The translations under genes and the position numbers were made by a program. DNA of 64,000 nucleotides. Source: Sphingomonas sp. SORGH_AS_0879 (GTDB taxonomy: Bacteria; Pseudomonadota; Alphaproteobacteria; Sphingomonadales; Sphingomonadaceae). How positions within the stretch are numbered: position 1 is the first letter of the stretch; every line of letters starts with the position of its first letter. The notes below the pieces were generated by a model. It did no database searches, was not told the DNA's origin, and was given only the letters and a program-made list of their open reading frames with translations. Of this stretch, positions 1 to 64,000 are shown one piece after another. The DNA lies in assembly GCF_030819175.1 (NCBI RefSeq), contig NZ_JAUTBJ010000002.1, positions 3,805,001 to 3,869,000 on the forward strand, read 5' to 3'.

Positions 1-518
1 GACATCGGCACGGAATCGATCGCGTCATCGCCGATCCGCTCGAGCGCGTCCTCGCGCAGAATATAGAGCGCGTGATCGGCGGGCAGGCCCGCGCGCCATT
101 TCTTCGATTTGAAGCCGACGTAGCGAATGCGGAAGTACAAGGAGACGCGGCCGCGTTCGTCGACCATCGGCACTTGGTAGGTGCGGATGGCGCGTTTCGA
201 CACGCCGGTGAGCATCGCCATCTTACGGGACGGTGCGGCGCTGCCCGTTTCCCGTCTGTCGGCCCAGGCCATGCGGACGCGCAGCGGATGGCCCCAGGCG
301 CGCGCGAGTTCCTGATCGAGTCGGCGGTTGGCTGCCGCCTGTTCACGCGCTGCGTCAGCGTGCCGACGCTGGCGCAGCGCCGCGACGCGGCGGAAGGCGG
401 CGGCGACCGTGCGCTCCGCCGCCTGGATACGGCGCTCGGTCCGCCCTCCGTCCATGAGCAGGCGGAAAACACGCGCGTCCGCCCGCGCCCATATCCCTTC
501 CTCGGTCTCCAGCAGCAT
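1..518 (-). CDS. Partial protein, possibly relaxase/mobilisation-like (N-terminal part)
   Basis: The frame is open for 172 codons and runs off the left edge of the window. The proposed ATG at 518 is preceded by a GAGGG Shine-Dalgarno. The first ~85 residues are Arg/Ala-rich and probably helical. Later residues show the motif RIRYVGFKSKKWR and then DHALYILREDALE, which resembles the spacing before the catalytic region of MobA/MobL-type relaxases of sphingomonad elements. No catalytic tyrosine or histidine triad is visible in this fragment. A relaxase role is therefore only a suggestion that fits its place on a mobile element. It is divergent from the operon starting at 858. Confidence 0.55.
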   Translation of the reverse strand, partial: MLLETEEGIWARADARVFRLLMDGGRTERRIQAAERTVAAAFRRVAALRQRRHADAAREQAAANRRLDQELARAWGHPLRVRMAWADRRETGSAAPSRKMAMLTGVSKRAIRTYQVPMVDERGRVSLYFRIRYVGFKSKKWRAGLPADHALYILREDALERIGDDAIDSVPM

Positions 519-668
519 TGCGCGCCCTCGATCGTGACGCCGCAGGCTGGGGGGTGGGATCAGGAGCGGATGCGCCGTTGACCGGGGTCAACATTTCTTT
601 CGCATCCCACCCCCCAATCCCTTCCTCGACTGCGGCCTTTCGCTTCGTAGGGACCGCTGCTCACCGCC

Positions 669-800
669 GTTGCGGGGGGCGCTCCATTTGATCGATGCGG
701 AACCGCGCGCCGAACGCGGGTTCCGGTCCGGCGTTGCGACCGGCGGTCAATCGCACACCCACGCATCCATCTTCAGCGAAAGTGGAGCGCCCCCCGCAAC
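669..800. repeat. 18-bp inverted repeat in the divergent promoter region
   Basis: The 339-bp gap 519-857 separates two divergent transcription units and contains no convincing gene. It holds a perfect 18-bp inverted repeat, GTTGCGGGGGGCGCTCCA at 669-686 and its reverse complement at 783-800, with 96 bp between the arms. A 17-bp core of the same sequence recurs at 11,910-11,926 upstream of the recombinase. Its position in front of three transcription units suggests a shared operator or recombination site. That role is inferred. Confidence 0.6.
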
Positions 801-857
801 GACCGGAATCGGAGGTCCGTATCGTCAGCCCGTCCATCACGGACGAGGAGAAGACCC

Positions 858-1592
858 ATGGAATATGACGCCATCGAAGCCCGCCGCCGCCGCGAATATG
901 AGGCGGCCATCGCGGTAGAACGCAGGGCTGAGGAACGGCTGGCCGAGATCAAGCGAAGGGCGCGCAATGCCAAGGGGCGATTATTGTCGACCACGCGATC
1001 GGAGCAGTGGCACCGCATGGCCCTCGCGTGGCTCGAACGCGATGTGGGATACACGGGCGAAATGGCGGCGGCACGCGTCTGGCTGCGCCACCAGCCGCTC
1101 GACGCTTATATCGAGCTGGTCGCACCCTTCGCCGCCGCGATGCCGGGCGCCACGATCATCGCGGCCGAGGTTGCGGCGGTCCGTGCCCATCTCGACGAGT
1201 GGACGAAGCGCGGCGAGGCGCTACTGCTCGATCGCGCCAGCCGCGCCTATGCGGAGGACGTCGCGGGCTTTCGCGTCTGGCAGCGTGATCATCCGGACAG
1301 CAATGCATGGCGGCGCAAGGCGATGACGAAATCGCAGGGATTCCTGATCGGACGGATGGTGGCCGCGCTCGATCTCGAGCCGCCCGCCCGGATGAATCGC
1401 GGTGAGGCGCACGACTGGATCGAACGGCATGGCGGAAATCCACGGCTCGCCGGCCCGCCGGTCGATCCCGATACCCCGCACGGGCCGCCGCCCGCCTCGG
1501 CCGACGTCGCAGCCGCGTCGACCGGCCAGGTGATCAGCGCAACCGATCGACCCTTGCTCGACGACACGAGCACCGTGGGGAACGCGGCATGA
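858..1592 (+). CDS. Hypothetical protein, first gene of island operon
   Basis: A 244-residue protein that I do not recognise. The N-terminus (about residues 5-45) is a charged Arg/Glu/Ala-rich helix, probably a coiled coil. The middle is mixed alpha-helical, and the C-terminal ~45 residues are Pro/Ala/Asp-rich and likely disordered. No signal peptide or membrane segment is visible. The ATG follows GACGAGGAGAAGACCC, a good ribosome site. The stop overlaps the next start by 4 nt (ATGA), so the three genes 858-3639 are translationally coupled and probably act together. GC and codon use match the host better than the low-GC patch further right. Confidence 0.7.
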   Translation: MEYDAIEARRRREYEAAIAVERRAEERLAEIKRRARNAKGRLLSTTRSEQWHRMALAWLERDVGYTGEMAAARVWLRHQPLDAYIELVAPFAAAMPGATIIAAEVAAVRAHLDEWTKRGEALLLDRASRAYAEDVAGFRVWQRDHPDSNAWRRKAMTKSQGFLIGRMVAALDLEPPARMNRGEAHDWIERHGGNPRLAGPPVDPDTPHGPPPASADVAAASTGQVISATDRPLLDDTSTVGNAA

Positions 1593-1921
1593 CCGACATC
1601 CTCGACGAAATCCGCTCGGTCGTCGTCGGCGACCGCGTCGAGCGCTTCCAGGGGTACGACGCGCTGGCGCGTCGTGCCGAAGGCCTGATCGGCCGGATGC
1701 AGCAGATCGAAAGCGCGCTGGGTGCGAACCCGCGCGACGCGGAAGAGGAGTGGCACGATCTGGCGACCGCCGCCGAAGCGCTCGTCGCCATCACGGCGGC
1801 GCAGGAAGCGTGGCTTGCGGATTACGACGCGGCGTTGGCCCGCACGGTCGAGCAAGCGCGCGGCGACATACGATCCCTCAACATCCAGCAAGGTAACGTG
1901 AACGCGGGAGACGATTCATGA
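1589..1921 (+). CDS. Small hypothetical protein, second gene of island operon
   Basis: A 110-residue acidic, helical protein with no recognised family. The opening MTDILDEIRSVV resembles the opening of the downstream product (MSIIDEIAAAVA), so the two may share a short N-terminal interaction helix. It lacks a signal peptide and membrane spans. It overlaps both neighbours by 4 nt (ATGA), showing tight coupling and likely fixed stoichiometry with them. Function unknown. Confidence 0.7.
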   Translation: MTDILDEIRSVVVGDRVERFQGYDALARRAEGLIGRMQQIESALGANPRDAEEEWHDLATAAEALVAITAAQEAWLADYDAALARTVEQARGDIRSLNIQQGNVNAGDDS

Positions 1922-3639
1922 GCATCATCGACGAAATCGCCGCAGCGGTCGCGCAAGCCGACCTTGACGACGGCATCGATCCGTCGGTCGGTCTGCGGCG
2001 CGGCTGGGACTATTGGGTGCCGGGCCAGCCGCTGAGCGATGGCTGCGGCATCGCCCGCACGCCCCATCGTCTCCCGATCGATACGACGTCGCTGCCTGAA
2101 GGTGCGGTCGCGATCATCGACGGTACCATGACCGTGGCGCGCCTCAGCGGATCGGTCTGGCGGCAGATCATGGTCCGCCCGCGTGAGTCTGGTGCGGGGG
2201 AAGGCCAAGACGTATTTGCCGTCAGCAGCATGGCCGCGCATTGCGGGCGGGCCGAGCATCTGGTCACGCTGGTCGGTCATTCGCCCCGCGATCTGGCGAT
2301 CTATCTCGACGACTTGCGACTGCGCGACCGTGCCGTCTTCGACCGGGTGATCGCCAAGGATCTCAAGGGGGCGGTCGCGCTGCGTCGTGCGATCGTCGAT
2401 GATCCGTGGCCGGATCGTGTGCGGGGGCTGTGGGAAAAGCCCGAGGCGGATTATCTCCCGCCCTTCCTCGTCGCGGTCCTCTACAGCGAACTGGCCCGCC
2501 TGGCCATGAATCATGCCGGGCTGCTCGTCATGGCCTTCGACGCGGGCATCGAGCTTTCGACCCGTCGCCTTGTGCCGCGCATACCGCTGGCGGCCGGCCC
2601 CCATCAGCCGGCCGCCGTCAGGCGAAGCATCGAGATGCTGCCCTTTCAATCGATGGCCCTGAACGCGCCGGGGACCATCCTGCAGCGCGGCGATGCCGAA
2701 GCCGCAGCGGCCTGGGCCAAGATGTGCGCGGCGAGCCTGTCGGTGACGGCCGAGGAACGGGACGGTCTCGATATCGCGCCCGCCACCCCCAAGCAGGCCA
2801 AGGCGATCGCTCGCAATGTCGAGGCCAGCCCCGCCTTCTGGCTGGAACAACGTAAGGACCATGGATGGTCGCGCCAGAACCGCCCCGCCGCGACATATTG
2901 GGGGCTGGATTGGCGTCAGCACGCCTCGGTCGGGCTGGTGGAGATCATGCTGACCGCCCAGGACTGGAACCGCCGCTACAGGCCGGATGGCCCGAGGCTC
3001 GACACCATGTCCATGCGGCGCGTGTCCTGGGCGATCGCGACGATCAGCTATGCATGGATGGCGGAGAACAATCCGGCTGCCGCCCTCTGGCTGTTGCGGC
3101 AGGCGCAAGGCAAAGAGGTCGACCTGCCGCTCGCGTTCAGCCCCTTCGCGATGGACGATATCCTCAAGGAAAAGTCGGGCAACACGCTGCGCAAGAGCGC
3201 CCTCGCGCTGGTCGCCGACCGGCCGAAGCCCGGCGAACTCGGCTATACGGCGCGCTATCAGCCCCATTTGTGGTTGGACGATCGTGGGGACGACATCGCG
3301 CATTACCGCCATTATCAGCAGGACGCGATCGTTGGGTACCGCGAGGCGAAGGCGGGCATCCTGCCCGAGATCCTGCGGGATACGAGCCGTGTGCCCGAAG
3401 AGGTGGTCGCGGTGCTGGGACGGGCACACGGCGTGTCGCCGACCCATGGTGGCATCGGACATAACAACCCGCCATCCTCAGCCATGACCGAGGACATTGC
3501 TGCCGCCCGCGGTTCGCAGAACTTCGGCATGATGATTTCGCCCCCGTCGACTGATCTGATGCGCGAAATGCTGTCACGGAAGCCGAAGGACACGCCGAAA
3601 AAGACGAAAAAGAAGAAGGCTAAGGCCAAGAAGCGATGA
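1918..3639 (+). CDS. Hypothetical protein with GHNNPP motif and Lys-rich tail, third gene of island operon
   Basis: A 573-residue protein of unknown function. About residues 1-500 are a mixed alpha/beta region with several Trp-rich stretches (YWVPGQP, YWGLDWRQHA). Around residues 505-515 comes GGIGHNNPP, a short motif seen in many otherwise unrelated alphaproteobacterial phage and mobile-element proteins. The protein ends in a strongly basic tail (PKKTKKKKAKAKKR), which suggests nucleic-acid binding. No transmembrane segment or classical catalytic motif is evident. It closes a three-gene coupled operon and is followed by a convergent hairpin at 3718-3764. A replication, maintenance or mobilisation role is possible but unproven. 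Confidence 0.7.
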   Translation: MSIIDEIAAAVAQADLDDGIDPSVGLRRGWDYWVPGQPLSDGCGIARTPHRLPIDTTSLPEGAVAIIDGTMTVARLSGSVWRQIMVRPRESGAGEGQDVFAVSSMAAHCGRAEHLVTLVGHSPRDLAIYLDDLRLRDRAVFDRVIAKDLKGAVALRRAIVDDPWPDRVRGLWEKPEADYLPPFLVAVLYSELARLAMNHAGLLVMAFDAGIELSTRRLVPRIPLAAGPHQPAAVRRSIEMLPFQSMALNAPGTILQRGDAEAAAAWAKMCAASLSVTAEERDGLDIAPATPKQAKAIARNVEASPAFWLEQRKDHGWSRQNRPAATYWGLDWRQHASVGLVEIMLTAQDWNRRYRPDGPRLDTMSMRRVSWAIATISYAWMAENNPAAALWLLRQAQGKEVDLPLAFSPFAMDDILKEKSGNTLRKSALALVADRPKPGELGYTARYQPHLWLDDRGDDIAHYRHYQQDAIVGYREAKAGILPEILRDTSRVPEEVVAVLGRAHGVSPTHGGIGHNNPPSSAMTEDIAAARGSQNFGMMISPPSTDLMREMLSRKPKDTPKKTKKKKAKAKKR

Positions 3640-3717
3640 CCGCGTCCGTGCCATCCGTTTTCAGCAGATGACCGCGTGTGAATCTGTCAAAGCTGCTTGC
3701 GGGCCGATCGAGGCAGT

Positions 3718-3764
3718 GGGGCGGTCGGCTTGATGTCGTATCCCGACATGTCGCCAACCGCCCC
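3718..3764. terminator. Compound hairpin between convergent genes
   Basis: GGGGCGGTCGG (3718-3728) pairs with CCAACCGCCCC (3754-3764) with one G-T pair. The loop contains a second stem, ATGTCG/CGACAT (3733-3749). It lies between the ends of the 858-3639 operon and the convergent adhesin gene. There is no T-tract, so it may act as a bidirectional stabiliser rather than a classical intrinsic terminator. Confidence 0.45.
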
Positions 3765-3772
3765 CCGCGACC

Positions 3773-6700
3773 TTAGAACTTTTTCCGGACCTGCACCGCA
3801 GTCGTCGCGGCCCGCTCGCCATCGGCAACCCGGACGCTGAGGTCGAGCCCGAGATCCCAGCCCGACGGCAACGTGAGACCGACGCCGGGGGCGAACAGGA
3901 ACTGTTCCCGCGACCACCCCGATGCCATCAGGCTGTAATAGGATGGCCCCGTCACATCGGCATAGTCCAGTCCCTGGCGGGTGCCGCTGGTGAACTCGTG
4001 CAGCCACTCGGTCCGCAACCGCCCGGTCAGCAACCCGACCGACAAGGGCCGCTGCCACGCCAGGCGAAGGCCCAGCGCACCCGTCACTGACAGGAGATCG
4101 CGGTCGTCGAAGCGCAGGTTGTAGATCCCCGCGCCTTCCTCGACATAGCGCGTCAGGCGTCCGTCCAGATACTCCGCCCGGCCATAGAGCGACCAGCGCA
4201 GCGCGCCTGTGGTACGGTCGATCCCCGACGACAGCGCGCCCGTGGTGAACGTGCCTGTCCGATCCGCGGTCGCCATCGCGCCGGTAGCGGCATCTTTACG
4301 TCGCAGCGAATAGTCGAGCCATCCGCGTGCCAGCATGCCGTCGACGAACAGCCCACGCAGCGGCGTCGCGCTGCCATAGACCGCCAGTACCTGGCTGTCG
4401 CTGTTCACCTGGCCGGCCCCGCCCGCAATCGTGCTGCGGTCGTGGCCGAGGCCCCCGCCGATACCAAGCGTGACACCCTGGGCGACGTGCAGATCGACGC
4501 CAACGCTCAGGCCCGAGGTCGTGGCGCTCACCTTCGAACGCCCGGTGATCGCATCGCGCGTGCCGATGTCGATGGTGCCGCCCGTCCACAGGCCGACGCG
4601 CCCACCGCAGCCTGCCGGAGCAGCGCCCTCCTGGGCTGAAGCCTCGCCACTACGCTGCGCGCGTCGATCGCCATCGGGAGCGATGCGCTCGATCGGCTGT
4701 CCCGGCACGTGCCCATCATAGGTGCGATCGGTCGAACTCAACCGCACACCGTTCGTCGAACGGGCGCAGTCGGCCCCGTGCAGCGTCTCGGCATGGCCCA
4801 TGAAGTTGGCGACCTGCGTCCGCGAGAAGCGGCGCGCCGCTTCCGCCTGGGCATCACTCATCGCGCGGACATTCGCGTCGCGCGATGGGTCCGGGCGAGC
4901 CGTGACCGTGACGGTGACGGTGGCCGGCGACGACGTACCGAAGGCGTTGGCGAGGGTATAGCCGACTGCGATCGTCCCGTTGAAGTGGGCCTTGGGCGTC
5001 ACCTGCAGGCGGAAGGTGCGTGCGTCGGCGGTGCCTCCCGCGACGATCGTGGCGGTCGCCTGATCGGCAGGCGAGACGCTGGTGATCGCGGCAGCCGTGA
5101 ACGGACCACCGGAAGCGGCAGCGGTCAGGTCGACCGAGACGGGCTGGCCATCGATGGCCGATGCCGTGATGCCGTTTGCCTTGGGTGCCGTGCCGACCAC
5201 CTGGATGGTGGCGGTAGCGGGTGCCGACGTGCCACCCGGTCCGACGGCGACATATTGAAAGCTGTCGCTGCCATGGTAGCCTGCTTCCGGGGTATAGACC
5301 GCGATGACCTGGCCTGGGACGGAAACCGAGGACGCTGCCAGTGCAACCGCCATCAGGGGCGATCCGCCGAAGCCACGCATGGCCAGGGTCCGTGAGATCG
5401 TGACCGTGCCATGGGCAGGTTGGGTTACGATCCGGATTTCATCGAACTGGCCGCTCACCAAGCTCGACAGGTTGAGGCTGACGCTCTGTCCGGCCTCGGT
5501 CTTGGTATTGGCCGCAACCGACGTCGTAACCGGATCGGTGGCGACCGGGGGCGGTGGGGTGCCTACCGCAAGCGTGTAGGTCGCGTTGCCGGTGGCACCA
5601 TGCGCGTCGATGATGTTGACGGTGACGGTGTAGTTGCCAGCGGTGGTCGGGGTGCCCGACAGGGTGCCATTGGCCGCAAGCGTGACGCCGGCGGGCAGAC
5701 CCGTGGCGGTGTAGCTGTACGGCGCGGTGCCGCCCGAACTGGTCAGCGTCTGGCTGTAGGCGGTGCCGACGGTGGCCGCCGGGAGCGAACCTGAGGCCGG
5801 CGAGACGACGAGCGTCGGCGCGGAAACCGTGACGGTGACGGTCGCCGGGCTGCTGGTGCCGGACGCATTGGTGGCGGTGTAGGTGAAGCTGTCGCTGCCC
5901 GAGAAGCCGGCGGTCGGCGTGTAGCTGATGGTCGTGCCCGACGCCGTGGCGGTGCCATGCACGGGTGCCGTAGCGACGGCGACCGAGGTCGCGGTGCCAC
6001 CCGACAGGGCAAGCGTCACCGCATTGCCGCTGCTGTTGGCGGCGACGGTCGTGCTGACGGCCTCCGCGACCGGTGCCTGCGCGGCGACCACGATCGTGTA
6101 GGTCGCGGTGCCGGTGGCGCCATGTGCGTCGGTGGTGGCGACGGTGACGGTGTAGCTGCCCGCCGTGGTCGGCGTGCCCGACAGAGTGCCGTTGGCCGCA
6201 AGCGTGACGCCGGCGGGCAGGCCCGTGGCGGTGTAGCTGTACGGTGCGGTGCCGCCCGAACTGGTCAGCGTCTGGCTGTAGGCGGTGCCGACGGTGGCCG
6301 CCGGGAGCGAACCCGACGCAGGTGAGACGACGAGCGTGGGCGCGGAGACGGTGACCGTGACGGCCGCGGGGCTGCTGGTGCCCGAGGCGTTGGTGGCGGT
6401 GTAGGTGAAGCTGTCGCTGCCCGAATAGCCAGCGGTCGGCGTGTAGCTGATGCTCGTACCCGAAGCCGTGGCGGTGCCGTGCACGGCCTGGGTGGCGACC
6501 GCGACCGAGGTGGCGGTGCCACCCGACAGGGCAAGCGTCACCGTATTGGCGGTGCTGTTGGCAGCGACGGTCGTGCTGACGGCCCCTGCGACCGGTGCCT
6601 GCGCGGCGACCACGATCGTGTAGGTCGCGGTGCCGGAGGCACCATGCGCGTCGGTAACAGTGACGGTGACGCTGTAGCTGCCTGCCGTGGTCGGCGTGCC

Positions 6701-9700
6701 CGACAGAGTGCCGTTGGCCGCAAGCGTGACGCCGGCGGGCAGGCCCATGGCGGTGTAGCTGTACGGTGCGGTGCCGCCCGAACTGGTCAGCGTCTGGCTG
6801 TAGGCGGTGCCGACGGTGGCCGCCGGGAGCGAACCCGACGCAGGTGAGACGACGAGCGTGGGCGCGGAGACGGTGACGGTGACGGCCGCGGGGCTGCTGG
6901 TGCCCGAGGCGTTGGTGGCGGTGTAGGTGAAGCTGTCGGTGCCCGAGAAACCGGCGGTCGGCGTATAGCTGATCGTCGTGCCCGAGGCGGTGGCGGTGCC
7001 GTGGCTTGGTGCCGCATCGACCGCGACCGAGCTGGCCGCGCCGCCCGACAGGTTGAGGGGGACGGTGTTGGCGGTGCTGTTGGCGGCGACGGTCGTGCTG
7101 ACCGCACCGGCGACCGGTGCCTGGACGGCGACCACGATCGTGTAGGTCGCGGTGCCGGAGGCACCATGCGCGTCGGTAACAGTGACGGTGACGCTGTAGC
7201 TGCCTGCCGTGGTCGGGGTGCCCGACAGGGTGCCGGTCGACGACAGCGTGACGCCGGTCGGCAGCGCGCCCGAGCTCACCACATAGTTGTAGGGCGCGGC
7301 ACCACCCGAGGCGCTCAGTGCCTGGCTATAGGCGGTGCCGACGGTAGCGGCCGGGAGCGAACCCGACGCAGGCGAGACGGTCAGCGTCGGCGCGGTCACC
7401 GTGATGGTCACGGTCGCGGGCGAACTGGTGCCCGACGCATTGGTGGCGGTGTAGGTGAAGCTGTCGCTGCCCGAATAACCGGCGGTCGGCGTGTAGCTGA
7501 TCGCGGTGCCCGAGGCGGTGGCGGTGCCGTGGCTCGGAGCCGTGTCGACCGAGACCGAGATGGCCGCGCCGCTCGACAGGTTGAGGGGGACGGTGTTGGC
7601 ACTACTGTTGGCGGCGACGGTCGTGCTGACGGCCCCTGCGACCGGTGCCTGCGCGGCGACCACGATCGTGTAGGTCGCGGTGCCGGAGGCACCATGAGCG
7701 TCGGTGATGGTGACGGTGACGCTGTAGCTGCCCGCCGTGGTCGGGGTGCCCGACAGGGTGCCGGTCGACGACAGCGTGACGCCGGTCGGCAGCGCACCCG
7801 AGGTCACCGTATAGCTGTAGGGTGCGGCACCACCCGAGGCGCTCAGTGCCTGGCTATAGGCGGTGCCGACGGTGGCCCCCGGAAGCGAACCCGACGCAGG
7901 CGAGACGGTCAGCGTCGGCGCGGTCACCGTGATGGTCACGGTCGCGGGCGAACTGGTGCCCGACGCATTGGTGGCGGTGTAGGTGAAGCTGTCCGGGCCG
8001 GAATAGCCAGCGGTTGGGCTGTAGGTGATTGATGTGCCCGAGGCGGTCGCCGTGCCGTGGCTGGCCTGGTTCGCGATCGCGACCGAGGTGGCGGTGCCAC
8101 CCGACAGGGCAAGCGTCACCGCATTGGCCGTGCTGTTCGCGGCGACGGTCGTACTGACCGCGTTGGCGACCGGAACTTGAACCGCGATGGCGATCGTATA
8201 GGTCGCGGTGCCGGTTGCGCCATGCGCGTCGGTCACGTTTACCGTAATGGTGGCGTTGCCGGTGCCCGTGGGCGTGCCGGTGATCGCACCGGTCAAAGCG
8301 TCGATCGTCAAGCCGCCAGGCAGGCCGGTAGCCGAATAATTGTAGGGTGCGGTGCCGTTTGAGGCCGCGACACTCTGGCTGTAGGCGGTGCCGACAGTGC
8401 CGCCGGCTAGCGTGCCGGAGGCGGGCGTTAGCGCGAGGGTCGGCGCGGTGACGGTGATCGTCACGGTCGCGGCCGAGGACGTGCCGCTGGCATTGGTTGC
8501 CGTGTAGGTGAAGCTGTCGTTGCCCGAATAGCCGGCGGTCGGCGTGTAGCTGATGGTCGTGCCCGAGGCGGTGGCGGTGCCGTGCGCGGCCTGGGTCGCG
8601 ACCGCAACCGAGGTGGCGGTGCCGCCCGACAGGGCAAGCGTCACCGCGTTGCCGGTACTGTTCGCGGCGACCGTCGTGCTGGTTGCACCGGCGACCGGCG
8701 CCTGGGCGACGACGGTGATGGTGTAGGCGCGCGACGCGGTGAAGTTCTGCGCGTCGGTCGCGGTGACGGTCAGGTTGAAGCTGCCCGACATGGTCGGCGT
8801 GCCCGACAGCGTGCCGTTCGTCGCCAGCGTGAGACCGGTCGGCAATGCGCCGGCGGTGACGGCATAGCTGTACGGCGCGGTGCCGCCCGTGGTGCTGAGC
8901 GCTTGGCTATAGGCGGTGCCCGCAGTGCCACCCGGCAGGCTGGTGGGTAAGATCGCCAGCGTCGGCGCGGTGACCGTGACGGTGACGGTCGCCGGGCTGC
9001 TGGTGCCCGAGGCATTGGTGGCGGTGTAGGTGAAGCTGTCGCTGCCCGAATAGCCTGCGGTCGGCGTATAGCTGATGGTAGTGCCCGAAGCGGTGGCGGT
9101 GCCGTGCGCGGCCTGGGTGGCGACCGCGACCGAGGTGGCGGTGCCACCCGACAGGGCGAGCGTCACCGCGTTGCCGGTGCTGTTCGCGGCGACCGTCGTG
9201 CTGGTTGCACCGGCGACCGGCGCCGGTGTGGTCACCGTAATGGTCACGGTTGCGGCCGCACTAGTGCCCGAGGCATTGGTTGCCGTGTAGGTGAAGCTGT
9301 CGTTGCCCAAATAGCCGACGGTGGGCGTGTAGCTGATGGTCGTGCCAGAGGCAGTTGCAGAGCCATGGGTTGCTTGCGTGCCGATCGCGACCGAGTTGGC
9401 TGCGCCGCCCGACAGGTTGAGCGTAATCGGGTTGCCGTTGCTATTCGCCGCGACGGTCGCGCTGACCGCGCCAGCAACCGGGGCCTGGAGTGCCGCCACA
9501 GGCGTCACTGCATTGGACGCAGCCGAGGCTGTTCCGGTGCCAGCGCTATTGGTGGCAGTGACGGTGAACGTATAGGACGTGCCGTTAGTAAGGCCGGTGA
9601 TCGTAATCGGGCTTCCGGTTCCGCTGGCGGTCGCGCCGCCCGGACTGGCGGTGACGGTATAGCCGGTGATCGCCGCACCGCCGGTATCGGTAGGGGCGGT

Positions 9701-10804
9701 GAATGTCACAATGACCTGCCCGTCACCCGCCGTCACCGTGCCGATCGTTGGTGCGGCGGGGGCAACCGCATTCACGGGAAAAGACCGAGAAACCGTTGGT
9801 GCAGCGCTATAGGAGCTATTGCCGCCCTGATCGGCATTGATCGTGCAGGTTCCGGTGCTGACGAATGTCAGTACGCCGCCGCTGGTGATGGTGCAGACAC
9901 CGGTCGTGGACGAGGTGAAGGTGGGTGTCAGTCCCGAGGACGCCGTAGCGGTCAGGGTCGGCGTCGTGCCATAGTTGTGCGAGCCGGGATTGGCGAAGGT
10001 GATCGTCTGGCTGGCCAGGACCGCATTGACCGTCAGCGTCGCGGCGTTTGATGTCGCCGAGGGCGAGGTACCGCCGGTCGCGATGGCGCGATACTGATAG
10101 CCGTTCATGCTCGTGGTCGCGCCGCTGACGGTCAGCGTGGTGGTCGTCGTACCGGAATACACGCCGCCATCAGCAATATTGGCAAAACCAGACCCGGTGT
10201 TCGCTTGCCATTGATAGCTTGAAGCATTTGAAGCGGTGATGCCGAAGGTGGCGTTCCCGCCGGCGTTGACCGTCGCATTGGATGGTTGCGAGGTTATGGC
10301 CGGCGCCGCGGCACCGCCACCAAAGGGCGTGCAACTTATCGCCCATGTTATGGAGGCCGTGCTGTCGAATGCGCCGCCAGAGGAGGCATTCCCGTTGATG
10401 TAGATACGCGTGACAGGGGCCAAGTTTGTGACCGTATAATCACCTGATTGGGTGGCGCCTGGAGTAATGCCAGCCGCATCGACGATGCTGAAATTCGACG
10501 TATTGTAGCGAATAATGAGGCGAGCATTCGATCTGCCCGTGCCGCCACCCGTATATTGCCAATGAATGATGTCGCCCGGAGTGAAAGTGTAAGACGAGTC
10601 GATAAAAAAGCCGCCACCCGCTGAATTGAGGGTTTTGCTTATCATGCCGCTATTCACGGCGTCACACGCCGTTGAGGCGAGTGCGGCGCTGGTGGTGCCA
10701 AAAATTGCCAACATACAAAAAATTAATACAAATATCGCCGTTCTCACGTCGCGAAATATGCGAGAAATTTCCACTTGGCGAAATTCAGTTACATCTCTGA
10801 TCAC
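3773..10804 (-). CDS. Giant repeat-rich autotransporter adhesin
   Basis: The product of about 2,340 residues is predicted to be secreted and anchored in the outer membrane (type Va autotransporter). In order: a hydrophobic signal segment (TAIFVLIFCMLAIFG...ALA), a unique N-terminal domain, Ig-like and MBG-like domains, one fibronectin-III-like domain (SAGTGTASAASNAVTP end), then alternating cadherin-like ('SYTPTAGYSGSDSFTYTATN') and He_PIG-type ('LSGTPTTAGSY') Ig modules. Two diverged modules follow, and then a C-terminal beta-barrel of about 275 residues ending in VRKKF, with the terminal Phe typical of outer-membrane barrels. Start choice is uncertain. GTG 10,804 has AGGGG upstream; GTG codons at 10,840, 10,774 and 10,747 are alternatives. 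It probably mediates adhesion or biofilm formation, which is inferred. The 5' end is AT-richer than the rest. Confidence 0.85.
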   Translation of the reverse strand: MIRDVTEFRQVEISRIFRDVRTAIFVLIFCMLAIFGTTSAALASTACDAVNSGMISKTLNSAGGGFFIDSSYTFTPGDIIHWQYTGGGTGRSNARLIIRYNTSNFSIVDAAGITPGATQSGDYTVTNLAPVTRIYINGNASSGGAFDSTASITWAISCTPFGGGAAAPAITSQPSNATVNAGGNATFGITASNASSYQWQANTGSGFANIADGGVYSGTTTTTLTVSGATTSMNGYQYRAIATGGTSPSATSNAATLTVNAVLASQTITFANPGSHNYGTTPTLTATASSGLTPTFTSSTTGVCTITSGGVLTFVSTGTCTINADQGGNSSYSAAPTVSRSFPVNAVAPAAPTIGTVTAGDGQVIVTFTAPTDTGGAAITGYTVTASPGGATASGTGSPITITGLTNGTSYTFTVTATNSAGTGTASAASNAVTPVAALQAPVAGAVSATVAANSNGNPITLNLSGGAANSVAIGTQATHGSATASGTTISYTPTVGYLGNDSFTYTATNASGTSAAATVTITVTTPAPVAGATSTTVAANSTGNAVTLALSGGTATSVAVATQAAHGTATASGTTISYTPTAGYSGSDSFTYTATNASGTSSPATVTVTVTAPTLAILPTSLPGGTAGTAYSQALSTTGGTAPYSYAVTAGALPTGLTLATNGTLSGTPTMSGSFNLTVTATDAQNFTASRAYTITVVAQAPVAGATSTTVAANSTGNAVTLALSGGTATSVAVATQAAHGTATASGTTISYTPTAGYSGNDSFTYTATNASGTSSAATVTITVTAPTLALTPASGTLAGGTVGTAYSQSVAASNGTAPYNYSATGLPGGLTIDALTGAITGTPTGTGNATITVNVTDAHGATGTATYTIAIAVQVPVANAVSTTVAANSTANAVTLALSGGTATSVAIANQASHGTATASGTSITYSPTAGYSGPDSFTYTATNASGTSSPATVTITVTAPTLTVSPASGSLPGATVGTAYSQALSASGGAAPYSYTVTSGALPTGVTLSSTGTLSGTPTTAGSYSVTVTITDAHGASGTATYTIVVAAQAPVAGAVSTTVAANSSANTVPLNLSSGAAISVSVDTAPSHGTATASGTAISYTPTAGYSGSDSFTYTATNASGTSSPATVTITVTAPTLTVSPASGSLPAATVGTAYSQALSASGGAAPYNYVVSSGALPTGVTLSSTGTLSGTPTTAGSYSVTVTVTDAHGASGTATYTIVVAVQAPVAGAVSTTVAANSTANTVPLNLSGGAASSVAVDAAPSHGTATASGTTISYTPTAGFSGTDSFTYTATNASGTSSPAAVTVTVSAPTLVVSPASGSLPAATVGTAYSQTLTSSGGTAPYSYTAMGLPAGVTLAANGTLSGTPTTAGSYSVTVTVTDAHGASGTATYTIVVAAQAPVAGAVSTTVAANSTANTVTLALSGGTATSVAVATQAVHGTATASGTSISYTPTAGYSGSDSFTYTATNASGTSSPAAVTVTVSAPTLVVSPASGSLPAATVGTAYSQTLTSSGGTAPYSYTATGLPAGVTLAANGTLSGTPTTAGSYTVTVATTDAHGATGTATYTIVVAAQAPVAEAVSTTVAANSSGNAVTLALSGGTATSVAVATAPVHGTATASGTTISYTPTAGFSGSDSFTYTATNASGTSSPATVTVTVSAPTLVVSPASGSLPAATVGTAYSQTLTSSGGTAPYSYTATGLPAGVTLAANGTLSGTPTTAGNYTVTVNIIDAHGATGNATYTLAVGTPPPPVATDPVTTSVAANTKTEAGQSVSLNLSSLVSGQFDEIRIVTQPAHGTVTISRTLAMRGFGGSPLMAVALAASSVSVPGQVIAVYTPEAGYHGSDSFQYVAVGPGGTSAPATATIQVVGTAPKANGITASAIDGQPVSVDLTAAASGGPFTAAAITSVSPADQATATIVAGGTADARTFRLQVTPKAHFNGTIAVGYTLANAFGTSSPATVTVTVTARPDPSRDANVRAMSDAQAEAARRFSRTQVANFMGHAETLHGADCARSTNGVRLSSTDRTYDGHVPGQPIERIAPDGDRRAQRSGEASAQEGAAPAGCGGRVGLWTGGTIDIGTRDAITGRSKVSATTSGLSVGVDLHVAQGVTLGIGGGLGHDRSTIAGGAGQVNSDSQVLAVYGSATPLRGLFVDGMLARGWLDYSLRRKDAATGAMATADRTGTFTTGALSSGIDRTTGALRWSLYGRAEYLDGRLTRYVEEGAGIYNLRFDDRDLLSVTGALGLRLAWQRPLSVGLLTGRLRTEWLHEFTSGTRQGLDYADVTGPSYYSLMASGWSREQFLFAPGVGLTLPSGWDLGLDLSVRVADGERAATTAVQVRKKF
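5560..9480 (-). repeat. Tandem ~525-bp coding repeats inside the adhesin gene
   Basis: The segment coding for TNASGTSSPATVTVTV followed by a He_PIG module recurs with a period near 525 bp (175 residues). The shared stretch GTGTAGGTGAAGCTGTC, for example, recurs near 5,875, 6,400, 6,925, 7,450, 7,978, 8,504 and 9,026. I count eight close copies of the cadherin-like module and seven of the He_PIG module. Neighbouring copies are so similar in DNA that slippage or recombination could change copy number. Confidence 0.85.
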
Positions 10805-11018
10805 AGCCCCACACCCCTGTCTCCGGACGTGTGGGCCCACCCCGACCCACGGACGATTTGTTTTTCACGCGTGTAAAACGCAAGGTTTCGGGCATATGCG
10901 GTCGTGCGGACGTTTCTTGGGATCCGGGCACTGCTCGCAACGCGCCCGGGCGGTTACAGATGGGGCACGTGGGAAGTATATATCGTCGTTATGCGCGGTG
11001 ATGCTGGGAGGGGCAGTA

Positions 11019-11627
11019 GTGGATTGGAGTGTTGTCGTTCGCGAGGTGCGCAGGATGCATCGCCTCAAACAGGAGGCGTTCGCGCAACTAATCCAAGTCT
11101 CCCAGACGACAATTTCCCGCTGGGAAATGGGCCGGCAAATCCCGGAACTTCGGTTTCAGAACTGGTTCATCGAAAATTTACGGAAACTCGATCCGGTTTC
11201 GCCAGACGACATGATCGTATCGTTGATCCGGCGTTCAGCGACGCCGCGGTGCATGGTGAATAGCGACTTTAGATATGTGCTTGTCTCCGACGGAGAAAGG
11301 CGCTTGTTGGGCGCTGATGTCGAGAAGGTCATAAACGGCTATATTGGAGATATCATTGCTCAACAGGCTGGGCATTTAATCGACGAATATTTTGCTCAGA
11401 TGCTGCGACCAGGCTGCGAAATCACTGGCCTGAGCTACGATGACGAGGGATACATTGCCAAAGGCAGAAAATTCCGGAGAACGTGGAATGTCGTCACGGT
11501 GGACGGTGTCCGTTTCTTAGCGGGCGAGGATATCGAGCTTGATGAGCCCCTGGATAATGAAAAGGACCTGAATCTACGCATCTTCAACGATGCGGGGCTG
11601 GCGCGAAATATGCTCGGCTGTCGATAA
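11019..11627 (+). CDS. XRE-family helix-turn-helix regulator
   Basis: A protein of about 202 residues. Residues ~5-60 form a Cro/CI-type helix-turn-helix (VREVRRMHRLKQEAFAQLI, then SQTTISRWEMGRQIP). The remaining ~140 residues are a sensor-like domain I do not recognise (FRYVLVSDGERRLLGADV...). The GTG at 11,019 was chosen because GGGAGGGGC ends a few bases upstream; an ATG at 11,001 would have no site. The gene is lower in GC than its surroundings, which is consistent with foreign origin. It is divergent from the giant adhesin, with about 200 bp shared upstream DNA, so it may control the adhesin, itself, or the element. The target is inferred. Confidence 0.75.
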   Translation: MDWSVVVREVRRMHRLKQEAFAQLIQVSQTTISRWEMGRQIPELRFQNWFIENLRKLDPVSPDDMIVSLIRRSATPRCMVNSDFRYVLVSDGERRLLGADVEKVINGYIGDIIAQQAGHLIDEYFAQMLRPGCEITGLSYDDEGYIAKGRKFRRTWNVVTVDGVRFLAGEDIELDEPLDNEKDLNLRIFNDAGLARNMLGCR

Positions 11628-11650
11628 CCTCAACTCTAAACGGAGCATGA

Positions 11651-11947
11651 TTATGCGGCGGCATATCTGACAAGCGGTGCCCGCTCAAGCGCACGATCCC
11701 AATAACGTATTCGACGGGACGCTCCCGGCTTAAACTTTCTCAAAGACCTGTTCTCATTTACAATATCCCAAAACCATCGGCCCAATAATGGTAGATCGGT
11801 AACGCCATCGCCGAGTTGGCGATAGAGATTAAAGCATTGAAATTTCGCCCCCCCTTCTTGTCGACCTGACACGGTGAACCCGTAACGCAGGCCCTTTCGG
11901 AAGATTCGCGAGCGCCCCCCGCAACGGCACCGCGCTGAACCTGTCAC
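11651..11947 (-). CDS. Doubtful small hypothetical protein
   Basis: An open frame of 98 codons with a GTG start in a low-GC patch, convergent with the XRE gene. The translated C-terminal half (GRWFWDIVNENRSLRKFKP) looks protein-like. The N-terminal ~30 residues overlap the 17-bp island repeat and are Arg/Cys-rich, as in non-coding DNA. No good ribosome site was seen. It could be a remnant of a larger gene. Confidence 0.3.
   Translation of the reverse strand: MTGSARCRCGGRSRIFRKGLRYGFTVSGRQEGGAKFQCFNLYRQLGDGVTDLPLLGRWFWDIVNENRSLRKFKPGASRRIRYWDRALERAPLVRYAAA
11910..11926 (+). repeat. Third copy of the 17-bp island repeat
   Basis: GAGCGCCCCCCGCAACG is identical to 785-801 and to the reverse complement of 668-684. 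It lies about 220 bp upstream of the recombinase start, parallel to the copy before the 858-3639 operon. An operator or recombination role is inferred. Confidence 0.55.
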
Positions 11948-11956
11948 GACCGGCCC

Positions 11957-12146
11957 ATGAGCCGGCGCGCATCACCTCCAACGACCCGGGCGACCTCTGC
12001 GTCGCCGGTCGGTGATGCGCGCTTCAACAATCCGGGGCTTGTCAGCGCGGCCTTCGACGATTCATGGTCGACCCTCGAGCAGGAGGTGGCGCTGATTGAC
12101 CGACTGTTCGGCGGCGAGATCGCCGCGCTGTTCGAAAGGCCTGGTC

Positions 12147-12172
<26 letters not shown>
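11957..12172 (+). CDS. Possible small protein overlapping the recombinase start
   Basis: A 71-codon frame ending 26 nt inside the recombinase gene. Its C-terminal half (STLEQEVALIDRLFGGEIAAL) looks like an amphipathic helix, so it could be a short partner or leader gene coupled to the recombinase. No convincing ribosome site precedes the ATG. I recognise no family. Confidence 0.35.
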
Positions 12173-13831
<1,659 letters not shown>

Positions 13832-13876
13832 GTGGGCTGGCCGACTAGCATCGTGCGCCACCCCGCGCCAGCCCTT

Positions 13877-14548
13877 TTATGATGGGGGCACCGCTTTTGC
13901 GGGTTTGGCGACGGGGGCGGGCGTCTTGGGGCGATAGGCGCACAGATCCTCGACCGGACAGCGCCAGCATTCGGGGCGGCGCGCCTTGCAGATATAGCGG
14001 CCGTGCAGGATCAGCCAGTGATGCGCATGGACGCGGAACGGCGCAGGCGTCGCCTTGTCCAGCTTCAACTCCACCGCCAGCGGGGTCTTGCCCTTGGCCA
14101 GGCCGGTGCGGTTGCATACGCGGAAGATATGGGTGTCGACCGCGAACGTCTCCTGCCCGAAGGCGACGTTGAGCACGACATTGGCGGTCTTGCGCCCCAC
14201 CCCCGGCAACCGCTCCAGATCGGCGCGCGCCTCGGGCACCTGGCCACCATAGTCGTCGACCAGCATCCGCGACAGGGCGATGACGTTCTTGGCCTTGGTG
14301 TTGAACAGGCCGATCGTCTTGATATGCTGCTTCAGCCCGTCTTCGCCCAGTTCCAGCATCTTCTCGGGCGTGTCGACCTCGGCGAAGAGCGCGCGGGTCG
14401 CCTTGTTGACCCCCACATCGGTCGCCTGCGCCGACAGCGCGACCGCGACGACCAGCGTATAGGGATTGCGGAATTCCAGCTCGGTCTCGGGATGCGGGTT
14501 CGCCTCCGCCAGCCGGTGGTAGAATTGGACGACGTCCGCCTTCTTCAT
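13877..14548 (-). CDS. nth: Endonuclease III (DNA glycosylase/AP lyase)
   Basis: A base-excision-repair enzyme that removes oxidised pyrimidines and cleaves the abasic site. The ATG at 14,548 (MKKADVVQ) gives 223 residues; a longer frame upstream would overlap dapB. The helix-hairpin-helix LPGVGRKTA carries the catalytic Lys120, and VDTHIFRV carries Asp138, both at the E. coli positions. The C-terminus has the four-cysteine 4Fe-4S loop C-X6-C-X2-C-X5-C ([18 protein letters not shown]). It lies 5 nt after dapB, so the two are probably cotranscribed. A ~40-bp spacer separates its end from tRNA-Arg. Confidence 0.95.
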
Positions 14549-14553
14549 GCGCG

Positions 14554-15282
14554 TTACAGGCCCAGCACGTCGCCCATGCGGTAACGGCCCGGCCCCTGCC
14601 CTGCCAACCACAGCGCGGCGCGCACCGCCCCACGGGCGAAAATGGTGCGATCCTGCGCGAAATGGCCCAGCGTCACCCGCTCGCCCTCGCCCGCAAAGAT
14701 CACCTCATGGTCGCCAATCACCGAGCCGCCGCGCAGCGCCGCCATGCCGATCGTCCCCTCGGTCCGCGCGCCGACCAGCCCGGCGCGGCCATCGACCCGG
14801 AGATCGGACAGGGCATGGCCGCGCCCCGCCGCCGCCGCCTCGCCCAGCAGCAGCGCGGTGCCGGAGGGCGCATCGACTTTGTGCCGGTGATGCATCTCGG
14901 TGATCTCGATGTCCCAGTCCGGGCCAAGCCGCGCCGCCGCCTCGCGCACCAGATTGGCGAGCAGGGTGATGCCGAGCGAGGTGTTGCCGGTCTGGAGCAC
15001 CGCGATCTCGGTCGCGGCCTCGTCGATCGCCGCGTGCTGGGCGGGTGAAAGGCCGGTGGTGCCGATCACGATCGGGGTGCGTGCGGCCCGAGCCGCCGCC
15101 AGATGCGCATCGAGCGCGCCCGCGATCGAGAAGTCGACCAGCACATCCGCCGACTTGGCCAGCGCGTCCGGATCGTCGCGCGAATCGCAGCCCCCGGCCA
15201 GCGTCGCGCCCTCGCCCTCGATCAGGTCCGCGATGGCGCGGCCCATGCGCCCGGCGCTGCCGTAAATGCCGATGGCGGTCAT
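14554..15282 (-). CDS. dapB: 4-hydroxy-tetrahydrodipicolinate reductase
   Basis: This enzyme uses NAD(P)H to reduce the cyclic precursor in the diaminopimelate/lysine pathway, supplying peptidoglycan and lysine. It has 242 residues, a usual length. The N-terminal nucleotide-binding loop is GSAGRMG (residues 8-14). The catalytic and substrate motif HHRHKVDAPSGTA lies at ~131-143. DapB proteins are cytosolic tetramers. It is followed immediately by nth in the same direction. The 193-bp gap before the next gene (15,283-15,475) shows nothing distinctive. Confidence 0.95.
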   Translation of the reverse strand: MTAIGIYGSAGRMGRAIADLIEGEGATLAGGCDSRDDPDALAKSADVLVDFSIAGALDAHLAAARAARTPIVIGTTGLSPAQHAAIDEAATEIAVLQTGNTSLGITLLANLVREAAARLGPDWDIEITEMHHRHKVDAPSGTALLLGEAAAAGRGHALSDLRVDGRAGLVGARTEGTIGMAALRGGSVIGDHEVIFAGEGERVTLGHFAQDRTIFARGAVRAALWLAGQGPGRYRMGDVLGL

Positions 15283-15475
15283 GCGGGGGTTCCGGTGGCG
15301 AAGAGAGAGAGGGTCGTCATGCGGCGTTCCTTGGCACAGCTACTTCTCCGAGGGAACCGGCGGCTGGCTGCATGACCAATGATCGATGACCGCTTGTGGG
15401 GCAGACCGCCCCGATATTTCGATCCCAGGCACGAGCGGCGTAGCGGAACCCGTTATCGGCTGGCCCGGGCCGGGC

Positions 15476-16042
15476 TTATTTGCCTTCGACGACGTCGATC
15501 GGCGTCGCGCAGGTCGCATAGGCCTGTCGATAGGACTTGTCCCAGCACCGCGCGAAGCCGTCGAGCACGTTGAGGTTCATAGGCCAGCGGATCGTGATCG
15601 GCTTTCCATCGGGGCCGCGCGGGTCGAACCCCTCGGGCTTCGGCAGGGCGGCAAGGGCGGCATGCGCCTTGTCGAAGGAGGGGCGATCGCGCCGCAGGAA
15701 CGCAATGCTGCCATCGACATAGAGGTTCCAACCCATGCCGCGATCCTCCTCCACGGTCTTGCGCGCGCGCTCGAACAGCGCGATCGCCGCGACATTCTCA
15801 CCGAGGTTCGCCCGCAACTGGCCCTCATGCCAGTAGAGAATGCCGCGACTGCGCTCGGGCGTATGTGCCGTTCGCCAGTCGCGGATCAGGTCCGCCGCCT
15901 CCTTTTCACAGCCGCGCATCGACAGCGCCCGCCAGCCGCCGGACATATCCTGATCGAAAGCCTGTTGCGGCAAGGCGAGCATCGCGGCGCGGTCATAGGT
16001 GCAATCGGACGCGGCAGCGGCAAGCAATAGGGCGATCATCAT
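15476..16042 (-). CDS. Hypothetical secreted protein
   Basis: A 188-residue protein starting with a short hydrophobic segment (MMIALLLAAAASD) that looks like a signal peptide. The body contains helical stretches reminiscent of a TPR-like fold (HEGQLRANLGENVAAIALFERARKTVEED) and scattered cysteines. I do not recognise a named family. It is probably periplasmic and is convergent with no close partner. It lies upstream of dapB, with a 193-bp gap, so cotranscription with dapB is possible but not evident. Confidence 0.75.
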   Translation of the reverse strand: MMIALLLAAAASDCTYDRAAMLALPQQAFDQDMSGGWRALSMRGCEKEAADLIRDWRTAHTPERSRGILYWHEGQLRANLGENVAAIALFERARKTVEEDRGMGWNLYVDGSIAFLRRDRPSFDKAHAALAALPKPEGFDPRGPDGKPITIRWPMNLNVLDGFARCWDKSYRQAYATCATPIDVVEGK

Positions 16043-16231
16043 GGCATGATGTGATCCAGGACCGCTTGAAATGGCAAGAGCGAAGCTTGTGCCGCCACCT
16101 CGCCATACTGATCGCTCGACCGCGAAGACTTTGTTATTTCAACACTAGTCCTCACGGAAATTATGTTTGGCGGGCTATTCCTATGCCACTCCCCCCTTAC
16201 GGTCATGCCGACACCAAGGTAGAACACGGTG

Positions 16232-16933
16232 ATGCGCGGCATTCGTAATATCGTCATCCTCACCGGCGCGGGCATATCCGCCGAGTCCGGCATCGCCACC
16301 TTTCGCGGGCCGGGCGGGTTGTGGGAGGGGCATCGGGTCGAGGATGTCTGTACCCCCGAAGCACTGGCCGCCGATCCGATGCTGGTCCACCGCTTCTATG
16401 ACCTGCGGCGCGCGGGGCTGGCGGCGGTCAGGCCCAATGCCGCGCATGAGGCTTTGGCGCGGCTGGATCGGGTATGGCCGGGCGAATTGCTGATCGTCAC
16501 GCAGAATGTGGACGATCTGCACGAACGGGCGGGGGCGAGGCGGTTGCTGCATATGCACGGCGCGCTGAAGCGGGCCCTGTGCACGGCCTGTGGCGAGCGG
16601 TTCGGGTGGGAAGAGGCGCTGCCGCCGGGGACGCCCTGCCCCGCCTGCGCCGCACCCGCCTTGCGTCCTGATATCGTGTTCTTCGGCGAGATGCCCTATC
16701 ATATGGAGCGGATCGAGGCAGCGCTGGCGGAGGCGGACCTGTTCGTGTCGATCGGCACCTCGGGCGCGGTCTATCCGGCGGCAGGGTTCGTGCGGATGGC
16801 GAGCGCTTACGGCGCGCGGACGCTGGAACTCAATCTCGACCGATCGGAGGGCAGCGGCTGGTTCGACGAGAGCCGGTTGGCCTCCGCCGGGCAGTTGGTG
16901 CCCGAATGGGTCGAGCAGATGCTCAGCGGCTGA
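16232..16933 (+). CDS. cobB: NAD-dependent protein deacylase, Sir2 family
   Basis: Removes acyl groups from lysines using NAD+. The protein has 233 residues. Visible motifs: GAGISAESGI (NAD loop), TQNVDDLHERAG, catalytic His in HMHGALKRALC, and the zinc ribbon CTAC...CPAC. The frame allows GTG at 16,229, but ATG at 16,232 fits the AAGGTAG site better. In bacteria such enzymes regulate metabolic enzymes such as acetyl-CoA synthetase. The end overlaps the convergent phosphatase gene by 11 nt. Confidence 0.92.
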   Translation: MRGIRNIVILTGAGISAESGIATFRGPGGLWEGHRVEDVCTPEALAADPMLVHRFYDLRRAGLAAVRPNAAHEALARLDRVWPGELLIVTQNVDDLHERAGARRLLHMHGALKRALCTACGERFGWEEALPPGTPCPACAAPALRPDIVFFGEMPYHMERIEAALAEADLFVSIGTSGAVYPAAGFVRMASAYGARTLELNLDRSEGSGWFDESRLASAGQLVPEWVEQMLSG

Positions 16934-17732
16934 CCGGCACGATCACGTCGCGCGCGCGCGGAGCCAATCGCTCGACCGCCGCATCCTGCAAGCCCCTTGC
17001 CGTCACCAGCACGCCGAAGGCGCGCGGATCGGGCTTGTTGAAGAGCAAAGGCTGGCCCAGCGCATCGGCCACCCCCGCCCCCGCTTCGGACGCGATCAGC
17101 GCGGCGGCGGCGATGTCCCATTCATTGCCCCAGCGCAGCGTCGCGACCAGATCGGCCTCATCGGCGGCGACCATCGCGATGCGCAGCGCGATCGAATTGG
17201 GCTTGAACACGGCGACCAGATCGCGGTCCGCCTTGGGGAGCGCATCGACCGGCACGCGCGCGCCCGGCATCTGGCGGCAATAGCCCGCGCTCAATGTGCG
17301 GCCGTTGCGGGTCGCACCGCCGCCCGCCTGGGCCAGCCACAACTCGCCCCGCGCGGGCGCGGCGAGCACGCCGATCACCGGCCGCCCGTCCTCGACCAAC
17401 GCGACCGACACGGCCCAGCCTTCGCGTCCACGGATATAGTCGCGGGTGCCGTCGATCGGATCGACCACCCAGACGCGGCGGGCGGCCAGCCGGTCGGGCT
17501 TGTCCGCCGTCTCCTCGGACAGCCATCCGGCATCGGGGATCAGCGCCTGAAGCCGGGCATGGAGCATCCGGTCGACGTCCAGATCGACCTCGCACACCGG
17601 GCTGCCCGGCGTCTTTTCCCATTGGCGGAAATCGGTGCGCCAACGGGCGAGCGCCATTGCCGCCGCCTCGCGGGCCGCCGCCACGACCCCCGGAATGATG
17701 TCAGGGGCTCGGATCAGATCAGCCGCTGGCAA
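16923..17732 (-). CDS. cysQ: Inositol monophosphatase-family phosphatase (CysQ-like)
   Basis: A 269-residue metal-dependent phosphatase. Motifs of the family are visible: SEETAD, the metal-binding DPIDGTRDY, and the C-terminal WDIAAAALIASEAG. The likely activity is hydrolysis of 3'(2'),5'-bisphosphate nucleotide (PAP), by analogy with alphaproteobacterial CysQ. Inositol-1-phosphatase activity is the alternative. The best start is TTG 17,732, preceded by GGAATGAC and overlapping the pmbA stop by 14 nt, which implies translational coupling. Confidence 0.85.
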   Translation of the reverse strand: MPAADLIRAPDIIPGVVAAAREAAAMALARWRTDFRQWEKTPGSPVCEVDLDVDRMLHARLQALIPDAGWLSEETADKPDRLAARRVWVVDPIDGTRDYIRGREGWAVSVALVEDGRPVIGVLAAPARGELWLAQAGGGATRNGRTLSAGYCRQMPGARVPVDALPKADRDLVAVFKPNSIALRIAMVAADEADLVATLRWGNEWDIAAAALIASEAGAGVADALGQPLLFNKPDPRAFGVLVTARGLQDAAVERLAPRARDVIVPVSR

Positions 17733-19065
17733 CCGTCATTCCATCGATGCGCAGCGTCGGCACATTGACGCCGTAGCGGAATTCCAGATCATTGGCCGGC
17801 GTCATGGCGAGGAACATCTCTTTCAGATTACCTGCCACGGTGAACTCCGCAACCGGTTCCGCGATCCGCCCCTCCACGATGCGGAAGCCCGCCGCGCCCC
17901 GGCTGTAATCGCCGGTGACGGGGTTCACGCCACTGCCGATCAACTCGGTGACATAGACGCCGTCGGCGATATCGGCGATCAGCGTATCGACCGGCACGCG
18001 CCCCGCCGCCATGAACAGGTTGCTGGTCGACACCCCCGGCGCACCCGCGCCCCCCCGCGCGGCATGACCGGTCGGCTCCAGCCCCAATTGCCGGGCGGAG
18101 GCGGAATCGAGCAGCCAGGTCTCCAGCACGCCGTCCTCGACGATCGCGGTCGGCGACACCGCCAGCCCCTCGCCATCGAAGGGGCGCGAACGAAGCCCGT
18201 GCGGACGGTGGGGGTCGTCCTCGATCCGGATACCCTCGGCCATCACCCGCTCGCCCAGCCGGTCGAGCAGGAAGCTGGTCCGCCGGGTGATCGCCGCGCC
18301 CGCAATCGCGGAGACGAGGTGGCCGACCAGCGACGAGCCGACGCGCGGGTCGAAAACGATCGGCATCGTACCGCTCGCCAGCTTGGCCGGATTCAGCCGC
18401 GCGACGGTCCGCTCGCCCGCGCGGGTGCCGATCGCCTCGGGGCCTTCGAGCAGGCGGCGAAGGCGTGCGCCGTGATGGGCATAGTCGCGCTGCATTCCCG
18501 CCCCCTCGCCCGCGACGACGCTGACCGACAGGCCGTATCCGGTCGCGGCATAACCGGCGGCGAAACCGTGGCTGGTGGCCAGTGCCGACACGACGCGTGA
18601 GGCGGAGGCCCCCGCTCCTTCCGAATTGGTGACGCCGGCCACGGCACGCGCGGCCTCTTCGGCGGCCAGGGCGGCGGCGCGAAGTTGTTCGGGCTCGACC
18701 TCGCCGCCGTCGTCCAGGTCGAGCATCGGCGGCGCGCCGTGCAGCAACCGCTCCTCGGGCGCCAGGCCCGCCCAGCGATCCTCGGGCGCCTCCCGCGCCA
18801 TGGCGACGGCGCGTTCGACCGCGAGGGTGATCGCATCGCCCGACAGGTCCGATGTCGAGACGCTGGCCGAGCGCCGCCCGACGAACACGCGCAGGCCCAG
18901 TTCCTCGCTCTCCGACCGCCCGACATCCTCCAGCGCGCCGAGGCGCACCGACACCTCCAGCGCGGCATCGGCGGCGAAGACGGCGTCGGCGGCGTCGGCC
19001 CCGGCGGCACGGGCACGGGCGACGATATCGGCGGCCCGGTCACGGGCCTGTTCGGGGGTCAACAT
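17719..19065 (-). CDS. pmbA: Metalloprotease-like PmbA/TldE (TldD/PmbA family)
   Basis: A 448-residue protein of the TldD/TldE family, the usual length for PmbA. TldD and TldE act as a heterodimeric protease in peptide-modification systems and antitoxin degradation. In known cases TldD carries the zinc site and TldE the partner surface. The family pattern is seen in AADAVFAADAALEVSVRLG near the N-terminus and in GAAGFRIVEGRIAEPVAEFTVAGNLKEM near the C-terminus. The start at ATG 19,065 (MLTPEQ) was preferred over the longer frame because it matches family N-termini. It is coupled to the CysQ-like gene. Confidence 0.9.
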   Translation of the reverse strand: MLTPEQARDRAADIVARARAAGADAADAVFAADAALEVSVRLGALEDVGRSESEELGLRVFVGRRSASVSTSDLSGDAITLAVERAVAMAREAPEDRWAGLAPEERLLHGAPPMLDLDDGGEVEPEQLRAAALAAEEAARAVAGVTNSEGAGASASRVVSALATSHGFAAGYAATGYGLSVSVVAGEGAGMQRDYAHHGARLRRLLEGPEAIGTRAGERTVARLNPAKLASGTMPIVFDPRVGSSLVGHLVSAIAGAAITRRTSFLLDRLGERVMAEGIRIEDDPHRPHGLRSRPFDGEGLAVSPTAIVEDGVLETWLLDSASARQLGLEPTGHAARGGAGAPGVSTSNLFMAAGRVPVDTLIADIADGVYVTELIGSGVNPVTGDYSRGAAGFRIVEGRIAEPVAEFTVAGNLKEMFLAMTPANDLEFRYGVNVPTLRIDGMTVASG

Positions 19066-19314
19066 GGGTAGGGACTTAAGGGCGCGGGGGGCGGGATGCC
19101 AGTACGCGCTTGCCACGACCGCGACAAAGATGGGAAACATGGCCGGTCAGTGGAAGGGAAGGACGACGCAATTCCTGCGCATGGCCGTTCTGATCCGCTT
19201 GGCCCGTCGCTACGTCTTTCACCCCTCCGCGTCCTGCGCCGATAGCTGGATGATGCCGACGTCGTTTAGCGTTATGGCGCGTGAACGGATAGGGCGCCGC
19301 CGCGTTGATCGCCC

Positions 19315-19524
19315 ATGTCCCATTCCATCGCTCCACGCGGCCCCAACCATCAGTCCGCCACCCTGCGTGCCAAGATCGGGCGCAAGGTCGTCCTGCGGGC
19401 CAAGGTGCGGGTGACGTCGGGCGGACTGCTCGCGATCGGCGGGCTTGTGTCGTCCATCCTCTTGTCGACGGCGGTGCTGGTCGGGGTCGCCACCCGCCAC
19501 CGCGCGACGCCGGATACCGACTAG
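19315..19524 (+). CDS. Small single-span membrane protein
   Basis: A 69-residue protein with a basic N-terminal half (RAKIGRKVVLRAKVRV) followed by one hydrophobic helix (LLAIGGLVSSILLSTAVLVGVA) and a short polar tail. No family recognised. The 249-bp region before it shows no gene. Its stop overlaps the end of the convergent glycosylase gene by 4 nt. Confidence 0.55.
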   Translation: MSHSIAPRGPNHQSATLRAKIGRKVVLRAKVRVTSGGLLAIGGLVSSILLSTAVLVGVATRHRATPDTD

Positions 19525-20150
19525 ACCGGCGCGGCGTCCGCCCCCGCGCCGTAATGGTGCCAGGTGAAGATCGCCAGCGCGCTGCGGTGCGGGCGAAAGG
19601 CTTCGGCAAGGGCGCGCACCTGCTTTTCCGAAGGCCGCGCGTCATGGCCCAAAATGCGCCCCATCTCGATCTGCACCGCCAGGTCACCGGCGGGCCAGAT
19701 ATCGGTGCGCCCTTCCGCGAAGAGCAGATAGACCTCCGCCGACCAGCGGCCGATGCCCTTGACCGCCACCAGTTGCGCGATCGCCTCCTCGTCGTCCTCC
19801 GGCAGGTTCGACAGGTTCAGGCGACCGCTCGTCACCTCTTCGGCCAGGCTGCGCAGATAACCGGCCTTTTGCCGCGAGATGCCGGCACCGCGCAGTTCCT
19901 CGTCGGTGACGCCCTGCATCGTCGTCGGATCGGTCGCATCGCCCAGGAGTTCGTTCAGCCGCCGCCAATGCGCATCGGCGGAAGCGACCGAGACCTGCTG
20001 GCCCAATATGGTGCGCACGAGCGTCGCATAGCCCCGCGCCCGGATGCGCGGCGCGGGATAGCCGATCCGCGCGAGCGCCGCCGCGATGGCGGGCTCGGCG
20101 GCGGCCAGCGCGTCCATGCTTTGGCGAATCTGTTCGGCGCTCAGCCCCAT
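19521..20150 (-). CDS. DNA-3-methyladenine glycosylase II (AlkA family)
   Basis: A 209-residue base-excision repair glycosylase for alkylated purines. The helix-hairpin-helix VKGIGRWSAE is followed by the catalytic Asp in WPAGDLAVQ, the HhH-GPD arrangement. It lacks the N-terminal extension of E. coli AlkA, as in many short bacterial AlkA-like enzymes. It stands alone, divergent from the ferredoxin gene. Confidence 0.9.
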   Translation of the reverse strand: MGLSAEQIRQSMDALAAAEPAIAAALARIGYPAPRIRARGYATLVRTILGQQVSVASADAHWRRLNELLGDATDPTTMQGVTDEELRGAGISRQKAGYLRSLAEEVTSGRLNLSNLPEDDEEAIAQLVAVKGIGRWSAEVYLLFAEGRTDIWPAGDLAVQIEMGRILGHDARPSEKQVRALAEAFRPHRSALAIFTWHHYGAGADAAPV

Positions 20151-20207
20151 GATGCTTGATCCGTGCGTTGAGGATCGGCAGAGCCGCTACCGACAAGGAG
20201 AATGGAC

Positions 20208-20525
20208 ATGCCCAAGCTTATCGTCATGACCCGCGACGGGGAAGAACGCGAAATCGACGGCGAGGCCGGTCTGTCGGTGATGGAAGTCATCCGCGACGCA
20301 GGCGTAGACGAGTTGCTGGCGCTGTGCGGCGGATGCTGCTCCTGCGCGACATGCCATGTGCATGTCGATCCGGCATTCGCGGGCACGTTGCCCGCGATCG
20401 GACCGGACGAAGACGACCTGCTCGATTCGACCAGCGAGCGGGATGCGACCTCGCGCCTGTCGTGCCAGTTGCCCTTCGGTGCGGCACAGGACGGGATGCG
20501 CGTGCGGATCGCGGCAGAGGACTGA
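20208..20525 (+). CDS. 2Fe-2S ferredoxin (adrenodoxin type)
   Basis: A 105-residue electron carrier. Cysteines are arranged C-X5-C-X2-C ([10 protein letters not shown]) with a fourth in SRLSCQLP, the vertebrate/ISC-type plant-fold ferredoxin pattern. Such ferredoxins serve Fe-S assembly or cytochrome P450 systems. The ATG at 20,208 was chosen because AAGGAG lies 7 nt upstream; the ATG at 20,202 would leave only 1 nt. An intrinsic terminator follows at 20,551. Confidence 0.92.
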
Positions 20526-20550
20526 TCGGGCATTTCGCGAGAACGCGGGG

Positions 20551-20578
20551 GGCGGGGCGATGGCCCCGCCTCTTTTTT
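20551..20578 (+). terminator. Intrinsic terminator after the ferredoxin gene
   Basis: GGCGGGGC pairs with GCCCCGCC around a GATG-type loop, followed by TCTTTTTTG. Confidence 0.85.
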
Positions 20579-20636
20579 GCGCCGGGGCCCGGACGGAACG
20601 GCGTAACTTGGGCTCGCAGCCTCCTCGGAGTTTTTG

Positions 20637-20960
20637 TTCGCGCGGAGGCGCGGAGATGTCCGGTATAGGGCCAGCGAAGGCCGCCCTCGCGACCGGGAGA
20701 CTTTGCGGCGGCCGACAGGGCTGGAGAGGCCTTGCGGCCGGATTCACAATCTCCGCGCCTCCGCGTCTCCGCGCGAACCACATGCCCATGGCCTTCGACT
20801 GCGCTCAGGCTGAACGGAGGCTGGGAGCGGATCTTCTGGAACCTACCCGCCCCGAATACCCCGCCAACACGACCGACAGCCGTTCACGCTGAGCGAAGTC
20901 GAAGCGCACGCCCGGCGCTTGCCCCAAACCCCTCTGCGCCCTCCGCGCCTCTGCGCGAAC
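20637..20960. repeat. Intergenic repeat cluster (families A and B)
   Basis: The gap 20,526-20,997 has no credible gene. Family A copies (core TTCGCGCGGAGGCGCGGAG) lie at 20,637-20,660, inverted at 20,751-20,778, and inverted again at 20,934-20,960. A family B pair (core TTCGACT...GCTCAGGCTGAACGG) lies at 20,790-20,817 and inverted at 20,880-20,904. Each pair can form a long hairpin. Confidence 0.8.
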
Positions 20961-20961
20961 G

Positions 20962-20991
20962 AAAAGGCGGCAGGACCACCCCCGCCGCCCT
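20962..20991 (-). terminator. Intrinsic terminator after rlmB
   Basis: Read on the minus strand, GGCGGC...GCCGCC forms a stem followed by TTTTCG. It begins 7 bp past the rlmB stop. Confidence 0.7.
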
Positions 20992-20997
20992 CACAAA

Positions 20998-21741
20998 TCA
21001 CCGCGCCGCCACCGCGTACAGCGCGATCGCCGCCGCGTTGGAGACGTTCAGGCTCTCCACCTTCGGGCTGATCGGCAGCTTGGCGAGTTCGTCGCAATGC
21101 GCCTCGGTATTCTGCCGCATCCCCTCGCCCTCCGCGCCCAGCACGATGCAGATGCGCTGCGTCCCCATCGCCTGCGCCAGCGTCTGATTGGCATGGCCGG
21201 TCAGGCCGATGCGCCAGAAGCCCGCTTCCGCGATCTCCTCCAGCGCGCGCGCCAGGTTCACCACGCGAATCCACGGCACCGTCTCCAGCGCGCCGCTGGC
21301 CGAGCGGGCGACCGTGCCCGATTCGGGCGGCGCGTGCCGGTCCTGGGTCACGATGCCCAACGCGTCGAACGCCGCCGCCGAACGCAGGATCGCACCGACA
21401 TTGTGCGGGTCGGTCACCTGGTCGAGCACCACCAGCGGCCGCTGGTCATCCTGCCCCTCGTGCAGCAGGTCGCCCAGCCACATATCCTCCAGCGGATCGA
21501 CTTCGGCCACCAATCCCTGATGCGGCGCATCGGCGGGGACCAGGCGCCCCAGATCGGCCGCATCGGCATAGGTGATCGGCACCACCGGCGGCAGGTCGAG
21601 CGCGGCCAGCGCCTCGCGCGTGCCCCAGATCTTTCGCACCGTGCGGTTGGGGTTGGCGAGCGCCGCCGTCACCGCATGCCGTCCCCAAAAGCGTGGGCGG
21701 TTGGAAGAAGCCTGGCTGGGGCGATGTCCTCGGCGTGCCAT
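20998..21741 (-). CDS. rlmB: 23S rRNA (guanosine-2'-O)-methyltransferase, RlmB-like
   Basis: A SpoU-family RNA 2'-O-methyltransferase of 247 residues that probably methylates G2251 of 23S rRNA. The three SpoU motifs are present: DPHNVGAILRSAAAFD, VLGAEGEGMR and LPISPKVESLNVSNAAAIALY. An N-terminal L30e-like substrate-binding domain spans ~residues 15-95. The start is directly at the M28 peptidase stop (1-nt overlap), so the genes are coupled. Confidence 0.9.
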   Translation of the reverse strand: MARRGHRPSQASSNRPRFWGRHAVTAALANPNRTVRKIWGTREALAALDLPPVVPITYADAADLGRLVPADAPHQGLVAEVDPLEDMWLGDLLHEGQDDQRPLVVLDQVTDPHNVGAILRSAAAFDALGIVTQDRHAPPESGTVARSASGALETVPWIRVVNLARALEEIAEAGFWRIGLTGHANQTLAQAMGTQRICIVLGAEGEGMRQNTEAHCDELAKLPISPKVESLNVSNAAAIALYAVAAR

Positions 21742-23351
21742 CAGTCGTCATTGTCCGTATAGTCGAAGGGCTTGGTCGTTGCCGGTTGGGTCGGAACCGG
21801 CGGACGTGGCAATGCCTTGTCCGCATTCGCCGCCGCGAGCAAGACCCCCGCGAGCACGACCGAGACCTGGCGCATGTCGTCGCCCTTCAAATGGTCGAAG
21901 GTATCGGCCGAACTGTGATGGATGCGGCTGCCATAATCCAGCGGGTCCTGGATGAACTGGAACCCCTGCACGCCGACCGCCTGCATGAAGACATGGTCGG
22001 TGCCGCCGGTGGTCCGCTGCACGACATTGCCCGCCCCCATCGCGGCATAGGGCGACAGCCATTCCTTGAGCATCGGCACCGCCGCCGGGTTGTTCTCGGC
22101 ATAGATTCCGCGCAGCTTGCCCGAGCCATTGTCGATGTTGAAGTACGCGGCAAGGTCGCCGTAACCGGGCTTGGGGCTAATCGGCCAGCGATTGGTCCAG
22201 CCATAATAGCGCTTCAGGCCCGACTGCGGCGCATCGCCCGGCCGCCCGCGCGTCGCCAGATGCTGCTCGACATAGGCCATGGAGCCGAGAATGCCCTGCT
22301 CCTCACCCGACCAGAGCGCGAAGCGGATGGTGCGTTTCGGCCGCTGGCCGGTGGCGGCGAGGATACGCGCGGCTTCCATCACCATCGCGCTGCCCGCCGC
22401 ATTGTCCGCCGCGCCGTCGCCCGCGACCCAGCTATCGAGATGCGCGCCCGCCATCACATAGCCGGCCTTGGGGTCCGTACCGGGAATCTCGGCGATGATG
22501 TTGTAGGCATTCTCGTCGCTGTCATCGTAGCGGACGTCGCTGAGCACCTCGATGGTCGGCGCGGGGCCAGCCTTGGCCAACCGGGCGAGGCGTCGATAAT
22601 CCTCGGCGGCCAGTTCGATGCCCGGCACGGCGGGCGTCTCGCCGCGCCCGAACAGATAGCCTTCACCGTGCAGCAGCTTGCCGTCGCGATAGCTCTGGGT
22701 GACATAGGCGACCGCGCCCTCGGCCTTCAGGAACGCGTCCAGCTTCTGCGAGAAGTCGAGCCGCTTCAACCGGCGGTCGGCGGTTTCGGGATCATGCTCG
22801 GGCTGGACGTACACGTCGAGCTTGGCGATGTCCTCGCCCGACAGGCGGCGGAAGGGCGCGGTGCCGGGTTCGTCGCCGGTGCCGGGCATCGACACCATCA
22901 CGATCCTGCCGCGCAACTGCCCCCGAAACTTGTCGAAATCGCGCTCCCGCTTCATCGGCGCGACGATCACGGGGGCGGTGACCGCGCCGTTGGTGGCGGG
23001 CGTCCAGGCGATGGGAATCGCGGTCAGTTGCAGCGGGCGGGGCGAGACCATCCGCACGCTCGCCCGCTCGATCGACCAGCCGCGTCCGAAAGGAAAACCC
23101 TCCTTATGAACGTTCTTCAGCCCCCATTGGCGGAACCGCTCGGCGGTCCAGCCCTCGGCGGCGCGCATCGCGGGGCTGTTGGTCATGCGCGGGCCGATCA
23201 CATCGGTCAGATGCTGCGCGGTCTGCATGACCTGACTGTGGTTCATGCCCTCGTCGATGATGCGATTGGCGGCGCTGCGGTCCTGCGCGGTGGCAGTGGC
23301 GACAGGCAGCAAGGCGATCGCCGCGACGGCGGCGAGCAAGGAAACGCGCAT
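21741..23351 (-). CDS. Secreted M28-family zinc metallopeptidase
   Basis: A 536-residue exported peptidase with signal peptide MRVSLLAAVAAIALLPVATATA. After a PA-like inserted region comes the catalytic M28 domain, with zinc-ligand motifs GAHLDSW, GDGAADNAAGSA, WSGEEQGILGS, FNIDNGSG and HHSSADTFD. Relatives are aminopeptidases or carboxypeptidases acting in the periplasm. Substrate unknown. It precedes and overlaps rlmB by 1 nt. Confidence 0.9.
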   Translation of the reverse strand: MRVSLLAAVAAIALLPVATATAQDRSAANRIIDEGMNHSQVMQTAQHLTDVIGPRMTNSPAMRAAEGWTAERFRQWGLKNVHKEGFPFGRGWSIERASVRMVSPRPLQLTAIPIAWTPATNGAVTAPVIVAPMKRERDFDKFRGQLRGRIVMVSMPGTGDEPGTAPFRRLSGEDIAKLDVYVQPEHDPETADRRLKRLDFSQKLDAFLKAEGAVAYVTQSYRDGKLLHGEGYLFGRGETPAVPGIELAAEDYRRLARLAKAGPAPTIEVLSDVRYDDSDENAYNIIAEIPGTDPKAGYVMAGAHLDSWVAGDGAADNAAGSAMVMEAARILAATGQRPKRTIRFALWSGEEQGILGSMAYVEQHLATRGRPGDAPQSGLKRYYGWTNRWPISPKPGYGDLAAYFNIDNGSGKLRGIYAENNPAAVPMLKEWLSPYAAMGAGNVVQRTTGGTDHVFMQAVGVQGFQFIQDPLDYGSRIHHSSADTFDHLKGDDMRQVSVVLAGVLLAAANADKALPRPPVPTQPATTKPFDYTDNDD

Positions 23352-23520
23352 AGGAAACGAAACCCCGGTTGGACTGATATTGGGTCAGAGGCTATGTCCC
23401 GATCCCGCGCGATGCAAGCAACCGGATCAAGCGGGGAGGCGCGAAAACCCGCAAAACGGCGTTGACAGCCGCGTTCAGCTTCGGCATTGGGCCCGCCTCG
23501 CTCCGGTGGAGCGACACCCC

Positions 23521-23606
23521 GGAAGGGTGGCCGAGTGGTTAAAGGCAGCAGACTGTAAATCTGCCCGCGTGAGCGTACACTGGTTCGAATCCAGTCCCTT
23601 CCACCA
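23521..23606 (+). tRNA. tRNA-Tyr (GTA)
   Basis: An 86-nt class II tRNA with long variable arm and encoded CCA. The acceptor stem is GGAAGGG/CCCTTCC. The anticodon loop CTGTAAA gives GTA. Confidence 0.97.
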
Positions 23607-23649
23607 TCCCCGCCCATCGGCTAGGGTCGATCACGGCGCTGGATATTGA

Positions 23650-23723
23650 GCGGGTATAGCACAATGGTAGTGCAGCAGCCTTCCAAGCTGAATACACGGG
23701 TTCGATTCCCGTTACCCGCTCCA
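23650..23723 (+). tRNA. tRNA-Gly (TCC)
   Basis: A 74-nt tRNA with encoded CCA. The acceptor stem is GCGGGTA/TACCCGC, and the anticodon loop CTTCCAA gives TCC. It lies 43 bp after tRNA-Tyr, probably in one transcript. Confidence 0.97.
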
Positions 23724-23839
23724 ACCACCTGACATCCCGCTCGTCCTTCCTGATCGACATTAGGCACCGGGTGCTTGACGCTTACGTCAGGTCACGCCAG
23801 TCCGCCCCGTTCCCACAAGATGAGAAAGAGTGAAGCGAC

Positions 23840-24148
23840 ATGGCATCGGTCAATTTCGACATTCCCCATGAACTGGGTCATGCCGAGGCGCGTCGCCGGA
23901 TCGAACAGGGACTGCCCAAGCTGGAATCCAAGATTCCCGGCGGTGGCCAGGTGATCTCCGAATGGGCCGCCGACGACCGGCTGATGCTGACCATCATCGC
24001 CATGGGCCAGACGGTGAAGGCGGACATGAACATCGCCGACCGCGCGATCTCCGGCACCGTCGCGATCCCGATGATGCTGTCGATGATGGCCGGACCCATC
24101 GGCGAATTCGTGAAGACCAGCGCGGAGAAGATGCTGGCGAAGGCCTGA
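23840..24148 (+). CDS. Polyhydroxyalkanoate-system family protein
   Basis: A 102-residue protein with the pattern of the PHA-granule-region family (pfam PHA_gran_rgn): DIPHELGHAEARRRIEQGLPKL near the N-terminus and an alternating beta-strand middle. The family is found near polyhydroxyalkanoate genes in some bacteria, but its biochemical role is undefined. No PHA genes are visible here, so the name reflects family membership only. Confidence 0.75.
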   Translation: MASVNFDIPHELGHAEARRRIEQGLPKLESKIPGGGQVISEWAADDRLMLTIIAMGQTVKADMNIADRAISGTVAIPMMLSMMAGPIGEFVKTSAEKMLAKA

Positions 24149-24328
24149 TCTTACGTCCCTCCCTGCCTGGATTCCTCCGCGAACTCATACATCACCCCCT
24201 CGGCGGGGGCCGGGGTGGTATATGCTTTTGGGCAACGGACCTTCTTTCGCAGAGGAACGATCGGGAGGAAAGCGATCCGGACACTTCCCCCTTGCCCCGA
24301 GCCGCCCGGCACGCCACCATTTCCGGCG

Positions 24329-24781
24329 ATGCCCACATTGCCCGCCGTCGCCACCATCGCCCAGACCATTCAACTGTCGCTGGCCCCCGTTTTCCTGCTC
24401 GCCGCGATCGGGCAGTTGCTGAACGTACTGGCGGGACGGCTGGCGCGGGTGATCGACCGGGCGCGCGGGCTGGAGATGATGATCCACAAGGTCGATGACA
24501 GCCCCGAGCGGATGCGCCACAAATGGGAACTGCGGCTGCTCGACCGGCGCATGTCGATCATCAACGCCGCCCTGTTCCTGGCGGTGTCGAGTGCGGTGAT
24601 GGCGTGCATCGTCATCGCAGTGCTGTTTATCGCCAATCTCGGCAAATTCCATATCGGCACCTGGATCGCGCTGGCCTTCGTCCTGTCGGTCACGCTGCTG
24701 ACGATGTGCCTGATCGCCTTCATGATCGAGGTCCGCATTTCGCTGCGCGCGATCCATGTTCGCAAGGAAATCCTGGATTGA
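24329..24781 (+). CDS. DUF2721 membrane protein
   Basis: A 150-residue protein with three hydrophobic segments (TIQLSLAPVFLLAAIGQLL; INAALFLAVSSAVMACIVIA; WIALAFVLSVTLLTMCLIAF) and the DUF2721 loop NVLAGRLARVIDRARGLE. Function of the family is unknown. The ATG at 24,329 was preferred over upstream frame starts that code for a non-membrane Pro-rich stretch. The stop TGA overlaps the next TTG start. Confidence 0.8.
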   Translation: MPTLPAVATIAQTIQLSLAPVFLLAAIGQLLNVLAGRLARVIDRARGLEMMIHKVDDSPERMRHKWELRLLDRRMSIINAALFLAVSSAVMACIVIAVLFIANLGKFHIGTWIALAFVLSVTLLTMCLIAFMIEVRISLRAIHVRKEILD

Positions 24782-25179
24782 GCCGCCACGCCATCGAACG
24801 GCGCGCGCTGCAACTGGTGGTCGCGATCGCCTGCCTCGTCCCCCTTTCCATCGGGGGGATCAGCGTGGTGCAGGGGCCTGTCTGGCTGGGCGGCGCGTCG
24901 GTGATCCCGACCGATCTGGACAGCCAGTTCCGCTATGTCTCCGGCATCTTCCTGGGACTGGGACTGGCGTTCGTCACCTGCATCCCCGCGATCGAGCGCA
25001 AGGACGCGCGGTTTCGGTGGCTCGGGCTGCTGGTCGTCGCGGGCGGCCTGGCGCGCGCCCTGTCCTGGGCGACGGTTGGAGCGCCGTCGACGGGACATCG
25101 ACTGGGGCTGGCGATGGAACTGGGCGTCGTTCCGCTTCTTATGCTGTGGCAGGCCCGTGTCGCGCGTGGCCGTCGCTGA
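24778..25179 (+). CDS. DUF4345-like membrane protein
   Basis: A 133-residue protein with four predicted helices (LQLVVAIACLVPLSIG; YVSGIFLGLGLAFVTCI; LGLLVVAGGLARALSW; LGLAMELGVVPLLMLW), matching the DUF4345 layout. The start is TTG at 24,778, overlapping the DUF2721 stop (TTGA) with GGAAATCC upstream, implying translational coupling. Function unknown. Confidence 0.75.
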   Translation: MSRHAIERRALQLVVAIACLVPLSIGGISVVQGPVWLGGASVIPTDLDSQFRYVSGIFLGLGLAFVTCIPAIERKDARFRWLGLLVVAGGLARALSWATVGAPSTGHRLGLAMELGVVPLLMLWQARVARGRR

Positions 25180-25239
25180 TCCCAGGAGCATTTCCATGCG
25201 CTTTGCCGAGCCTATCCTCCCCGCTCCCGGCGGGACGGC

Positions 25240-26409
25240 ATGAGGATCGTCCGCCGGATCGCCAAGGGACTGGCGCTGATCCTCATCCTGATCGGCCTGG
25301 CGGCGACGATCGTGCCGCATTATCTCGACCGCCTTTATTATGAGGGGCCGGAGAGCGGCCATTATGATGGCGAGCGCTTCTTCAACCCCGATGGCGATGC
25401 GGACACGTTGCGGATGCCGACGCGGGGCGGACGGGGCGGGTTTCTCTGGCGGCAACTGACCGGCGATGACGGACGCCCCGCTTGGCCGGAGACGGTGGCG
25501 GTCCGCGCCTCCAGGCCCGAACCCCGTGTCGAGGGACAGCGCATGGTCGCGACCTGGATCGGCCATGCGACCGTGCTGGTCCAGACCCAGGGCCTCAACA
25601 TCCTGACCGACCCCATCTATGCCGAGCGTGCCGGGCCCTTCGGCTTCGGCCCGAAGCGTGTGGCGAAGCCGGGCGTGGCGTTCGACGACCTGCCGAAAAT
25701 CGATCTCGTCGTCATCAGCCACAATCATTACGACCATCTGGATCAGGCGGCTCTCAAAAGGCTGTGGCAACGCGACCGGCCGCTGGTGGTCACCAGCCTG
25801 GGCAATGACAGCGTGATCGGCCAGGTCGGCGTGCCCGCCACCGCGCTCGACTGGGGGCGGGAAAGGGTCATCAAGCCGGGTGTCTCGGTGGTGGTGACGC
25901 GCAACCATCATTGGGGCAGCCGCTGGTTCGCCGACCGCAACCGCGCGCTCTGGTCGAGTTTCGTCGTCAAGCTGCCGGGCGGGAACATCTTCTTTGCCGG
26001 CGATACCGGCATGGGCGACGGACGCTGGCCCGAGGAAGCCGCGAAGCTGGGCCCCGTGCGCCTGGCCCTGCTCCCCATCGGCGCGTTCCGCTTCGTGCCC
26101 GGCCAGATGGCATCGGGGAGCCATATCGGCCCGCCGCAGGCGGTGCAGATTTTCGAGCGACTGGGCGCTTCGACGGCGATCCCGATCCATTGGGGCACCT
26201 TCCGCCTGTCCTACGAGGCCTATGATACGCCGCCGAAACTGCTCGATGCGGCGATGCGCTGTTCGGGCGAGCGGGGGCACTTTGCGGCGGTCCGGATGGG
26301 CGAGCCGGTGGAGGTCGGGCCTTTCCGGGCCGGGAGCACGGCGGGGCGGACGAGCGATGCGGCGATGCAAGCGTGTCTCCACACGGCGCAGGTTCGGGCG
26401 TTGCGATAG
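25240..26409 (+). CDS. Membrane-anchored MBL-fold hydrolase (NAPE-PLD/RomA-like)
   Basis: A 389-residue metallo-beta-lactamase-fold protein with an N-terminal membrane anchor (IAKGLALILILIGLAATIV). The metal motif is HNHYDHLD (HxHxDH), followed by RNHHWGSR, FAGDTG and PIHWGTF with further ligands. This arrangement is typical of the NAPE-PLD/UlaG-like group, which hydrolyses phosphodiester bonds. The substrate here is unknown. A phospholipid-remodelling role is possible given the membrane anchor. Confidence 0.85.
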   Translation: MRIVRRIAKGLALILILIGLAATIVPHYLDRLYYEGPESGHYDGERFFNPDGDADTLRMPTRGGRGGFLWRQLTGDDGRPAWPETVAVRASRPEPRVEGQRMVATWIGHATVLVQTQGLNILTDPIYAERAGPFGFGPKRVAKPGVAFDDLPKIDLVVISHNHYDHLDQAALKRLWQRDRPLVVTSLGNDSVIGQVGVPATALDWGRERVIKPGVSVVVTRNHHWGSRWFADRNRALWSSFVVKLPGGNIFFAGDTGMGDGRWPEEAAKLGPVRLALLPIGAFRFVPGQMASGSHIGPPQAVQIFERLGASTAIPIHWGTFRLSYEAYDTPPKLLDAAMRCSGERGHFAAVRMGEPVEVGPFRAGSTAGRTSDAAMQACLHTAQVRALR

Positions 26410-26425
26410 GCGGAGGGATACCCTT

Positions 26426-26509
26426 GGCCTTCGACTTCGCTCAGGCTGAACGGGATTTTGTGTCCGGCCCCGATCCCAACCTCCGTTCAGGCTGAGCGAA
26501 GTCAAAGCC
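26426..26509. repeat. Family B inverted pair before uvrB
   Basis: Two family B arms, 26,426-26,454 and inverted 26,483-26,509, end 57 bp before the uvrB ATG. The upstream gene ends at 26,409, so the uvrB promoter must lie in or next to the hairpin. Confidence 0.8.
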
Positions 26510-26566
26510 CACGCCTCAACACCGGAACCACTGGAACAAAAGCGCAACCGGGACCATATTCCCCTT

Positions 26567-28759
<2,193 letters not shown>

Positions 28760-28788
28760 TTTTCGGGGGTGGGGGTTGCTTGGCGTTT

Positions 28789-28919
28789 GCCCTCCCCCAT
28801 CCCCTCCCGCCTGCGGGAGGGGTGCGTTACCGGGTGATCGTCAGGGCATTACGTCCGGGAGATTCCAAACGCTGCACCGGGCACGCCCCTCCCGCAGGCG
28901 GGAGGGGATGGGGGAGGGC
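28789..28919. repeat. Inverted palindromic repeat after uvrB
   Basis: CCCCTCCCGCCTGCGGGAGGGG is itself a palindrome. It is extended by ccatcccct on one side and repeated in inverted orientation at 28,884-28,919. The whole can fold as two hairpins or one long one and sits between convergent uvrB and the PRC-barrel gene, so it may terminate both. Confidence 0.75.
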
Positions 28920-28946
28920 ATCGCCACAAGCACATCCCTCAAAAAA

Positions 28947-29318
28947 TCACCCCAAATCCAGATTCTCCGTCCCCACCCCATAATAGCCCGCCACCCGGTC
29001 GGCATAAGCCTGATCGAAGATCGGCGCGTTGTTGGCCCAACTCGGCCCGCCCTCCAGCAAGCGGCGGTCGACGGTGATGACATATTGATCGTTCACCGGA
29101 TCGAACTGCAACAGGCTGAACGGCACCGGATAGAAGCTCTTGCCCATGCCCAGAAAGCCGCCCAGCGCCAGCACCGCATGCGTCGCCCGGCCCGAACGCT
29201 TGTGGACCATGAAGGAATAGACGCTGCCGATCGTGTCGCCGTCGCGACTTTCCAGCTTCAACGTCCCCGCGACGTTGGATTGGACCAGGATCAGGGTCGG
29301 CGTGTCGTGATCGGCCAT
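28947..29318 (-). CDS. PRC-barrel domain protein
   Basis: A 123-residue protein. Residues ~15-85 form a PRC-barrel (LESRDGDTIGSVYSFMVHKRSGRATHAVLALGG region), a small beta-barrel used in RNA processing (RimM) and photosynthetic reaction centres. Stand-alone versions in alphaproteobacteria are uncharacterised. The ATG at 29,318 follows GGAGG at ideal distance. Cytosolic; role unknown. Confidence 0.85.
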   Translation of the reverse strand: MADHDTPTLILVQSNVAGTLKLESRDGDTIGSVYSFMVHKRSGRATHAVLALGGFLGMGKSFYPVPFSLLQFDPVNDQYVITVDRRLLEGGPSWANNAPIFDQAYADRVAGYYGVGTENLDLG

Positions 29319-29447
29319 TCTTAACCTCCGTTTATCGCCCTCAAAACCCGCCAGAGCGAGGCACGGTTCCGATGCCCGCCGCATCGGCACGGTCCGCCGC
29401 AGCACAGGGTTGAGCCCGAACGCCCCCTCGCCCATAGGCTGGACACG

Positions 29448-29978
29448 ATGCGTCGCCTGTCCCTTGCCCCCCTTGCCCCGACGATGGTCGCGGCTGCCGC
29501 CCTGTCGGGCTGTATCCCCGCCACCCCGCGCCCCGAGGCGCCGCCGCCGGTACGTCACACGCCCCAGCCCCTGCCGCCGACGCCGCGTCCGGTACTCGGC
29601 TCGGACTGGCGCGACTGGCCGTTGACGCCGGGCGACTGGCGGTATCAGCGGACCGCGCAAGGATCGGGCGCCGCGTTCGGCACGGAGGGCGTCACCCGCC
29701 TGTCGCTGACCTGCGATCCCCGCACCCGGCAGGTCCGGCTGAGCCGCCCCGCCTCGATCGCGGGAAGCGTCACCATCCGCACCTCCAGCACGACCAAGGT
29801 CCTCGCCGCCCAGGCGGTCGCCACGGGCGCGGAGATGGTGCTGACGGCCAACGACCCGTTGCTGGATGCCATGGCGTTCAGCCGGGGCCGGTTCACGATG
29901 GAGCAGCAGGGCCAGGTCCCGCTGGTCATCCCCGCCTATGCCGAGATCGGGCGGGTGATCGAGGATTGCCGGGGCTGA
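29448..29978 (+). CDS. Putative lipoprotein
   Basis: A 176-residue protein with a lipoprotein signal and lipobox (AALSGC), then a Pro-rich linker, and a domain containing WRYQRTAQGSGAAF. I do not recognise a named family. It is probably anchored in the outer membrane or periplasmic face. It is divergent from the PRC-barrel gene. Confidence 0.75.
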   Translation: MRRLSLAPLAPTMVAAAALSGCIPATPRPEAPPPVRHTPQPLPPTPRPVLGSDWRDWPLTPGDWRYQRTAQGSGAAFGTEGVTRLSLTCDPRTRQVRLSRPASIAGSVTIRTSSTTKVLAAQAVATGAEMVLTANDPLLDAMAFSRGRFTMEQQGQVPLVIPAYAEIGRVIEDCRG

Positions 29979-30121
29979 GGAGCCGATGTTCGGCGGCGCA
30001 AGATGGTCGGCCAAACATCGTTGCATTTCAAGTCTTGTTTATGCGCGTCCGACTACGCACATTGTAATGGCGTTCTTCAAAGGGGCGCGTTGGCTATCCA
30101 CTAGCGAAAGGAGGTGATCCG

Positions 30122-30178
30122 ATGTCTCATGGTTCAGCAATGGGGTCGGTTCAGTTCGTTCGGGGGACCGGCTTCTGA
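30122..30178 (+). CDS. 18-residue peptide MSHGSAMGSVQFVRGTGF
   Basis: The ATG follows a maximal Shine-Dalgarno (GGAGG ending 7 nt upstream). The peptide has no membrane segment. It could be a functional small protein or a ribosome-loading leader for the structured RNA. Confidence 0.5.
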   Translation: MSHGSAMGSVQFVRGTGF

Positions 30179-30293
30179 CATCGATGGGCGTGATTCGGGG
30201 GGTATCCTCCCCCAATCAACGGTCGCGCCTGATGTCATGAGGCCCACATGGTCTCCCGGGCTGGAGCTCTCCGGCCGCTGACCATGTTTAGGG

Positions 30294-30334
30294 GTTGCCG
30301 GGGCCGTCGCGATGACGTCCCGGCAGCCTCTTTT
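30294..30334 (+). terminator. Intrinsic terminator of the structured RNA
   Basis: GTTGCCGGGG (30,294-30,303) pairs with TCCCGGCAGC with two wobble pairs, followed by CTCTTTTCATTT. Confidence 0.75.
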
Positions 30335-30369
30335 CATTTGGGGGCAATCCTGCCGCCATCGTGAGCGGC

Positions 30370-31641
30370 TCAGGGCTTGGGCGAAGTAGGGTCCTGCGTC
30401 ACCAGCCGCAACGGCTTGTCGCCCGGCACCAGCAGCGAGGGCACATCCTCACCGGCGCGCAGTAACACCTGATCGAGCGGAATCGCATCGTCGCTCTCGC
30501 CCGCGATGAAGGCCTGCACCAGTCGCTCGCCCTTTTGCGGCACGAAGCCCGCCGGAATCACCATGGGTCGCCGATTCATCGCCGCCAGCCAGTCGGGACG
30601 CCCCTTCACCATGCGGGTTTCGGGGTGATAGACTTGCAGGTCGACCGCCCCGGCATATTGGCCGACCGTCATGGGATGCTCACCGTCGAACAGCACGACC
30701 GATCGCGCCACCGTCCTGGCTGCCAGAGCACGACGCGCCAGCCCGTTGGAACCGCCCATCAGCGGCCCCAGAATCGTTTGATCGATGGTCAGGGGATCGA
30801 TACCCGTCTTGGCCATCAGCCGCGTGGCCATCCAACGTTCCTTGGCGTCGTCCGGCCCGTCAATTGGTTGCTCGGTGACATGGCTGAAACCGACATAGAC
30901 GAAGAATTTGGCCTTGGGGTCGGCGGCCAACGCCTGTGCCAGATGATTGGCCTGCGCCTCTTCACGCCGGGCGATGCTCTCCGTCCGGCCAGTCGGCTTG
31001 CCCCGCTCCTCCTCCGTCTGTTCATAGCTTAGTGGTCGATAGCCCAGCGCCAGCGACTGGCGAACAAAATCGCCGAAGACGGGATCATGCGTATAATAGC
31101 CCGTCCTCTGTGTCGGATAGCCCTGCTTGGTCAGCTTCGACATGGCGACACCCTTGTCGCCGACCATGAAGGTTTCTGCCGCCAGGACGGAATAGCCCAG
31201 CGGTCGAAGCGCCCGCGCCACCTCCAGCGCGAAGGCACGATCGCGTGGGAGTCCGTGATTTTCGTTGAGAATGACCACACGGGTCTTGGCGGCACGCGCA
31301 ACGATCTCGGAAATCGCATCCCGCAAGATCGCCCCCGCCACGCGCTCCGCCATGGCCTTGGCCTCCGCGTCCTCGGCAGGTGACGGCTCCGGATCGACCG
31401 GCTCGGCGGTCATCAGCGCGTACAGTTCCGCCCATTGATCGTGGACAAAGCCAGGCTTTGGTTTGCCCGCCGCATCGAAAGCCAGTGGACGCAATGCCTC
31501 TGCCGCGTCCAGATAACGACCGGTATCGAGCCGATCCCCCGCAGCGCTGGCGGCCACGAAATCCGCCTTGCTCGGCCCGTCCTGCGCCATCGCGGCGGTG
31601 GGGAGCATCATCAACACCACCGCCGCCGCGCGCGCACTCAT
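30370..31641 (-). CDS. Secreted ChaN/EreA-like hypothetical protein
   Basis: A 423-residue protein with signal peptide (AAAVVLMMLPTAAMA). Around residues 115-150 it has VVILNENHGLPRDRAFALEVARALRPLGYSVLAAETF, in which the 'NENHG...E' arrangement resembles ChaN and erythromycin-esterase-like (TIKI/TraB superfamily) proteins that place a conserved Glu-His pair at the active site. Activity is unknown. It overlaps the xpaC-like gene by 4 nt (ATGA), forming the last gene of a telA operon. Confidence 0.6.
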   Translation of the reverse strand: MSARAAAVVLMMLPTAAMAQDGPSKADFVAASAAGDRLDTGRYLDAAEALRPLAFDAAGKPKPGFVHDQWAELYALMTAEPVDPEPSPAEDAEAKAMAERVAGAILRDAISEIVARAAKTRVVILNENHGLPRDRAFALEVARALRPLGYSVLAAETFMVGDKGVAMSKLTKQGYPTQRTGYYTHDPVFGDFVRQSLALGYRPLSYEQTEEERGKPTGRTESIARREEAQANHLAQALAADPKAKFFVYVGFSHVTEQPIDGPDDAKERWMATRLMAKTGIDPLTIDQTILGPLMGGSNGLARRALAARTVARSVVLFDGEHPMTVGQYAGAVDLQVYHPETRMVKGRPDWLAAMNRRPMVIPAGFVPQKGERLVQAFIAGESDDAIPLDQVLLRAGEDVPSLLVPGDKPLRLVTQDPTSPKP

Positions 31642-32372
31642 TCCGCCTTTTCCTCGCGATATTTCATTTCCAAGAATCGCCCGCGCGTCGACAGACTGTC
31701 GAGATCGGCCTGGGCCAGTCGCTGGGTCATGTCGCCGATTTCCTGCTCGATCAGCTTGAGGCCATCGACCAGTTGCGCGTCGGGGGTACGGCCGTTGCGT
31801 TCGACCCGACGGAGCGGTTCGGGCACGCGTTCATAGTCGCGCAGGAAGGCGGGGAGTTGTTCGCCGATCAGGCGGCGGACCTCCATCGCCTCGGCGGTGT
31901 CGTTGTCGACGCCCGCCAGTTGCGGCGACAGCGTATCCAGCCGCCGTCCGATCCGGTCGACCAGTTGCACGGCGGGTGCGGGCAGCAGGGGCCGTTGCGC
32001 CTCCAGCCAGCGCTCGGTCTGGGCGGGCAGCGCCTTGATATCGACCTGCGCCAGCTTGGCGGGGGTCGGCGCGCGCGCGGCGGGGGCCAATGCGATGGCC
32101 AGCGTTACCGCCAGCATCAGCATCATCGCCGCCAGCGCCCCGAAAATGCCGATCCCCCCGGGCAGGATCAGCCCCGTCACCATCGCCGCGATCAGGATGA
32201 TCGCATTGGCGACCGCGATCAGGATCAGCCGCTGGAGCGCCGAACGGGCACGGCGACGCACCCGCTTGACGGTCTGCTCCGCCTGGCCCCGATAATCCTG
32301 CGAGATGCGCGCCATCACTTCGCGCGCACGCTCGATCTGGGCATCGACCTCGTTCGAGCGGGGGGTGGTCAC
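31638..32372 (-). CDS. XpaC-like (5-bromo-4-chloroindolyl phosphate hydrolysis) membrane protein
   Basis: A 244-residue protein with an N-terminal helical region, two adjacent membrane segments (LILIAVANAIILIAAMVTGLIL and FGALAAMMLMLAVTLAIALAP) and a long C-terminal helical domain. Together with its direct position after telA, this matches the XpaC family that often pairs with TelA. The family role is undefined. The gap to telA is only 4 nt. Confidence 0.65.
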   Translation of the reverse strand: MTTPRSNEVDAQIERAREVMARISQDYRGQAEQTVKRVRRRARSALQRLILIAVANAIILIAAMVTGLILPGGIGIFGALAAMMLMLAVTLAIALAPAARAPTPAKLAQVDIKALPAQTERWLEAQRPLLPAPAVQLVDRIGRRLDTLSPQLAGVDNDTAEAMEVRRLIGEQLPAFLRDYERVPEPLRRVERNGRTPDAQLVDGLKLIEQEIGDMTQRLAQADLDSLSTRGRFLEMKYREEKAE

Positions 32373-32376
32373 GACC

Positions 32377-33585
32377 TTACAGCGCCTCCAGCTTGAACGA
32401 CGATGCGCCGCTGGTCAGTTGCGGATTCTGTGCCCCCTCGGCGCGGGCGATATAGCCCTTCGACTTCTCGACCTCCTGGCCCAGCGTGTTGACCGTGGTC
32501 TTCATCGAATCGAGCGCCTTCAGCTTGAAGCTGTCGATCGCGTCCATGGTGTCATAGATGTTCTGGAAGGCGCGTTGCAGCGTCTCCAGCGGAATGGTCG
32601 AGGCCGCCGCCTGCTCGTGGATCTGCGCGGTCTGGCTGCGGAGCAGCTTGCCGGTCGAGTCGATGATGTTGGCGGTGGTGCTGTTGAGCGCGGTGATCTG
32701 GTCGAGCACCAGCTTCTGGTTGGCCAGCGCCTGCGCCACGGTGACGGCGGTGCGCAGGGCCGAGACGGTGGTGGTCGAGGCGCGGTCGACGCCCTTCACC
32801 AGTTCGACATTGTTCTTCTTGACCAGGTCGAGCGCCAGATAGCCCTGCACCGTCACCGCCATCTGGGTCAGCAGGTCCTGGGTCCGCTGGCGGGTGTAGA
32901 ACAGCGCGGTCTCGCGGATCGCCTTCGCCTTGGCGGGATCGGTGTGATCCAGTTCGTTGGCGGTATCCTCCAGCTTGGCGTCCATCGTCTTGGACAGATG
33001 GATCATCTGCTCCAGCCGCCCCATGGCGGACCAGAGATTCGCGCGCTCGGTATCGATCGCGGCATTGTCCATCAGCAATTCGTCGCGGCCCGAGGCCAGG
33101 CTCTTCAGGATCGCGGCGATATGCGACTGCGACGAGCGATAGCCGTCGAAATAGTCGCGCATCCTGTTGCCGAAGGGGATGATGCCCAGCAGCTTGCGCG
33201 GCGCGGACAGATTGCCCTGCTTGCCGGGGTCGAGGCTTTCGACCACGCGGCGCAACTCGGTCAGGTCCTTGCCGACGCCGGTCTCGCCGTCCATCGCCTT
33301 GACCGGGCGATCGAGGAAGCGATTGGACTGGCCCGCCGCCTCGCGGATTTCCTTCTGCCCCATCGCGGTGATCGCATCGACGCGGCGGCCGAATTCGGGG
33401 CTGTTGACGTCCTGCGCGATCAGTTCGGCGACGAAGCCGTCGACCTTCTGCTCCAACTGGGTCCGGGTCTTGTCGTCCACGGGCACCAGCCCGGCGGCCT
33501 GGGAGGGCGCGACCATGGGCACGGGATCGGGCGGCGTCAGCGTCAGCCCCTTTTCCTGCGTCACGGTATCGGCGGTCGTGGCCAT
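32377..33585 (-). CDS. telA: TelA-family toxic-anion-resistance protein
   Basis: A 402-residue, mostly helical cytosolic protein of the TelA/KlaA family (tellurite resistance). Characteristic stretches are LLGIIPFGNRMRDYFDGYRSSQSHI and LDLVKKNNVELVKGVDRA. The family is linked to tellurite and, in other bacteria, to envelope stress and antibiotic tolerance, with no catalytic mechanism known. It opens a three-gene operon with the xpaC-like and ChaN/EreA-like genes. Confidence 0.9.
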   Translation of the reverse strand: MATTADTVTQEKGLTLTPPDPVPMVAPSQAAGLVPVDDKTRTQLEQKVDGFVAELIAQDVNSPEFGRRVDAITAMGQKEIREAAGQSNRFLDRPVKAMDGETGVGKDLTELRRVVESLDPGKQGNLSAPRKLLGIIPFGNRMRDYFDGYRSSQSHIAAILKSLASGRDELLMDNAAIDTERANLWSAMGRLEQMIHLSKTMDAKLEDTANELDHTDPAKAKAIRETALFYTRQRTQDLLTQMAVTVQGYLALDLVKKNNVELVKGVDRASTTTVSALRTAVTVAQALANQKLVLDQITALNSTTANIIDSTGKLLRSQTAQIHEQAAASTIPLETLQRAFQNIYDTMDAIDSFKLKALDSMKTTVNTLGQEVEKSKGYIARAEGAQNPQLTSGASSFKLEAL

Positions 33586-33697
33586 TCCAAAGTCTCCAAA
33601 AGCGCGTGTCTAGTGTGGAGGGGATGAGGCCTGGGTTCAAGTGTATTATAGGGATAATACTATGGACCACATCCTGCGGCGGTCCCTGCACCCACCT

Positions 33698-33803
33698 CCG
33701 TTCAGCCTGAGCGAAGTCGAAGGCCACGCCAGACGGCCCGCCACATTTCCGCTAGTGTCGACGGTCCGGTCCGTGGCCTTCGACTTCGCTCACGCTGAAC
33801 GGG
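33698..33803. repeat. Family B inverted pair between telA and ruvB
   Basis: Arms at 33,698-33,725 and inverted at 33,775-33,803, with 49 bp between. The rest of the 263-bp gap shows no gene. Confidence 0.8.
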
Positions 33804-33848
33804 CGCTGAGATCGTGGATGAACGGCGGGCGGAGGACTGACGCCACGC

Positions 33849-34874
33849 CTATGCGTCGAACAACCCATCCTGCGACCCCACCGGCGGGTTCAGCCCCAGA
33901 TGCTTCCATCCCCCCGCATTCAGGATACGCCCGCGGGCCGTCCGCGCCAGCAGGCCAAGCTGGATCAGGAACGGCTCGATCACCTCCTCGATCGTGTCGC
34001 GCGGCTCGGACAGCCCGGCGGCGAGCGTCTCCACCCCCACCGGCCCGCCGCGATAGACATCCGCGATCATCGTCAGATAGCGCCGGTCCATCGCGTCCAG
34101 CCCCAGCGCATCGACCTCCAGCCGGTTGAGCGCCTGGTCCGCCGCCGCCGCATGGACGATCTCATGCCCCGCCACGCTGGCGAAGTCGCGGACACGGCGC
34201 AGCAACCGCCCCGCGATACGCGGCGTGCCCCGCGAGCGCCGCGCCACCTCGATCGCGCCGTCCTCGGAAATGGGCAGGTCTAGCAACCGCGCGGCGCGGG
34301 TGACGACGCGGGTCAGTTCCTCGACCGTGTAGAATTGCAGGCGCACCGGAATGCCGAAGCGATCGCGAAGCGGCGTGGTCAGCAGCCCCTGCCGCGTCGT
34401 CGCGCCCACCAGCGTAAAGCGCGGCAGGTCGATCCGCACCGAGCGGGCGGACGGCCCCTCGCCGATCATCAGGTCGAGGACGCGGTCCTCCATCGCGGGG
34501 TACAGCACTTCCTCGACCGCCGGTTGCAGCCGGTGGATTTCGTCGATGAACAGCACATCGCCGTCTTCGAGGTTGGTCAGCAGCGCGGCGAGATCGCCAG
34601 ACTTGGCGATGACCGGGCCGGAAGTCGCGCGGAAGCCCACCCCCATTTCGCGCGCGATGATCTGCGCCAGCGTCGTCTTGCCCAGCCCCGGCGGGCCGAA
34701 GAACAGCACATGGTCGAGCGCATCGCCGCGCCCGCGCGCCGCCTGGATGAAGACGCGAAGGTTGTCGCGCGCCGCCTGCTGCCCGACGAACTCGTCCAGG
34801 CTCTTGGGGCGGAGCGCGGCGTCGACATCCTCGGGACGGCGGCTGGCGGACAAGAGTCGGTCTTGGTCGGTCAC
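33849..34874 (-). CDS. ruvB: Holliday junction branch migration helicase RuvB
   Basis: The AAA+ motor of the RuvAB complex, which moves Holliday junctions in recombination repair. It has 341 residues from GTG 34,874 ([13 protein letters not shown], matching family N-termini); the longer frame is implausible. Walker A GPPGLGKT, Walker B FIDEIH, sensor region [18 protein letters not shown] and a C-terminal winged helix are visible. It is unlinked from ruvA here because a gene in the opposite direction lies between them. Confidence 0.97.
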
Positions 34875-35044
34875 GACATGGGCCCTAGCGAGAGGATGAC
34901 GGGCCTGTCGAGCATGGGGATCGTGACGGTATCGGCGAACATTGCACGAACATAGCAGCGGATGGGCCACAGGGACAGCCGGTGCGGCACGGATACCAAC
35001 CTGGATGGCGGACTTGGGACGAAAATTGCGTTAGATCAGACGCC

Positions 35045-35938
35045 ATGCCGCAGGACATCTTTCTGGCGACCGCCATCCCGCCCGCCCTGGAAATCGCGCT
35101 GGCCGAATGCTTCACGCTCCATCGCGACACGCCGCCGCCGACCACCCGCGCCATTGTCGGCGGGGGCATGATGACGGTCGACGCCGCGCTGCTCGATCGC
35201 TTGCCGGAATTGCAGATCATCGCGGTGCACGGCGTCGGCTTCGACGGCATCGACCGGGACGCGACCGCCGCGCGGGGTATCCGCATCGCGATCACCCCCG
35301 ACGCGCTGACCGACGATGTCGCGGATCAGGCCATCGCGCTGTGGCTGGCGGTGGACCGGCGGATCGCGGCCAATGACCGGGCGCTGCGGATGGGCAATTG
35401 GACCGTGCCGCTGGGGCGTCGCGCAAGCGGACGGCGGATCGGGATTTTCGGGCTGGGCCGGATCGGTCAGGCCATTGCGAAACGCGCTGCCCCCTTCGCC
35501 GGGGAGATTCTCTACACCACCCGTTCGGAAAAGCCGGTGGCATGGCGGTTCGTACCCGATCTGCCGCAACTGGCGGAGGAGAGCGACGTGCTGATCCTCG
35601 CCGCACCGGGCGGAGCGGAGACGCGCGGGGTCGTCGATGCCGAGGTGCTCGACCGGCTGGGCGCGGACGGGGTGCTGGTCAATATCGCGCGGGGCAGCCT
35701 GGTGGACGAAGACGCGCTGATCGCCGCGCTGGAGGCGCACCGGATCGCGGGAGCGGGCCTGGATGTCTTCGTCGACGAGCCCGAAGTGCCCTATGCGCTG
35801 CGTCGGATGAACCATGTCGTGCTCGCCCCGCATCAGGGCAGCGCGACGCGGGAGGGTCGGGCGGCAATGGCGGAGATGGTCGTCGCCAATCTGGAGGCGC
35901 ATTTCGCGGGGCGGGAGGTGCCGGGGTTGTTGGGTTAG
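35045..35938 (+). CDS. D-isomer-specific 2-hydroxyacid dehydrogenase
   Basis: A 297-residue NAD(P)-dependent oxidoreductase of the glyoxylate/hydroxypyruvate reductase group. The dinucleotide fold is GIFGLGRIGQ. The catalytic residues are Arg in NIARGSLVDEDAL, Glu in DVFVDEPEVP and His in LAPHQGS. Substrate is likely glyoxylate or hydroxypyruvate but cannot be fixed from sequence. The start at ATG 35,045 gives the canonical N-terminus. It separates ruvB and ruvA in opposite orientation. Confidence 0.88.
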   Translation: MPQDIFLATAIPPALEIALAECFTLHRDTPPPTTRAIVGGGMMTVDAALLDRLPELQIIAVHGVGFDGIDRDATAARGIRIAITPDALTDDVADQAIALWLAVDRRIAANDRALRMGNWTVPLGRRASGRRIGIFGLGRIGQAIAKRAAPFAGEILYTTRSEKPVAWRFVPDLPQLAEESDVLILAAPGGAETRGVVDAEVLDRLGADGVLVNIARGSLVDEDALIAALEAHRIAGAGLDVFVDEPEVPYALRRMNHVVLAPHQGSATREGRAAMAEMVVANLEAHFAGREVPGLLG

Positions 35939-35949
35939 CGGATTCCCGT

Positions 35950-36032
35950 GGGCTTCGACTTCGCTCAGCCCGAACGGAGGTTGGAAAAGCCTTATCCCAC
36001 CAGCCGTTTCAGGCTGAGCGAAGTCGAAGCCC
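35950..36032. repeat. Family B inverted pair before the end of ruvA
   Basis: Arms at 35,950-35,977 and inverted at 36,004-36,032, between convergent genes. It could terminate both. Confidence 0.8.
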
Positions 36033-36047
36033 ACGCCCCAACCCCGC

Positions 36048-36647
36048 CTATTTCGCCGCCTTGCGCAGCGCCAGCCGAACCAGAGCATCCAGTGAGGCCG
36101 CCGCCCCCAGTTCCTCTTCCGCCGCCGCCACCGCCGCGCTCGCCTCGGCGGGTCGGAAGCCGAGGTTGAGCAGCGCCGACACCGCGTCCGCCCCCGCCCC
36201 GACCGGGGCCGCCATGCCGCCGCCCGAACCCGGCGCCAGCACGATCCCGCCGACCTTGTCCTTCAACTCCATCACGATCCGCTGGGCGAGCTTGGGCCCG
36301 ACGCCATTGGCGCGCGCGACCATCGCCTTGTCGCCGCTGGCGATCGCCCGCATCAGGTCGGCGGGCTCCAGCGCCGACAGGATCGCCAGCGCCACCCGCG
36401 CGCCCACGCCCTGCACGCCGGTCAGCAAACGGAACCAGTCGCGCTCATCGGCGCTGGCGAAACCGACCAGCCGGATCGAATCCTCCGACACCAGCATCTC
36501 GGTATGCAGCATCGCCGCCTCCCCCACCGGGCCGATGGCGGACAGGGTGCGCGCCGAAGCGCCGACCAGATAGCCGACCCCCCCGACATCGATGACGGCA
36601 TGGTCGATACCGGTGGAATCCAAACGTCCCTTGAGATGCGCGATCAT
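36048..36647 (-). CDS. ruvA: Holliday junction DNA helicase subunit RuvA
   Basis: Binds four-way junctions as a tetramer and loads RuvB. It has 199 residues. Domain I is an OB-fold ([26 protein letters not shown]). Domain II carries two HhH motifs ([15 protein letters not shown] and [12 protein letters not shown]). Domain III is a C-terminal helix bundle contacting RuvB. It lies 286 bp downstream of ruvC, across repeat DNA. Confidence 0.97.
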
Positions 36648-36714
36648 GAGAGTGGGTTAGAACAAAACGGGGCTTTCGTCACGCCCTTCGGCGCGTGAGT
36701 GGGCGCGCGAATAC

Positions 36715-36925
36715 AGTTCACGCGAAGCCGCGAAGACAGAAAAGAAGGATTGTTCGCGCAGAGGCGCAGAGGACGCAGAGCTGTTATGCCCGCCGCGCCA
36801 GCGGCCCTTCAATCGCGATCAGTGAGTGAAGCGGATAATGCGCCAAACAGGACGCCAGCTCCGCGCTCTCTGCGCCTCTGCGCGAAACCACCTTCTTCTT
36901 CGCGGCATCGCGGCTTCGCGCGAAC
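36715..36925. repeat. Family A inverted cluster between ruvA and ruvC
   Basis: The order is A1 (TTCACGCGAAGCCGCGAAG, from 36,717), A2 (from 36,750), inverted A2 (near 36,868-36,890) and inverted A1 (near 36,900-36,925). The symmetric arrangement lets the whole 210 bp fold on itself. No gene is present in this gap. Confidence 0.75.
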
Positions 36926-36933
36926 CAAAATTC

Positions 36934-37452
36934 CTATATCGCCGAAGCCCGCCGCTGCATCGCCCGCGCGCTGGCCAGATGATGCGCATGGGTGATCGCC
37001 ACCGCCAGCGCATCCGCCGCATCAGGGCCGGTCAGCTTCACGCCCGGCAGCAAGTGGCCGACCATTGCCTGCACCTGTTTCTTGTCCGCGCCGCCGGTGC
37101 CGACCGTCGCCTTCTTGACGATGCTGGGGTGATACTCCCCGACGACCAGCCCCGCCTGCGCCGCCGCGAGCAGGACGATGCCGCGCGCCTGGCCCAGCTT
37201 CAGCGTCGATTGCGCGTTGCTGTTGCCCAGCACCTCTTCCACCGCCGCGCCGTCGGGCTGTTGCTGGCGGATCACGTCGTAGAGCGCGGCGTGGAGGTTC
37301 GCGAGACGCCGGGGAAGCACCATCGACGGCTCGGTCTTGATCTGGCCGTTGGCGACGTGGCGCAGCCGGTTGCCCTCCACCGCGATCACCCCCCAGCCGG
37401 TGGTGCCGAGGCCGGGGTCGAGGCCGAGGATGATGGCGGGGGGTGGAGGCAT
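36934..37452 (-). CDS. ruvC: Crossover junction endodeoxyribonuclease RuvC
   Basis: The Holliday-junction resolvase, 172 residues with an RNase-H-like fold. The catalytic acidic residues are the first Asp of [14 protein letters not shown], Glu in [13 protein letters not shown] and the Asp of [17 protein letters not shown]. It lies ~100 bp downstream of yebC in the same direction, across hairpin sequences. Confidence 0.97.
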
Positions 37453-37492
37453 GTCGGGCTTTCGGGAGGGGTCAGTATGTGCCGCCTGGCCC

Positions 37493-37546
37493 CTCCACCA
37501 CGCGGCTATGCCGCGCGGTCCCCCTCCCCAGGCAGAGCCTGGGGAG
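37493..37546. repeat. Tandem hairpins between yebC and ruvC
   Basis: CGCGGC/GCCGCG and CCTCCCCAGGC...GCCTGGGGAGG form two adjacent stems. They could pause or process the yebC-ruvC transcript. Confidence 0.6.
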
Positions 37547-37553
37547 GATTGGG

Positions 37554-38297
37554 TTAGGCCAGCTTTTCCATCACTTCGTCGGGAACTTCGTAATTGCCCC
37601 AGACGGTCTGGACGTCGTCGTCATCGTCCAGCGTGTCGATCAGCTTGAACAGCGTCGCCGCCGCCGCTTCATCGACCACGACCATGGTCTGCGGACGCCA
37701 GGCGAGTTTGGCACCTTCCGCCTCGCCCAGCACGGGCTCCAGCGCCTTGGCGACTTCGTGCAGATCGCCTTGCGCGGTCCAGATCTCGTGGCCGTCCTCG
37801 GTGGAGGTCACGTCCTCGGCACCCGCTTCCAGCGCCGCCTCGAAAACCTTCTCGGCATCGCCCGCGCTGGCGGGATAGTTGATGAGGCCCATCCGGTCGA
37901 AGCCATGGCTGACCGAACCGGCGGTGCCCAGGTTGCCGCCATTCTTCGACACCGCGGTGCGCACGTTCGTCGCGGTGCGGTTGCGATTGTCGGTCAGCGC
38001 CTCGATGATCAGGCTGACGCCGCCGGGGCCGAAGCCCTCATAGCGGATTTCCTCGTAATTCTCGCCATCGCCGCGCGAGGCCTTGTCGATCGCGCGGGCG
38101 ATATTGTCCTTGGGCATCGACGCCGCCTTGGCCGCGTTGACGGCGGCGCGCAGACGCGGATTCATGTCCGGGTCGGGCGTGCCCATCTTCGCCGCGACGG
38201 TGATTTCGCGCGAAAGCTTGGAAAATGCTGCCGAGCGCTTCTTATCCTGCGCGCCCTTGCGGTGCATGATGTTCTTGAATTTGCTGTGGCCTGCCAT
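37554..38297 (-). CDS. yebC: YebC/PmpR-family transcriptional regulator
   Basis: A 247-residue member of the YebC family. The hallmark N-terminus [21 protein letters not shown] is followed by the [13 protein letters not shown] and [19 protein letters not shown] motifs. YebC-like proteins act as DNA-binding regulators or as translation factors for proline-rich stretches. It is commonly linked to ruvC, as here. Confidence 0.95.
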
Positions 38298-38324
38298 CGG
38301 TGCCTCTTGAGATGAACGCGCTCT

Positions 38325-38864
38325 CTACGACCGCGCAAGGGCATTTGCCAACCCGTCGATCTTCGCTTCCAGCGAGTCGAGCCGTTCGGTGACGACATTG
38401 TCCAGCTTGTGATGCAGCCGGAGGATATCGATCTCGGCGCGCAAATTGGTGCGATAGTCGAGACTCGCCGCCAGCCGATCCTTCGCCGACTGCCGGTTCT
38501 GGCTCATCATGATGACCGGCGCCTGGATCGCGGCCAGCGTCGAGAGCATCAGGTTCAGGAAGATGTACGGATAGGGATCGAAGACCAGCCCGAAATGGCC
38601 GAGCACATCCGAGTTGAGCAGCATCCAGCCCAGCAGAATGACGGAAAAGGCGATGATGAAGCCCCAGCTTCCGCCGACCGCCGCGACCCGATCGGCCAGC
38701 TTCTCGCCCCAGGTCGAGGTCTCGTCCGCGACATCGGCGGCGTCGCGCGCGCTGAGTTGGCCCGACTCGATATCGGCGATGACCTGGGCTTCTTCCTCGT
38801 CCAGTTCATGGGCCGGCTTGCCCAATGTGCGGCGGGCGATTTCGGCGGCGGTCGACAGGGCCAT
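38325..38864 (-). CDS. DUF1003 membrane protein
   Basis: A 179-residue protein with two membrane segments (GFIIAFSVILLGWMLLN and PYIFLNLMLSTLAAIQAPVIMMSQNRQ) that carry the DUF1003 signature, followed by a long cytosolic helix. Function of the family is unknown. It is divergent from the HerA-like ATPase with ~70 bp between. Confidence 0.88.
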   Translation of the reverse strand: MALSTAAEIARRTLGKPAHELDEEEAQVIADIESGQLSARDAADVADETSTWGEKLADRVAAVGGSWGFIIAFSVILLGWMLLNSDVLGHFGLVFDPYPYIFLNLMLSTLAAIQAPVIMMSQNRQSAKDRLAASLDYRTNLRAEIDILRLHHKLDNVVTERLDSLEAKIDGLANALARS

Positions 38865-38935
38865 GGCCAGGGCGCTCCTTTCGGGGAATCAAATGCCTTG
38901 CCCCTTGGGGCGTTGATCGGCCAAACGCCAGAGTC

Positions 38936-40399
38936 ATGACGGTACGCGTGGATATGGGAACCGATGAGCGTGGCTCGTCGGTGCCGATCGATCTTGAGGA
39001 ACTGCTGGCGACCCGCCTGCTGGTGCAGGGCAATTCGGGCTCGGGAAAGTCGCATCTGCTGCGCCGGTTGCTCGAGAAATCGGCGGGCCAGGTACAGCAG
39101 GTGGTGATCGACCCCGAGGGCGATTTCGTCACCTTGTCGAAGGCTTACGGCCATGTCGTGATCGAAGCGGGCGACTATGCCGAACGCGAGGTCGGGCGTT
39201 TCGCCACGCGGATTCGCGAACACCGCGCCTCGGTCGTCCTGAGTCTCGAAGGGCTGGAGATCGAGGGGCAGATGCGCTGCGCCGCGACCTTCCTCAACGC
39301 GCTGTTCGATGCCCCGCGCGAGCATTGGTATCCCGCGCTGGTGGTGGTGGACGAGGCGCAATTGTTCGCTCCCACCACCGGCGGTGAAGTGACGGAAGAG
39401 GTCCGCCGCGCGTCGCTGTCGGCCATGACCAACCTCATGTGTCGCGGACGCAAGCGCGGCCTGGCGGGCGTGATCGCGACCCAGCGACTCGCCAAGCTGG
39501 CCAAGAATGTCGCGGCGGAAGCGTCCAACTTCCTGATGGGCCGCACCTTCCTCGACATCGATATGGCACGCGCGGCCGATCTGCTCGGCATGGAGCGGCG
39601 CCAGGCCGACTCGATCCGCGACCTGGCGCGGGGCACCTTTCTGGCGCTCGGACCCGCCGTGTCGCGGCGGCCGATCACGGTGAAGATCGGCGCGGTCGAG
39701 ACCTCGGCGCGGTCGGGCAGCCCCAAGCTGACCCCCCTGCCCGACGCGCCGCCGCCGGACTTGCAGGAACTGCTCTTCGCGCCGGTCGAGGAAGCGCCGA
39801 CCCTGCCGATGACCTTCGACCCGCGCCCGCGCCGGGTGCCCGCCGAGGAACTCATGGCCGATCTGGGGCGTCCGCCTCTACCGACCACCGCCGCCCCGCC
39901 CGCACCGGAAATGGACGAGAGCGAGGTCGAGGCGATTTATGAACAGGTGCTGCGCGCCATCGTCGACGACCCCGAATCGACCTTCCGCCCTGCCTCGGTC
40001 CTGTTCCAGGATTTCCAGGTGCGCTGCCGGATGGCGGGGCTGGCCCGGCCGCCGCTCGACCTGAACGGCTTCGCGCGCCGCCTGTCCTGCGCGCGGGCGG
40101 GAATTTTCGATGTCAGCGATCCCGACTGGCAGGAGGCTCTGGCGCTGGCGGGGATGCTCCCCGACGATATGCTGGGCGCGTTCCTGCTGGTCGCGCGCGC
40201 CGCGCGCGAGGGGCTCCCCTGTCCGCCGGATACCAAGATCGCCGAAACCTATGGCACCAGTTCGCTGGGCCGGGTGAAGCGGCTGATCGCCTATATCGAG
40301 AGCCGGGATTTGTTCGTGTGCCGGACGGACCTGACGGGGAAACGGTCGATCACGATTCCGCGGCTGGGGTGGACGACCCAAGCGGCGGAGATGGGGTAA
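38936..40399 (+). CDS. HerA/FtsK-like ATP-binding protein
   Basis: A 487-residue ATPase. Walker A is GNSGSGKSH, Walker B LVVVDEAQLF, and the arginine-containing region GRTFLDIDMARAADLLGM follows, as in the HerA-type DUF87 group of DNA-translocating ATPases. The C-terminal ~150 residues are Pro-rich followed by a helical domain. The ATG at 38,936 was chosen because earlier frame codons lie in a Pro/Arg-rich non-coding stretch. A role in DNA handling is inferred; no partner nuclease (NurA) is nearby. Confidence 0.8.
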   Translation: MTVRVDMGTDERGSSVPIDLEELLATRLLVQGNSGSGKSHLLRRLLEKSAGQVQQVVIDPEGDFVTLSKAYGHVVIEAGDYAEREVGRFATRIREHRASVVLSLEGLEIEGQMRCAATFLNALFDAPREHWYPALVVVDEAQLFAPTTGGEVTEEVRRASLSAMTNLMCRGRKRGLAGVIATQRLAKLAKNVAAEASNFLMGRTFLDIDMARAADLLGMERRQADSIRDLARGTFLALGPAVSRRPITVKIGAVETSARSGSPKLTPLPDAPPPDLQELLFAPVEEAPTLPMTFDPRPRRVPAEELMADLGRPPLPTTAAPPAPEMDESEVEAIYEQVLRAIVDDPESTFRPASVLFQDFQVRCRMAGLARPPLDLNGFARRLSCARAGIFDVSDPDWQEALALAGMLPDDMLGAFLLVARAAREGLPCPPDTKIAETYGTSSLGRVKRLIAYIESRDLFVCRTDLTGKRSITIPRLGWTTQAAEMG

Positions 40400-40411
40400 G
40401 GGTTTGCCCTT

Positions 40412-40513
40412 GGCCTTCGACTTCGCTCAGGCTGAACGGGGGGTAGGGTAGCAGGCGGTCTCCCGCGCAGCCACAATATCCCCCTCCGTTCAGCCTGAGC
40501 GAAGTCGAAGGCC
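40412..40513. repeat. Family B inverted pair between HerA-like gene and gapR
   Basis: Arms at 40,412-40,440 and inverted at 40,486-40,513, between convergent genes. Confidence 0.8.
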
Positions 40514-40534
40514 ACGTTCCACAGCCTGCCAAAC

Positions 40535-40570
40535 AAAAAGGGCGACGGAGCCACCAGCCCCGCCGCCCTT
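40535..40570 (-). terminator. Intrinsic terminator of gapR
   Basis: On the minus strand AAGGGCGGCGG pairs with CCGTCGCCCTT (one mismatch), followed by TTTTTGTTT. Confidence 0.8.
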
Positions 40571-40595
40571 CGCATCTCCGAACCCGGAACCGGGA

Positions 40596-40856
40596 TCAGA
40601 TCATGCCCAGCGCCTTCATATACACTTCGAGGATGGCTTCCTCTTCCTGATACTCTTCACGCTTCTTCTTGCGGATCTGCATGATCTTCTTGATCGCCTT
40701 GGGGTCATAGCCACGCGCCTTGGCTTCGGCGAAGACGTCCTTGATGTCGTCCGAAATGCCCTTCTTCTCTTCTTCCAGCCGCTCCGCGCGTTCGATCAGC
40801 AGGCGCAGTTCGTCCGCCGTCACATTGCCGCTGCTGTCGAAATTCTCGTCCGCCAT
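40596..40856 (-). CDS. gapR: Nucleoid-associated protein GapR (DUF2312)
   Basis: An 86-residue helical protein of the alphaproteobacterial GapR family, which forms a clamp on overtwisted DNA and supports replication and transcription elongation. The family stretch [33 protein letters not shown] is present. The start at ATG 40,856 matches the family; the longer frame reads through intergenic DNA. It lies downstream of the DUF1244 gene and ends at a clear terminator. Confidence 0.95.
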
Positions 40857-41302
40857 GTCTCTAACCCTTTGAAATCCTGTCTGCCCCCATGACCCCGCCG
40901 CCACGACCAAGGCCTCGCCCGGGGGCAAGGTCGGTCCGGCGCGGATGTCGGGATCGGCGCGGGTCTAGGCGGTTCCGGGCCTCGGCTCAAGCGGGCGTTA
41001 ACGGTTCCTCTCTTCACGCTTTCGGCCATGCGCGCCAGTTGCTCCGGCGTCGCTTCAACCTGATGCTCCGCCTTCCACTGGTCATAGGGCATGCCGTAGA
41101 TCGCTTCGCGTGCGGTCGCCTTGTCGACCCCGGCCGCCTCGCCCACCCAGTCGGACAGGCAGTTGCGGCAAAAGCCCGCCAGCCCCATAAGATCGACATT
41201 CTGCGCGTCCGTCCGGTGACGCAAATGCAGGACCAGCCGCCGAAACGCCGCCGCCGCTGCTTTGTCATCGATTGCATTCAATGCATCCACGGTATCGGCC
41301 AT
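40820..41302 (-). CDS. DUF1244 protein with a doubtful C-terminal tail
   Basis: Residues 1-100 match the DUF1244 family ([34 protein letters not shown]), a small conserved proteobacterial protein with a conserved Cys pair and unknown function. Family members are about 100 residues, but this frame continues ~60 residues in Pro/Arg/Trp-rich sequence and overlaps gapR by 37 nt. In the next frame a TAA follows immediately after ESVKR (near 41,000), so a one-base deletion near 41,002-41,010 is suspected. Confidence 0.75.
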
Positions 41303-41374
41303 ATTCGTCGCTCCTAGGTTGATCGTAACGCATTAGGCTTTAGGACACTGGCCGCAAAGAAGCAGGATGTGATC

Positions 41375-42844
41375 ATGACCCAGGCCCTCCCACCGCGTTC
41401 ACGCAAAGTCCGCGTCCTCGCCACGCTTGGCCCGGCCAGCAGCGATCCCGAAACGATCGCCACCCTGTTTCAGGCAGGGGCCGACGCCTTCCGAATCAAT
41501 ATGAGCCATGGCGACCAGCAGTCCAAGGTTCCGCTGATCCAGGCGATCCGCGCGCTCGAGGAGCGGTTCGGTCGCCCGACCACGATCCTCGCCGATCTTC
41601 AGGGCCCGAAGCTGCGCGTCGGCAAGTTCGCCGAGGGCAAGGTGATGCTGGAAACCGGCAGCACTTTCGTTCTCGACCGCGATCCGACGCCGGGCGATGC
41701 GACCCGCGTCGAACTGCCCCACAAGGAAATCTTCGCCGCGATCGAGCCGGGTGCGCGTCTGTTGCTCGACGACGGCAAGCTCGTGCTGCGCGTGGCGTTC
41801 CATGACGCCGACAAGATCACGACTCTGGTCGAGGTCGGCGGCGCGCTGTCCAACAACAAGGGGCTGAACGTCCCCGACGTGGTGCTGCCCATGGCCGCGC
41901 TGACCGAGAAGGATCGGTCCGACCTGGCCTTCGCGGTCGAACAGGGCGTGGACTGGATCGCGCTCTCCTTCGTCCAGCGACCCGAGGATCTGATGGAGGC
42001 GCGCGGCCTTATCAAGGGGCGCGCCGCACTGCTCGCCAAGATCGAGAAGCCGCAGGCGATCGACCGGCTGGAGGAAATCGTCGAGCAGTGCGACGGCGTG
42101 ATGGTCGCGCGCGGCGACCTGGGCGTCGAACTGCCGCCCCAGGCGGTGCCGCCGCTCCAGAAGCGAATCGTCGAGGTGTCGCGCCGCATGGGCCGTCCGG
42201 TCGTCGTCGCGACGCAGATGCTCGAATCGATGATCCAGAGCCCCTCGCCCACCCGCGCCGAGGTGTCGGACGTGGCCACCGCCATCTATGACGGCGCGGA
42301 CGCGATCATGCTGTCGGCCGAATCGGCGGCGGGTGCGTGGCCGGTCGAGTCGGTCGCGATGATGAACGCGATCGGCGTGTCGGTGGAGAATGATCCCGGT
42401 CACGGCGAGCGCATTCACTTCACCGCGATGACCCCCGACCCCACCACCGCCGACGCGCTGGCCGAGGCGGCGGCCCGGATCACCAACACCGTGTCGTCCA
42501 AGGCGATCATCTGCTTCACCTCCAGCGGATCGACCGCCCGCCGCGTCGCGCGTGAGCGGCCCTCGGTGCCGATCCTGGTCCTGACGCCGCAGTTGGAGAC
42601 GGCACGCCGCCTGGGCCTGCTCTGGGGCTGTCACGCAGTCCACACCCGCGACGTCGAATCCTTCGAGGAAATGGTCGCCAAGTCCAAGCGCATGGCGCTG
42701 CGCCACGGCATCGCCGAGGCGGGCAACCAGGTCGTGCTGATGGCGGGCGTCCCCTTCCGCACGCCGGGGTCGACCAACGTGCTACACGTCACCCGCATCA
42801 TGGGCGACGAACTCGCCAATTATGGGGATCGCAGCGAGGCGTAA
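41375..42844 (+). CDS. pyk: Pyruvate kinase
   Basis: The final glycolytic step, PEP + ADP to pyruvate + ATP. It has 489 residues. Motifs: FRINMSHGD, ADLQGPKLRVG, LLAKIEKPQAID, ATQMLESMIQSPSPTRAEVSDVA and the C-terminal alpha/beta domain with FTSSGSTARRVA. The ATG at 41,375 was preferred because AGGA lies 7 nt upstream; the GTG at 41,369 is too close. An intrinsic terminator follows. Confidence 0.97.
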   Translation: MTQALPPRSRKVRVLATLGPASSDPETIATLFQAGADAFRINMSHGDQQSKVPLIQAIRALEERFGRPTTILADLQGPKLRVGKFAEGKVMLETGSTFVLDRDPTPGDATRVELPHKEIFAAIEPGARLLLDDGKLVLRVAFHDADKITTLVEVGGALSNNKGLNVPDVVLPMAALTEKDRSDLAFAVEQGVDWIALSFVQRPEDLMEARGLIKGRAALLAKIEKPQAIDRLEEIVEQCDGVMVARGDLGVELPPQAVPPLQKRIVEVSRRMGRPVVVATQMLESMIQSPSPTRAEVSDVATAIYDGADAIMLSAESAAGAWPVESVAMMNAIGVSVENDPGHGERIHFTAMTPDPTTADALAEAAARITNTVSSKAIICFTSSGSTARRVARERPSVPILVLTPQLETARRLGLLWGCHAVHTRDVESFEEMVAKSKRMALRHGIAEAGNQVVLMAGVPFRTPGSTNVLHVTRIMGDELANYGDRSEA

Positions 42845-42880
42845 GCGCCAAGTCCGCGCGGTGCGGGCGATCGGACAGAC

Positions 42881-42920
42881 AAAGGGGCGGCGGCGCGGGG
42901 ATGCGTTTGCCGCCCTTTTT
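42881..42920 (+). terminator. Intrinsic terminator of pyk
   Basis: AAAGGGGCGGC pairs with GCCGCCCTTTT, followed by further T residues. Confidence 0.8.
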
Positions 42921-43092
42921 AGGCTCAATCGACATTGCCCCTCTCCTCCTCTGGAAAGCGAGATGGAAGGCCGAAGGCCTGATGGAGGGGCGTCGCCCTT
43001 CCGATAGGGAAGTACCCCCCACCATTCTGCACATGGTCGCCTCTCCCGAAGCGGGCGTGGTGAAACGGCCTCAGGGCCGATCGGAAATCATT

Positions 43093-43258
43093 TTCACGCG
43101 AAGACGCGAAGGCGCGAAGATTATGTTCGCGCGGAGGCGCGGAGGACGCAGAGATGTCGTGCGCGGGGCGACAGGGGTTCATTCTTCATCTGACGATCAG
43201 TGAGGGGCACCGCCGCGCGAACTTGAATTCTCTGCGTTCTCCGCGCCTCCGCGCGCAA
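43093..43258. repeat. Family A inverted cluster downstream of pyk
   Basis: The gap 42,921-43,388 contains no convincing gene. A1 (43,093-43,119) and A2 (43,125-43,153) are mirrored by an inverted A2 copy (43,230-43,258). Confidence 0.75.
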
Positions 43259-43388
43259 AAAGGCGTCTTCGCTTGAACTCTTGATTTGATAAAGGTCGAT
43301 CCGCCCCAAAGCGCTCGGTAAGAACGCCCCTCGGCAAATGCGAACCGCGAAGGCATGATCCGGACCGATGCCTTGCAGAGAGCCTGTC

Positions 43389-43940
43389 ATGCCAAGATTT
43401 CTCGATCACCGCCCCGACCTGCAAACGGAGCGACTGTCGCTACGCCGGCCAGCGGATCGTGACGTCGACGCCATCGTGAACGCGGTGGGAGACTGGGACG
43501 TCGCCCGTCGGCTGGCGCGCGTGCCCTATCCCTATACTCCGGACGACGCCCGATTCTTTCTCGAGCGGATCGTGCCTGCGGAATGGGTATGGGCCATCAC
43601 CCTTCGCGGTTCCGATCATCTGGTGGGCGTGGTCGGACTGACGCCGCAAGAACATGCCGATATGGCCGAACTCGGCTATTGGCTGGCGCCCGCGCATTGG
43701 GGACACGGTCTGATGACCGAGGCCGCGCGGGCGGTCATCGCCTTCGGCTTCGACCATCTCGGCCTTCCCGCGCTGACCTCGGGATATTTCGAGGACAATC
43801 CCGCCTCGGGCCGGGTGCTTGCCAAGCTGGGCTTTGTCGAAACGGACCGCGCCCTGCGACCCTGTGTGGCGATCGGTGGGGATGTTCGCGCGGTGCGGGT
43901 GATCCTGGAGCGTCCCGCGGCTTGGACAGGGGCCGCCTGA
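43389..43940 (+). CDS. GNAT-family N-acetyltransferase (RimJ-like)
   Basis: A 183-residue acetyltransferase with the RimJ/RimL-like opening TERLSLRRPADRDVDAIV, the acetyl-CoA loop AHWGHGLMTEAARAVIAFGF, and NPASGRVLAKLGFVETD near the C-terminus. Substrate unknown. ATG 43,389 (MPRFLDHRP) fits family N-termini better than ATG 43,368. Confidence 0.85.
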   Translation: MPRFLDHRPDLQTERLSLRRPADRDVDAIVNAVGDWDVARRLARVPYPYTPDDARFFLERIVPAEWVWAITLRGSDHLVGVVGLTPQEHADMAELGYWLAPAHWGHGLMTEAARAVIAFGFDHLGLPALTSGYFEDNPASGRVLAKLGFVETDRALRPCVAIGGDVRAVRVILERPAAWTGAA

Positions 43941-43969
43941 TCGCTTCGGCAAGCGACCGAACCTCGCAC

Positions 43970-44008
43970 AAAAAGGGCCGGGCAAAACGCGCTGCCCGGC
44001 CCCTTTCC
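43970..44008. terminator. Bidirectional terminator between GNAT and maeB
   Basis: AAAAAGGGCCGGGCA pairs with TGCCCGGCCCCTTT around a short loop. There are A and T runs on both sides for the two convergent genes. Confidence 0.85.
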
Positions 44009-44025
44009 GTACCGTCCGATGAAAA

Positions 44026-46285
44026 TCAGCGCGCGATGCCGCCCGCTGCCAGCACCGCCAGCGTCACCAGATCGCCCGCCGTCGAGGTCATCGGCGCGAT
44101 CTGCACCGGCTTTTCCATACCGATCAGCATCGGGCCGATCATGGAATCGCCGCCCAGTTCGCGCAGCAGCTTGGCGGAGATGTTCGCCGACTGGAGCCCC
44201 GGCATGATGAGGACGTTCGCCGGGCCCGACAGGCGCGAGAAGGGGAAGTTCGCCATCTGCTTGGGGTTCAGCGCGACGTCGGGCGCCATGTCACCCTCAT
44301 ATTCGAAACCGACCTGCCGCTGGTCGAGCACCGCCACGCCGTCGCGGATATTGTCGATCCACTGGCCTTCCGGGTTGCCGAAGGTCGAATAGGACAGGAA
44401 GGCGACGCGCGGCTCATGCCCCATGCGGCGCGCGACGGCGGCGGTGCGCTCGGCGATGTCGGCCAGTTCCTCGGCGGAGGGACGCTCGTTGACCGTGGTG
44501 TCGGCGATGAACACCGTGTGGCTCTGCCCGACCAGCAGGTGGATGCCGAACGGCACCTTGCCATCGACGGGGTCGATCACACGCCGGATCTCGCGGAAGC
44601 TCTGCGCATAGGTGCGGGTGATGCCGGTGATCATCGCATCGGCCTGGCCCAGTTGCAGCATGACCGAGCCGAAGATGTTGCGGTCCTGGTTGATCAGCCG
44701 CTCGGCATCGCGGCGGAGATAGCCGCGCCGCTGGAGCCGCTCGTACAGGAAGTCGACCATCTGCGGCACCATCTCGGAGGTGCGGCTGTTATGGACTTCA
44801 TATTCCTGCGGGTTGGTGACGCCCAGCGCCTTCAACCGGTCATAGACATCGTCGCGCCCGACCAGCACCGGAATGCCGTAACCACCTTCCTTGAAGGCGA
44901 TGGCGGCGCGCAGCACGACTTCCTCTTCGCCTTCCGCGAACAGCACGCGCTTGGGATGCGCGCGCGCGCCCTCATAGGCGAGCGTCAGGACCGAGGTGGT
45001 CGGGTTCAGACGCGCACGCAGCTTCTGGCGATAGGCATCCATGTCGAGGATCGGCCGCGTCGCCACGCCCGAATCCATCGCCGCCTTGGCCACCGCCGAG
45101 GGGACCAGCTCCATCAGGCGCGGGTCGAACGGTGCAGGGATGATATATTCGGGGCCGAAGCTGTGCTGCGTGCCGTAGGCCAGCGCCACCTCTTCCGGCA
45201 CGCGCTGGCGCGCCAGTTCGGCGATCGCGTTGGCGGCGGCGATCTTCATCTCGTCATTGATGCCGGTCGCGCGCACGTCGAGCGCACCGCGGAAGATGAA
45301 GGGGAAGCCGATGACGTTGTTGACCTGGTTCGGATAGTCCGAACGCCCGGTGGCGACGATCGCGTCGGGGCGCGCGGCCTTGGCGAGTTCGGGGCGGATC
45401 TCCGGCTCCGGGTTGGCCATGGCGAAGATGATCGGCGAGGGGGCCATGTCCTTGACCATCTCGGGCTTCAGCGCGCCCGCCGCCGACAGGCCCAGGAACA
45501 CGTCCGCCCCCGACAGGGCTTCGGTCAGGGTGCGGCGGTCGGTGACGGCGGCATGCGCCGACTGCCACTGGTTGATATCCTCGCGGCCCTGATAGATCAC
45601 GCCGGTCCGGTCGCACATGATGACGTTCTCGTGCCGGACGCCCATCGCCTTCATCAGCTCGGTGCAGGCGATCGCCGCCGCGCCCGCGCCGTTGACCACG
45701 ACCTTGATCTCGTCCAGCCGACGCTTGGTCAGCAGGCAGGCGTTGATGAGGCCCGCCGCACAGATGATCGCGGTGCCGTGCTGGTCGTCATGGAACACCG
45801 GGATGTTCATCCGCTCGCGCAGGGTCTGCTCGATGATGAAGCATTCGGGGGCCTTGATATCCTCGAGGTTGATGCCGCCGAAGCTCGGCTCCATCAATTC
45901 GACCGCGTCGATGATCCGGTCGACATCCTCGGTCTTGAGTTCGATATCGATCGAGTCGACATCGGCGAAGCGCTTGAAGAGCACCGCCTTGCCCTCCATC
46001 ACCGGCTTGAGAGGCGAGAGCGCCGAGATTGCCGAGGCCCAGGATCGCGGTGCCGTTGGAGATGACGGCGACCAGATTGCCCTTGGCGGTATAGTCATAG
46101 GCGGTGGCGGGGTCTTCGGCGATGGCGAGCACGGGCACCGCGACGCCGGGCGAATAGGCCAGCGCCAGGTCGCGCTGCGTCGCCATCGGCTTGGACGCGA
46201 TGATCTCGATCTTGCCGGGGCGTCCCTCGGAATGGAACAGCAGGGCCTCGCGCTCGGAGAACTGGTCGGTGGGTTCGTCGGACAT
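44026..46285 (-). pseudogene. maeB: NADP-dependent malic enzyme, frameshifted in this sequence
   Basis: Converts malate to pyruvate + CO2 with NADP+. The 5' part (46,285 to ~46,013) reads MSDEPTDQFSEREALLFHSEGRP through NGTAILGLGNLGALAS. The rest is in another frame from KPVMEGKAVLFK on and includes FHDDQHGTA and a phosphate-acetyltransferase-like C-terminal domain, as in large MaeB proteins (~750 residues). The frames are joined if one base of GAGA at 46,009-46,012 is removed. This may be a sequencing error or a real disabling mutation. The gene is convergent with the GNAT gene and divergent from mutS. Confidence 0.9.
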
Positions 46286-46556
46286 GCGCGCGGCCTTCGA
46301 TGCTGTGAATACTAAGGACGTTAAGGCTCTTGAAGCTTTCGCGTACGGCTGACAACCCTGTCACGCGGCACTTTTGCCGCCCGGCCGGTCATGCCGCATC
46401 GCACCATCGGCCGGTCGCGGTGTGGAGCCACGGCTCCAAGCCTCGCCAGCCGATTGTCGGCCCGCTATAGCCCGACATCCCGCTCCACCTTGGGTCGTCG
46501 CCAACGGCTCGGCCTCTTTCGCCCTCGACGTTTTCGAATCTGGAACCGACGCCCCG

Positions 46557-49145
46557 ATGACCACCCCCACCCCGATGATGGCGCAATATCTGACGCTGAA
46601 GGCCGAGGCCGAGGATTGCCTGCTCTTCTATCGCATGGGCGACTTTTTCGAACTGTTCTTCGACGATGCACGGATCGCGTCGGGCGTGCTCGACATCGCG
46701 CTGACCTCGCGCGGGGAGCATGGCGGCGAGAAGATTCCGATGTGCGGCGTGCCGATCCATGCCGCGACCGCCTATCTGCAACGGCTGATCAAGGCCGGGC
46801 ACCGCGTCGCCATCGCCGAGCAGACCGAAACCCCCGCCGAGGCCAAGGCGCGCGGCGGGTCCAAGGCGCTGGTCGCGCGCGGGATCGTCCGCGTGGTGAC
46901 GGCGGGTACGCTGACCGAGGAGGCGCTGCTCGACGCGAGGTCCGATAACTGGTGCGTCGCGATCGGCGAGGCGGGCGGCGCGGTGGCGCTGGCCGCCGCC
47001 GATATCTCGACCGGGCGGTTCGTGGTGATCGACGTGAAGGCCGATGCGCTGGGGGCCGAACTCGCCCGCCTCGCCGCCGCCGAGGTGGTCGCCGCCGAGA
47101 ATGCGGCCCACGTCGATGCGGCCACCACGCTGCGTCCTTCCTCCACCTTCGACAGCGGGAGCGGCGAGGATCGCTTGAAGCGGCTCTATGGCGTGGCGAC
47201 GCTGGACGGGTTCGGCCAGTTCAGCCGGGCGGGGCTGTCGGCGGCGGGGGGCTTGGTCGCCTATCTCGACCATACGGCCAAGGGTGCCCTGCCCTTCCTG
47301 CGCCCGCCCGTCCTGAGCCAAGCGGCCGGAGCCATGGCGATCGACGCGGCGACGCGCGAGAGCCTGGAACTGACCCAGACCGCCCATGGCCAGCGCAAGG
47401 GCTCGCTGCTCGACGCGGTCGACCGGACGGTGACGGGCGCGGGCGCGCGGGCGCTGGCGGGGGACATCGGCGCGCCGCTGATGGACCGCGATACGATCGA
47501 GGCACGGCTCGACCTCGTCCAGCATTTCCATGACGATGCCGCGCTTCGCGAACGGTTGCGGGCGGCGCTCAGGGCGTTGCCGGACATCGGCCGGGCGATC
47601 GGGCGGATCGCGGCGGGGCGTGGGTCCCCGCGCGATCTGGGGCAGTTGCGCGACGGGCTCGACGGGGCCTGGGCGCTGTCCGAGCAGCTGACCGACGGCC
47701 CGCCCCTGCTGCGCGAGACGACGCCTCGCTTGCGCGGGCATGGCGCGCTGATCGACCTGCTTCGCCGCGCGCTGGTCCCCTCGCCCCCGATCGAGGCGAG
47801 TGAGGGCGGCTATATCGCGGCGGGCTATGACGTGGCGCTCGACGATCTGCGCGATGCGGGCGCGGGAGGCCGCCGAGCCATCGCCGCGCTGGAGGCCGAG
47901 TTCCGCCAGAAGACCGGCATCACCGCGCTGAAGATCCGCCACAACGGCGTGCTGGGCTATCATGTCGAGGTGCCCGCGCGCTCGGCCGATGCGCTGATGA
48001 AGCCGGACTCGGGCTTCACCCATCGCCAGACGCTGGCGGGGGTGGTCCGCTTCAACACGCCGGAACTGCACGAGGTCGCGAGCAAGGTCGCGCAGGCCGG
48101 GGCCCATGCGCTCGCCGCCGAAGCCGCGCATCTGGAGGAACTGACCGCCGCCGCGCTCGCCTCGCGCGAGGGGATCGCCGCGACGGCGGACGCGCTCGCC
48201 CGGCTGGACGTGGCGAGCGGGCTGGCCGAACGCGCGGTCGAGGGTGGCTGGGTGCGGCCCGAACTGGTCGATCATGCGTGCTTCGACGTGACCGGGGGCC
48301 GCCATCCCGTGGTCGAGGCCGCCGTGGCGCGCTCGGGCGAGCGGTTCGTCGCCAATGACTGTTCGCTGTCGGAGACCTCGCGGCTCTGGCTGGTGACGGG
48401 GCCGAACATGGGCGGCAAGTCGACCTTCCTCCGCCAGAACGCGCTGATCGCGGTGCTGGCGCAAGCGGGGTCCTATGTGCCTGCGACGCACGCGAAGATC
48501 GGCCTGATCGACCGGCTGTTCAGCCGGGTCGGCGCGTCGGACAACCTCGCGCGCGGACGCTCGACCTTCATGGTCGAGATGGTCGAGACCGCCGCGATCC
48601 TGGCGCAGGCGACGCCGCGCAGCTTCGTGATCCTGGACGAAGTGGGGCGCGGCACCTCCACCTATGACGGCCTCGCCATCGCCTGGGCGGTGGTGGAGGC
48701 GATCCATGAGGATAATCGCTGCCGCTGCTTGTTCGCCACCCATTATCACGAACTGACCCGGCTGGCCGAACGGTGCGAGGCGCTGTCGCTTCACCATGTC
48801 CGTGCGCGCGAATGGAAGGGCGAACTGGTCCTGCTGCACGAGGTGTCGGAGGGGCCTGCGGATCGCTCCTACGGCCTGGCCGTGGCACGGCTGGCGGGCA
48901 TGCCGCCCGCGACGGTGGCGCGCGCCAAGGCGGTGCTGGCCAAGCTGGAGGCGGGACGCGCCAAGACCGGCGGGCTGGCGGCGGGTCTGGACGACCTGCC
49001 CCTGTTCGCGGCCGCCGCACAGATCGAGGAGGAACAGTGCGACGCGATCCGGGCGGAGGTGGAGCGACTCGACGTCGATGCCCTGTCCCCACGTGAGGCG
49101 CTGGATGCGCTCTACCGGCTGAAGGCGCTGGCACGGGAGGTGTAA
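46557..49145 (+). CDS. mutS: DNA mismatch repair protein MutS
   Basis: Recognises mismatches and starts repair with MutL. It has 862 residues. The mismatch-binding Phe-X-Glu lies in GDFFELFFDDA, and PMCGVPIHA belongs to domain I. The ATPase domain carries GPNMGGKSTFLRQ (Walker A, ~614), DEVGRGTSTYDGLAIAWAVVEAI and FATHYHEL. The ATG at 46,557 matches family N-termini; the 61-residue upstream extension lies in the maeB-mutS spacer. The 271-bp spacer 46,286-46,556 holds both divergent promoters and no other gene I can support. Confidence 0.97.
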   Translation: MTTPTPMMAQYLTLKAEAEDCLLFYRMGDFFELFFDDARIASGVLDIALTSRGEHGGEKIPMCGVPIHAATAYLQRLIKAGHRVAIAEQTETPAEAKARGGSKALVARGIVRVVTAGTLTEEALLDARSDNWCVAIGEAGGAVALAAADISTGRFVVIDVKADALGAELARLAAAEVVAAENAAHVDAATTLRPSSTFDSGSGEDRLKRLYGVATLDGFGQFSRAGLSAAGGLVAYLDHTAKGALPFLRPPVLSQAAGAMAIDAATRESLELTQTAHGQRKGSLLDAVDRTVTGAGARALAGDIGAPLMDRDTIEARLDLVQHFHDDAALRERLRAALRALPDIGRAIGRIAAGRGSPRDLGQLRDGLDGAWALSEQLTDGPPLLRETTPRLRGHGALIDLLRRALVPSPPIEASEGGYIAAGYDVALDDLRDAGAGGRRAIAALEAEFRQKTGITALKIRHNGVLGYHVEVPARSADALMKPDSGFTHRQTLAGVVRFNTPELHEVASKVAQAGAHALAAEAAHLEELTAAALASREGIAATADALARLDVASGLAERAVEGGWVRPELVDHACFDVTGGRHPVVEAAVARSGERFVANDCSLSETSRLWLVTGPNMGGKSTFLRQNALIAVLAQAGSYVPATHAKIGLIDRLFSRVGASDNLARGRSTFMVEMVETAAILAQATPRSFVILDEVGRGTSTYDGLAIAWAVVEAIHEDNRCRCLFATHYHELTRLAERCEALSLHHVRAREWKGELVLLHEVSEGPADRSYGLAVARLAGMPPATVARAKAVLAKLEAGRAKTGGLAAGLDDLPLFAAAAQIEEEQCDAIRAEVERLDVDALSPREALDALYRLKALAREV

Positions 49146-49175
49146 GCATCCCCCTCCCCCTTACCCTCTTTACCG

Positions 49176-49414
49176 CCCCCGGAGAAGGCCGGGGTCCAGG
49201 TTCGGCGCAGCCGATGGCGCGCTACGATGGTGAGGGGGAGGCAATTGGCATCCCGCCTTCGATGACTCACCGCAACGGGGCCCCGGCCTTCGCCGGGGTC
49301 GAAGAGTAGATGAGGCAAATCCCCCCACCCCGTTCAGCCTGAGCGAAGTCGAAGGCCACGCGTCTCCCCTCGCAAGCGCACCCCATGCACTTCGACTTCG
49401 CTCAGTGCGAGCGG
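49176..49414. repeat. Family C and family B inverted pairs after mutS
   Basis: The gap 49,146-49,459 contains no gene. A family C pair (GAAGGCCGGGGTCCAG core at 49,176-49,200, inverted at 49,277-49,300) is followed by a family B pair (49,330-49,357, inverted 49,388-49,414). Each C copy is itself a short GC-rich hairpin. Confidence 0.8.
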
Positions 49415-49459
49415 ACGATGGGGCCAGACCCGAGCTGACACCGATCCGCCTCTCAATAA

Positions 49460-49813
49460 CAGGAAAGTGGGGAGCTTCTGTTGCCCGGTGCTCCCCGTAC
49501 CGCTGGATTCCCCTTCTGTTGCCCGGTGGGGTCCGACCGCGCTATTTTGGTGTAATGTCAGGCCGTGAGGCCCTCAATTACGCCGCAATCGCGAGTGCTT
49601 CGTTATCGTTGGCACTTGTGAGTATGGGCCGTTGCGGTGGTCCCATTCCGAACGAAAACAGCGCTTTTCAACACACGTCGATCCTGGTTCGGCCCCGTCA
49701 GAAACGGTGTCCAAGTACACCACCTTTTATGGTGGAGCCGCCGGGTACTGCCCCCGGGTCCGCTGCGTCTATTACTCGCCGCAGTTTATCGTCATAGCCG
49801 GGTGAAACCCGGC
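49460..49813 (-). ncRNA. ssrA: tmRNA, circularly permuted two-piece form
   Basis: Rescues stalled ribosomes by trans-translation. On the minus strand the acceptor piece comes first: it ends GGCGGCTCCACCA at 49,730, with a GGCAGTACCCGG-type T-arm. A 33-nt spacer (49,697-49,729) follows. The coding piece starts GGGGCCGAACC at 49,696, and its GGGGCC pairs with GGCUCC of the acceptor. The tag frame GCC AAC GAT AAC ... TAA (49,613-49,578) encodes ANDNEALAIAA. Two tandem stem-loops with the same ACCGGGCAACAGAAG loop follow near the 3' end. This gene order is the known alphaproteobacterial permuted type. Exact ends are estimated. Confidence 0.93.
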
Positions 49814-49820
49814 ACGGATG

Positions 49821-49849
49821 GATATAGGAAGCCGAACGACTTTACGCAA
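49821..49849 (-). promoter_or_regulatory. Likely sigma-70 promoter of ssrA
   Basis: On the minus strand, TTGCGT (-35; 49,849-49,844) and TATATC (-10; 49,826-49,821) are separated by exactly 17 nt. Predicted start is near 49,813. Confidence 0.65.
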
Positions 49850-49890
49850 ATGCCTTTCGCTCGCCCCATTTTGGGTCCATGGAGGCCTGC

Positions 49891-50322
49891 ATGTTGACTC
49901 AGCGGTCCCGTTATGCGTTGCGCGCGATGCTGTTCCTGGCGGAGATGCCTGTCGCAGGGCCGCCGACCTCGATGACGCGAATCGCGACCGAGGCGAACGT
50001 GCCGCGCAAGTTCCTGGAGTTGATCCTCGCCGATCTGAAGGGCGCGCAACTGCTCGACAGCCAGCGGGGCAAGATGGGCGGCTATCGCCTCGCCCGGCCC
50101 GCGCATATGATCTCGCTGGGCGACATCATCCGCACGATCGAGGGCCCGCTGGCGCTCGTCCCCTGCGTCAGCCGCACCGCCTATCGCCCCTGCAACGACT
50201 GCAAGAGCGAAGCAGACTGCGCCATCCGCCATGCGATGATGCGGGTGCGCGACGAGACGGCGCGAATCCTGGACGGCACCAGCCTGGCCGATGCCACCGC
50301 CAAGAAGCTGGCGGCGGCGTAA
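49891..50322 (+). CDS. Rrf2/IscR-family transcriptional regulator
   Basis: A 143-residue DNA-binding regulator with the family opening MLTQRSRYALRAMLFLA, a winged HTH (NVPRKFLELILADL), and a Cys-rich region PCVSRTAYRPCNDCKSEADC that could bind an Fe-S cluster as in IscR or NsrR. The cysteine spacing is not that of canonical IscR, so the sensed signal is unclear. ATG 49,891 has GGAGG 5 nt upstream. No isc/suf genes are nearby. Confidence 0.85.
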   Translation: MLTQRSRYALRAMLFLAEMPVAGPPTSMTRIATEANVPRKFLELILADLKGAQLLDSQRGKMGGYRLARPAHMISLGDIIRTIEGPLALVPCVSRTAYRPCNDCKSEADCAIRHAMMRVRDETARILDGTSLADATAKKLAAA

Positions 50323-50350
50323 ATCCCCCTTACCTCATCCAACTCCGCGC

Positions 50351-50463
50351 CACCCCGGCGAAGGCCGGGGTCCAGTTGCGGTGAAGGATGACATTGCCTC
50401 CCACGCAACGTCATGGCGCGCCACGATCTTGGTGGCATCTGGGCCCCGGCCTTCGCCGGGGTG
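50351..50463. repeat. Family C inverted pair between Rrf2 gene and mscL
   Basis: Copies at 50,351-50,381 and inverted at 50,441-50,463, between convergent genes. Confidence 0.8.
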
Positions 50464-50478
50464 ATTCAGGAAATTCAA

Positions 50479-50931
50479 TCAAGAACGCCGCGCGCGCAGT
50501 TCGTCGCGGATTTCCCGGAGCAGCGCGATATCGGTCGGCTCGGCCTTGGGCTCTGCCGCCGCCTGCGCCTTTTCCTTCTCGAACAGCGTCGTCGCGCGAT
50601 TCACGGTGCGGACCAGCAGGAAGATGATGAAGGCGACGATCACGAAGTTGACCGCCTGCGTCACGAACGCGCCATAACCGAGCAGCGGCACCCCCGCCTT
50701 CTTCAGCGCCGCATAGTCGCTCAGCGACCCCGCATAATTGGCCGGGACCGGCCCCATGCGCAGGAAATAGCTGGAGAAATCCAGCCCGCCGAAAACCTTG
50801 CCGATCACCGGCATCAGCACATCGTCGGTCAGCGAGGTGACGATCTTGCTGAACGCCGCCCCGATGATGACCGCCACCGCCAGGTCCAGCACATTGCCCC
50901 GCGCGATGAAGGCGCGAAATTCCTTGAGCAT
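50479..50931 (-). CDS. mscL: Large-conductance mechanosensitive channel MscL
   Basis: An inner-membrane homopentameric channel that opens under osmotic downshock. It has 150 residues with the family opening MLKEFRAFIARGNVLDLAVAVIIGAAF (TM1), a periplasmic loop, and TM2 FVTQAVNFVIVAFIIFLLVRTVN followed by a cytosolic bundle. The ATG at 50,931 follows GAGGG; upstream in-frame codons lack a good site. Confidence 0.92.
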   Translation of the reverse strand: MLKEFRAFIARGNVLDLAVAVIIGAAFSKIVTSLTDDVLMPVIGKVFGGLDFSSYFLRMGPVPANYAGSLSDYAALKKAGVPLLGYGAFVTQAVNFVIVAFIIFLLVRTVNRATTLFEKEKAQAAAEPKAEPTDIALLREIRDELRARRS

Positions 50932-51038
50932 CGCCAAATCCCTCTGTTTGCTTTGCTTTAGGTTATCGTCGCTTTTCCCCTTCGCCAAGCGGTTGTGGCG
51001 TCTTATATGTGTCGGACAGTTGACGGAGGAATATTCGA

Positions 51039-51632
51039 ATGCGTCGTCCCGTTCTTGCCCTGACCCCGGTCGTGATGGCCGTCGCTTTGTCCGGCTGCGG
51101 CATGAACAGCGTGCCCACGGCGGAGGAAAATGCGAAGGCGAAATGGGCCGATGTCCAGGCCGCCTATCAGCGCCGCGCCAACCTCATCCCCAATCTGGAA
51201 GCGACCGTGAAGGGCGCCGCCGCCTCGGAAAAGTCGATCCTGACCGAGGTGATCAACGCCCGCGCCAGGGCGACCTCGGTACAGGTCAGCGCCGACGATA
51301 TTTCCGACCCCGCCAAGATGCAGCAATTCGCACAGGCGCAAGGGCAACTCAGCGGTTCGCTCGGCCGGTTGCTGGCGAATGTCGAGGCCTATCCGAACCT
51401 GAAGAGCCAGGACAATTTCCAGACCTTCATGAGCCAGCTCGAAGGCACGGAGAACCGCATCAACATCGCGATCGGCGATTACAACAAGGCGGTGCAGGAC
51501 TATAACACCCGCATCCGCACCTTCCCCGATGCGATCGGCGCGAAGGTCTTCTATGGTGCAAAGCCGATCACCCCCTATCAGGCGACCACGCCGGGGGCCG
51601 AGAATGCGCCCAAGGTGAATTTCGGCGGCTGA
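51039..51632 (+). CDS. lemA: LemA family lipoprotein
   Basis: A 197-residue helical protein with a lipoprotein signal and lipobox (ALSGC). The LemA core is seen in WADVQAAYQRRANLIPNL and YPNLKSQDNFQTFMSQLEGTENRI. The GGAGG site lies just before the ATG. It heads an operon with two TPM-domain genes and a Nudix gene. LemA and TPM proteins commonly occur together in bacterial envelopes; their joint role is not settled. Confidence 0.93.
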   Translation: MRRPVLALTPVVMAVALSGCGMNSVPTAEENAKAKWADVQAAYQRRANLIPNLEATVKGAAASEKSILTEVINARARATSVQVSADDISDPAKMQQFAQAQGQLSGSLGRLLANVEAYPNLKSQDNFQTFMSQLEGTENRINIAIGDYNKAVQDYNTRIRTFPDAIGAKVFYGAKPITPYQATTPGAENAPKVNFGG

Positions 51633-51642
51633 TCGGTCGCCC

Positions 51643-52533
51643 ATGACCCGGTTGTTCCGCCCATTTCTCGGGTTCTGGCTGATCCTCTGCGCCATGCCGG
51701 TCATGGCGCAGACCTTTCCCAAGTTCGAGGGGCTGGTCGTCGATGCGGCGAACAAGATCGACCCCGCGACCAAGGCACAGCTCGAACAGAAGCTGGAGGC
51801 CCTGCAAAAGGATACCGGCCGCCAGTTGGTGGTCGCGACCATCCCCGACCTGCAAGGCTATCCCATCGAGGATTATGGCTATCGGCTGGGGCGTGCCTGG
51901 GGCGTCGGGCTGAAGGACGCGGACAATGGTGCGATCCTGTTCGTCGCGCCCAATGAGGGCAAGGGCCAGCGCGGTCCCCGGCTAGAGGTGGGTCGCGGAC
52001 TGGAGCCGATCCTGACCGACGCCTGGTCGTCGCAGATGATCCGCACCCTGATGCTGCCTCGCCTTCGCGAGTCGAGCGACATTTCGGGCGCGCTGGGCGC
52101 CGGGGCGGACGCCGTCATCGCCCAACTCCGCGCTTCCCCCGAAGAGGCGCAGGCCAAAGTGGCCGAGGCCGCCAAGGAGTTCGACCGTCAGCATCGGCGC
52201 GGCGGCGGTGACGCCAACGGCTTTCCGATCCTCATCGTGCTGGTGGTGTTCGTCGGCGCTTTCGTGGTCCTGGCCTTGGTCCGCCGCAAACAGGGCCAGC
52301 GCTTCCACGACGATGACGACGACGATCGCGGTGGTGGCGGCGGACGGCGCGGCGGTGGCGGCTGGCCGATCATCCTGTGGGGCCCCGGCTGGGGCAGCGG
52401 CGGATCGGGCGGCGGCTGGAGTTCGGGCGGCGGATCGTCGGGCGGGGGCAGCGACGGATCGTGGTTCGGCGGCGGCTTCACCGGCGGTGGCGGGGGCGAT
52501 TTCGGCGGCGGCGGCGCCTCGGGGGACTGGTGA
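51643..52533 (+). CDS. TPM-domain (YgcG-like) membrane protein with Gly-rich tail
   Basis: A 296-residue protein. A signal segment (LGFWLILCAMPVMA) is followed by a TPM (phosphatase-like) domain (~residues 25-165), one membrane helix (ILIVLVVFVGAFVVLALV), an acidic DDDDDD stretch and a Gly/Ser-rich tail. This matches the YgcG family, suspected to act in envelope or photosystem maintenance. It lies 10 nt after lemA. Confidence 0.85.
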   Translation: MTRLFRPFLGFWLILCAMPVMAQTFPKFEGLVVDAANKIDPATKAQLEQKLEALQKDTGRQLVVATIPDLQGYPIEDYGYRLGRAWGVGLKDADNGAILFVAPNEGKGQRGPRLEVGRGLEPILTDAWSSQMIRTLMLPRLRESSDISGALGAGADAVIAQLRASPEEAQAKVAEAAKEFDRQHRRGGGDANGFPILIVLVVFVGAFVVLALVRRKQGQRFHDDDDDDRGGGGGRRGGGGWPIILWGPGWGSGGSGGGWSSGGGSSGGGSDGSWFGGGFTGGGGGDFGGGGASGDW

Positions 52534-52534
52534 T

Positions 52535-53200
52535 ATGCTGAGCGATACCGATAGCGATCTGGTCACTGCCGCCGTCGCGCGGGCGGAGGCGAGCACCGAC
52601 GCCGAGATCGTGACCATCGTCGCCCGCCGGTCGGACGAGTATCGCGACGTCGCGCTCTGCTATGGCGCAGGCGCGATGCTGCTGGTGCCGTTGTTCGCGG
52701 CGCTCTTTCCCGGCCTGGGGTTGAAGCTGCTGGCGCTGGTCCATGACGGCTGGAGCGCGCCCGGCGAGGACCTGATCCTGGGGGTGTTGATGATCGCGCA
52801 GATTCTGGTCTTCGCCCTCGTCGTCGCCCTGCTCGGCCCGGTGAAGCGCCGCATCGCACTGGTGCCCCGGAGCATCCGCCATGCCCGCGTCCGGGCGCGC
52901 GCCGTCCTCCTCTTCCGCGTCTCGGCGGAGCGGCGGACCGACAGCCGCTATGGGGTGCTGCTCTACCTCTCGCAGGACGAGCATATGGCGGAGATCGTCG
53001 CCGACTCCGGCCTGACCGGGAAGGTCGGGCCGGAAACCTGGGGCCGGGCGATGGCGGTAATGCTGCCGCATGTCGCAAAGGGGAATGTCGGCGAAGGCTT
53101 GAGCGCGGCGGTCGAGCGGATCGGGCTTGTGCTGGCCGAGCATTTCCCCAAGACGGCGGCCGACACCAACGAACTGCCGGACAGACCCATTTCGCTATGA
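52535..53200 (+). CDS. Second TPM-domain membrane protein
   Basis: A 221-residue protein with a short N-terminal region typical of TPM proteins (DSDLVTAAVARAEASTDAEIVTIVARRS), then two membrane helices (AGAMLLVPLFAALFPGLGLKLLAL and GVLMIAQILVFALVVALLG) and a C-terminal TPM-like half. It is 1 nt from the preceding stop and overlaps the Nudix gene by 4 nt. Function unknown. Confidence 0.75.
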   Translation: MLSDTDSDLVTAAVARAEASTDAEIVTIVARRSDEYRDVALCYGAGAMLLVPLFAALFPGLGLKLLALVHDGWSAPGEDLILGVLMIAQILVFALVVALLGPVKRRIALVPRSIRHARVRARAVLLFRVSAERRTDSRYGVLLYLSQDEHMAEIVADSGLTGKVGPETWGRAMAVMLPHVAKGNVGEGLSAAVERIGLVLAEHFPKTAADTNELPDRPISL

Positions 53201-53730
53201 CCGATCCCCGTATGGACGCCCCCCTCGAAACGCTGGCCGAGGGGCGCTTCCTCGCTTTGTGCAAGCGCGGCACCTGGGAATATGCCCACCGTCCGCGCGA
53301 CATCCGCGCCGCCGTCATTCTGGCGGTGGAGGACGGCCATATCCTGCTGGTCGAGCAATTCCGCGTGCCGCTGGGCGCGCCATGCCTGGAAATGCCCGCC
53401 GGGCTGATCGGTGACCAAAGCGAGGGCGAGGCGGTGCTGGACGGGGCCGCGCGCGAACTGGAGGAGGAAACCGGCTATCGTCCTTCGCGGATCGAGGCTT
53501 TGGGCGAATTTTGTTCGTCGCCGGGCATGACGTCGGAGCGCTTCACCTTGGTTCGCGCGACCGGTCTGGTGAAGGTCGGCGAAGGCGGCGGCGATTCGGA
53601 CGAGCGGATCACCGTCCACCGGGTGAAGCTGTCCGATGTCCCCGCCTTCATCGCCGAACGCCGTGCGGCGGGGGTGGCGGTGGATGCCAAGATGCTGTTG
53701 CTGCTGGGTGGCGGCATCCTGGGTCTTTGA
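53197..53730 (+). CDS. Nudix hydrolase, ADP-ribose pyrophosphatase-like
   Basis: A 177-residue Nudix protein. The Nudix box is at GLIGDQSEGEAV...RELEEETGY, with the REXXEE metal-binding core. Surrounding sequence (LVEQFRVPLGAPCLEMPAG) is typical of ADP-ribose pyrophosphatases. It probably clears ADP-ribose or related nucleoside diphosphates. It overlaps the TPM gene by 4 nt. Confidence 0.9.
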   Translation: MTDPRMDAPLETLAEGRFLALCKRGTWEYAHRPRDIRAAVILAVEDGHILLVEQFRVPLGAPCLEMPAGLIGDQSEGEAVLDGAARELEEETGYRPSRIEALGEFCSSPGMTSERFTLVRATGLVKVGEGGGDSDERITVHRVKLSDVPAFIAERRAAGVAVDAKMLLLLGGGILGL

Positions 53731-53970
53731 GTTCACGCGAAGGCGCGAAGAGAAGAAGTTTGTTCGCGCGGAGGCGCGGAGAACGCAGAGGTGTCTGGCT
53801 CGCGACAGCGAAACCCTCTCTTCAACGACCGATGATGACAGGATGGCGGCGCCGCCGGATACGACATCTCCGCGCCTCCGCGTCTCCGCGCGAAATTCAT
53901 TTCCAACTCTTCGCGCCATCGCGGCTTCGCGCGAACAAAAGAAACCGGACCCCGGCCTTCGCCGGGGGTT
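53731..53970. repeat. Family A cluster and a lone family C copy
   Basis: A1 (from 53,731), A2 (from 53,761), inverted A2 (to 53,893) and inverted A1 (53,909-53,936), then a single C copy at 53,947-53,970. No gene in this gap. Confidence 0.78.
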
Positions 53971-54000
53971 AGTCCCCATCACAAAGGGTTAAAGCGCCGC

Positions 54001-54282
54001 TCAGCGGAAATTGTCGGCGTAGCTTTGCAGCTTGAGCGTCTTTTGCGGCGTCGGGACGACATGGTGGTCGAGCCCCTCGCGCTGGCAATAGGCGATCGCC
54101 TCCTCCAGCGTCGCGAAGGTCAGGCGAACCTGTTCCCGCGTGTCGCCGCTACCGGCCCAGCCGGTCAGGGGATCGGGCTTTTTCGCCTCGGTCGATTCGA
54201 ATTCGAGTTGCCAGCGATCGGTCCGGTACTTGCCGGATTGCATCGCGTTCTTGGGGCGCTGGAAGATGCGAGCAGTGGCCAT
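54001..54282 (-). CDS. NDUFS4-like NADH dehydrogenase accessory subunit
   Basis: A 93-residue protein of the NDUFS4 family (ETC complex I subunit conserved region), an accessory subunit of alphaproteobacterial and mitochondrial Complex I. Motifs: RIFQRPKNAMQSG, WQLEFES, and a C-terminal CQREGLDHHVVP. The ATG at 54,282 was preferred because AAGGGA lies ~8 nt upstream; ATG 54,288 is too close. It is 12 nt after hrpB. Confidence 0.9.
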   Translation of the reverse strand: MATARIFQRPKNAMQSGKYRTDRWQLEFESTEAKKPDPLTGWAGSGDTREQVRLTFATLEEAIAYCQREGLDHHVVPTPQKTLKLQSYADNFR

Positions 54283-54294
54283 AATCATAGTCCC

Positions 54295-56745
54295 TTATCG
54301 CGAACCGGCGGTTCTTGCATCCGCCTTTTTCGTGCGAAGCGTCGCGGAGGCCGCCGCCGGGTCGTCGGGCCAGGGATGGCGGGGGTAGCGGCCGCGCATT
54401 TCCTTGGCCACCGCGCTCCAGCTTCCCGCCCAGAAACCGGGCAGGTCGCGCGTCGTCTGGATCGGGCGACCGGCGGGTGAGGTCAGGCTGAGGACCAGCG
54501 GCACCCGCTCGGTCCCGATCACCGGATGCGTCGCGAGGCCAAACAGCGCCTGCACGCGAAGCTCGACGCGCGGGCCGCCTTCCGCCGCATAATCAATCGC
54601 ATGGCTGCTCCCTGCCGGGCTGGTGAAATGCGACGGGGCCATCGAATCGATCCGCCTTTGTTCGTTCCAGTCGACCAGATGGCGGACCGCCTCGATCAGC
54701 GCGCCGGGCGCGATGGCATCCAGCCGCCTTTTGCCCGCCACCAGCGCGGGCAGCCAGTCGTCCAGCCGTTCGATCAGCGTTTCGTCGTCCAGCGCCACCC
54801 CGGCATAGGCCGCCCGCGCCCGATACGCCCCTGCGCCGTCGCTCCATGGCAGGAGCGACAGGCCATGCGTCCGCACCCCCTCGACCAGCGCTTCGGCAAT
54901 GGCGTCGGGGGATGCGCCCGAATCGGGCCCGCTCGACAGGCGCAAGCCGCCCAGCCGCCGTTCGCGCAACGCCTCGACCCCGCCGGTCGCGGGATTGAAG
55001 GTCACGGTGCGCCGCGTCTCGATCCGGTCGGCAAACAATGCCTCGACCGTGGCGAGGTCGAGCGGCGCGGCGGACAGGATACGCGCGCCCGAGGCGGCCC
55101 CTTGCGTCTCGCCCACGGCCAGCCATTCCGAACTCGCGAGCCCCGAGGTCGGATCGAGTCGAAAGCCGCGCCCGCCGACGCTGGCCCAATTCTCGCCGGT
55201 GGCATCCCGCCGCCGTGCCACCCGGTCGGGATAGGCGAGCGCAAGACACACCCCCGCCGGATGGTCCCAGGCTTCCTGCTCGACCGGCTTGGGGGCAAGT
55301 GATGCCCAGCGCTTCGCCATCGCCCGCGCGGCCTCGGCCTTGGGACCGCGTTCGGTCCGCCAGCGGCGCAAGCGTTGTTCCAGATCGACATCTTGCCCGC
55401 CAATGCCGCGCTCGCCCAGCAGCACGGCCACCTCGGCGGCGGTAGCGGCCAGGCCGCGTTCCCCGCTGCGGATCAGCATATGGGCCAAGCGCGGCGGCAT
55501 GGGCAGCCGGGCGATGGCCTTGCCATGCGCGGTCGGGCGGCCGCTCTCGTCCAGCGCCTCCAGAACTGTGAGGCGCGCCCGCGCCTCGGCGACGGCGGCC
55601 TCGGGCGGCGGGTCGAGCCAAGGGAGCGCGCGCGGATCGCCGACACCCCATAATGCCGTGCCGAGCAGCAGCGCCGACAGGTCCGCCTCCAATATCTCGG
55701 GCGGGTCGAAGCGGGGCAGGCCCGCCGTCGCCGCCTCTTCCCACAGGCGATAGGCGACCCCCGGTGACTGGCGGGCGGCGCGGCCCGCGCGCTGGGTGAC
55801 GGCGGCCTGGCTGGCGCGTTCGGTGACGAGCCGGGTCATACCCGCCGCGCGGTCATAGCGCGGGCGGCGCGCCAGCCCCGAGTCGACCACGATCCGCACC
55901 CCGTCGAGCGTCAGGCTGGTCTCCGCGATCGAGGTCGCCAGCACGATCCGCCGCCGCCCCCCCGGGTCACGCCGGATCGCCGCGCGCTGCGCCGCCGGGT
56001 CGAGCGAGCCGTGGAGTTCGTGGATCGCGATGCTGTCGGGCAGATTCGCGAGTCGCTCGGCGGTGCGCGCGATCTCTGCGGTGCCGGGCAGGAAGGCGAG
56101 GATGTCGCCCTCTGCTTCGTCCTGAAGCGCGCGGCGGATGGCGGCGGCGACCGAATCCTCGATGCGGGCCTCGGCGGCGCGACCGAGATGGCGTAGGGTC
56201 AGCGGATGGCTGCGTCCCTCGCTCTCGATCACCGGCGCATCACCCATCAGGCTGGAGAAGCGGCGGCCGTCGAGCGTCGCGGACATGACGACCAGCCGCA
56301 GGTCGGGGCGCAAACCTGCCTGCGCGTCGAGCGCCAGCGCGAGGCCGAAATCGCCGTCGAGGCTGCGCTCATGCACTTCGTCGAACAGCACCGCCGAGAC
56401 GCCCGCCAGTTCGGGATCGGCCTGAATGCGCGCGACGAAGATGCCTTCGGTGACGACGGTCACGCGGGTCGCGGCGCTGACCTTCCTATCCATGCGGGTG
56501 GCATAGCCGAAGGTGCGGCCGACCGGCTCCTCGGCCAGTACGGCCATCCGCTCGGCAGCGGCGCGGGCAGCGAGGCGACGGGGGGAGAGGAGCAAGACTT
56601 CGCCGGTGCACCAAGACTGGTCGAGCAGCGCGGGGGCGACGGCCGTGGTCTTGCCCGCGCCGGGAGGGGCGACGAGGACGGCATTGGGGGCGTTCGCGAG
56701 CGCGGCCAGCAGATCGGGCAGGACGGCGGTGACGGGCAGGGTCAT
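54295..56745 (-). CDS. hrpB: ATP-dependent helicase HrpB
   Basis: An 816-residue DEAH-type helicase. Walker A APPGAGKTT, DEVHERS box, SATLDG, and QRAGRAARQSPG. The C-terminal HrpB-specific domain is visible from about residue 480 on. Substrate and role in bacteria are unknown (some family members act in RNA processing). It is cotranscribed with the downstream NDUFS4-like gene. Confidence 0.93.
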   Translation of the reverse strand: MTLPVTAVLPDLLAALANAPNAVLVAPPGAGKTTAVAPALLDQSWCTGEVLLLSPRRLAARAAAERMAVLAEEPVGRTFGYATRMDRKVSAATRVTVVTEGIFVARIQADPELAGVSAVLFDEVHERSLDGDFGLALALDAQAGLRPDLRLVVMSATLDGRRFSSLMGDAPVIESEGRSHPLTLRHLGRAAEARIEDSVAAAIRRALQDEAEGDILAFLPGTAEIARTAERLANLPDSIAIHELHGSLDPAAQRAAIRRDPGGRRRIVLATSIAETSLTLDGVRIVVDSGLARRPRYDRAAGMTRLVTERASQAAVTQRAGRAARQSPGVAYRLWEEAATAGLPRFDPPEILEADLSALLLGTALWGVGDPRALPWLDPPPEAAVAEARARLTVLEALDESGRPTAHGKAIARLPMPPRLAHMLIRSGERGLAATAAEVAVLLGERGIGGQDVDLEQRLRRWRTERGPKAEAARAMAKRWASLAPKPVEQEAWDHPAGVCLALAYPDRVARRRDATGENWASVGGRGFRLDPTSGLASSEWLAVGETQGAASGARILSAAPLDLATVEALFADRIETRRTVTFNPATGGVEALRERRLGGLRLSSGPDSGASPDAIAEALVEGVRTHGLSLLPWSDGAGAYRARAAYAGVALDDETLIERLDDWLPALVAGKRRLDAIAPGALIEAVRHLVDWNEQRRIDSMAPSHFTSPAGSSHAIDYAAEGGPRVELRVQALFGLATHPVIGTERVPLVLSLTSPAGRPIQTTRDLPGFWAGSWSAVAKEMRGRYPRHPWPDDPAAASATLRTKKADARTAGSR

Positions 56746-56804
56746 GCGGCTTGCGATAGGGGGTTTGGGGGGCGGGGTGAAGAACCCGTGCCCCCGTCCG
56801 GCCC

Positions 56805-57058
56805 CCGTTCAGCCTGAGCGAAGTCGAAGGCCAAGGGAAAACCTGTCCGCTTGGCGAATGATGGGGCGCGGGCTTCGACTTCGCTCAGCCTGAACGGGGG
56901 TTGGGTGACGGAACGATCGCCGTCGACGACCATCGACCCCGGCGAAGGCCGGGGCCCAGTTGCGGTGAGATATCGAAGGCGCAGGGCGATTGCCTCCCCC
57001 GCTTTGTCCGGCGCGCTGCAAAGTTCGCGGAACCTGGGCCGGGGCCTTCGCCGGGGTC
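56805..57058. repeat. Family B and family C inverted pairs before hrpB
   Basis: The gap 56,746-57,067 holds only repeats: B arms at 56,805-56,832 and 56,870-56,898, then C copies at 56,935-56,965 and inverted 57,036-57,058. No gene. Confidence 0.8.
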
Positions 57059-57067
57059 AAAGTGGGT

Positions 57068-58079
57068 TCAGTACGCCCGCGCCACTGCGAACTCGACCGC
57101 TTCGATCATCGCGCTCTTCGCCGGACCATCGGCAAAGCCCCGGATCGCCTCGATCGCCAGCCCGCCATAATGGCGCGCGCGCGCCATCGTGTCGTCGACC
57201 GCCCGGCTCTTGCGGACCAGCGCGATGGCGTGGGCAAAGTCCTCGTCCGATGTGCGCCGCCCCTCGACCGCGTCCTTCCAGAAGGTCCGCTCTTCGTCAT
57301 TGGCGCGCGCATAGGCCAGGATCACCGGCAGGGTCATCTTGCCCTCGCGGAAATCATCGCCCGCATCCTTGCCCATGGTCCCGGCGTCCGAGACATAGTC
57401 GATCGCATCGTCGATCAACTGGAAGGCGATGCCCAGGTTGCGGCCATAGGCCTCCAGCGCCAGTTCCTCCGCCTCGGGCCGCTCGGCCACGACCGCGGCG
57501 ATGCGGCAGGCGGCGGCGAACAGCGCGGCGGTCTTGGCGTCGATGATCGACAGATACCGCTCTTCGGGCAGGCCCACCTGCCGCACCGCGGTCAGCTGGT
57601 TCACCTCGCCCTCGGCGATCACCGCCGACGCGCCCGACAGGATGTTCAGCACCTTCAGGCTGCCCGCATCGACCATCAACTGGAAGGAGCGGCTGAACAG
57701 GAAGTCGCCGACCAGCACGCTCGCCGGATTGCCCCAAATGATGTTGGCGGTCCGCCGCCCGCGCCGCAGGTCCGATCCGTCGACGACATCGTCGTGCAGG
57801 AGCGTCGCGGTGTGGATGAACTCGACCGCCGCCGCCAGCACATGGTGGCTGGTCCCCTGATAGCCCAGCAGTTGCGCGCTCGCGAGCGTCAGCATCGGGC
57901 GCATCCGTTTGCCCCCGCCCGAGATCAGATGCCCGGCCAGTTGCGGGATCAGCGGGATCTCCGACCGCATCCGGTCGATGATCACCTGGTTCACGGCGTT
58001 CATGTCGTCGGGCCACCAGCCGGATCATCGGGTCCAGCGAGGGCGCGGGCTTGGCGAGGCGGGTGGCGGTTACGGTCAT
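57068..58079 (-). CDS. ispB: Polyprenyl (octa/decaprenyl) diphosphate synthase, frameshifted near the start
   Basis: A class I prenyltransferase making the ubiquinone side chain. The first Asp-rich motif is LLHDDVVDGSDLRRG and the second QLIDDAIDYVSDAG. The intact 3' frame starts at ATG 58,003 (MNAVNQVIIDRM, 311 residues). The usual N-terminus lies in another frame: MTVTATRLAKPAPSLDPMI from ATG 58,079. Removing one C of a CCC run (58,010-58,012) restores the family sequence VADDMNAVNQ. Translation from 58,003 alone might still give a slightly short enzyme. The enzyme is essential, so a sequencing error is likely. Confidence 0.9.
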
Positions 58080-58189
58080 GGGCAGGTAAGAGCCTCTGGC
58101 GACAACGCTTGCCGAACGCAAGCCTAAGCGCGAAAGGACAGCCGCGAAATTGCGCGGAGCCCTGCGCGCCAGAGGGAGACACGTCCACC

Positions 58190-58468
58190 ATGTCCGACAC
58201 CGTGCTGACCGGCTATCGCCAGTCGATCGACAATATCGACGCCGCACTCGTCTTCATGCTGGCCGAACGGTTCAAGGTCACCCAGGCGGTCGGCGAGTAT
58301 AAGGCGAAGAACGGCCTGCCCCCCGCCGATCCGGGGCGCGAGGAAGCGCAGATCGCACGGCTTCGCCAACTGGCCAGCGATGCGCAGCTCGACCCGGAAT
58401 TTTCCGAGAAATTCCTGCGCTTCATCATCGATGAAGTGATCCGCCATCACGAACGCCTGCGCGGCTGA
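58190..58468 (+). CDS. aroQ: Chorismate mutase, AroQ type
   Basis: A 92-residue all-helical protein that converts chorismate to prephenate on the way to Phe and Tyr. The active-site helix pattern is YRQSIDNIDAALVFMLAERFKVTQAVGEYK, with the Arg and Lys positions of the AroQ fold. GGGAGA lies ahead of ATG 58,190. One nt separates it from the dTMP kinase-like gene. Confidence 0.92.
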   Translation: MSDTVLTGYRQSIDNIDAALVFMLAERFKVTQAVGEYKAKNGLPPADPGREEAQIARLRQLASDAQLDPEFSEKFLRFIIDEVIRHHERLRG

Positions 58469-58469
58469 C

Positions 58470-59141
58470 ATGGCCTTTCTTCTGGCGATCGAGGGTGCGG
58501 ACGGCGCAGGCAAGGCGACCGCGACGGCGGCGGTGACCGAGCGGTTGAACGCCGCCGGGCTGTCGGCGGCGGCTTTGTCCTTCCCGCGTTACGGCGATAC
58601 GATCGGCGGCTGGGCGCTGGGCGAGTATCTGGCCGGTCGCCTGCCCCATGCCGCCGCGCCGGAGACGGCGGCGACGCTCTATGCGCTCGACCGATTCGAA
58701 TCGCGTCCGCATCTGGTCGAACTGGCGGCGGCGCACGACGTCATCGTGTTCGACCGCTATATCGCGTCCAACATGGCCTATCAGGCCGCCCAGGTGCCGC
58801 CCGACCAGGCCGAAGCCCTGCTGCAATGGATCGAGCGGCTGGAGACGGTCCAGTTTCGCCTGCCCGCACCCCATTTGTCGGTCTATCTCGACACGCCGCT
58901 GGACGTTGCGCGCGACCTGATCGCACGCAAGCGCAAGCGGAGCTACACCGACGACACCTATGACGCATACGAGGCCGATCTGGGGCTTCAAGCGCGGGTG
59001 CGGGCCAATTATGTCGCGATGGCGGACGGCGCGATGCTGGGCGAATGGGCAACGGTGTCGACCGTGGCGCATGGCGCGTTGCGCGATCGGGCGGAGATCG
59101 CCGACGAGATCACCGCGCTGGTCACGGAACGGTTGGGGTAG
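58470..59141 (+). CDS. tmk: dTMP kinase-like nucleoside monophosphate kinase
   Basis: Phosphorylates dTMP to dTDP. It has 223 residues. Walker A is GADGAGKATA, the central DR(Y/S) motif is FDRYIASNMAYQAA, and the lid region RKRKRSYTDD follows. In the Walker A the usual Ser/Thr after GK is Ala, which is unusual, and the protein is longer than typical bacterial Tmk. A second, canonical tmk may exist elsewhere in the genome, so the symbol is tentative. Confidence 0.75.
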   Translation: MAFLLAIEGADGAGKATATAAVTERLNAAGLSAAALSFPRYGDTIGGWALGEYLAGRLPHAAAPETAATLYALDRFESRPHLVELAAAHDVIVFDRYIASNMAYQAAQVPPDQAEALLQWIERLETVQFRLPAPHLSVYLDTPLDVARDLIARKRKRSYTDDTYDAYEADLGLQARVRANYVAMADGAMLGEWATVSTVAHGALRDRAEIADEITALVTERLG

Positions 59142-59153
59142 TTTCCTTTATTT

Positions 59154-59361
59154 CGCGCGAAGACGCGAAGACGCGAATAGAAAGAGGATGGTTCGCGCGG
59201 AGGCGCGGAGAACACGGAGGCGTCGTACCTTGTGGACAACGCATCCCTTCTTCCTCCAGCGACCGAAGAAGGGGGACTGCGCGCTATCGCGCGCAAGACA
59301 TCTCCGCGTCTCCGCGCGAACTTCATCTGGAAAACTTCGCGCCATCGCGGCTTCGCGTGAA
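59154..59361. repeat. Family A inverted cluster after tmk
   Basis: A1 (from 59,154), A2 (59,191-59,219), inverted A2 (59,302-59,320) and inverted A1 (59,334-59,361). No gene in the gap. Confidence 0.75.
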
Positions 59362-59385
59362 CCAAAATCCGCGCGACGCCCCACC

Positions 59386-59979
59386 TCAATTCGACGCGCG
59401 GATGGTCCCCGCCAGCGGAGCGAAGCGGGCGACCTGCTGGCCGACCAGCCGCAACTGCCCCTCCACCGTGGCGTCGCTGATCTTCCCGGCTTCATCGAAC
59501 CGCGTCTGCTGCGTATTCACCGCCGCCGCGAAGGGCGTGGGCCAGCCGCGAAGCGCATGGACGATCGAGCGCAGGGCCGCGATGGTCGACCCCGTCGCCT
59601 GCCAGCCATAGGCCGTGGCAATCAATCCCACCGGCAGGTCGGCCAGATAGGGCCGGTCGTCCTTCGCCGTTTCCTCCAGCAGGTCGAGCGCGTTCTTCAC
59701 CAGCCCGGAAATGCTGCCATGATAGCCGGGGCTGGCGATGATGATCGCCGACGCCTGGCGCACCGTTTCGACAAAGATGCGCTCCGCCTCGGTCCGCTCG
59801 ACGGCGCGCGGATTGTAGAGCGGCAGGCGCGCCAGATCCTCGCCGCCGAAGACATGGGTGCGAAACCCCTCATCGGCCGCCGCCGTCATCGCGATGCGAA
59901 GCGCGCGCTCGGTCGAGGAGACACTGCCGATCGTGCCGCCGATGCCGACGACCAGCGGGGAAGAGGAAGGATGGGCCAT
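59386..59979 (-). CDS. NADPH-dependent FMN reductase
   Basis: A 197-residue flavodoxin-like-fold protein with the family loop GIGGTIGSVSSTERAL and the flavin-binding SPGYHGSISGLVKNALDLLEE. Members reduce flavins, quinones or azo compounds with NAD(P)H; the substrate here is not known. Alone, divergent from no close partner. Confidence 0.9.
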   Translation of the reverse strand: MAHPSSSPLVVGIGGTIGSVSSTERALRIAMTAAADEGFRTHVFGGEDLARLPLYNPRAVERTEAERIFVETVRQASAIIIASPGYHGSISGLVKNALDLLEETAKDDRPYLADLPVGLIATAYGWQATGSTIAALRSIVHALRGWPTPFAAAVNTQQTRFDEAGKISDATVEGQLRLVGQQVARFAPLAGTIRASN

Positions 59980-60056
59980 GCCAGCCTTTCACCCCGGACC
60001 GGGCGACTGGGCAAGCGCTAAGTTGCGGGGACCGTTTCGGCAGGGAGGTTACGCCG

Positions 60057-60926
60057 TCAGTCCCACCAGAGGAACCACCAGTCCGTCGTCATCAATCCGG
60101 CGGCGAGATTGGACAGGGTTTCCGCCCCCTGCTCCACGGCGTCGGGGCAATATTCGTACATTTCACGCGCCAGCCGCAGCGCGTCCGCCCGGTCCTGGGG
60201 GCGCGTCCTGACCCGGATGTTCATCGTATCGCCGTTGATCCCGATCAGTTCGGCACCATAGCGGCGATTCCAGTCGCGCAGCGCCGCGACATGATATTCG
60301 GATGGCGGGCAGGCATTCCAATTGCCCCAGCGCAGATAGGCGGGCGCCTCCCAGCCATGTCGCGCGGGCAGCATCACTATGTGCACCCGGTCAAGGACCT
60401 TGCCGGATGTTATGTCCTCCGCCACGGCGAGCCCCGGCGCTTCGGGACCGGCATCGATATCCGTGGGCCATTGGCCGATCGGAGCACGCAAATCCTCCCC
60501 GCCATTCGCCGCCGACCATGTCCGAAAATCCGCCGGAAAGCGCAGAGCGTCCGCCGCCGCGATGATCTGTGCCGGGGAACGCGGCCCCGCACGGTTCGAG
60601 GGAACCCCCGAGACGGCCGGATCATCGATCGTGAACTGGTCCGCGATCCGCTCCAGATCCGCATCGCCGCCGATCACCACCGGCCAGCCTCGCTCCGAAG
60701 CCCTCAGCCGCTCCCATGCCGCCAGCGCATCCTTGCCGGGAACAGTCACCCGCTCATAGGGCAGCGCCGCCATCATGCGCTTGTGCATCGCCTCATCGGC
60801 GGTGCGCTGATCGGGTCGAAGATGGGACAGGTCGCGCGTCGCCTGTTCGCTTTCCGCCGATCGTGCCGCGCCGAGCAAGCCGCTCAGCGTCAGGCCCCCG
60901 ATCATCCATCGCCGTGTCGGTTTCAT
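60057..60926 (-). CDS. DUF4253 protein with N-terminal export signal
   Basis: A 289-residue protein. The C-terminal ~110 residues match DUF4253: YLRWGNWNACPPSEYHVAALRDWNRRYGAEL..., LAREMYEYCPDAV, and the ending DWWFLWWD. The N-terminus has RRWMIGGLTLSGLL, which could be a Tat or Sec signal. Family function unknown. The start at ATG 60,926 was chosen over a longer frame that lacks the signal. Confidence 0.8.
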   Translation of the reverse strand: MKPTRRWMIGGLTLSGLLGAARSAESEQATRDLSHLRPDQRTADEAMHKRMMAALPYERVTVPGKDALAAWERLRASERGWPVVIGGDADLERIADQFTIDDPAVSGVPSNRAGPRSPAQIIAAADALRFPADFRTWSAANGGEDLRAPIGQWPTDIDAGPEAPGLAVAEDITSGKVLDRVHIVMLPARHGWEAPAYLRWGNWNACPPSEYHVAALRDWNRRYGAELIGINGDTMNIRVRTRPQDRADALRLAREMYEYCPDAVEQGAETLSNLAAGLMTTDWWFLWWD

Positions 60927-61077
60927 AGGGACAGCCTCGCACGACACCCCCCACCGGCGCAATCGATTCAGGGGTGGATCGGGGGCGGGCCGATAAGCGA
61001 TGACTTTCGGTGGCTGGCACGCTCGCCAGCGGGGAGTAGAAGGTTCGCCAAGAGCATATAGGAGGACCGGACGGGGC

Positions 61078-63123
61078 ATGACGAAACACCTTCCCTGGAT
61101 CGCGCTGGCGATCGTCGGAGCGGGCGCGTTGGGCGTCGTTGCAACGGTACGCGGCGAGCCGATCAACGCACTGTGGATCGTGGCCGCCGCCGTCTCGGTC
61201 TATCTGATCGCATATCGTTATTATGCGCTGTTCATCGCCAAGGTGATCGGCATCGACCCCAGCCGCCCCACCCCGGCCATTCGTCGCGCCGACGGCCTGG
61301 ATTATGTCGCGACCGACCGGACCGTGCTGTTCGGCCACCACTTCGCGGCGATCGCGGGGGCCGGGCCTCTGGTCGGTCCGGTGCTGGCGGCGCAGATGGG
61401 CTATCTGCCCGGAACCTTGTGGATATTGGCGGGCGTGGTGCTGGCCGGGGCGGTGCAGGATTTCCTCGTGCTGTTCCTGTCGATGCGCCGTGACGGACGG
61501 TCGCTGGGCGAGTTGATCCGCATGGAGATGGGCCCCGTGGCGGGCACCATCGCGCTGTTCGGCGCCTTCATGATCATGGTCATCATCCTGGCGGTGCTGG
61601 CGCTGATCGTCGTGCGGGCGCTCGCCGAGAGTCCCTGGGGGCTGTTCACCGTGGCCGCCACCGTGCCGCTCGCGATGCTGATGGGCGGCTATACCCGCTG
61701 GGTCCGGCCGGGGAAGATCGGCGAGGTGTCGATCATCGGCTTCATCGGCCTGATCCTCGCCATCGTGTACGGCCAGTCGATCGCGCAGTCCGCCGTGCTC
61801 GCGCCGCTCTTCACCTTCACGCCCGTGCAGCTCTGCTTCCTGCTGATCGGGTATGGCGCGGTCGCCTCGGTCCTGCCCGTCTGGCTGCTGCTCGCGCCGC
61901 GCGACTATCTGTCGACCTTCCTCAAGATCGGCGCGATCGTGGCGCTGGCCATCGGCATCGTCATCATGGCCCCGCCGCTCAAGATGCCCGCGCTCACCAA
62001 GTTCATCGACGGCAGCGGGCCCGTCTGGGCAGGGCCGCTCTTCCCCTTCCTGTTCATCACCATCGCGTGCGGCGCGGTGTCGGGTTTCCACGCGCTGATC
62101 GCCAGCGGCACCACGCCGAAGCTGATCGCCAGCGAGAAGGACGCGCCCTTCATCGGATACGGCGCGATGCTGATGGAAAGCGCGGTGGCGATCATGGCGC
62201 TGGTCGCGGCCTCGATCCTCGATCCGGGCGTCTATTTCGCGATGAACGCGCCCGCCGCCGTGCTGGGCACCGATCCCGCCAGCGCCGCCGCCGCCGTCAC
62301 CGCGATGGGCTTCCCGATCTCGCCCGAAACGCTCACGCAGGTCGCCAAGGACGTGGGCGAGCATACGATCATCAGCCGCGCAGGGGGCGCGCCGACGCTG
62401 GCGGTGGCGATGGCGGAAATCTTCAGCCACCTGTTCGGCGGACAGGCGATGAAGGCCTTCTGGTATCACTTCGCCATATTGTTCGAGGCGCTGTTCATCC
62501 TGACCGCCGTGGATGCGGGCACCCGCGCCGGGAGGTTCATGTTGCAGGATCTGATCGGGCTGGTCGTCCCCAGCTTTCGCGGATCGAGCAAGGTCGCGCC
62601 GGGCCTGATCGCGACCGGGCTTTGCGTCGCGGCCTGGGGCTTCTTCCTCTATCAGGGTGTCACCGATCCGCTGGGCGGCGTGAACACGTTGTGGCCGCTA
62701 TTCGGCATCTCCAACCAGATGCTGGCCGCCGTCGCGCTGATGCTGTCGACCGTCGTGCTGTTCCGCATGAAGAAGGACCGCTTCGCCTGGATCACGGTGA
62801 TCCCGACGGTCTGGCTGCTCGCCTGCACGCTGACCGCCGGGTGGCTGAAGATTTTCTCCGCCGATCCGCGCGTCGGCTTCCTCGCCCATGCCGACAAGTT
62901 TTCCAGAGCGGCGGCGGAGGGCAAGGTTCTGCCCCCCGCCAAGACCATGGCGGAGATGGGGCGGATCGTGTTCAACGACCGGATCGACGCGGGACTGTGC
63001 GCGATCTTCCTGGGCGTGGTGCTGGCGATCCTGGTCTATGCGGTGCGCACCTGCCTGATCGCGCGGTCCATCGACCGGCCGAGCGTGACCGAGGTTCCGC
63101 CCGAACTGGTGGCGGCCGAATGA
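61078..63123 (+). CDS. cstA: Carbon starvation protein CstA-family transporter
   Basis: An inner-membrane transporter of 681 residues with many membrane segments, beginning HLPWIALAIVGAGALGVVA and including FGHHFAAIAGAGPLVGPV, the CstA hallmark. CstA members import peptides or pyruvate and are induced on carbon starvation. The ATG at 61,078 follows GGAGG. The stop overlaps the small ybdD-like gene. Confidence 0.93.
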   Translation: MTKHLPWIALAIVGAGALGVVATVRGEPINALWIVAAAVSVYLIAYRYYALFIAKVIGIDPSRPTPAIRRADGLDYVATDRTVLFGHHFAAIAGAGPLVGPVLAAQMGYLPGTLWILAGVVLAGAVQDFLVLFLSMRRDGRSLGELIRMEMGPVAGTIALFGAFMIMVIILAVLALIVVRALAESPWGLFTVAATVPLAMLMGGYTRWVRPGKIGEVSIIGFIGLILAIVYGQSIAQSAVLAPLFTFTPVQLCFLLIGYGAVASVLPVWLLLAPRDYLSTFLKIGAIVALAIGIVIMAPPLKMPALTKFIDGSGPVWAGPLFPFLFITIACGAVSGFHALIASGTTPKLIASEKDAPFIGYGAMLMESAVAIMALVAASILDPGVYFAMNAPAAVLGTDPASAAAAVTAMGFPISPETLTQVAKDVGEHTIISRAGGAPTLAVAMAEIFSHLFGGQAMKAFWYHFAILFEALFILTAVDAGTRAGRFMLQDLIGLVVPSFRGSSKVAPGLIATGLCVAAWGFFLYQGVTDPLGGVNTLWPLFGISNQMLAAVALMLSTVVLFRMKKDRFAWITVIPTVWLLACTLTAGWLKIFSADPRVGFLAHADKFSRAAAEGKVLPPAKTMAEMGRIVFNDRIDAGLCAIFLGVVLAILVYAVRTCLIARSIDRPSVTEVPPELVAAE

Positions 63124-63302
63124 ACTGGCTCGCCCGCCTGCGCGAGATCGGCAACGCCATGGTCGGGATGCCCAGCTATGACGCCTATGTGGCGCACATG
63201 GCGACGAAGCATCCCGACCGCGAGCCGATGGACGAGGTGACCTTCTTCCGTGAGCGGCAACAGGCGCGGTATGGCGGGAAGAATGGTGGGCGTTGCTGCT
63301 GA
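63120..63302 (+). CDS. YbdD/YjiX-family small protein
   Basis: A 60-residue protein with the family pattern MVGMPSYDAYVAHMATKHPD and EVTFFRERQQARYGG. YbdD-like partners are needed for CstA-type transport in E. coli. The ATG overlaps the cstA stop (ATGA), so translation is coupled. Confidence 0.88.
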   Translation: MNWLARLREIGNAMVGMPSYDAYVAHMATKHPDREPMDEVTFFRERQQARYGGKNGGRCC

Positions 63303-63303
63303 T

Positions 63304-63621
63304 TGTTCACGCGAAGCCGCGAGGGCGCGAAGAAGGTTTGTTCGCGCGGAGGCGCGGAGACGCGGAGAGAAGAAGAGGCCAACACTCCCACCGCCGTTCA
63401 GCCTGAGCGCAGTCGAAGGCCACGGGCTGACGCTCGCCAGGCCCCAGCGCCAATAGAGCCTGCGGCTCGAAGACCTTTTGGGCGATGTCTTGTCCTTGGC
63501 CTTCGACTACGCTCAGGCTGAACCGCGGTTTGGGATGCCGGTCTCCGGGCTCCCCCCTCCTCCGCGCCTCCGCGCCTCCGCGCGAACCCACCTTCTTCGC
63601 GCCGTCGCGGCTTCGCGCGAA
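63304..63621. repeat. Nested repeat: family A flanking family B
   Basis: The gap 63,303-63,790 contains A1 (63,304-63,331), A2 (63,339-63,367), a B pair (63,394-63,421 and inverted 63,498-63,525), inverted A2 (63,560-63,588) and inverted A1 (63,594-63,621). No gene is visible; the remainder 63,622-63,790 is the secE upstream region. Confidence 0.8.
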
Positions 63622-63790
63622 CGAAAAAGCCCCACCCCGCCCCACCCTTGCCTTTTGACCAAGCCACAGCTACATCGCGTTCCCATCCGAACAGCGCGGA
63701 CGGTGTTTTCGTCGCATGACCCTTCAGTCAGGCGACGGCGGACCCATGCCCCGCTGACAGTATTTCAACGCAGGTGCGGGAACGGCACGA

Positions 63791-63988
63791 GTGGCGAAGA
63801 CGACCCCCATCGAATTCATCAACCAGGTCAAGACCGAGACCAAGAAGGTCGTCTGGCCGACGCGGCGGGAAACGGTGATGACCGGCGTGATGGTGGTCGT
63901 GATGACCACGATCCTGGCCATCTTCTTCCTGGCGGTGGACTCGTTCTTCGAGACGCTGGTCCGCACCCTGCTGTCGCTCGCGAAGTAA
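63791..63988 (+). CDS. secE: Preprotein translocase subunit SecE
   Basis: A 65-residue subunit of the SecYEG channel with one C-terminal membrane helix (MTGVMVVVMTTILAIFFLAV) after the conserved amphipathic FINQVKTETKKVVWPTRRE. The start is GTG 63,791. In most bacteria nusG follows, presumably just beyond the right edge. Confidence 0.95.
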   Translation: MAKTTPIEFINQVKTETKKVVWPTRRETVMTGVMVVVMTTILAIFFLAVDSFFETLVRTLLSLAK

Positions 63989-64000
63989 AAGGGTTCTCAT

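Follow-up and report, generated by a model that had tools for sequence, protein, structure and literature searches.

A structured RNA with an extended Shine-Dalgarno sequence and a mini-ORF in Sphingomonas: a remote homologue of CC2171 and candidate ribosome-gated riboregulator

Organization of the locus

The window, that is, the whole 64,000-nucleotide stretch of Sphingomonas sp. SORGH_AS_0879 DNA that was analyzed, contains a structured RNA element located between two protein-coding regions. The upstream gene (29448-29978, +) encodes a 176-aa protein with no Pfam family, and the downstream ORF (30370-31641) is convergent with the RNA. At this position, a sequence-only reading had proposed a structured RNA that carries a mini-ORF, an extreme Shine-Dalgarno sequence (SD) and a terminator of its own, with a convergent gene downstream, and these claims are supported by our analysis. 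A probable promoter (30028..30063, +) contains the motif CAAGTCTTG (30029-30037), which overlaps a -35 box, TTGTTT (30035-30040), followed after 17 nt by the -10-like box CACATT (30058-30063). A leader hairpin, P0 (30070..30088, +), lies 5′ of the SD. Folding of this leader averaged -14.5 kcal/mol versus -8.6 for shuffled sequences, with at most 5% of shuffles folding better in 21 of 29 loci; in the window's own copy the folding was not significant (24% of shuffles better). The intrinsic terminator (30290..30334, +) consists of a stem (30290-30330) and TTTT (30331-30334), and a terminator-like hairpin was found in 185 of 198 loci compared to 32 of 594 shuffles. Together, the putative promoter and the covarying terminator would bound an RNA of ~265 nt. 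Two further features were noted in the window. A large near-perfect inverted repeat (28789-28919) follows an ORF ending at 28759, and an unrelated microRNA model hits this repeat on either strand; an alphaproteobacterial tmRNA with the tag ANDNEALAIAA is located at 49504-49853 (-).

The extended SD, GAAAGGAGGTGATCC (30106..30120, +), is complementary to 15 nt of the 16S rRNA 3′ tail and is separated by a single G (30121) from the ATG at 30122, just as the sequence-only reading had described. This exact 15-mer is present in a single copy in the searchable genome. No 16S gene of the organism itself turned up in the searchable assembly, and the tail was therefore checked elsewhere with a 53-nt 16S 3′ end, ending GGATCACCTCCTTTCT. 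It matched 209 of 237 plasmid records at ≥99%, with Sphingomonas paeninsulae among the 40 matching records listed; these records presumably carry an rRNA operon, in a collection that lists no RNA genes. The 34-nt block starting at the SD does not vary among the 23 Sphingomonas-type loci that contain it (one further locus, L024, is cut by a contig end, and a second copy, L025, differs), and in members with CCAGTG the complement to the 16S tail reaches 17 nt. A 16S fragment or a misassembly was rejected because the match is to the complement of the tail and ends after 15 nt, and because the locus has a conserved fold of its own. The ORF that follows (30122..30178, +) encodes the 18-codon peptide MSHGSAMGSVQFVRGTGF and ends in TGA at 30176-30178.

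Fold and covariation

The best fold of the window's copy (-136 kcal/mol, z -5.4) joins the ORF to the 3′ arm through long-range helices; these enclose an apical hairpin, and the terminator comes after them. Of the "three hairpins, the last with a T-tract" described earlier, the terminator stem with its TTTT stands, and the count of three is too simple. The 5′ strand of P1 (30128..30138, +) comprises codons 3-6 and is partnered by 30277-30286, while that of P2 (30144..30149, +) is partnered by 30271-30276, with 96.0% of cells paired. P3 (30161..30168, +, partner 30251-30258) has 99.1% of cells paired and shows one-sided changes only. The last codons, adjoining the stop, form the 5′ strand of P4 (30171..30175, +, partner 30239-30243), in which three of five pairs show two-sided changes, as do all eight pairs of the apical hairpin P5 (30195..30223, +) and 10 of 17 pairs of the terminator. 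The 3′ arm (30247..30286, +) can also form an alternative hairpin, CATGGTC (30247-30253) with GACCATG (30280-30286), in competition with P1.

The structure assessed across 29 Sphingomonas-type sequences combined P1 and P2, taken over from the fold of the window and the consensus of the short form, with helices from an RNAalifold consensus. In this structure 95.9% of cells were paired, versus 39-53% with the partners slid, and 21 pairs had two-sided changes, carried by P4, P5 and the terminator. None of 500 shuffles reached any of these measures, one control being biased in favor of the helices because they came from the RNAalifold consensus of the same sequences. Covarying stems, which the sequence-only reading had named as support to look for, are thus present, and the RNA structure is well supported. 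P1 is invariant in the 29 sequences and is therefore neither supported nor refuted by covariation there; it occurs in the window's best fold and in the short-form consensus. The RNAalifold consensus of the 29 sequences lacks P1 and P2 and pairs the SD with ORF codons instead. Covariation in the short form was weak, with its count of two-sided pairs equaled in 163 of 500 shuffles.

Pairing between the initiation region and the stretch before the terminator was examined across clades in the 184 loci for which a terminator had been called. Codons 2-7 were complementary to this stretch in 29 of 32 CC2171-like loci (null 66/640), 77 of 80 sphingomonads (null 569/1600, inflated by similar motifs) and 11 of 23 other loci (null 62/460). 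It was weak in the MSS-type rhizobial group (8/25 versus 72/500) and in Bradyrhizobium (2/7 versus 9/140), and was seen in one of 17 Rhodobacterales (null 29/340). In the Rhodobacterales an anti-SD before the terminator pairs with the SD itself in 16 of 17 loci (null 82/340). The pairing is thus built from different sequences in different clades. Pairing of an anti-SD with the SD was considered as a general lock and rejected, since it is clear only in Rhodobacterales; a CACUUCC match occurs in some short sphingomonad forms, and 31 of 80 sphingomonads score ≥6 versus 372 of 1600 in the null.

Distribution and relationship to CC2171

By blastn, the element was found in 24 of 25 genomes of the genus, its own included (the sole missing genome is 84% complete, and a contig end truncates one match), and in none of 16 genomes of other families. 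Pattern searches reached further. Within the family, 243 of 298 genomes and 84 of 96 genera carried the block from SD to start with up to 3 mismatches, and 218 of 298 genomes had the exact start-block pattern. In a draw across the phylum, the SD + NTG pattern occurred in 29 of 51 alphaproteobacterial genomes versus two of 149 others (counted by hand from the listing), and 19 of 20 loci fetched from this draw have ORFs of 14-27 codons; one locus of the draw (L234) has an 80-codon ORF and looks unrelated. The exact SD-start pattern was present in 28 of 190 genomes of a class draw in which most families are represented by one or two genomes. Scanning named genomes gave at least 119 loci with the element, and among the 80 titles listed, 76 are alphaproteobacteria, three are labeled only as Proteobacteria and one is a Gemmatimonadetes MAG. 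All counts are without phylogenetic weighting, with clades and ORF ranges set after inspection. As judged from these sequence matches, the element is common, not universal, in alphaproteobacteria. The sequence-only reading had made its claim depend on conservation beyond close strains, and the family- and class-level matches go far wider than that. A mobile element was rejected, as blastn gave no plasmid or phage match. The copy in the contig labeled Gemmatimonadetes MAG (L093, 7832-7852) points to wrong binning or transfer.

The element had previously been thought to fit no described family. However, the Rfam model RF01867 (CC2171, a Caulobacter sRNA, typed as "Gene; sRNA" in the Rfam search output) gave the window a score of 29.4 bits (E 0.00016, 421 bases), which does not reach the gathering cut-off of 75 bits. 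Six other loci of the genus scored 29.6-40.1 bits, and a second copy in one genome (L025 in G010) scored 68.9 bits. With Caulobacter as the positive control, 39 of 190 genomes of the class draw matched at E 0.001 and seven of 190 scored above the cut-off. An RNA gene that is present in most genomes of one large family and common in the class thus rarely reaches the Rfam cut-off. A second match in the window's own genome (C2:3724075, 34 bits) was rejected as false, being within a coding gene. Detection was reciprocal. A model built from 38 short-form sphingomonads (R1) scored the window at 110.6 bits and matched all 40 sources offered (E ≤0.011), which had come from RF01867, blastn or the block pattern and so partly via the same block, with 15 of the 40 matches spanning ≤115 bases, chiefly of the 5′ part. 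Nine of 10 CC2171-like sources scored 33.9-48.5 bits with R1, and L059 scored 20.0.

The likeness to CC2171 lies in the 5′ block CAAC..GAAAGGAGGUGAUCC-NN-UGUCUCAU, in the terminator hairpin, in the GUG or AUG mini-ORF of its members and perhaps in the pairing of codons 3-5 with the stretch directly before the terminator. In the window, the GAAAGGAGGUGAUCC block is found at its fixed spacing before AUG/GUG-UCUCAU. The stem of codons 3-5 with the pre-terminator stretch occurs in the best fold with a different sequence; it is invariant in the genus and absent from the RNAalifold consensus. The window RNA differs in being longer, adding P0, P2-P5 and the alternative 3′ hairpin. Kinship is well supported, and we regard the element as a remote homologue of RF01867 that falls below formal membership. 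In this reading it is a small RNA gene within an alphaproteobacterial superfamily to which CC2171 also belongs. In G010, the CC2171-type second copy (L025, 1502-1653) lies beside a Sphingomonas-type copy, and two other genomes (G195 and G051) also show a second, CATTG-type match.

Literature on RF01867/CC2171, as represented by the excerpts available, assigns no function to the RNA. MH_s33 of Mesorhizobium huakuii 7653R, related by its annotation as RF01867, was identified by RNA-seq as a 215-nt transcript, and no function is given for it in the available text (PMC5596092). A table for Rfam 15 lists one added covarying pair for RF01867 (PMC11701678), and no mention of the RNA was found in the available parts of PMC5521070, PMC5082802, PMC11005374 and PMC5107571. 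Schrader 2014 reports translation for two of the ncRNAs predicted by Landt 2008, without naming them (PMC4117421). Two other systems bear some likeness. The rnTrpL/peTrpL RNA of Sinorhizobium meliloti is also a small alphaproteobacterial RNA with a translated mini-ORF, but it is a leaderless trp attenuator with a functional 14-aa peptide, whereas the window RNA has an extreme SD (PMC10117765). Extended-SD sites of Staphylococcus aureus likewise form a long SD-aSD helix towards the start codon, but in ordinary mRNAs of another phylum (PMC13009471).

The mini-ORF, its context and a possible role of the ribosome

Across the collected loci, 192 of 193 distinct ORFs are 14-36 codons long, where 0.38 would be expected from shuffling beyond codon 6. 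In sphingomonads, every one of the 82 distinct ORFs is 18-20 codons long (TAA 47, TGA 27, TAG 8), while the other frames stop anywhere, and all 17 Rhodobacterales ORFs have 18 codons. All three stop codons occur across the sphingomonad and Rhodobacterales ORFs. Selection on the ORF as an ORF is therefore well supported. An invariant stop T in sphingomonads was dropped as an observation, because that set of loci had been picked by stop position. An outlier in Azospirillum (L159, 6757-6777) has the same SD and start followed by an ORF of at least 59 codons encoding a signal-peptide-like sequence, and is perhaps a different gene.

The encoded peptide was assessed by the synonymous share of single-base codon differences, with the expectation taken as uniform non-coding change. 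This share was 0.24 versus 0.26 expected in sphingomonads (57 ORFs), 0.23 versus 0.30 in CC2171-like 25-codon ORFs (10 ORFs), 0.18 versus 0.25 (4 ORFs) and 0.22 versus 0.20 (5 ORFs) in the MSS-type, and 0.21 versus 0.19 in Bradyrhizobium (6 ORFs), with three of these groups holding only 4-6 sequences and pairs being non-independent. The conserved peptide that the sequence-only reading had hoped for therefore did not emerge in five of six groups, which show no clear synonymous excess; Rhodobacterales are the exception (0.36 versus 0.28, 17 ORFs). Since the bases compared are also held by RNA pairing, and the pairs compared are non-independent, the comparison counts against strong conservation of the peptide without excluding it. 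Rhodobacterales keep most of LERGVGT and Bradyrhizobium keeps most of KRCHLAGIAR; by eye, peptides of different clades have nothing obvious in common past the first residues. In five of six groups the ORF has been kept and its amino acids seemingly have not. A conserved ORF length with a mostly unconserved peptide suggests that it is passage of the ribosome, not the peptide, that matters.

By tblastn with neighbor proteins, two clades proved to have a constant gene upstream of the element, and in some clades a downstream gene recurs. A homolog of the window's upstream gene precedes the element in the same orientation in 84 of 86 sphingomonad loci, and a Vut_1 transporter gene is upstream in all 17 Rhodobacterales loci. 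Because the upstream gene is constant in each, the element is taken to be inherited with this neighbor in sphingomonads and in Rhodobacterales, the neighbor differing between the clades, and it may be co-transcribed from the upstream gene. Downstream, a co-directional class IV aminotransferase gene is found in 36 of 86 sphingomonad loci and a co-directional RF-1-domain gene in 13 of 17 Rhodobacterales loci. The latter lies 180-317 nt from the SD in nine loci (L095, encoding 140 aa, and L098, L100, L112, L147, L179, L182, L197 and L201) and 740-1135 nt from it in four. In the 23 genus loci (L001-L023) the downstream ORFs fall into clusters of at most four. Gene calls by codon-position GC placed a co-directional gene downstream in 108 of 189 loci but misassigned the strand of the ORF upstream of the element in the window, and naive calls over 201 loci gave a noisy distribution (++55, +-48, --45, -+36).

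These neighbors bear on whether the element might, in some clades at least, act on the downstream gene as a leader or attenuator, a leader being one of the options raised by the sequence-only reading. The co-directional RF-1-domain genes, nine of them within 320 nt of the SD, and the aminotransferase genes favor it, and it is possible for Rhodobacterales and for part of the short-form sphingomonads, in which the next gene is often co-directional. It is unlikely for the window's copy because the downstream gene there is convergent; a constant co-directional gene downstream was not found among the varied genus loci, and the constant neighbor is upstream. Overall, we consider a leader role, even in some clades, improbable. 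A mini-mRNA, made for its peptide and with an RNA structure that does no more than tune translation, would account for the strong SD, the conserved start and stop, the peptide motifs kept in Rhodobacterales and Bradyrhizobium and the synonymous excess of the former. However, the 57 sphingomonad and 10 CC2171-like ORFs show no synonymous bias, the peptides of different clades share nothing obvious, and much of the RNA lies outside the ORF and is structured, which together make this reading unlikely in our judgment.

The remaining alternatives start from the SD. A ribosome decoy, capturing 30S subunits with its extended SD and lowering initiation elsewhere, is suggested by the 15-nt and, with CCAGTG, 17-nt complementarity to the 16S tail, but a pure decoy requires neither a fixed stop nor a fixed ORF length, and we consider it improbable. 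The SD-like block might instead act as a sponge for small RNAs with anti-SD (CCUCC) loops, and rhizobia have such sRNAs, with SmelA075 and SmelA099 carrying CCUCCUCCC loops (PMC3927594). Such a sponge would leave the start codon, the fixed ORF length and the stop unexplained and is very unlikely. The same conserved start and stop stand against a guide or checkpoint for maturation of the 16S rRNA 3′ end, to which we give almost no weight, even though the complementarity spans most of the free tail.

Passage of a ribosome that remodels the RNA is the simplest account of a kept start, a kept stop and a free peptide. We tentatively favor, with somewhat less than even confidence, a translated riboregulator that is gated by the ribosome, with the ribosome as its ligand and the peptide mostly a by-product; transcription in this organism, translation, switching and any target are what we infer for it. 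The maximal SD and the start codon at the 5′ end would let ribosomes load despite the strong structure. In the long-range helix P1-P4, the mini-ORF would make up the 5′ strand, with the stop at the end of P4. Because the ORF is laid out in this way, translation would unzip the helix and end at a set place, freeing the 3′ arm for refolding, while without ribosomes the ORF and the 3′ arm would tend to remain paired.

Thermodynamic modeling of the 29 sequences is consistent with such a switch. In the free RNA the mean probability was 0.44 for P1 and 0.10 for the alternative hairpin, and with a ribosome at the stop it was 0.04 and 0.83, respectively. In the free RNA, P1 exceeded 0.5 in 14 of 29 sequences and was absent in one (L018). 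When a single ribosome footprint was slid along the RNA, the alternative hairpin peaked at the stop (0.82, above 0.5 in 25 of 29), falling to 0.55 two codons past it and 0.12 ten codons past; a second maximum of 0.91 occurred with the footprint at codon 10. The model thus predicts that a ribosome at the stop would flip the 3′ arm into its own hairpin in the window's genus. An initiating ribosome is not supported as the trigger, since in the model it opens P1 and the alternative hairpin does not form; the modeling supports a terminating ribosome. The switch as modeled belongs to the Sphingomonas long form and is not class-wide, because the alternative hairpin belongs to that form.

A broader version is possible but more doubtful: a class-wide device that keeps ribosome entry, ORF length and exit, not the peptide, and reports translation capacity as a ribosome-liganded switch, with each clade rebuilding its own lock. 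The clade-specific locks would be CAUGGUU:GACCAUG, CAUUGUC:GACAAUG or SD:CACCUCC. RF-1-domain genes are of the kind that includes ribosome-rescue factors (hydrolases), and if the class-wide reading is true, the position before such a gene in Rhodobacterales would tie the device to ribosome state. An ORF kept for the passage of ribosomes rather than for its product would make the element a natural sensor of ribosome availability, and would caution against taking a conserved short ORF as proof of a conserved small protein.

The region 5′ of the SD also differs between clades. About 30-60 nt 5′ of the SD, Rhodobacterales have TTGACA (14 of 17) and, after it, a dyad resembling ACACAAAATCTGTG that may be an operator; sphingomonads often have ACAAGnCTTG instead. 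The latter is present in 57 of 86 sphingomonad loci; the window carries TCAAGTCTTG and is outside the 57.
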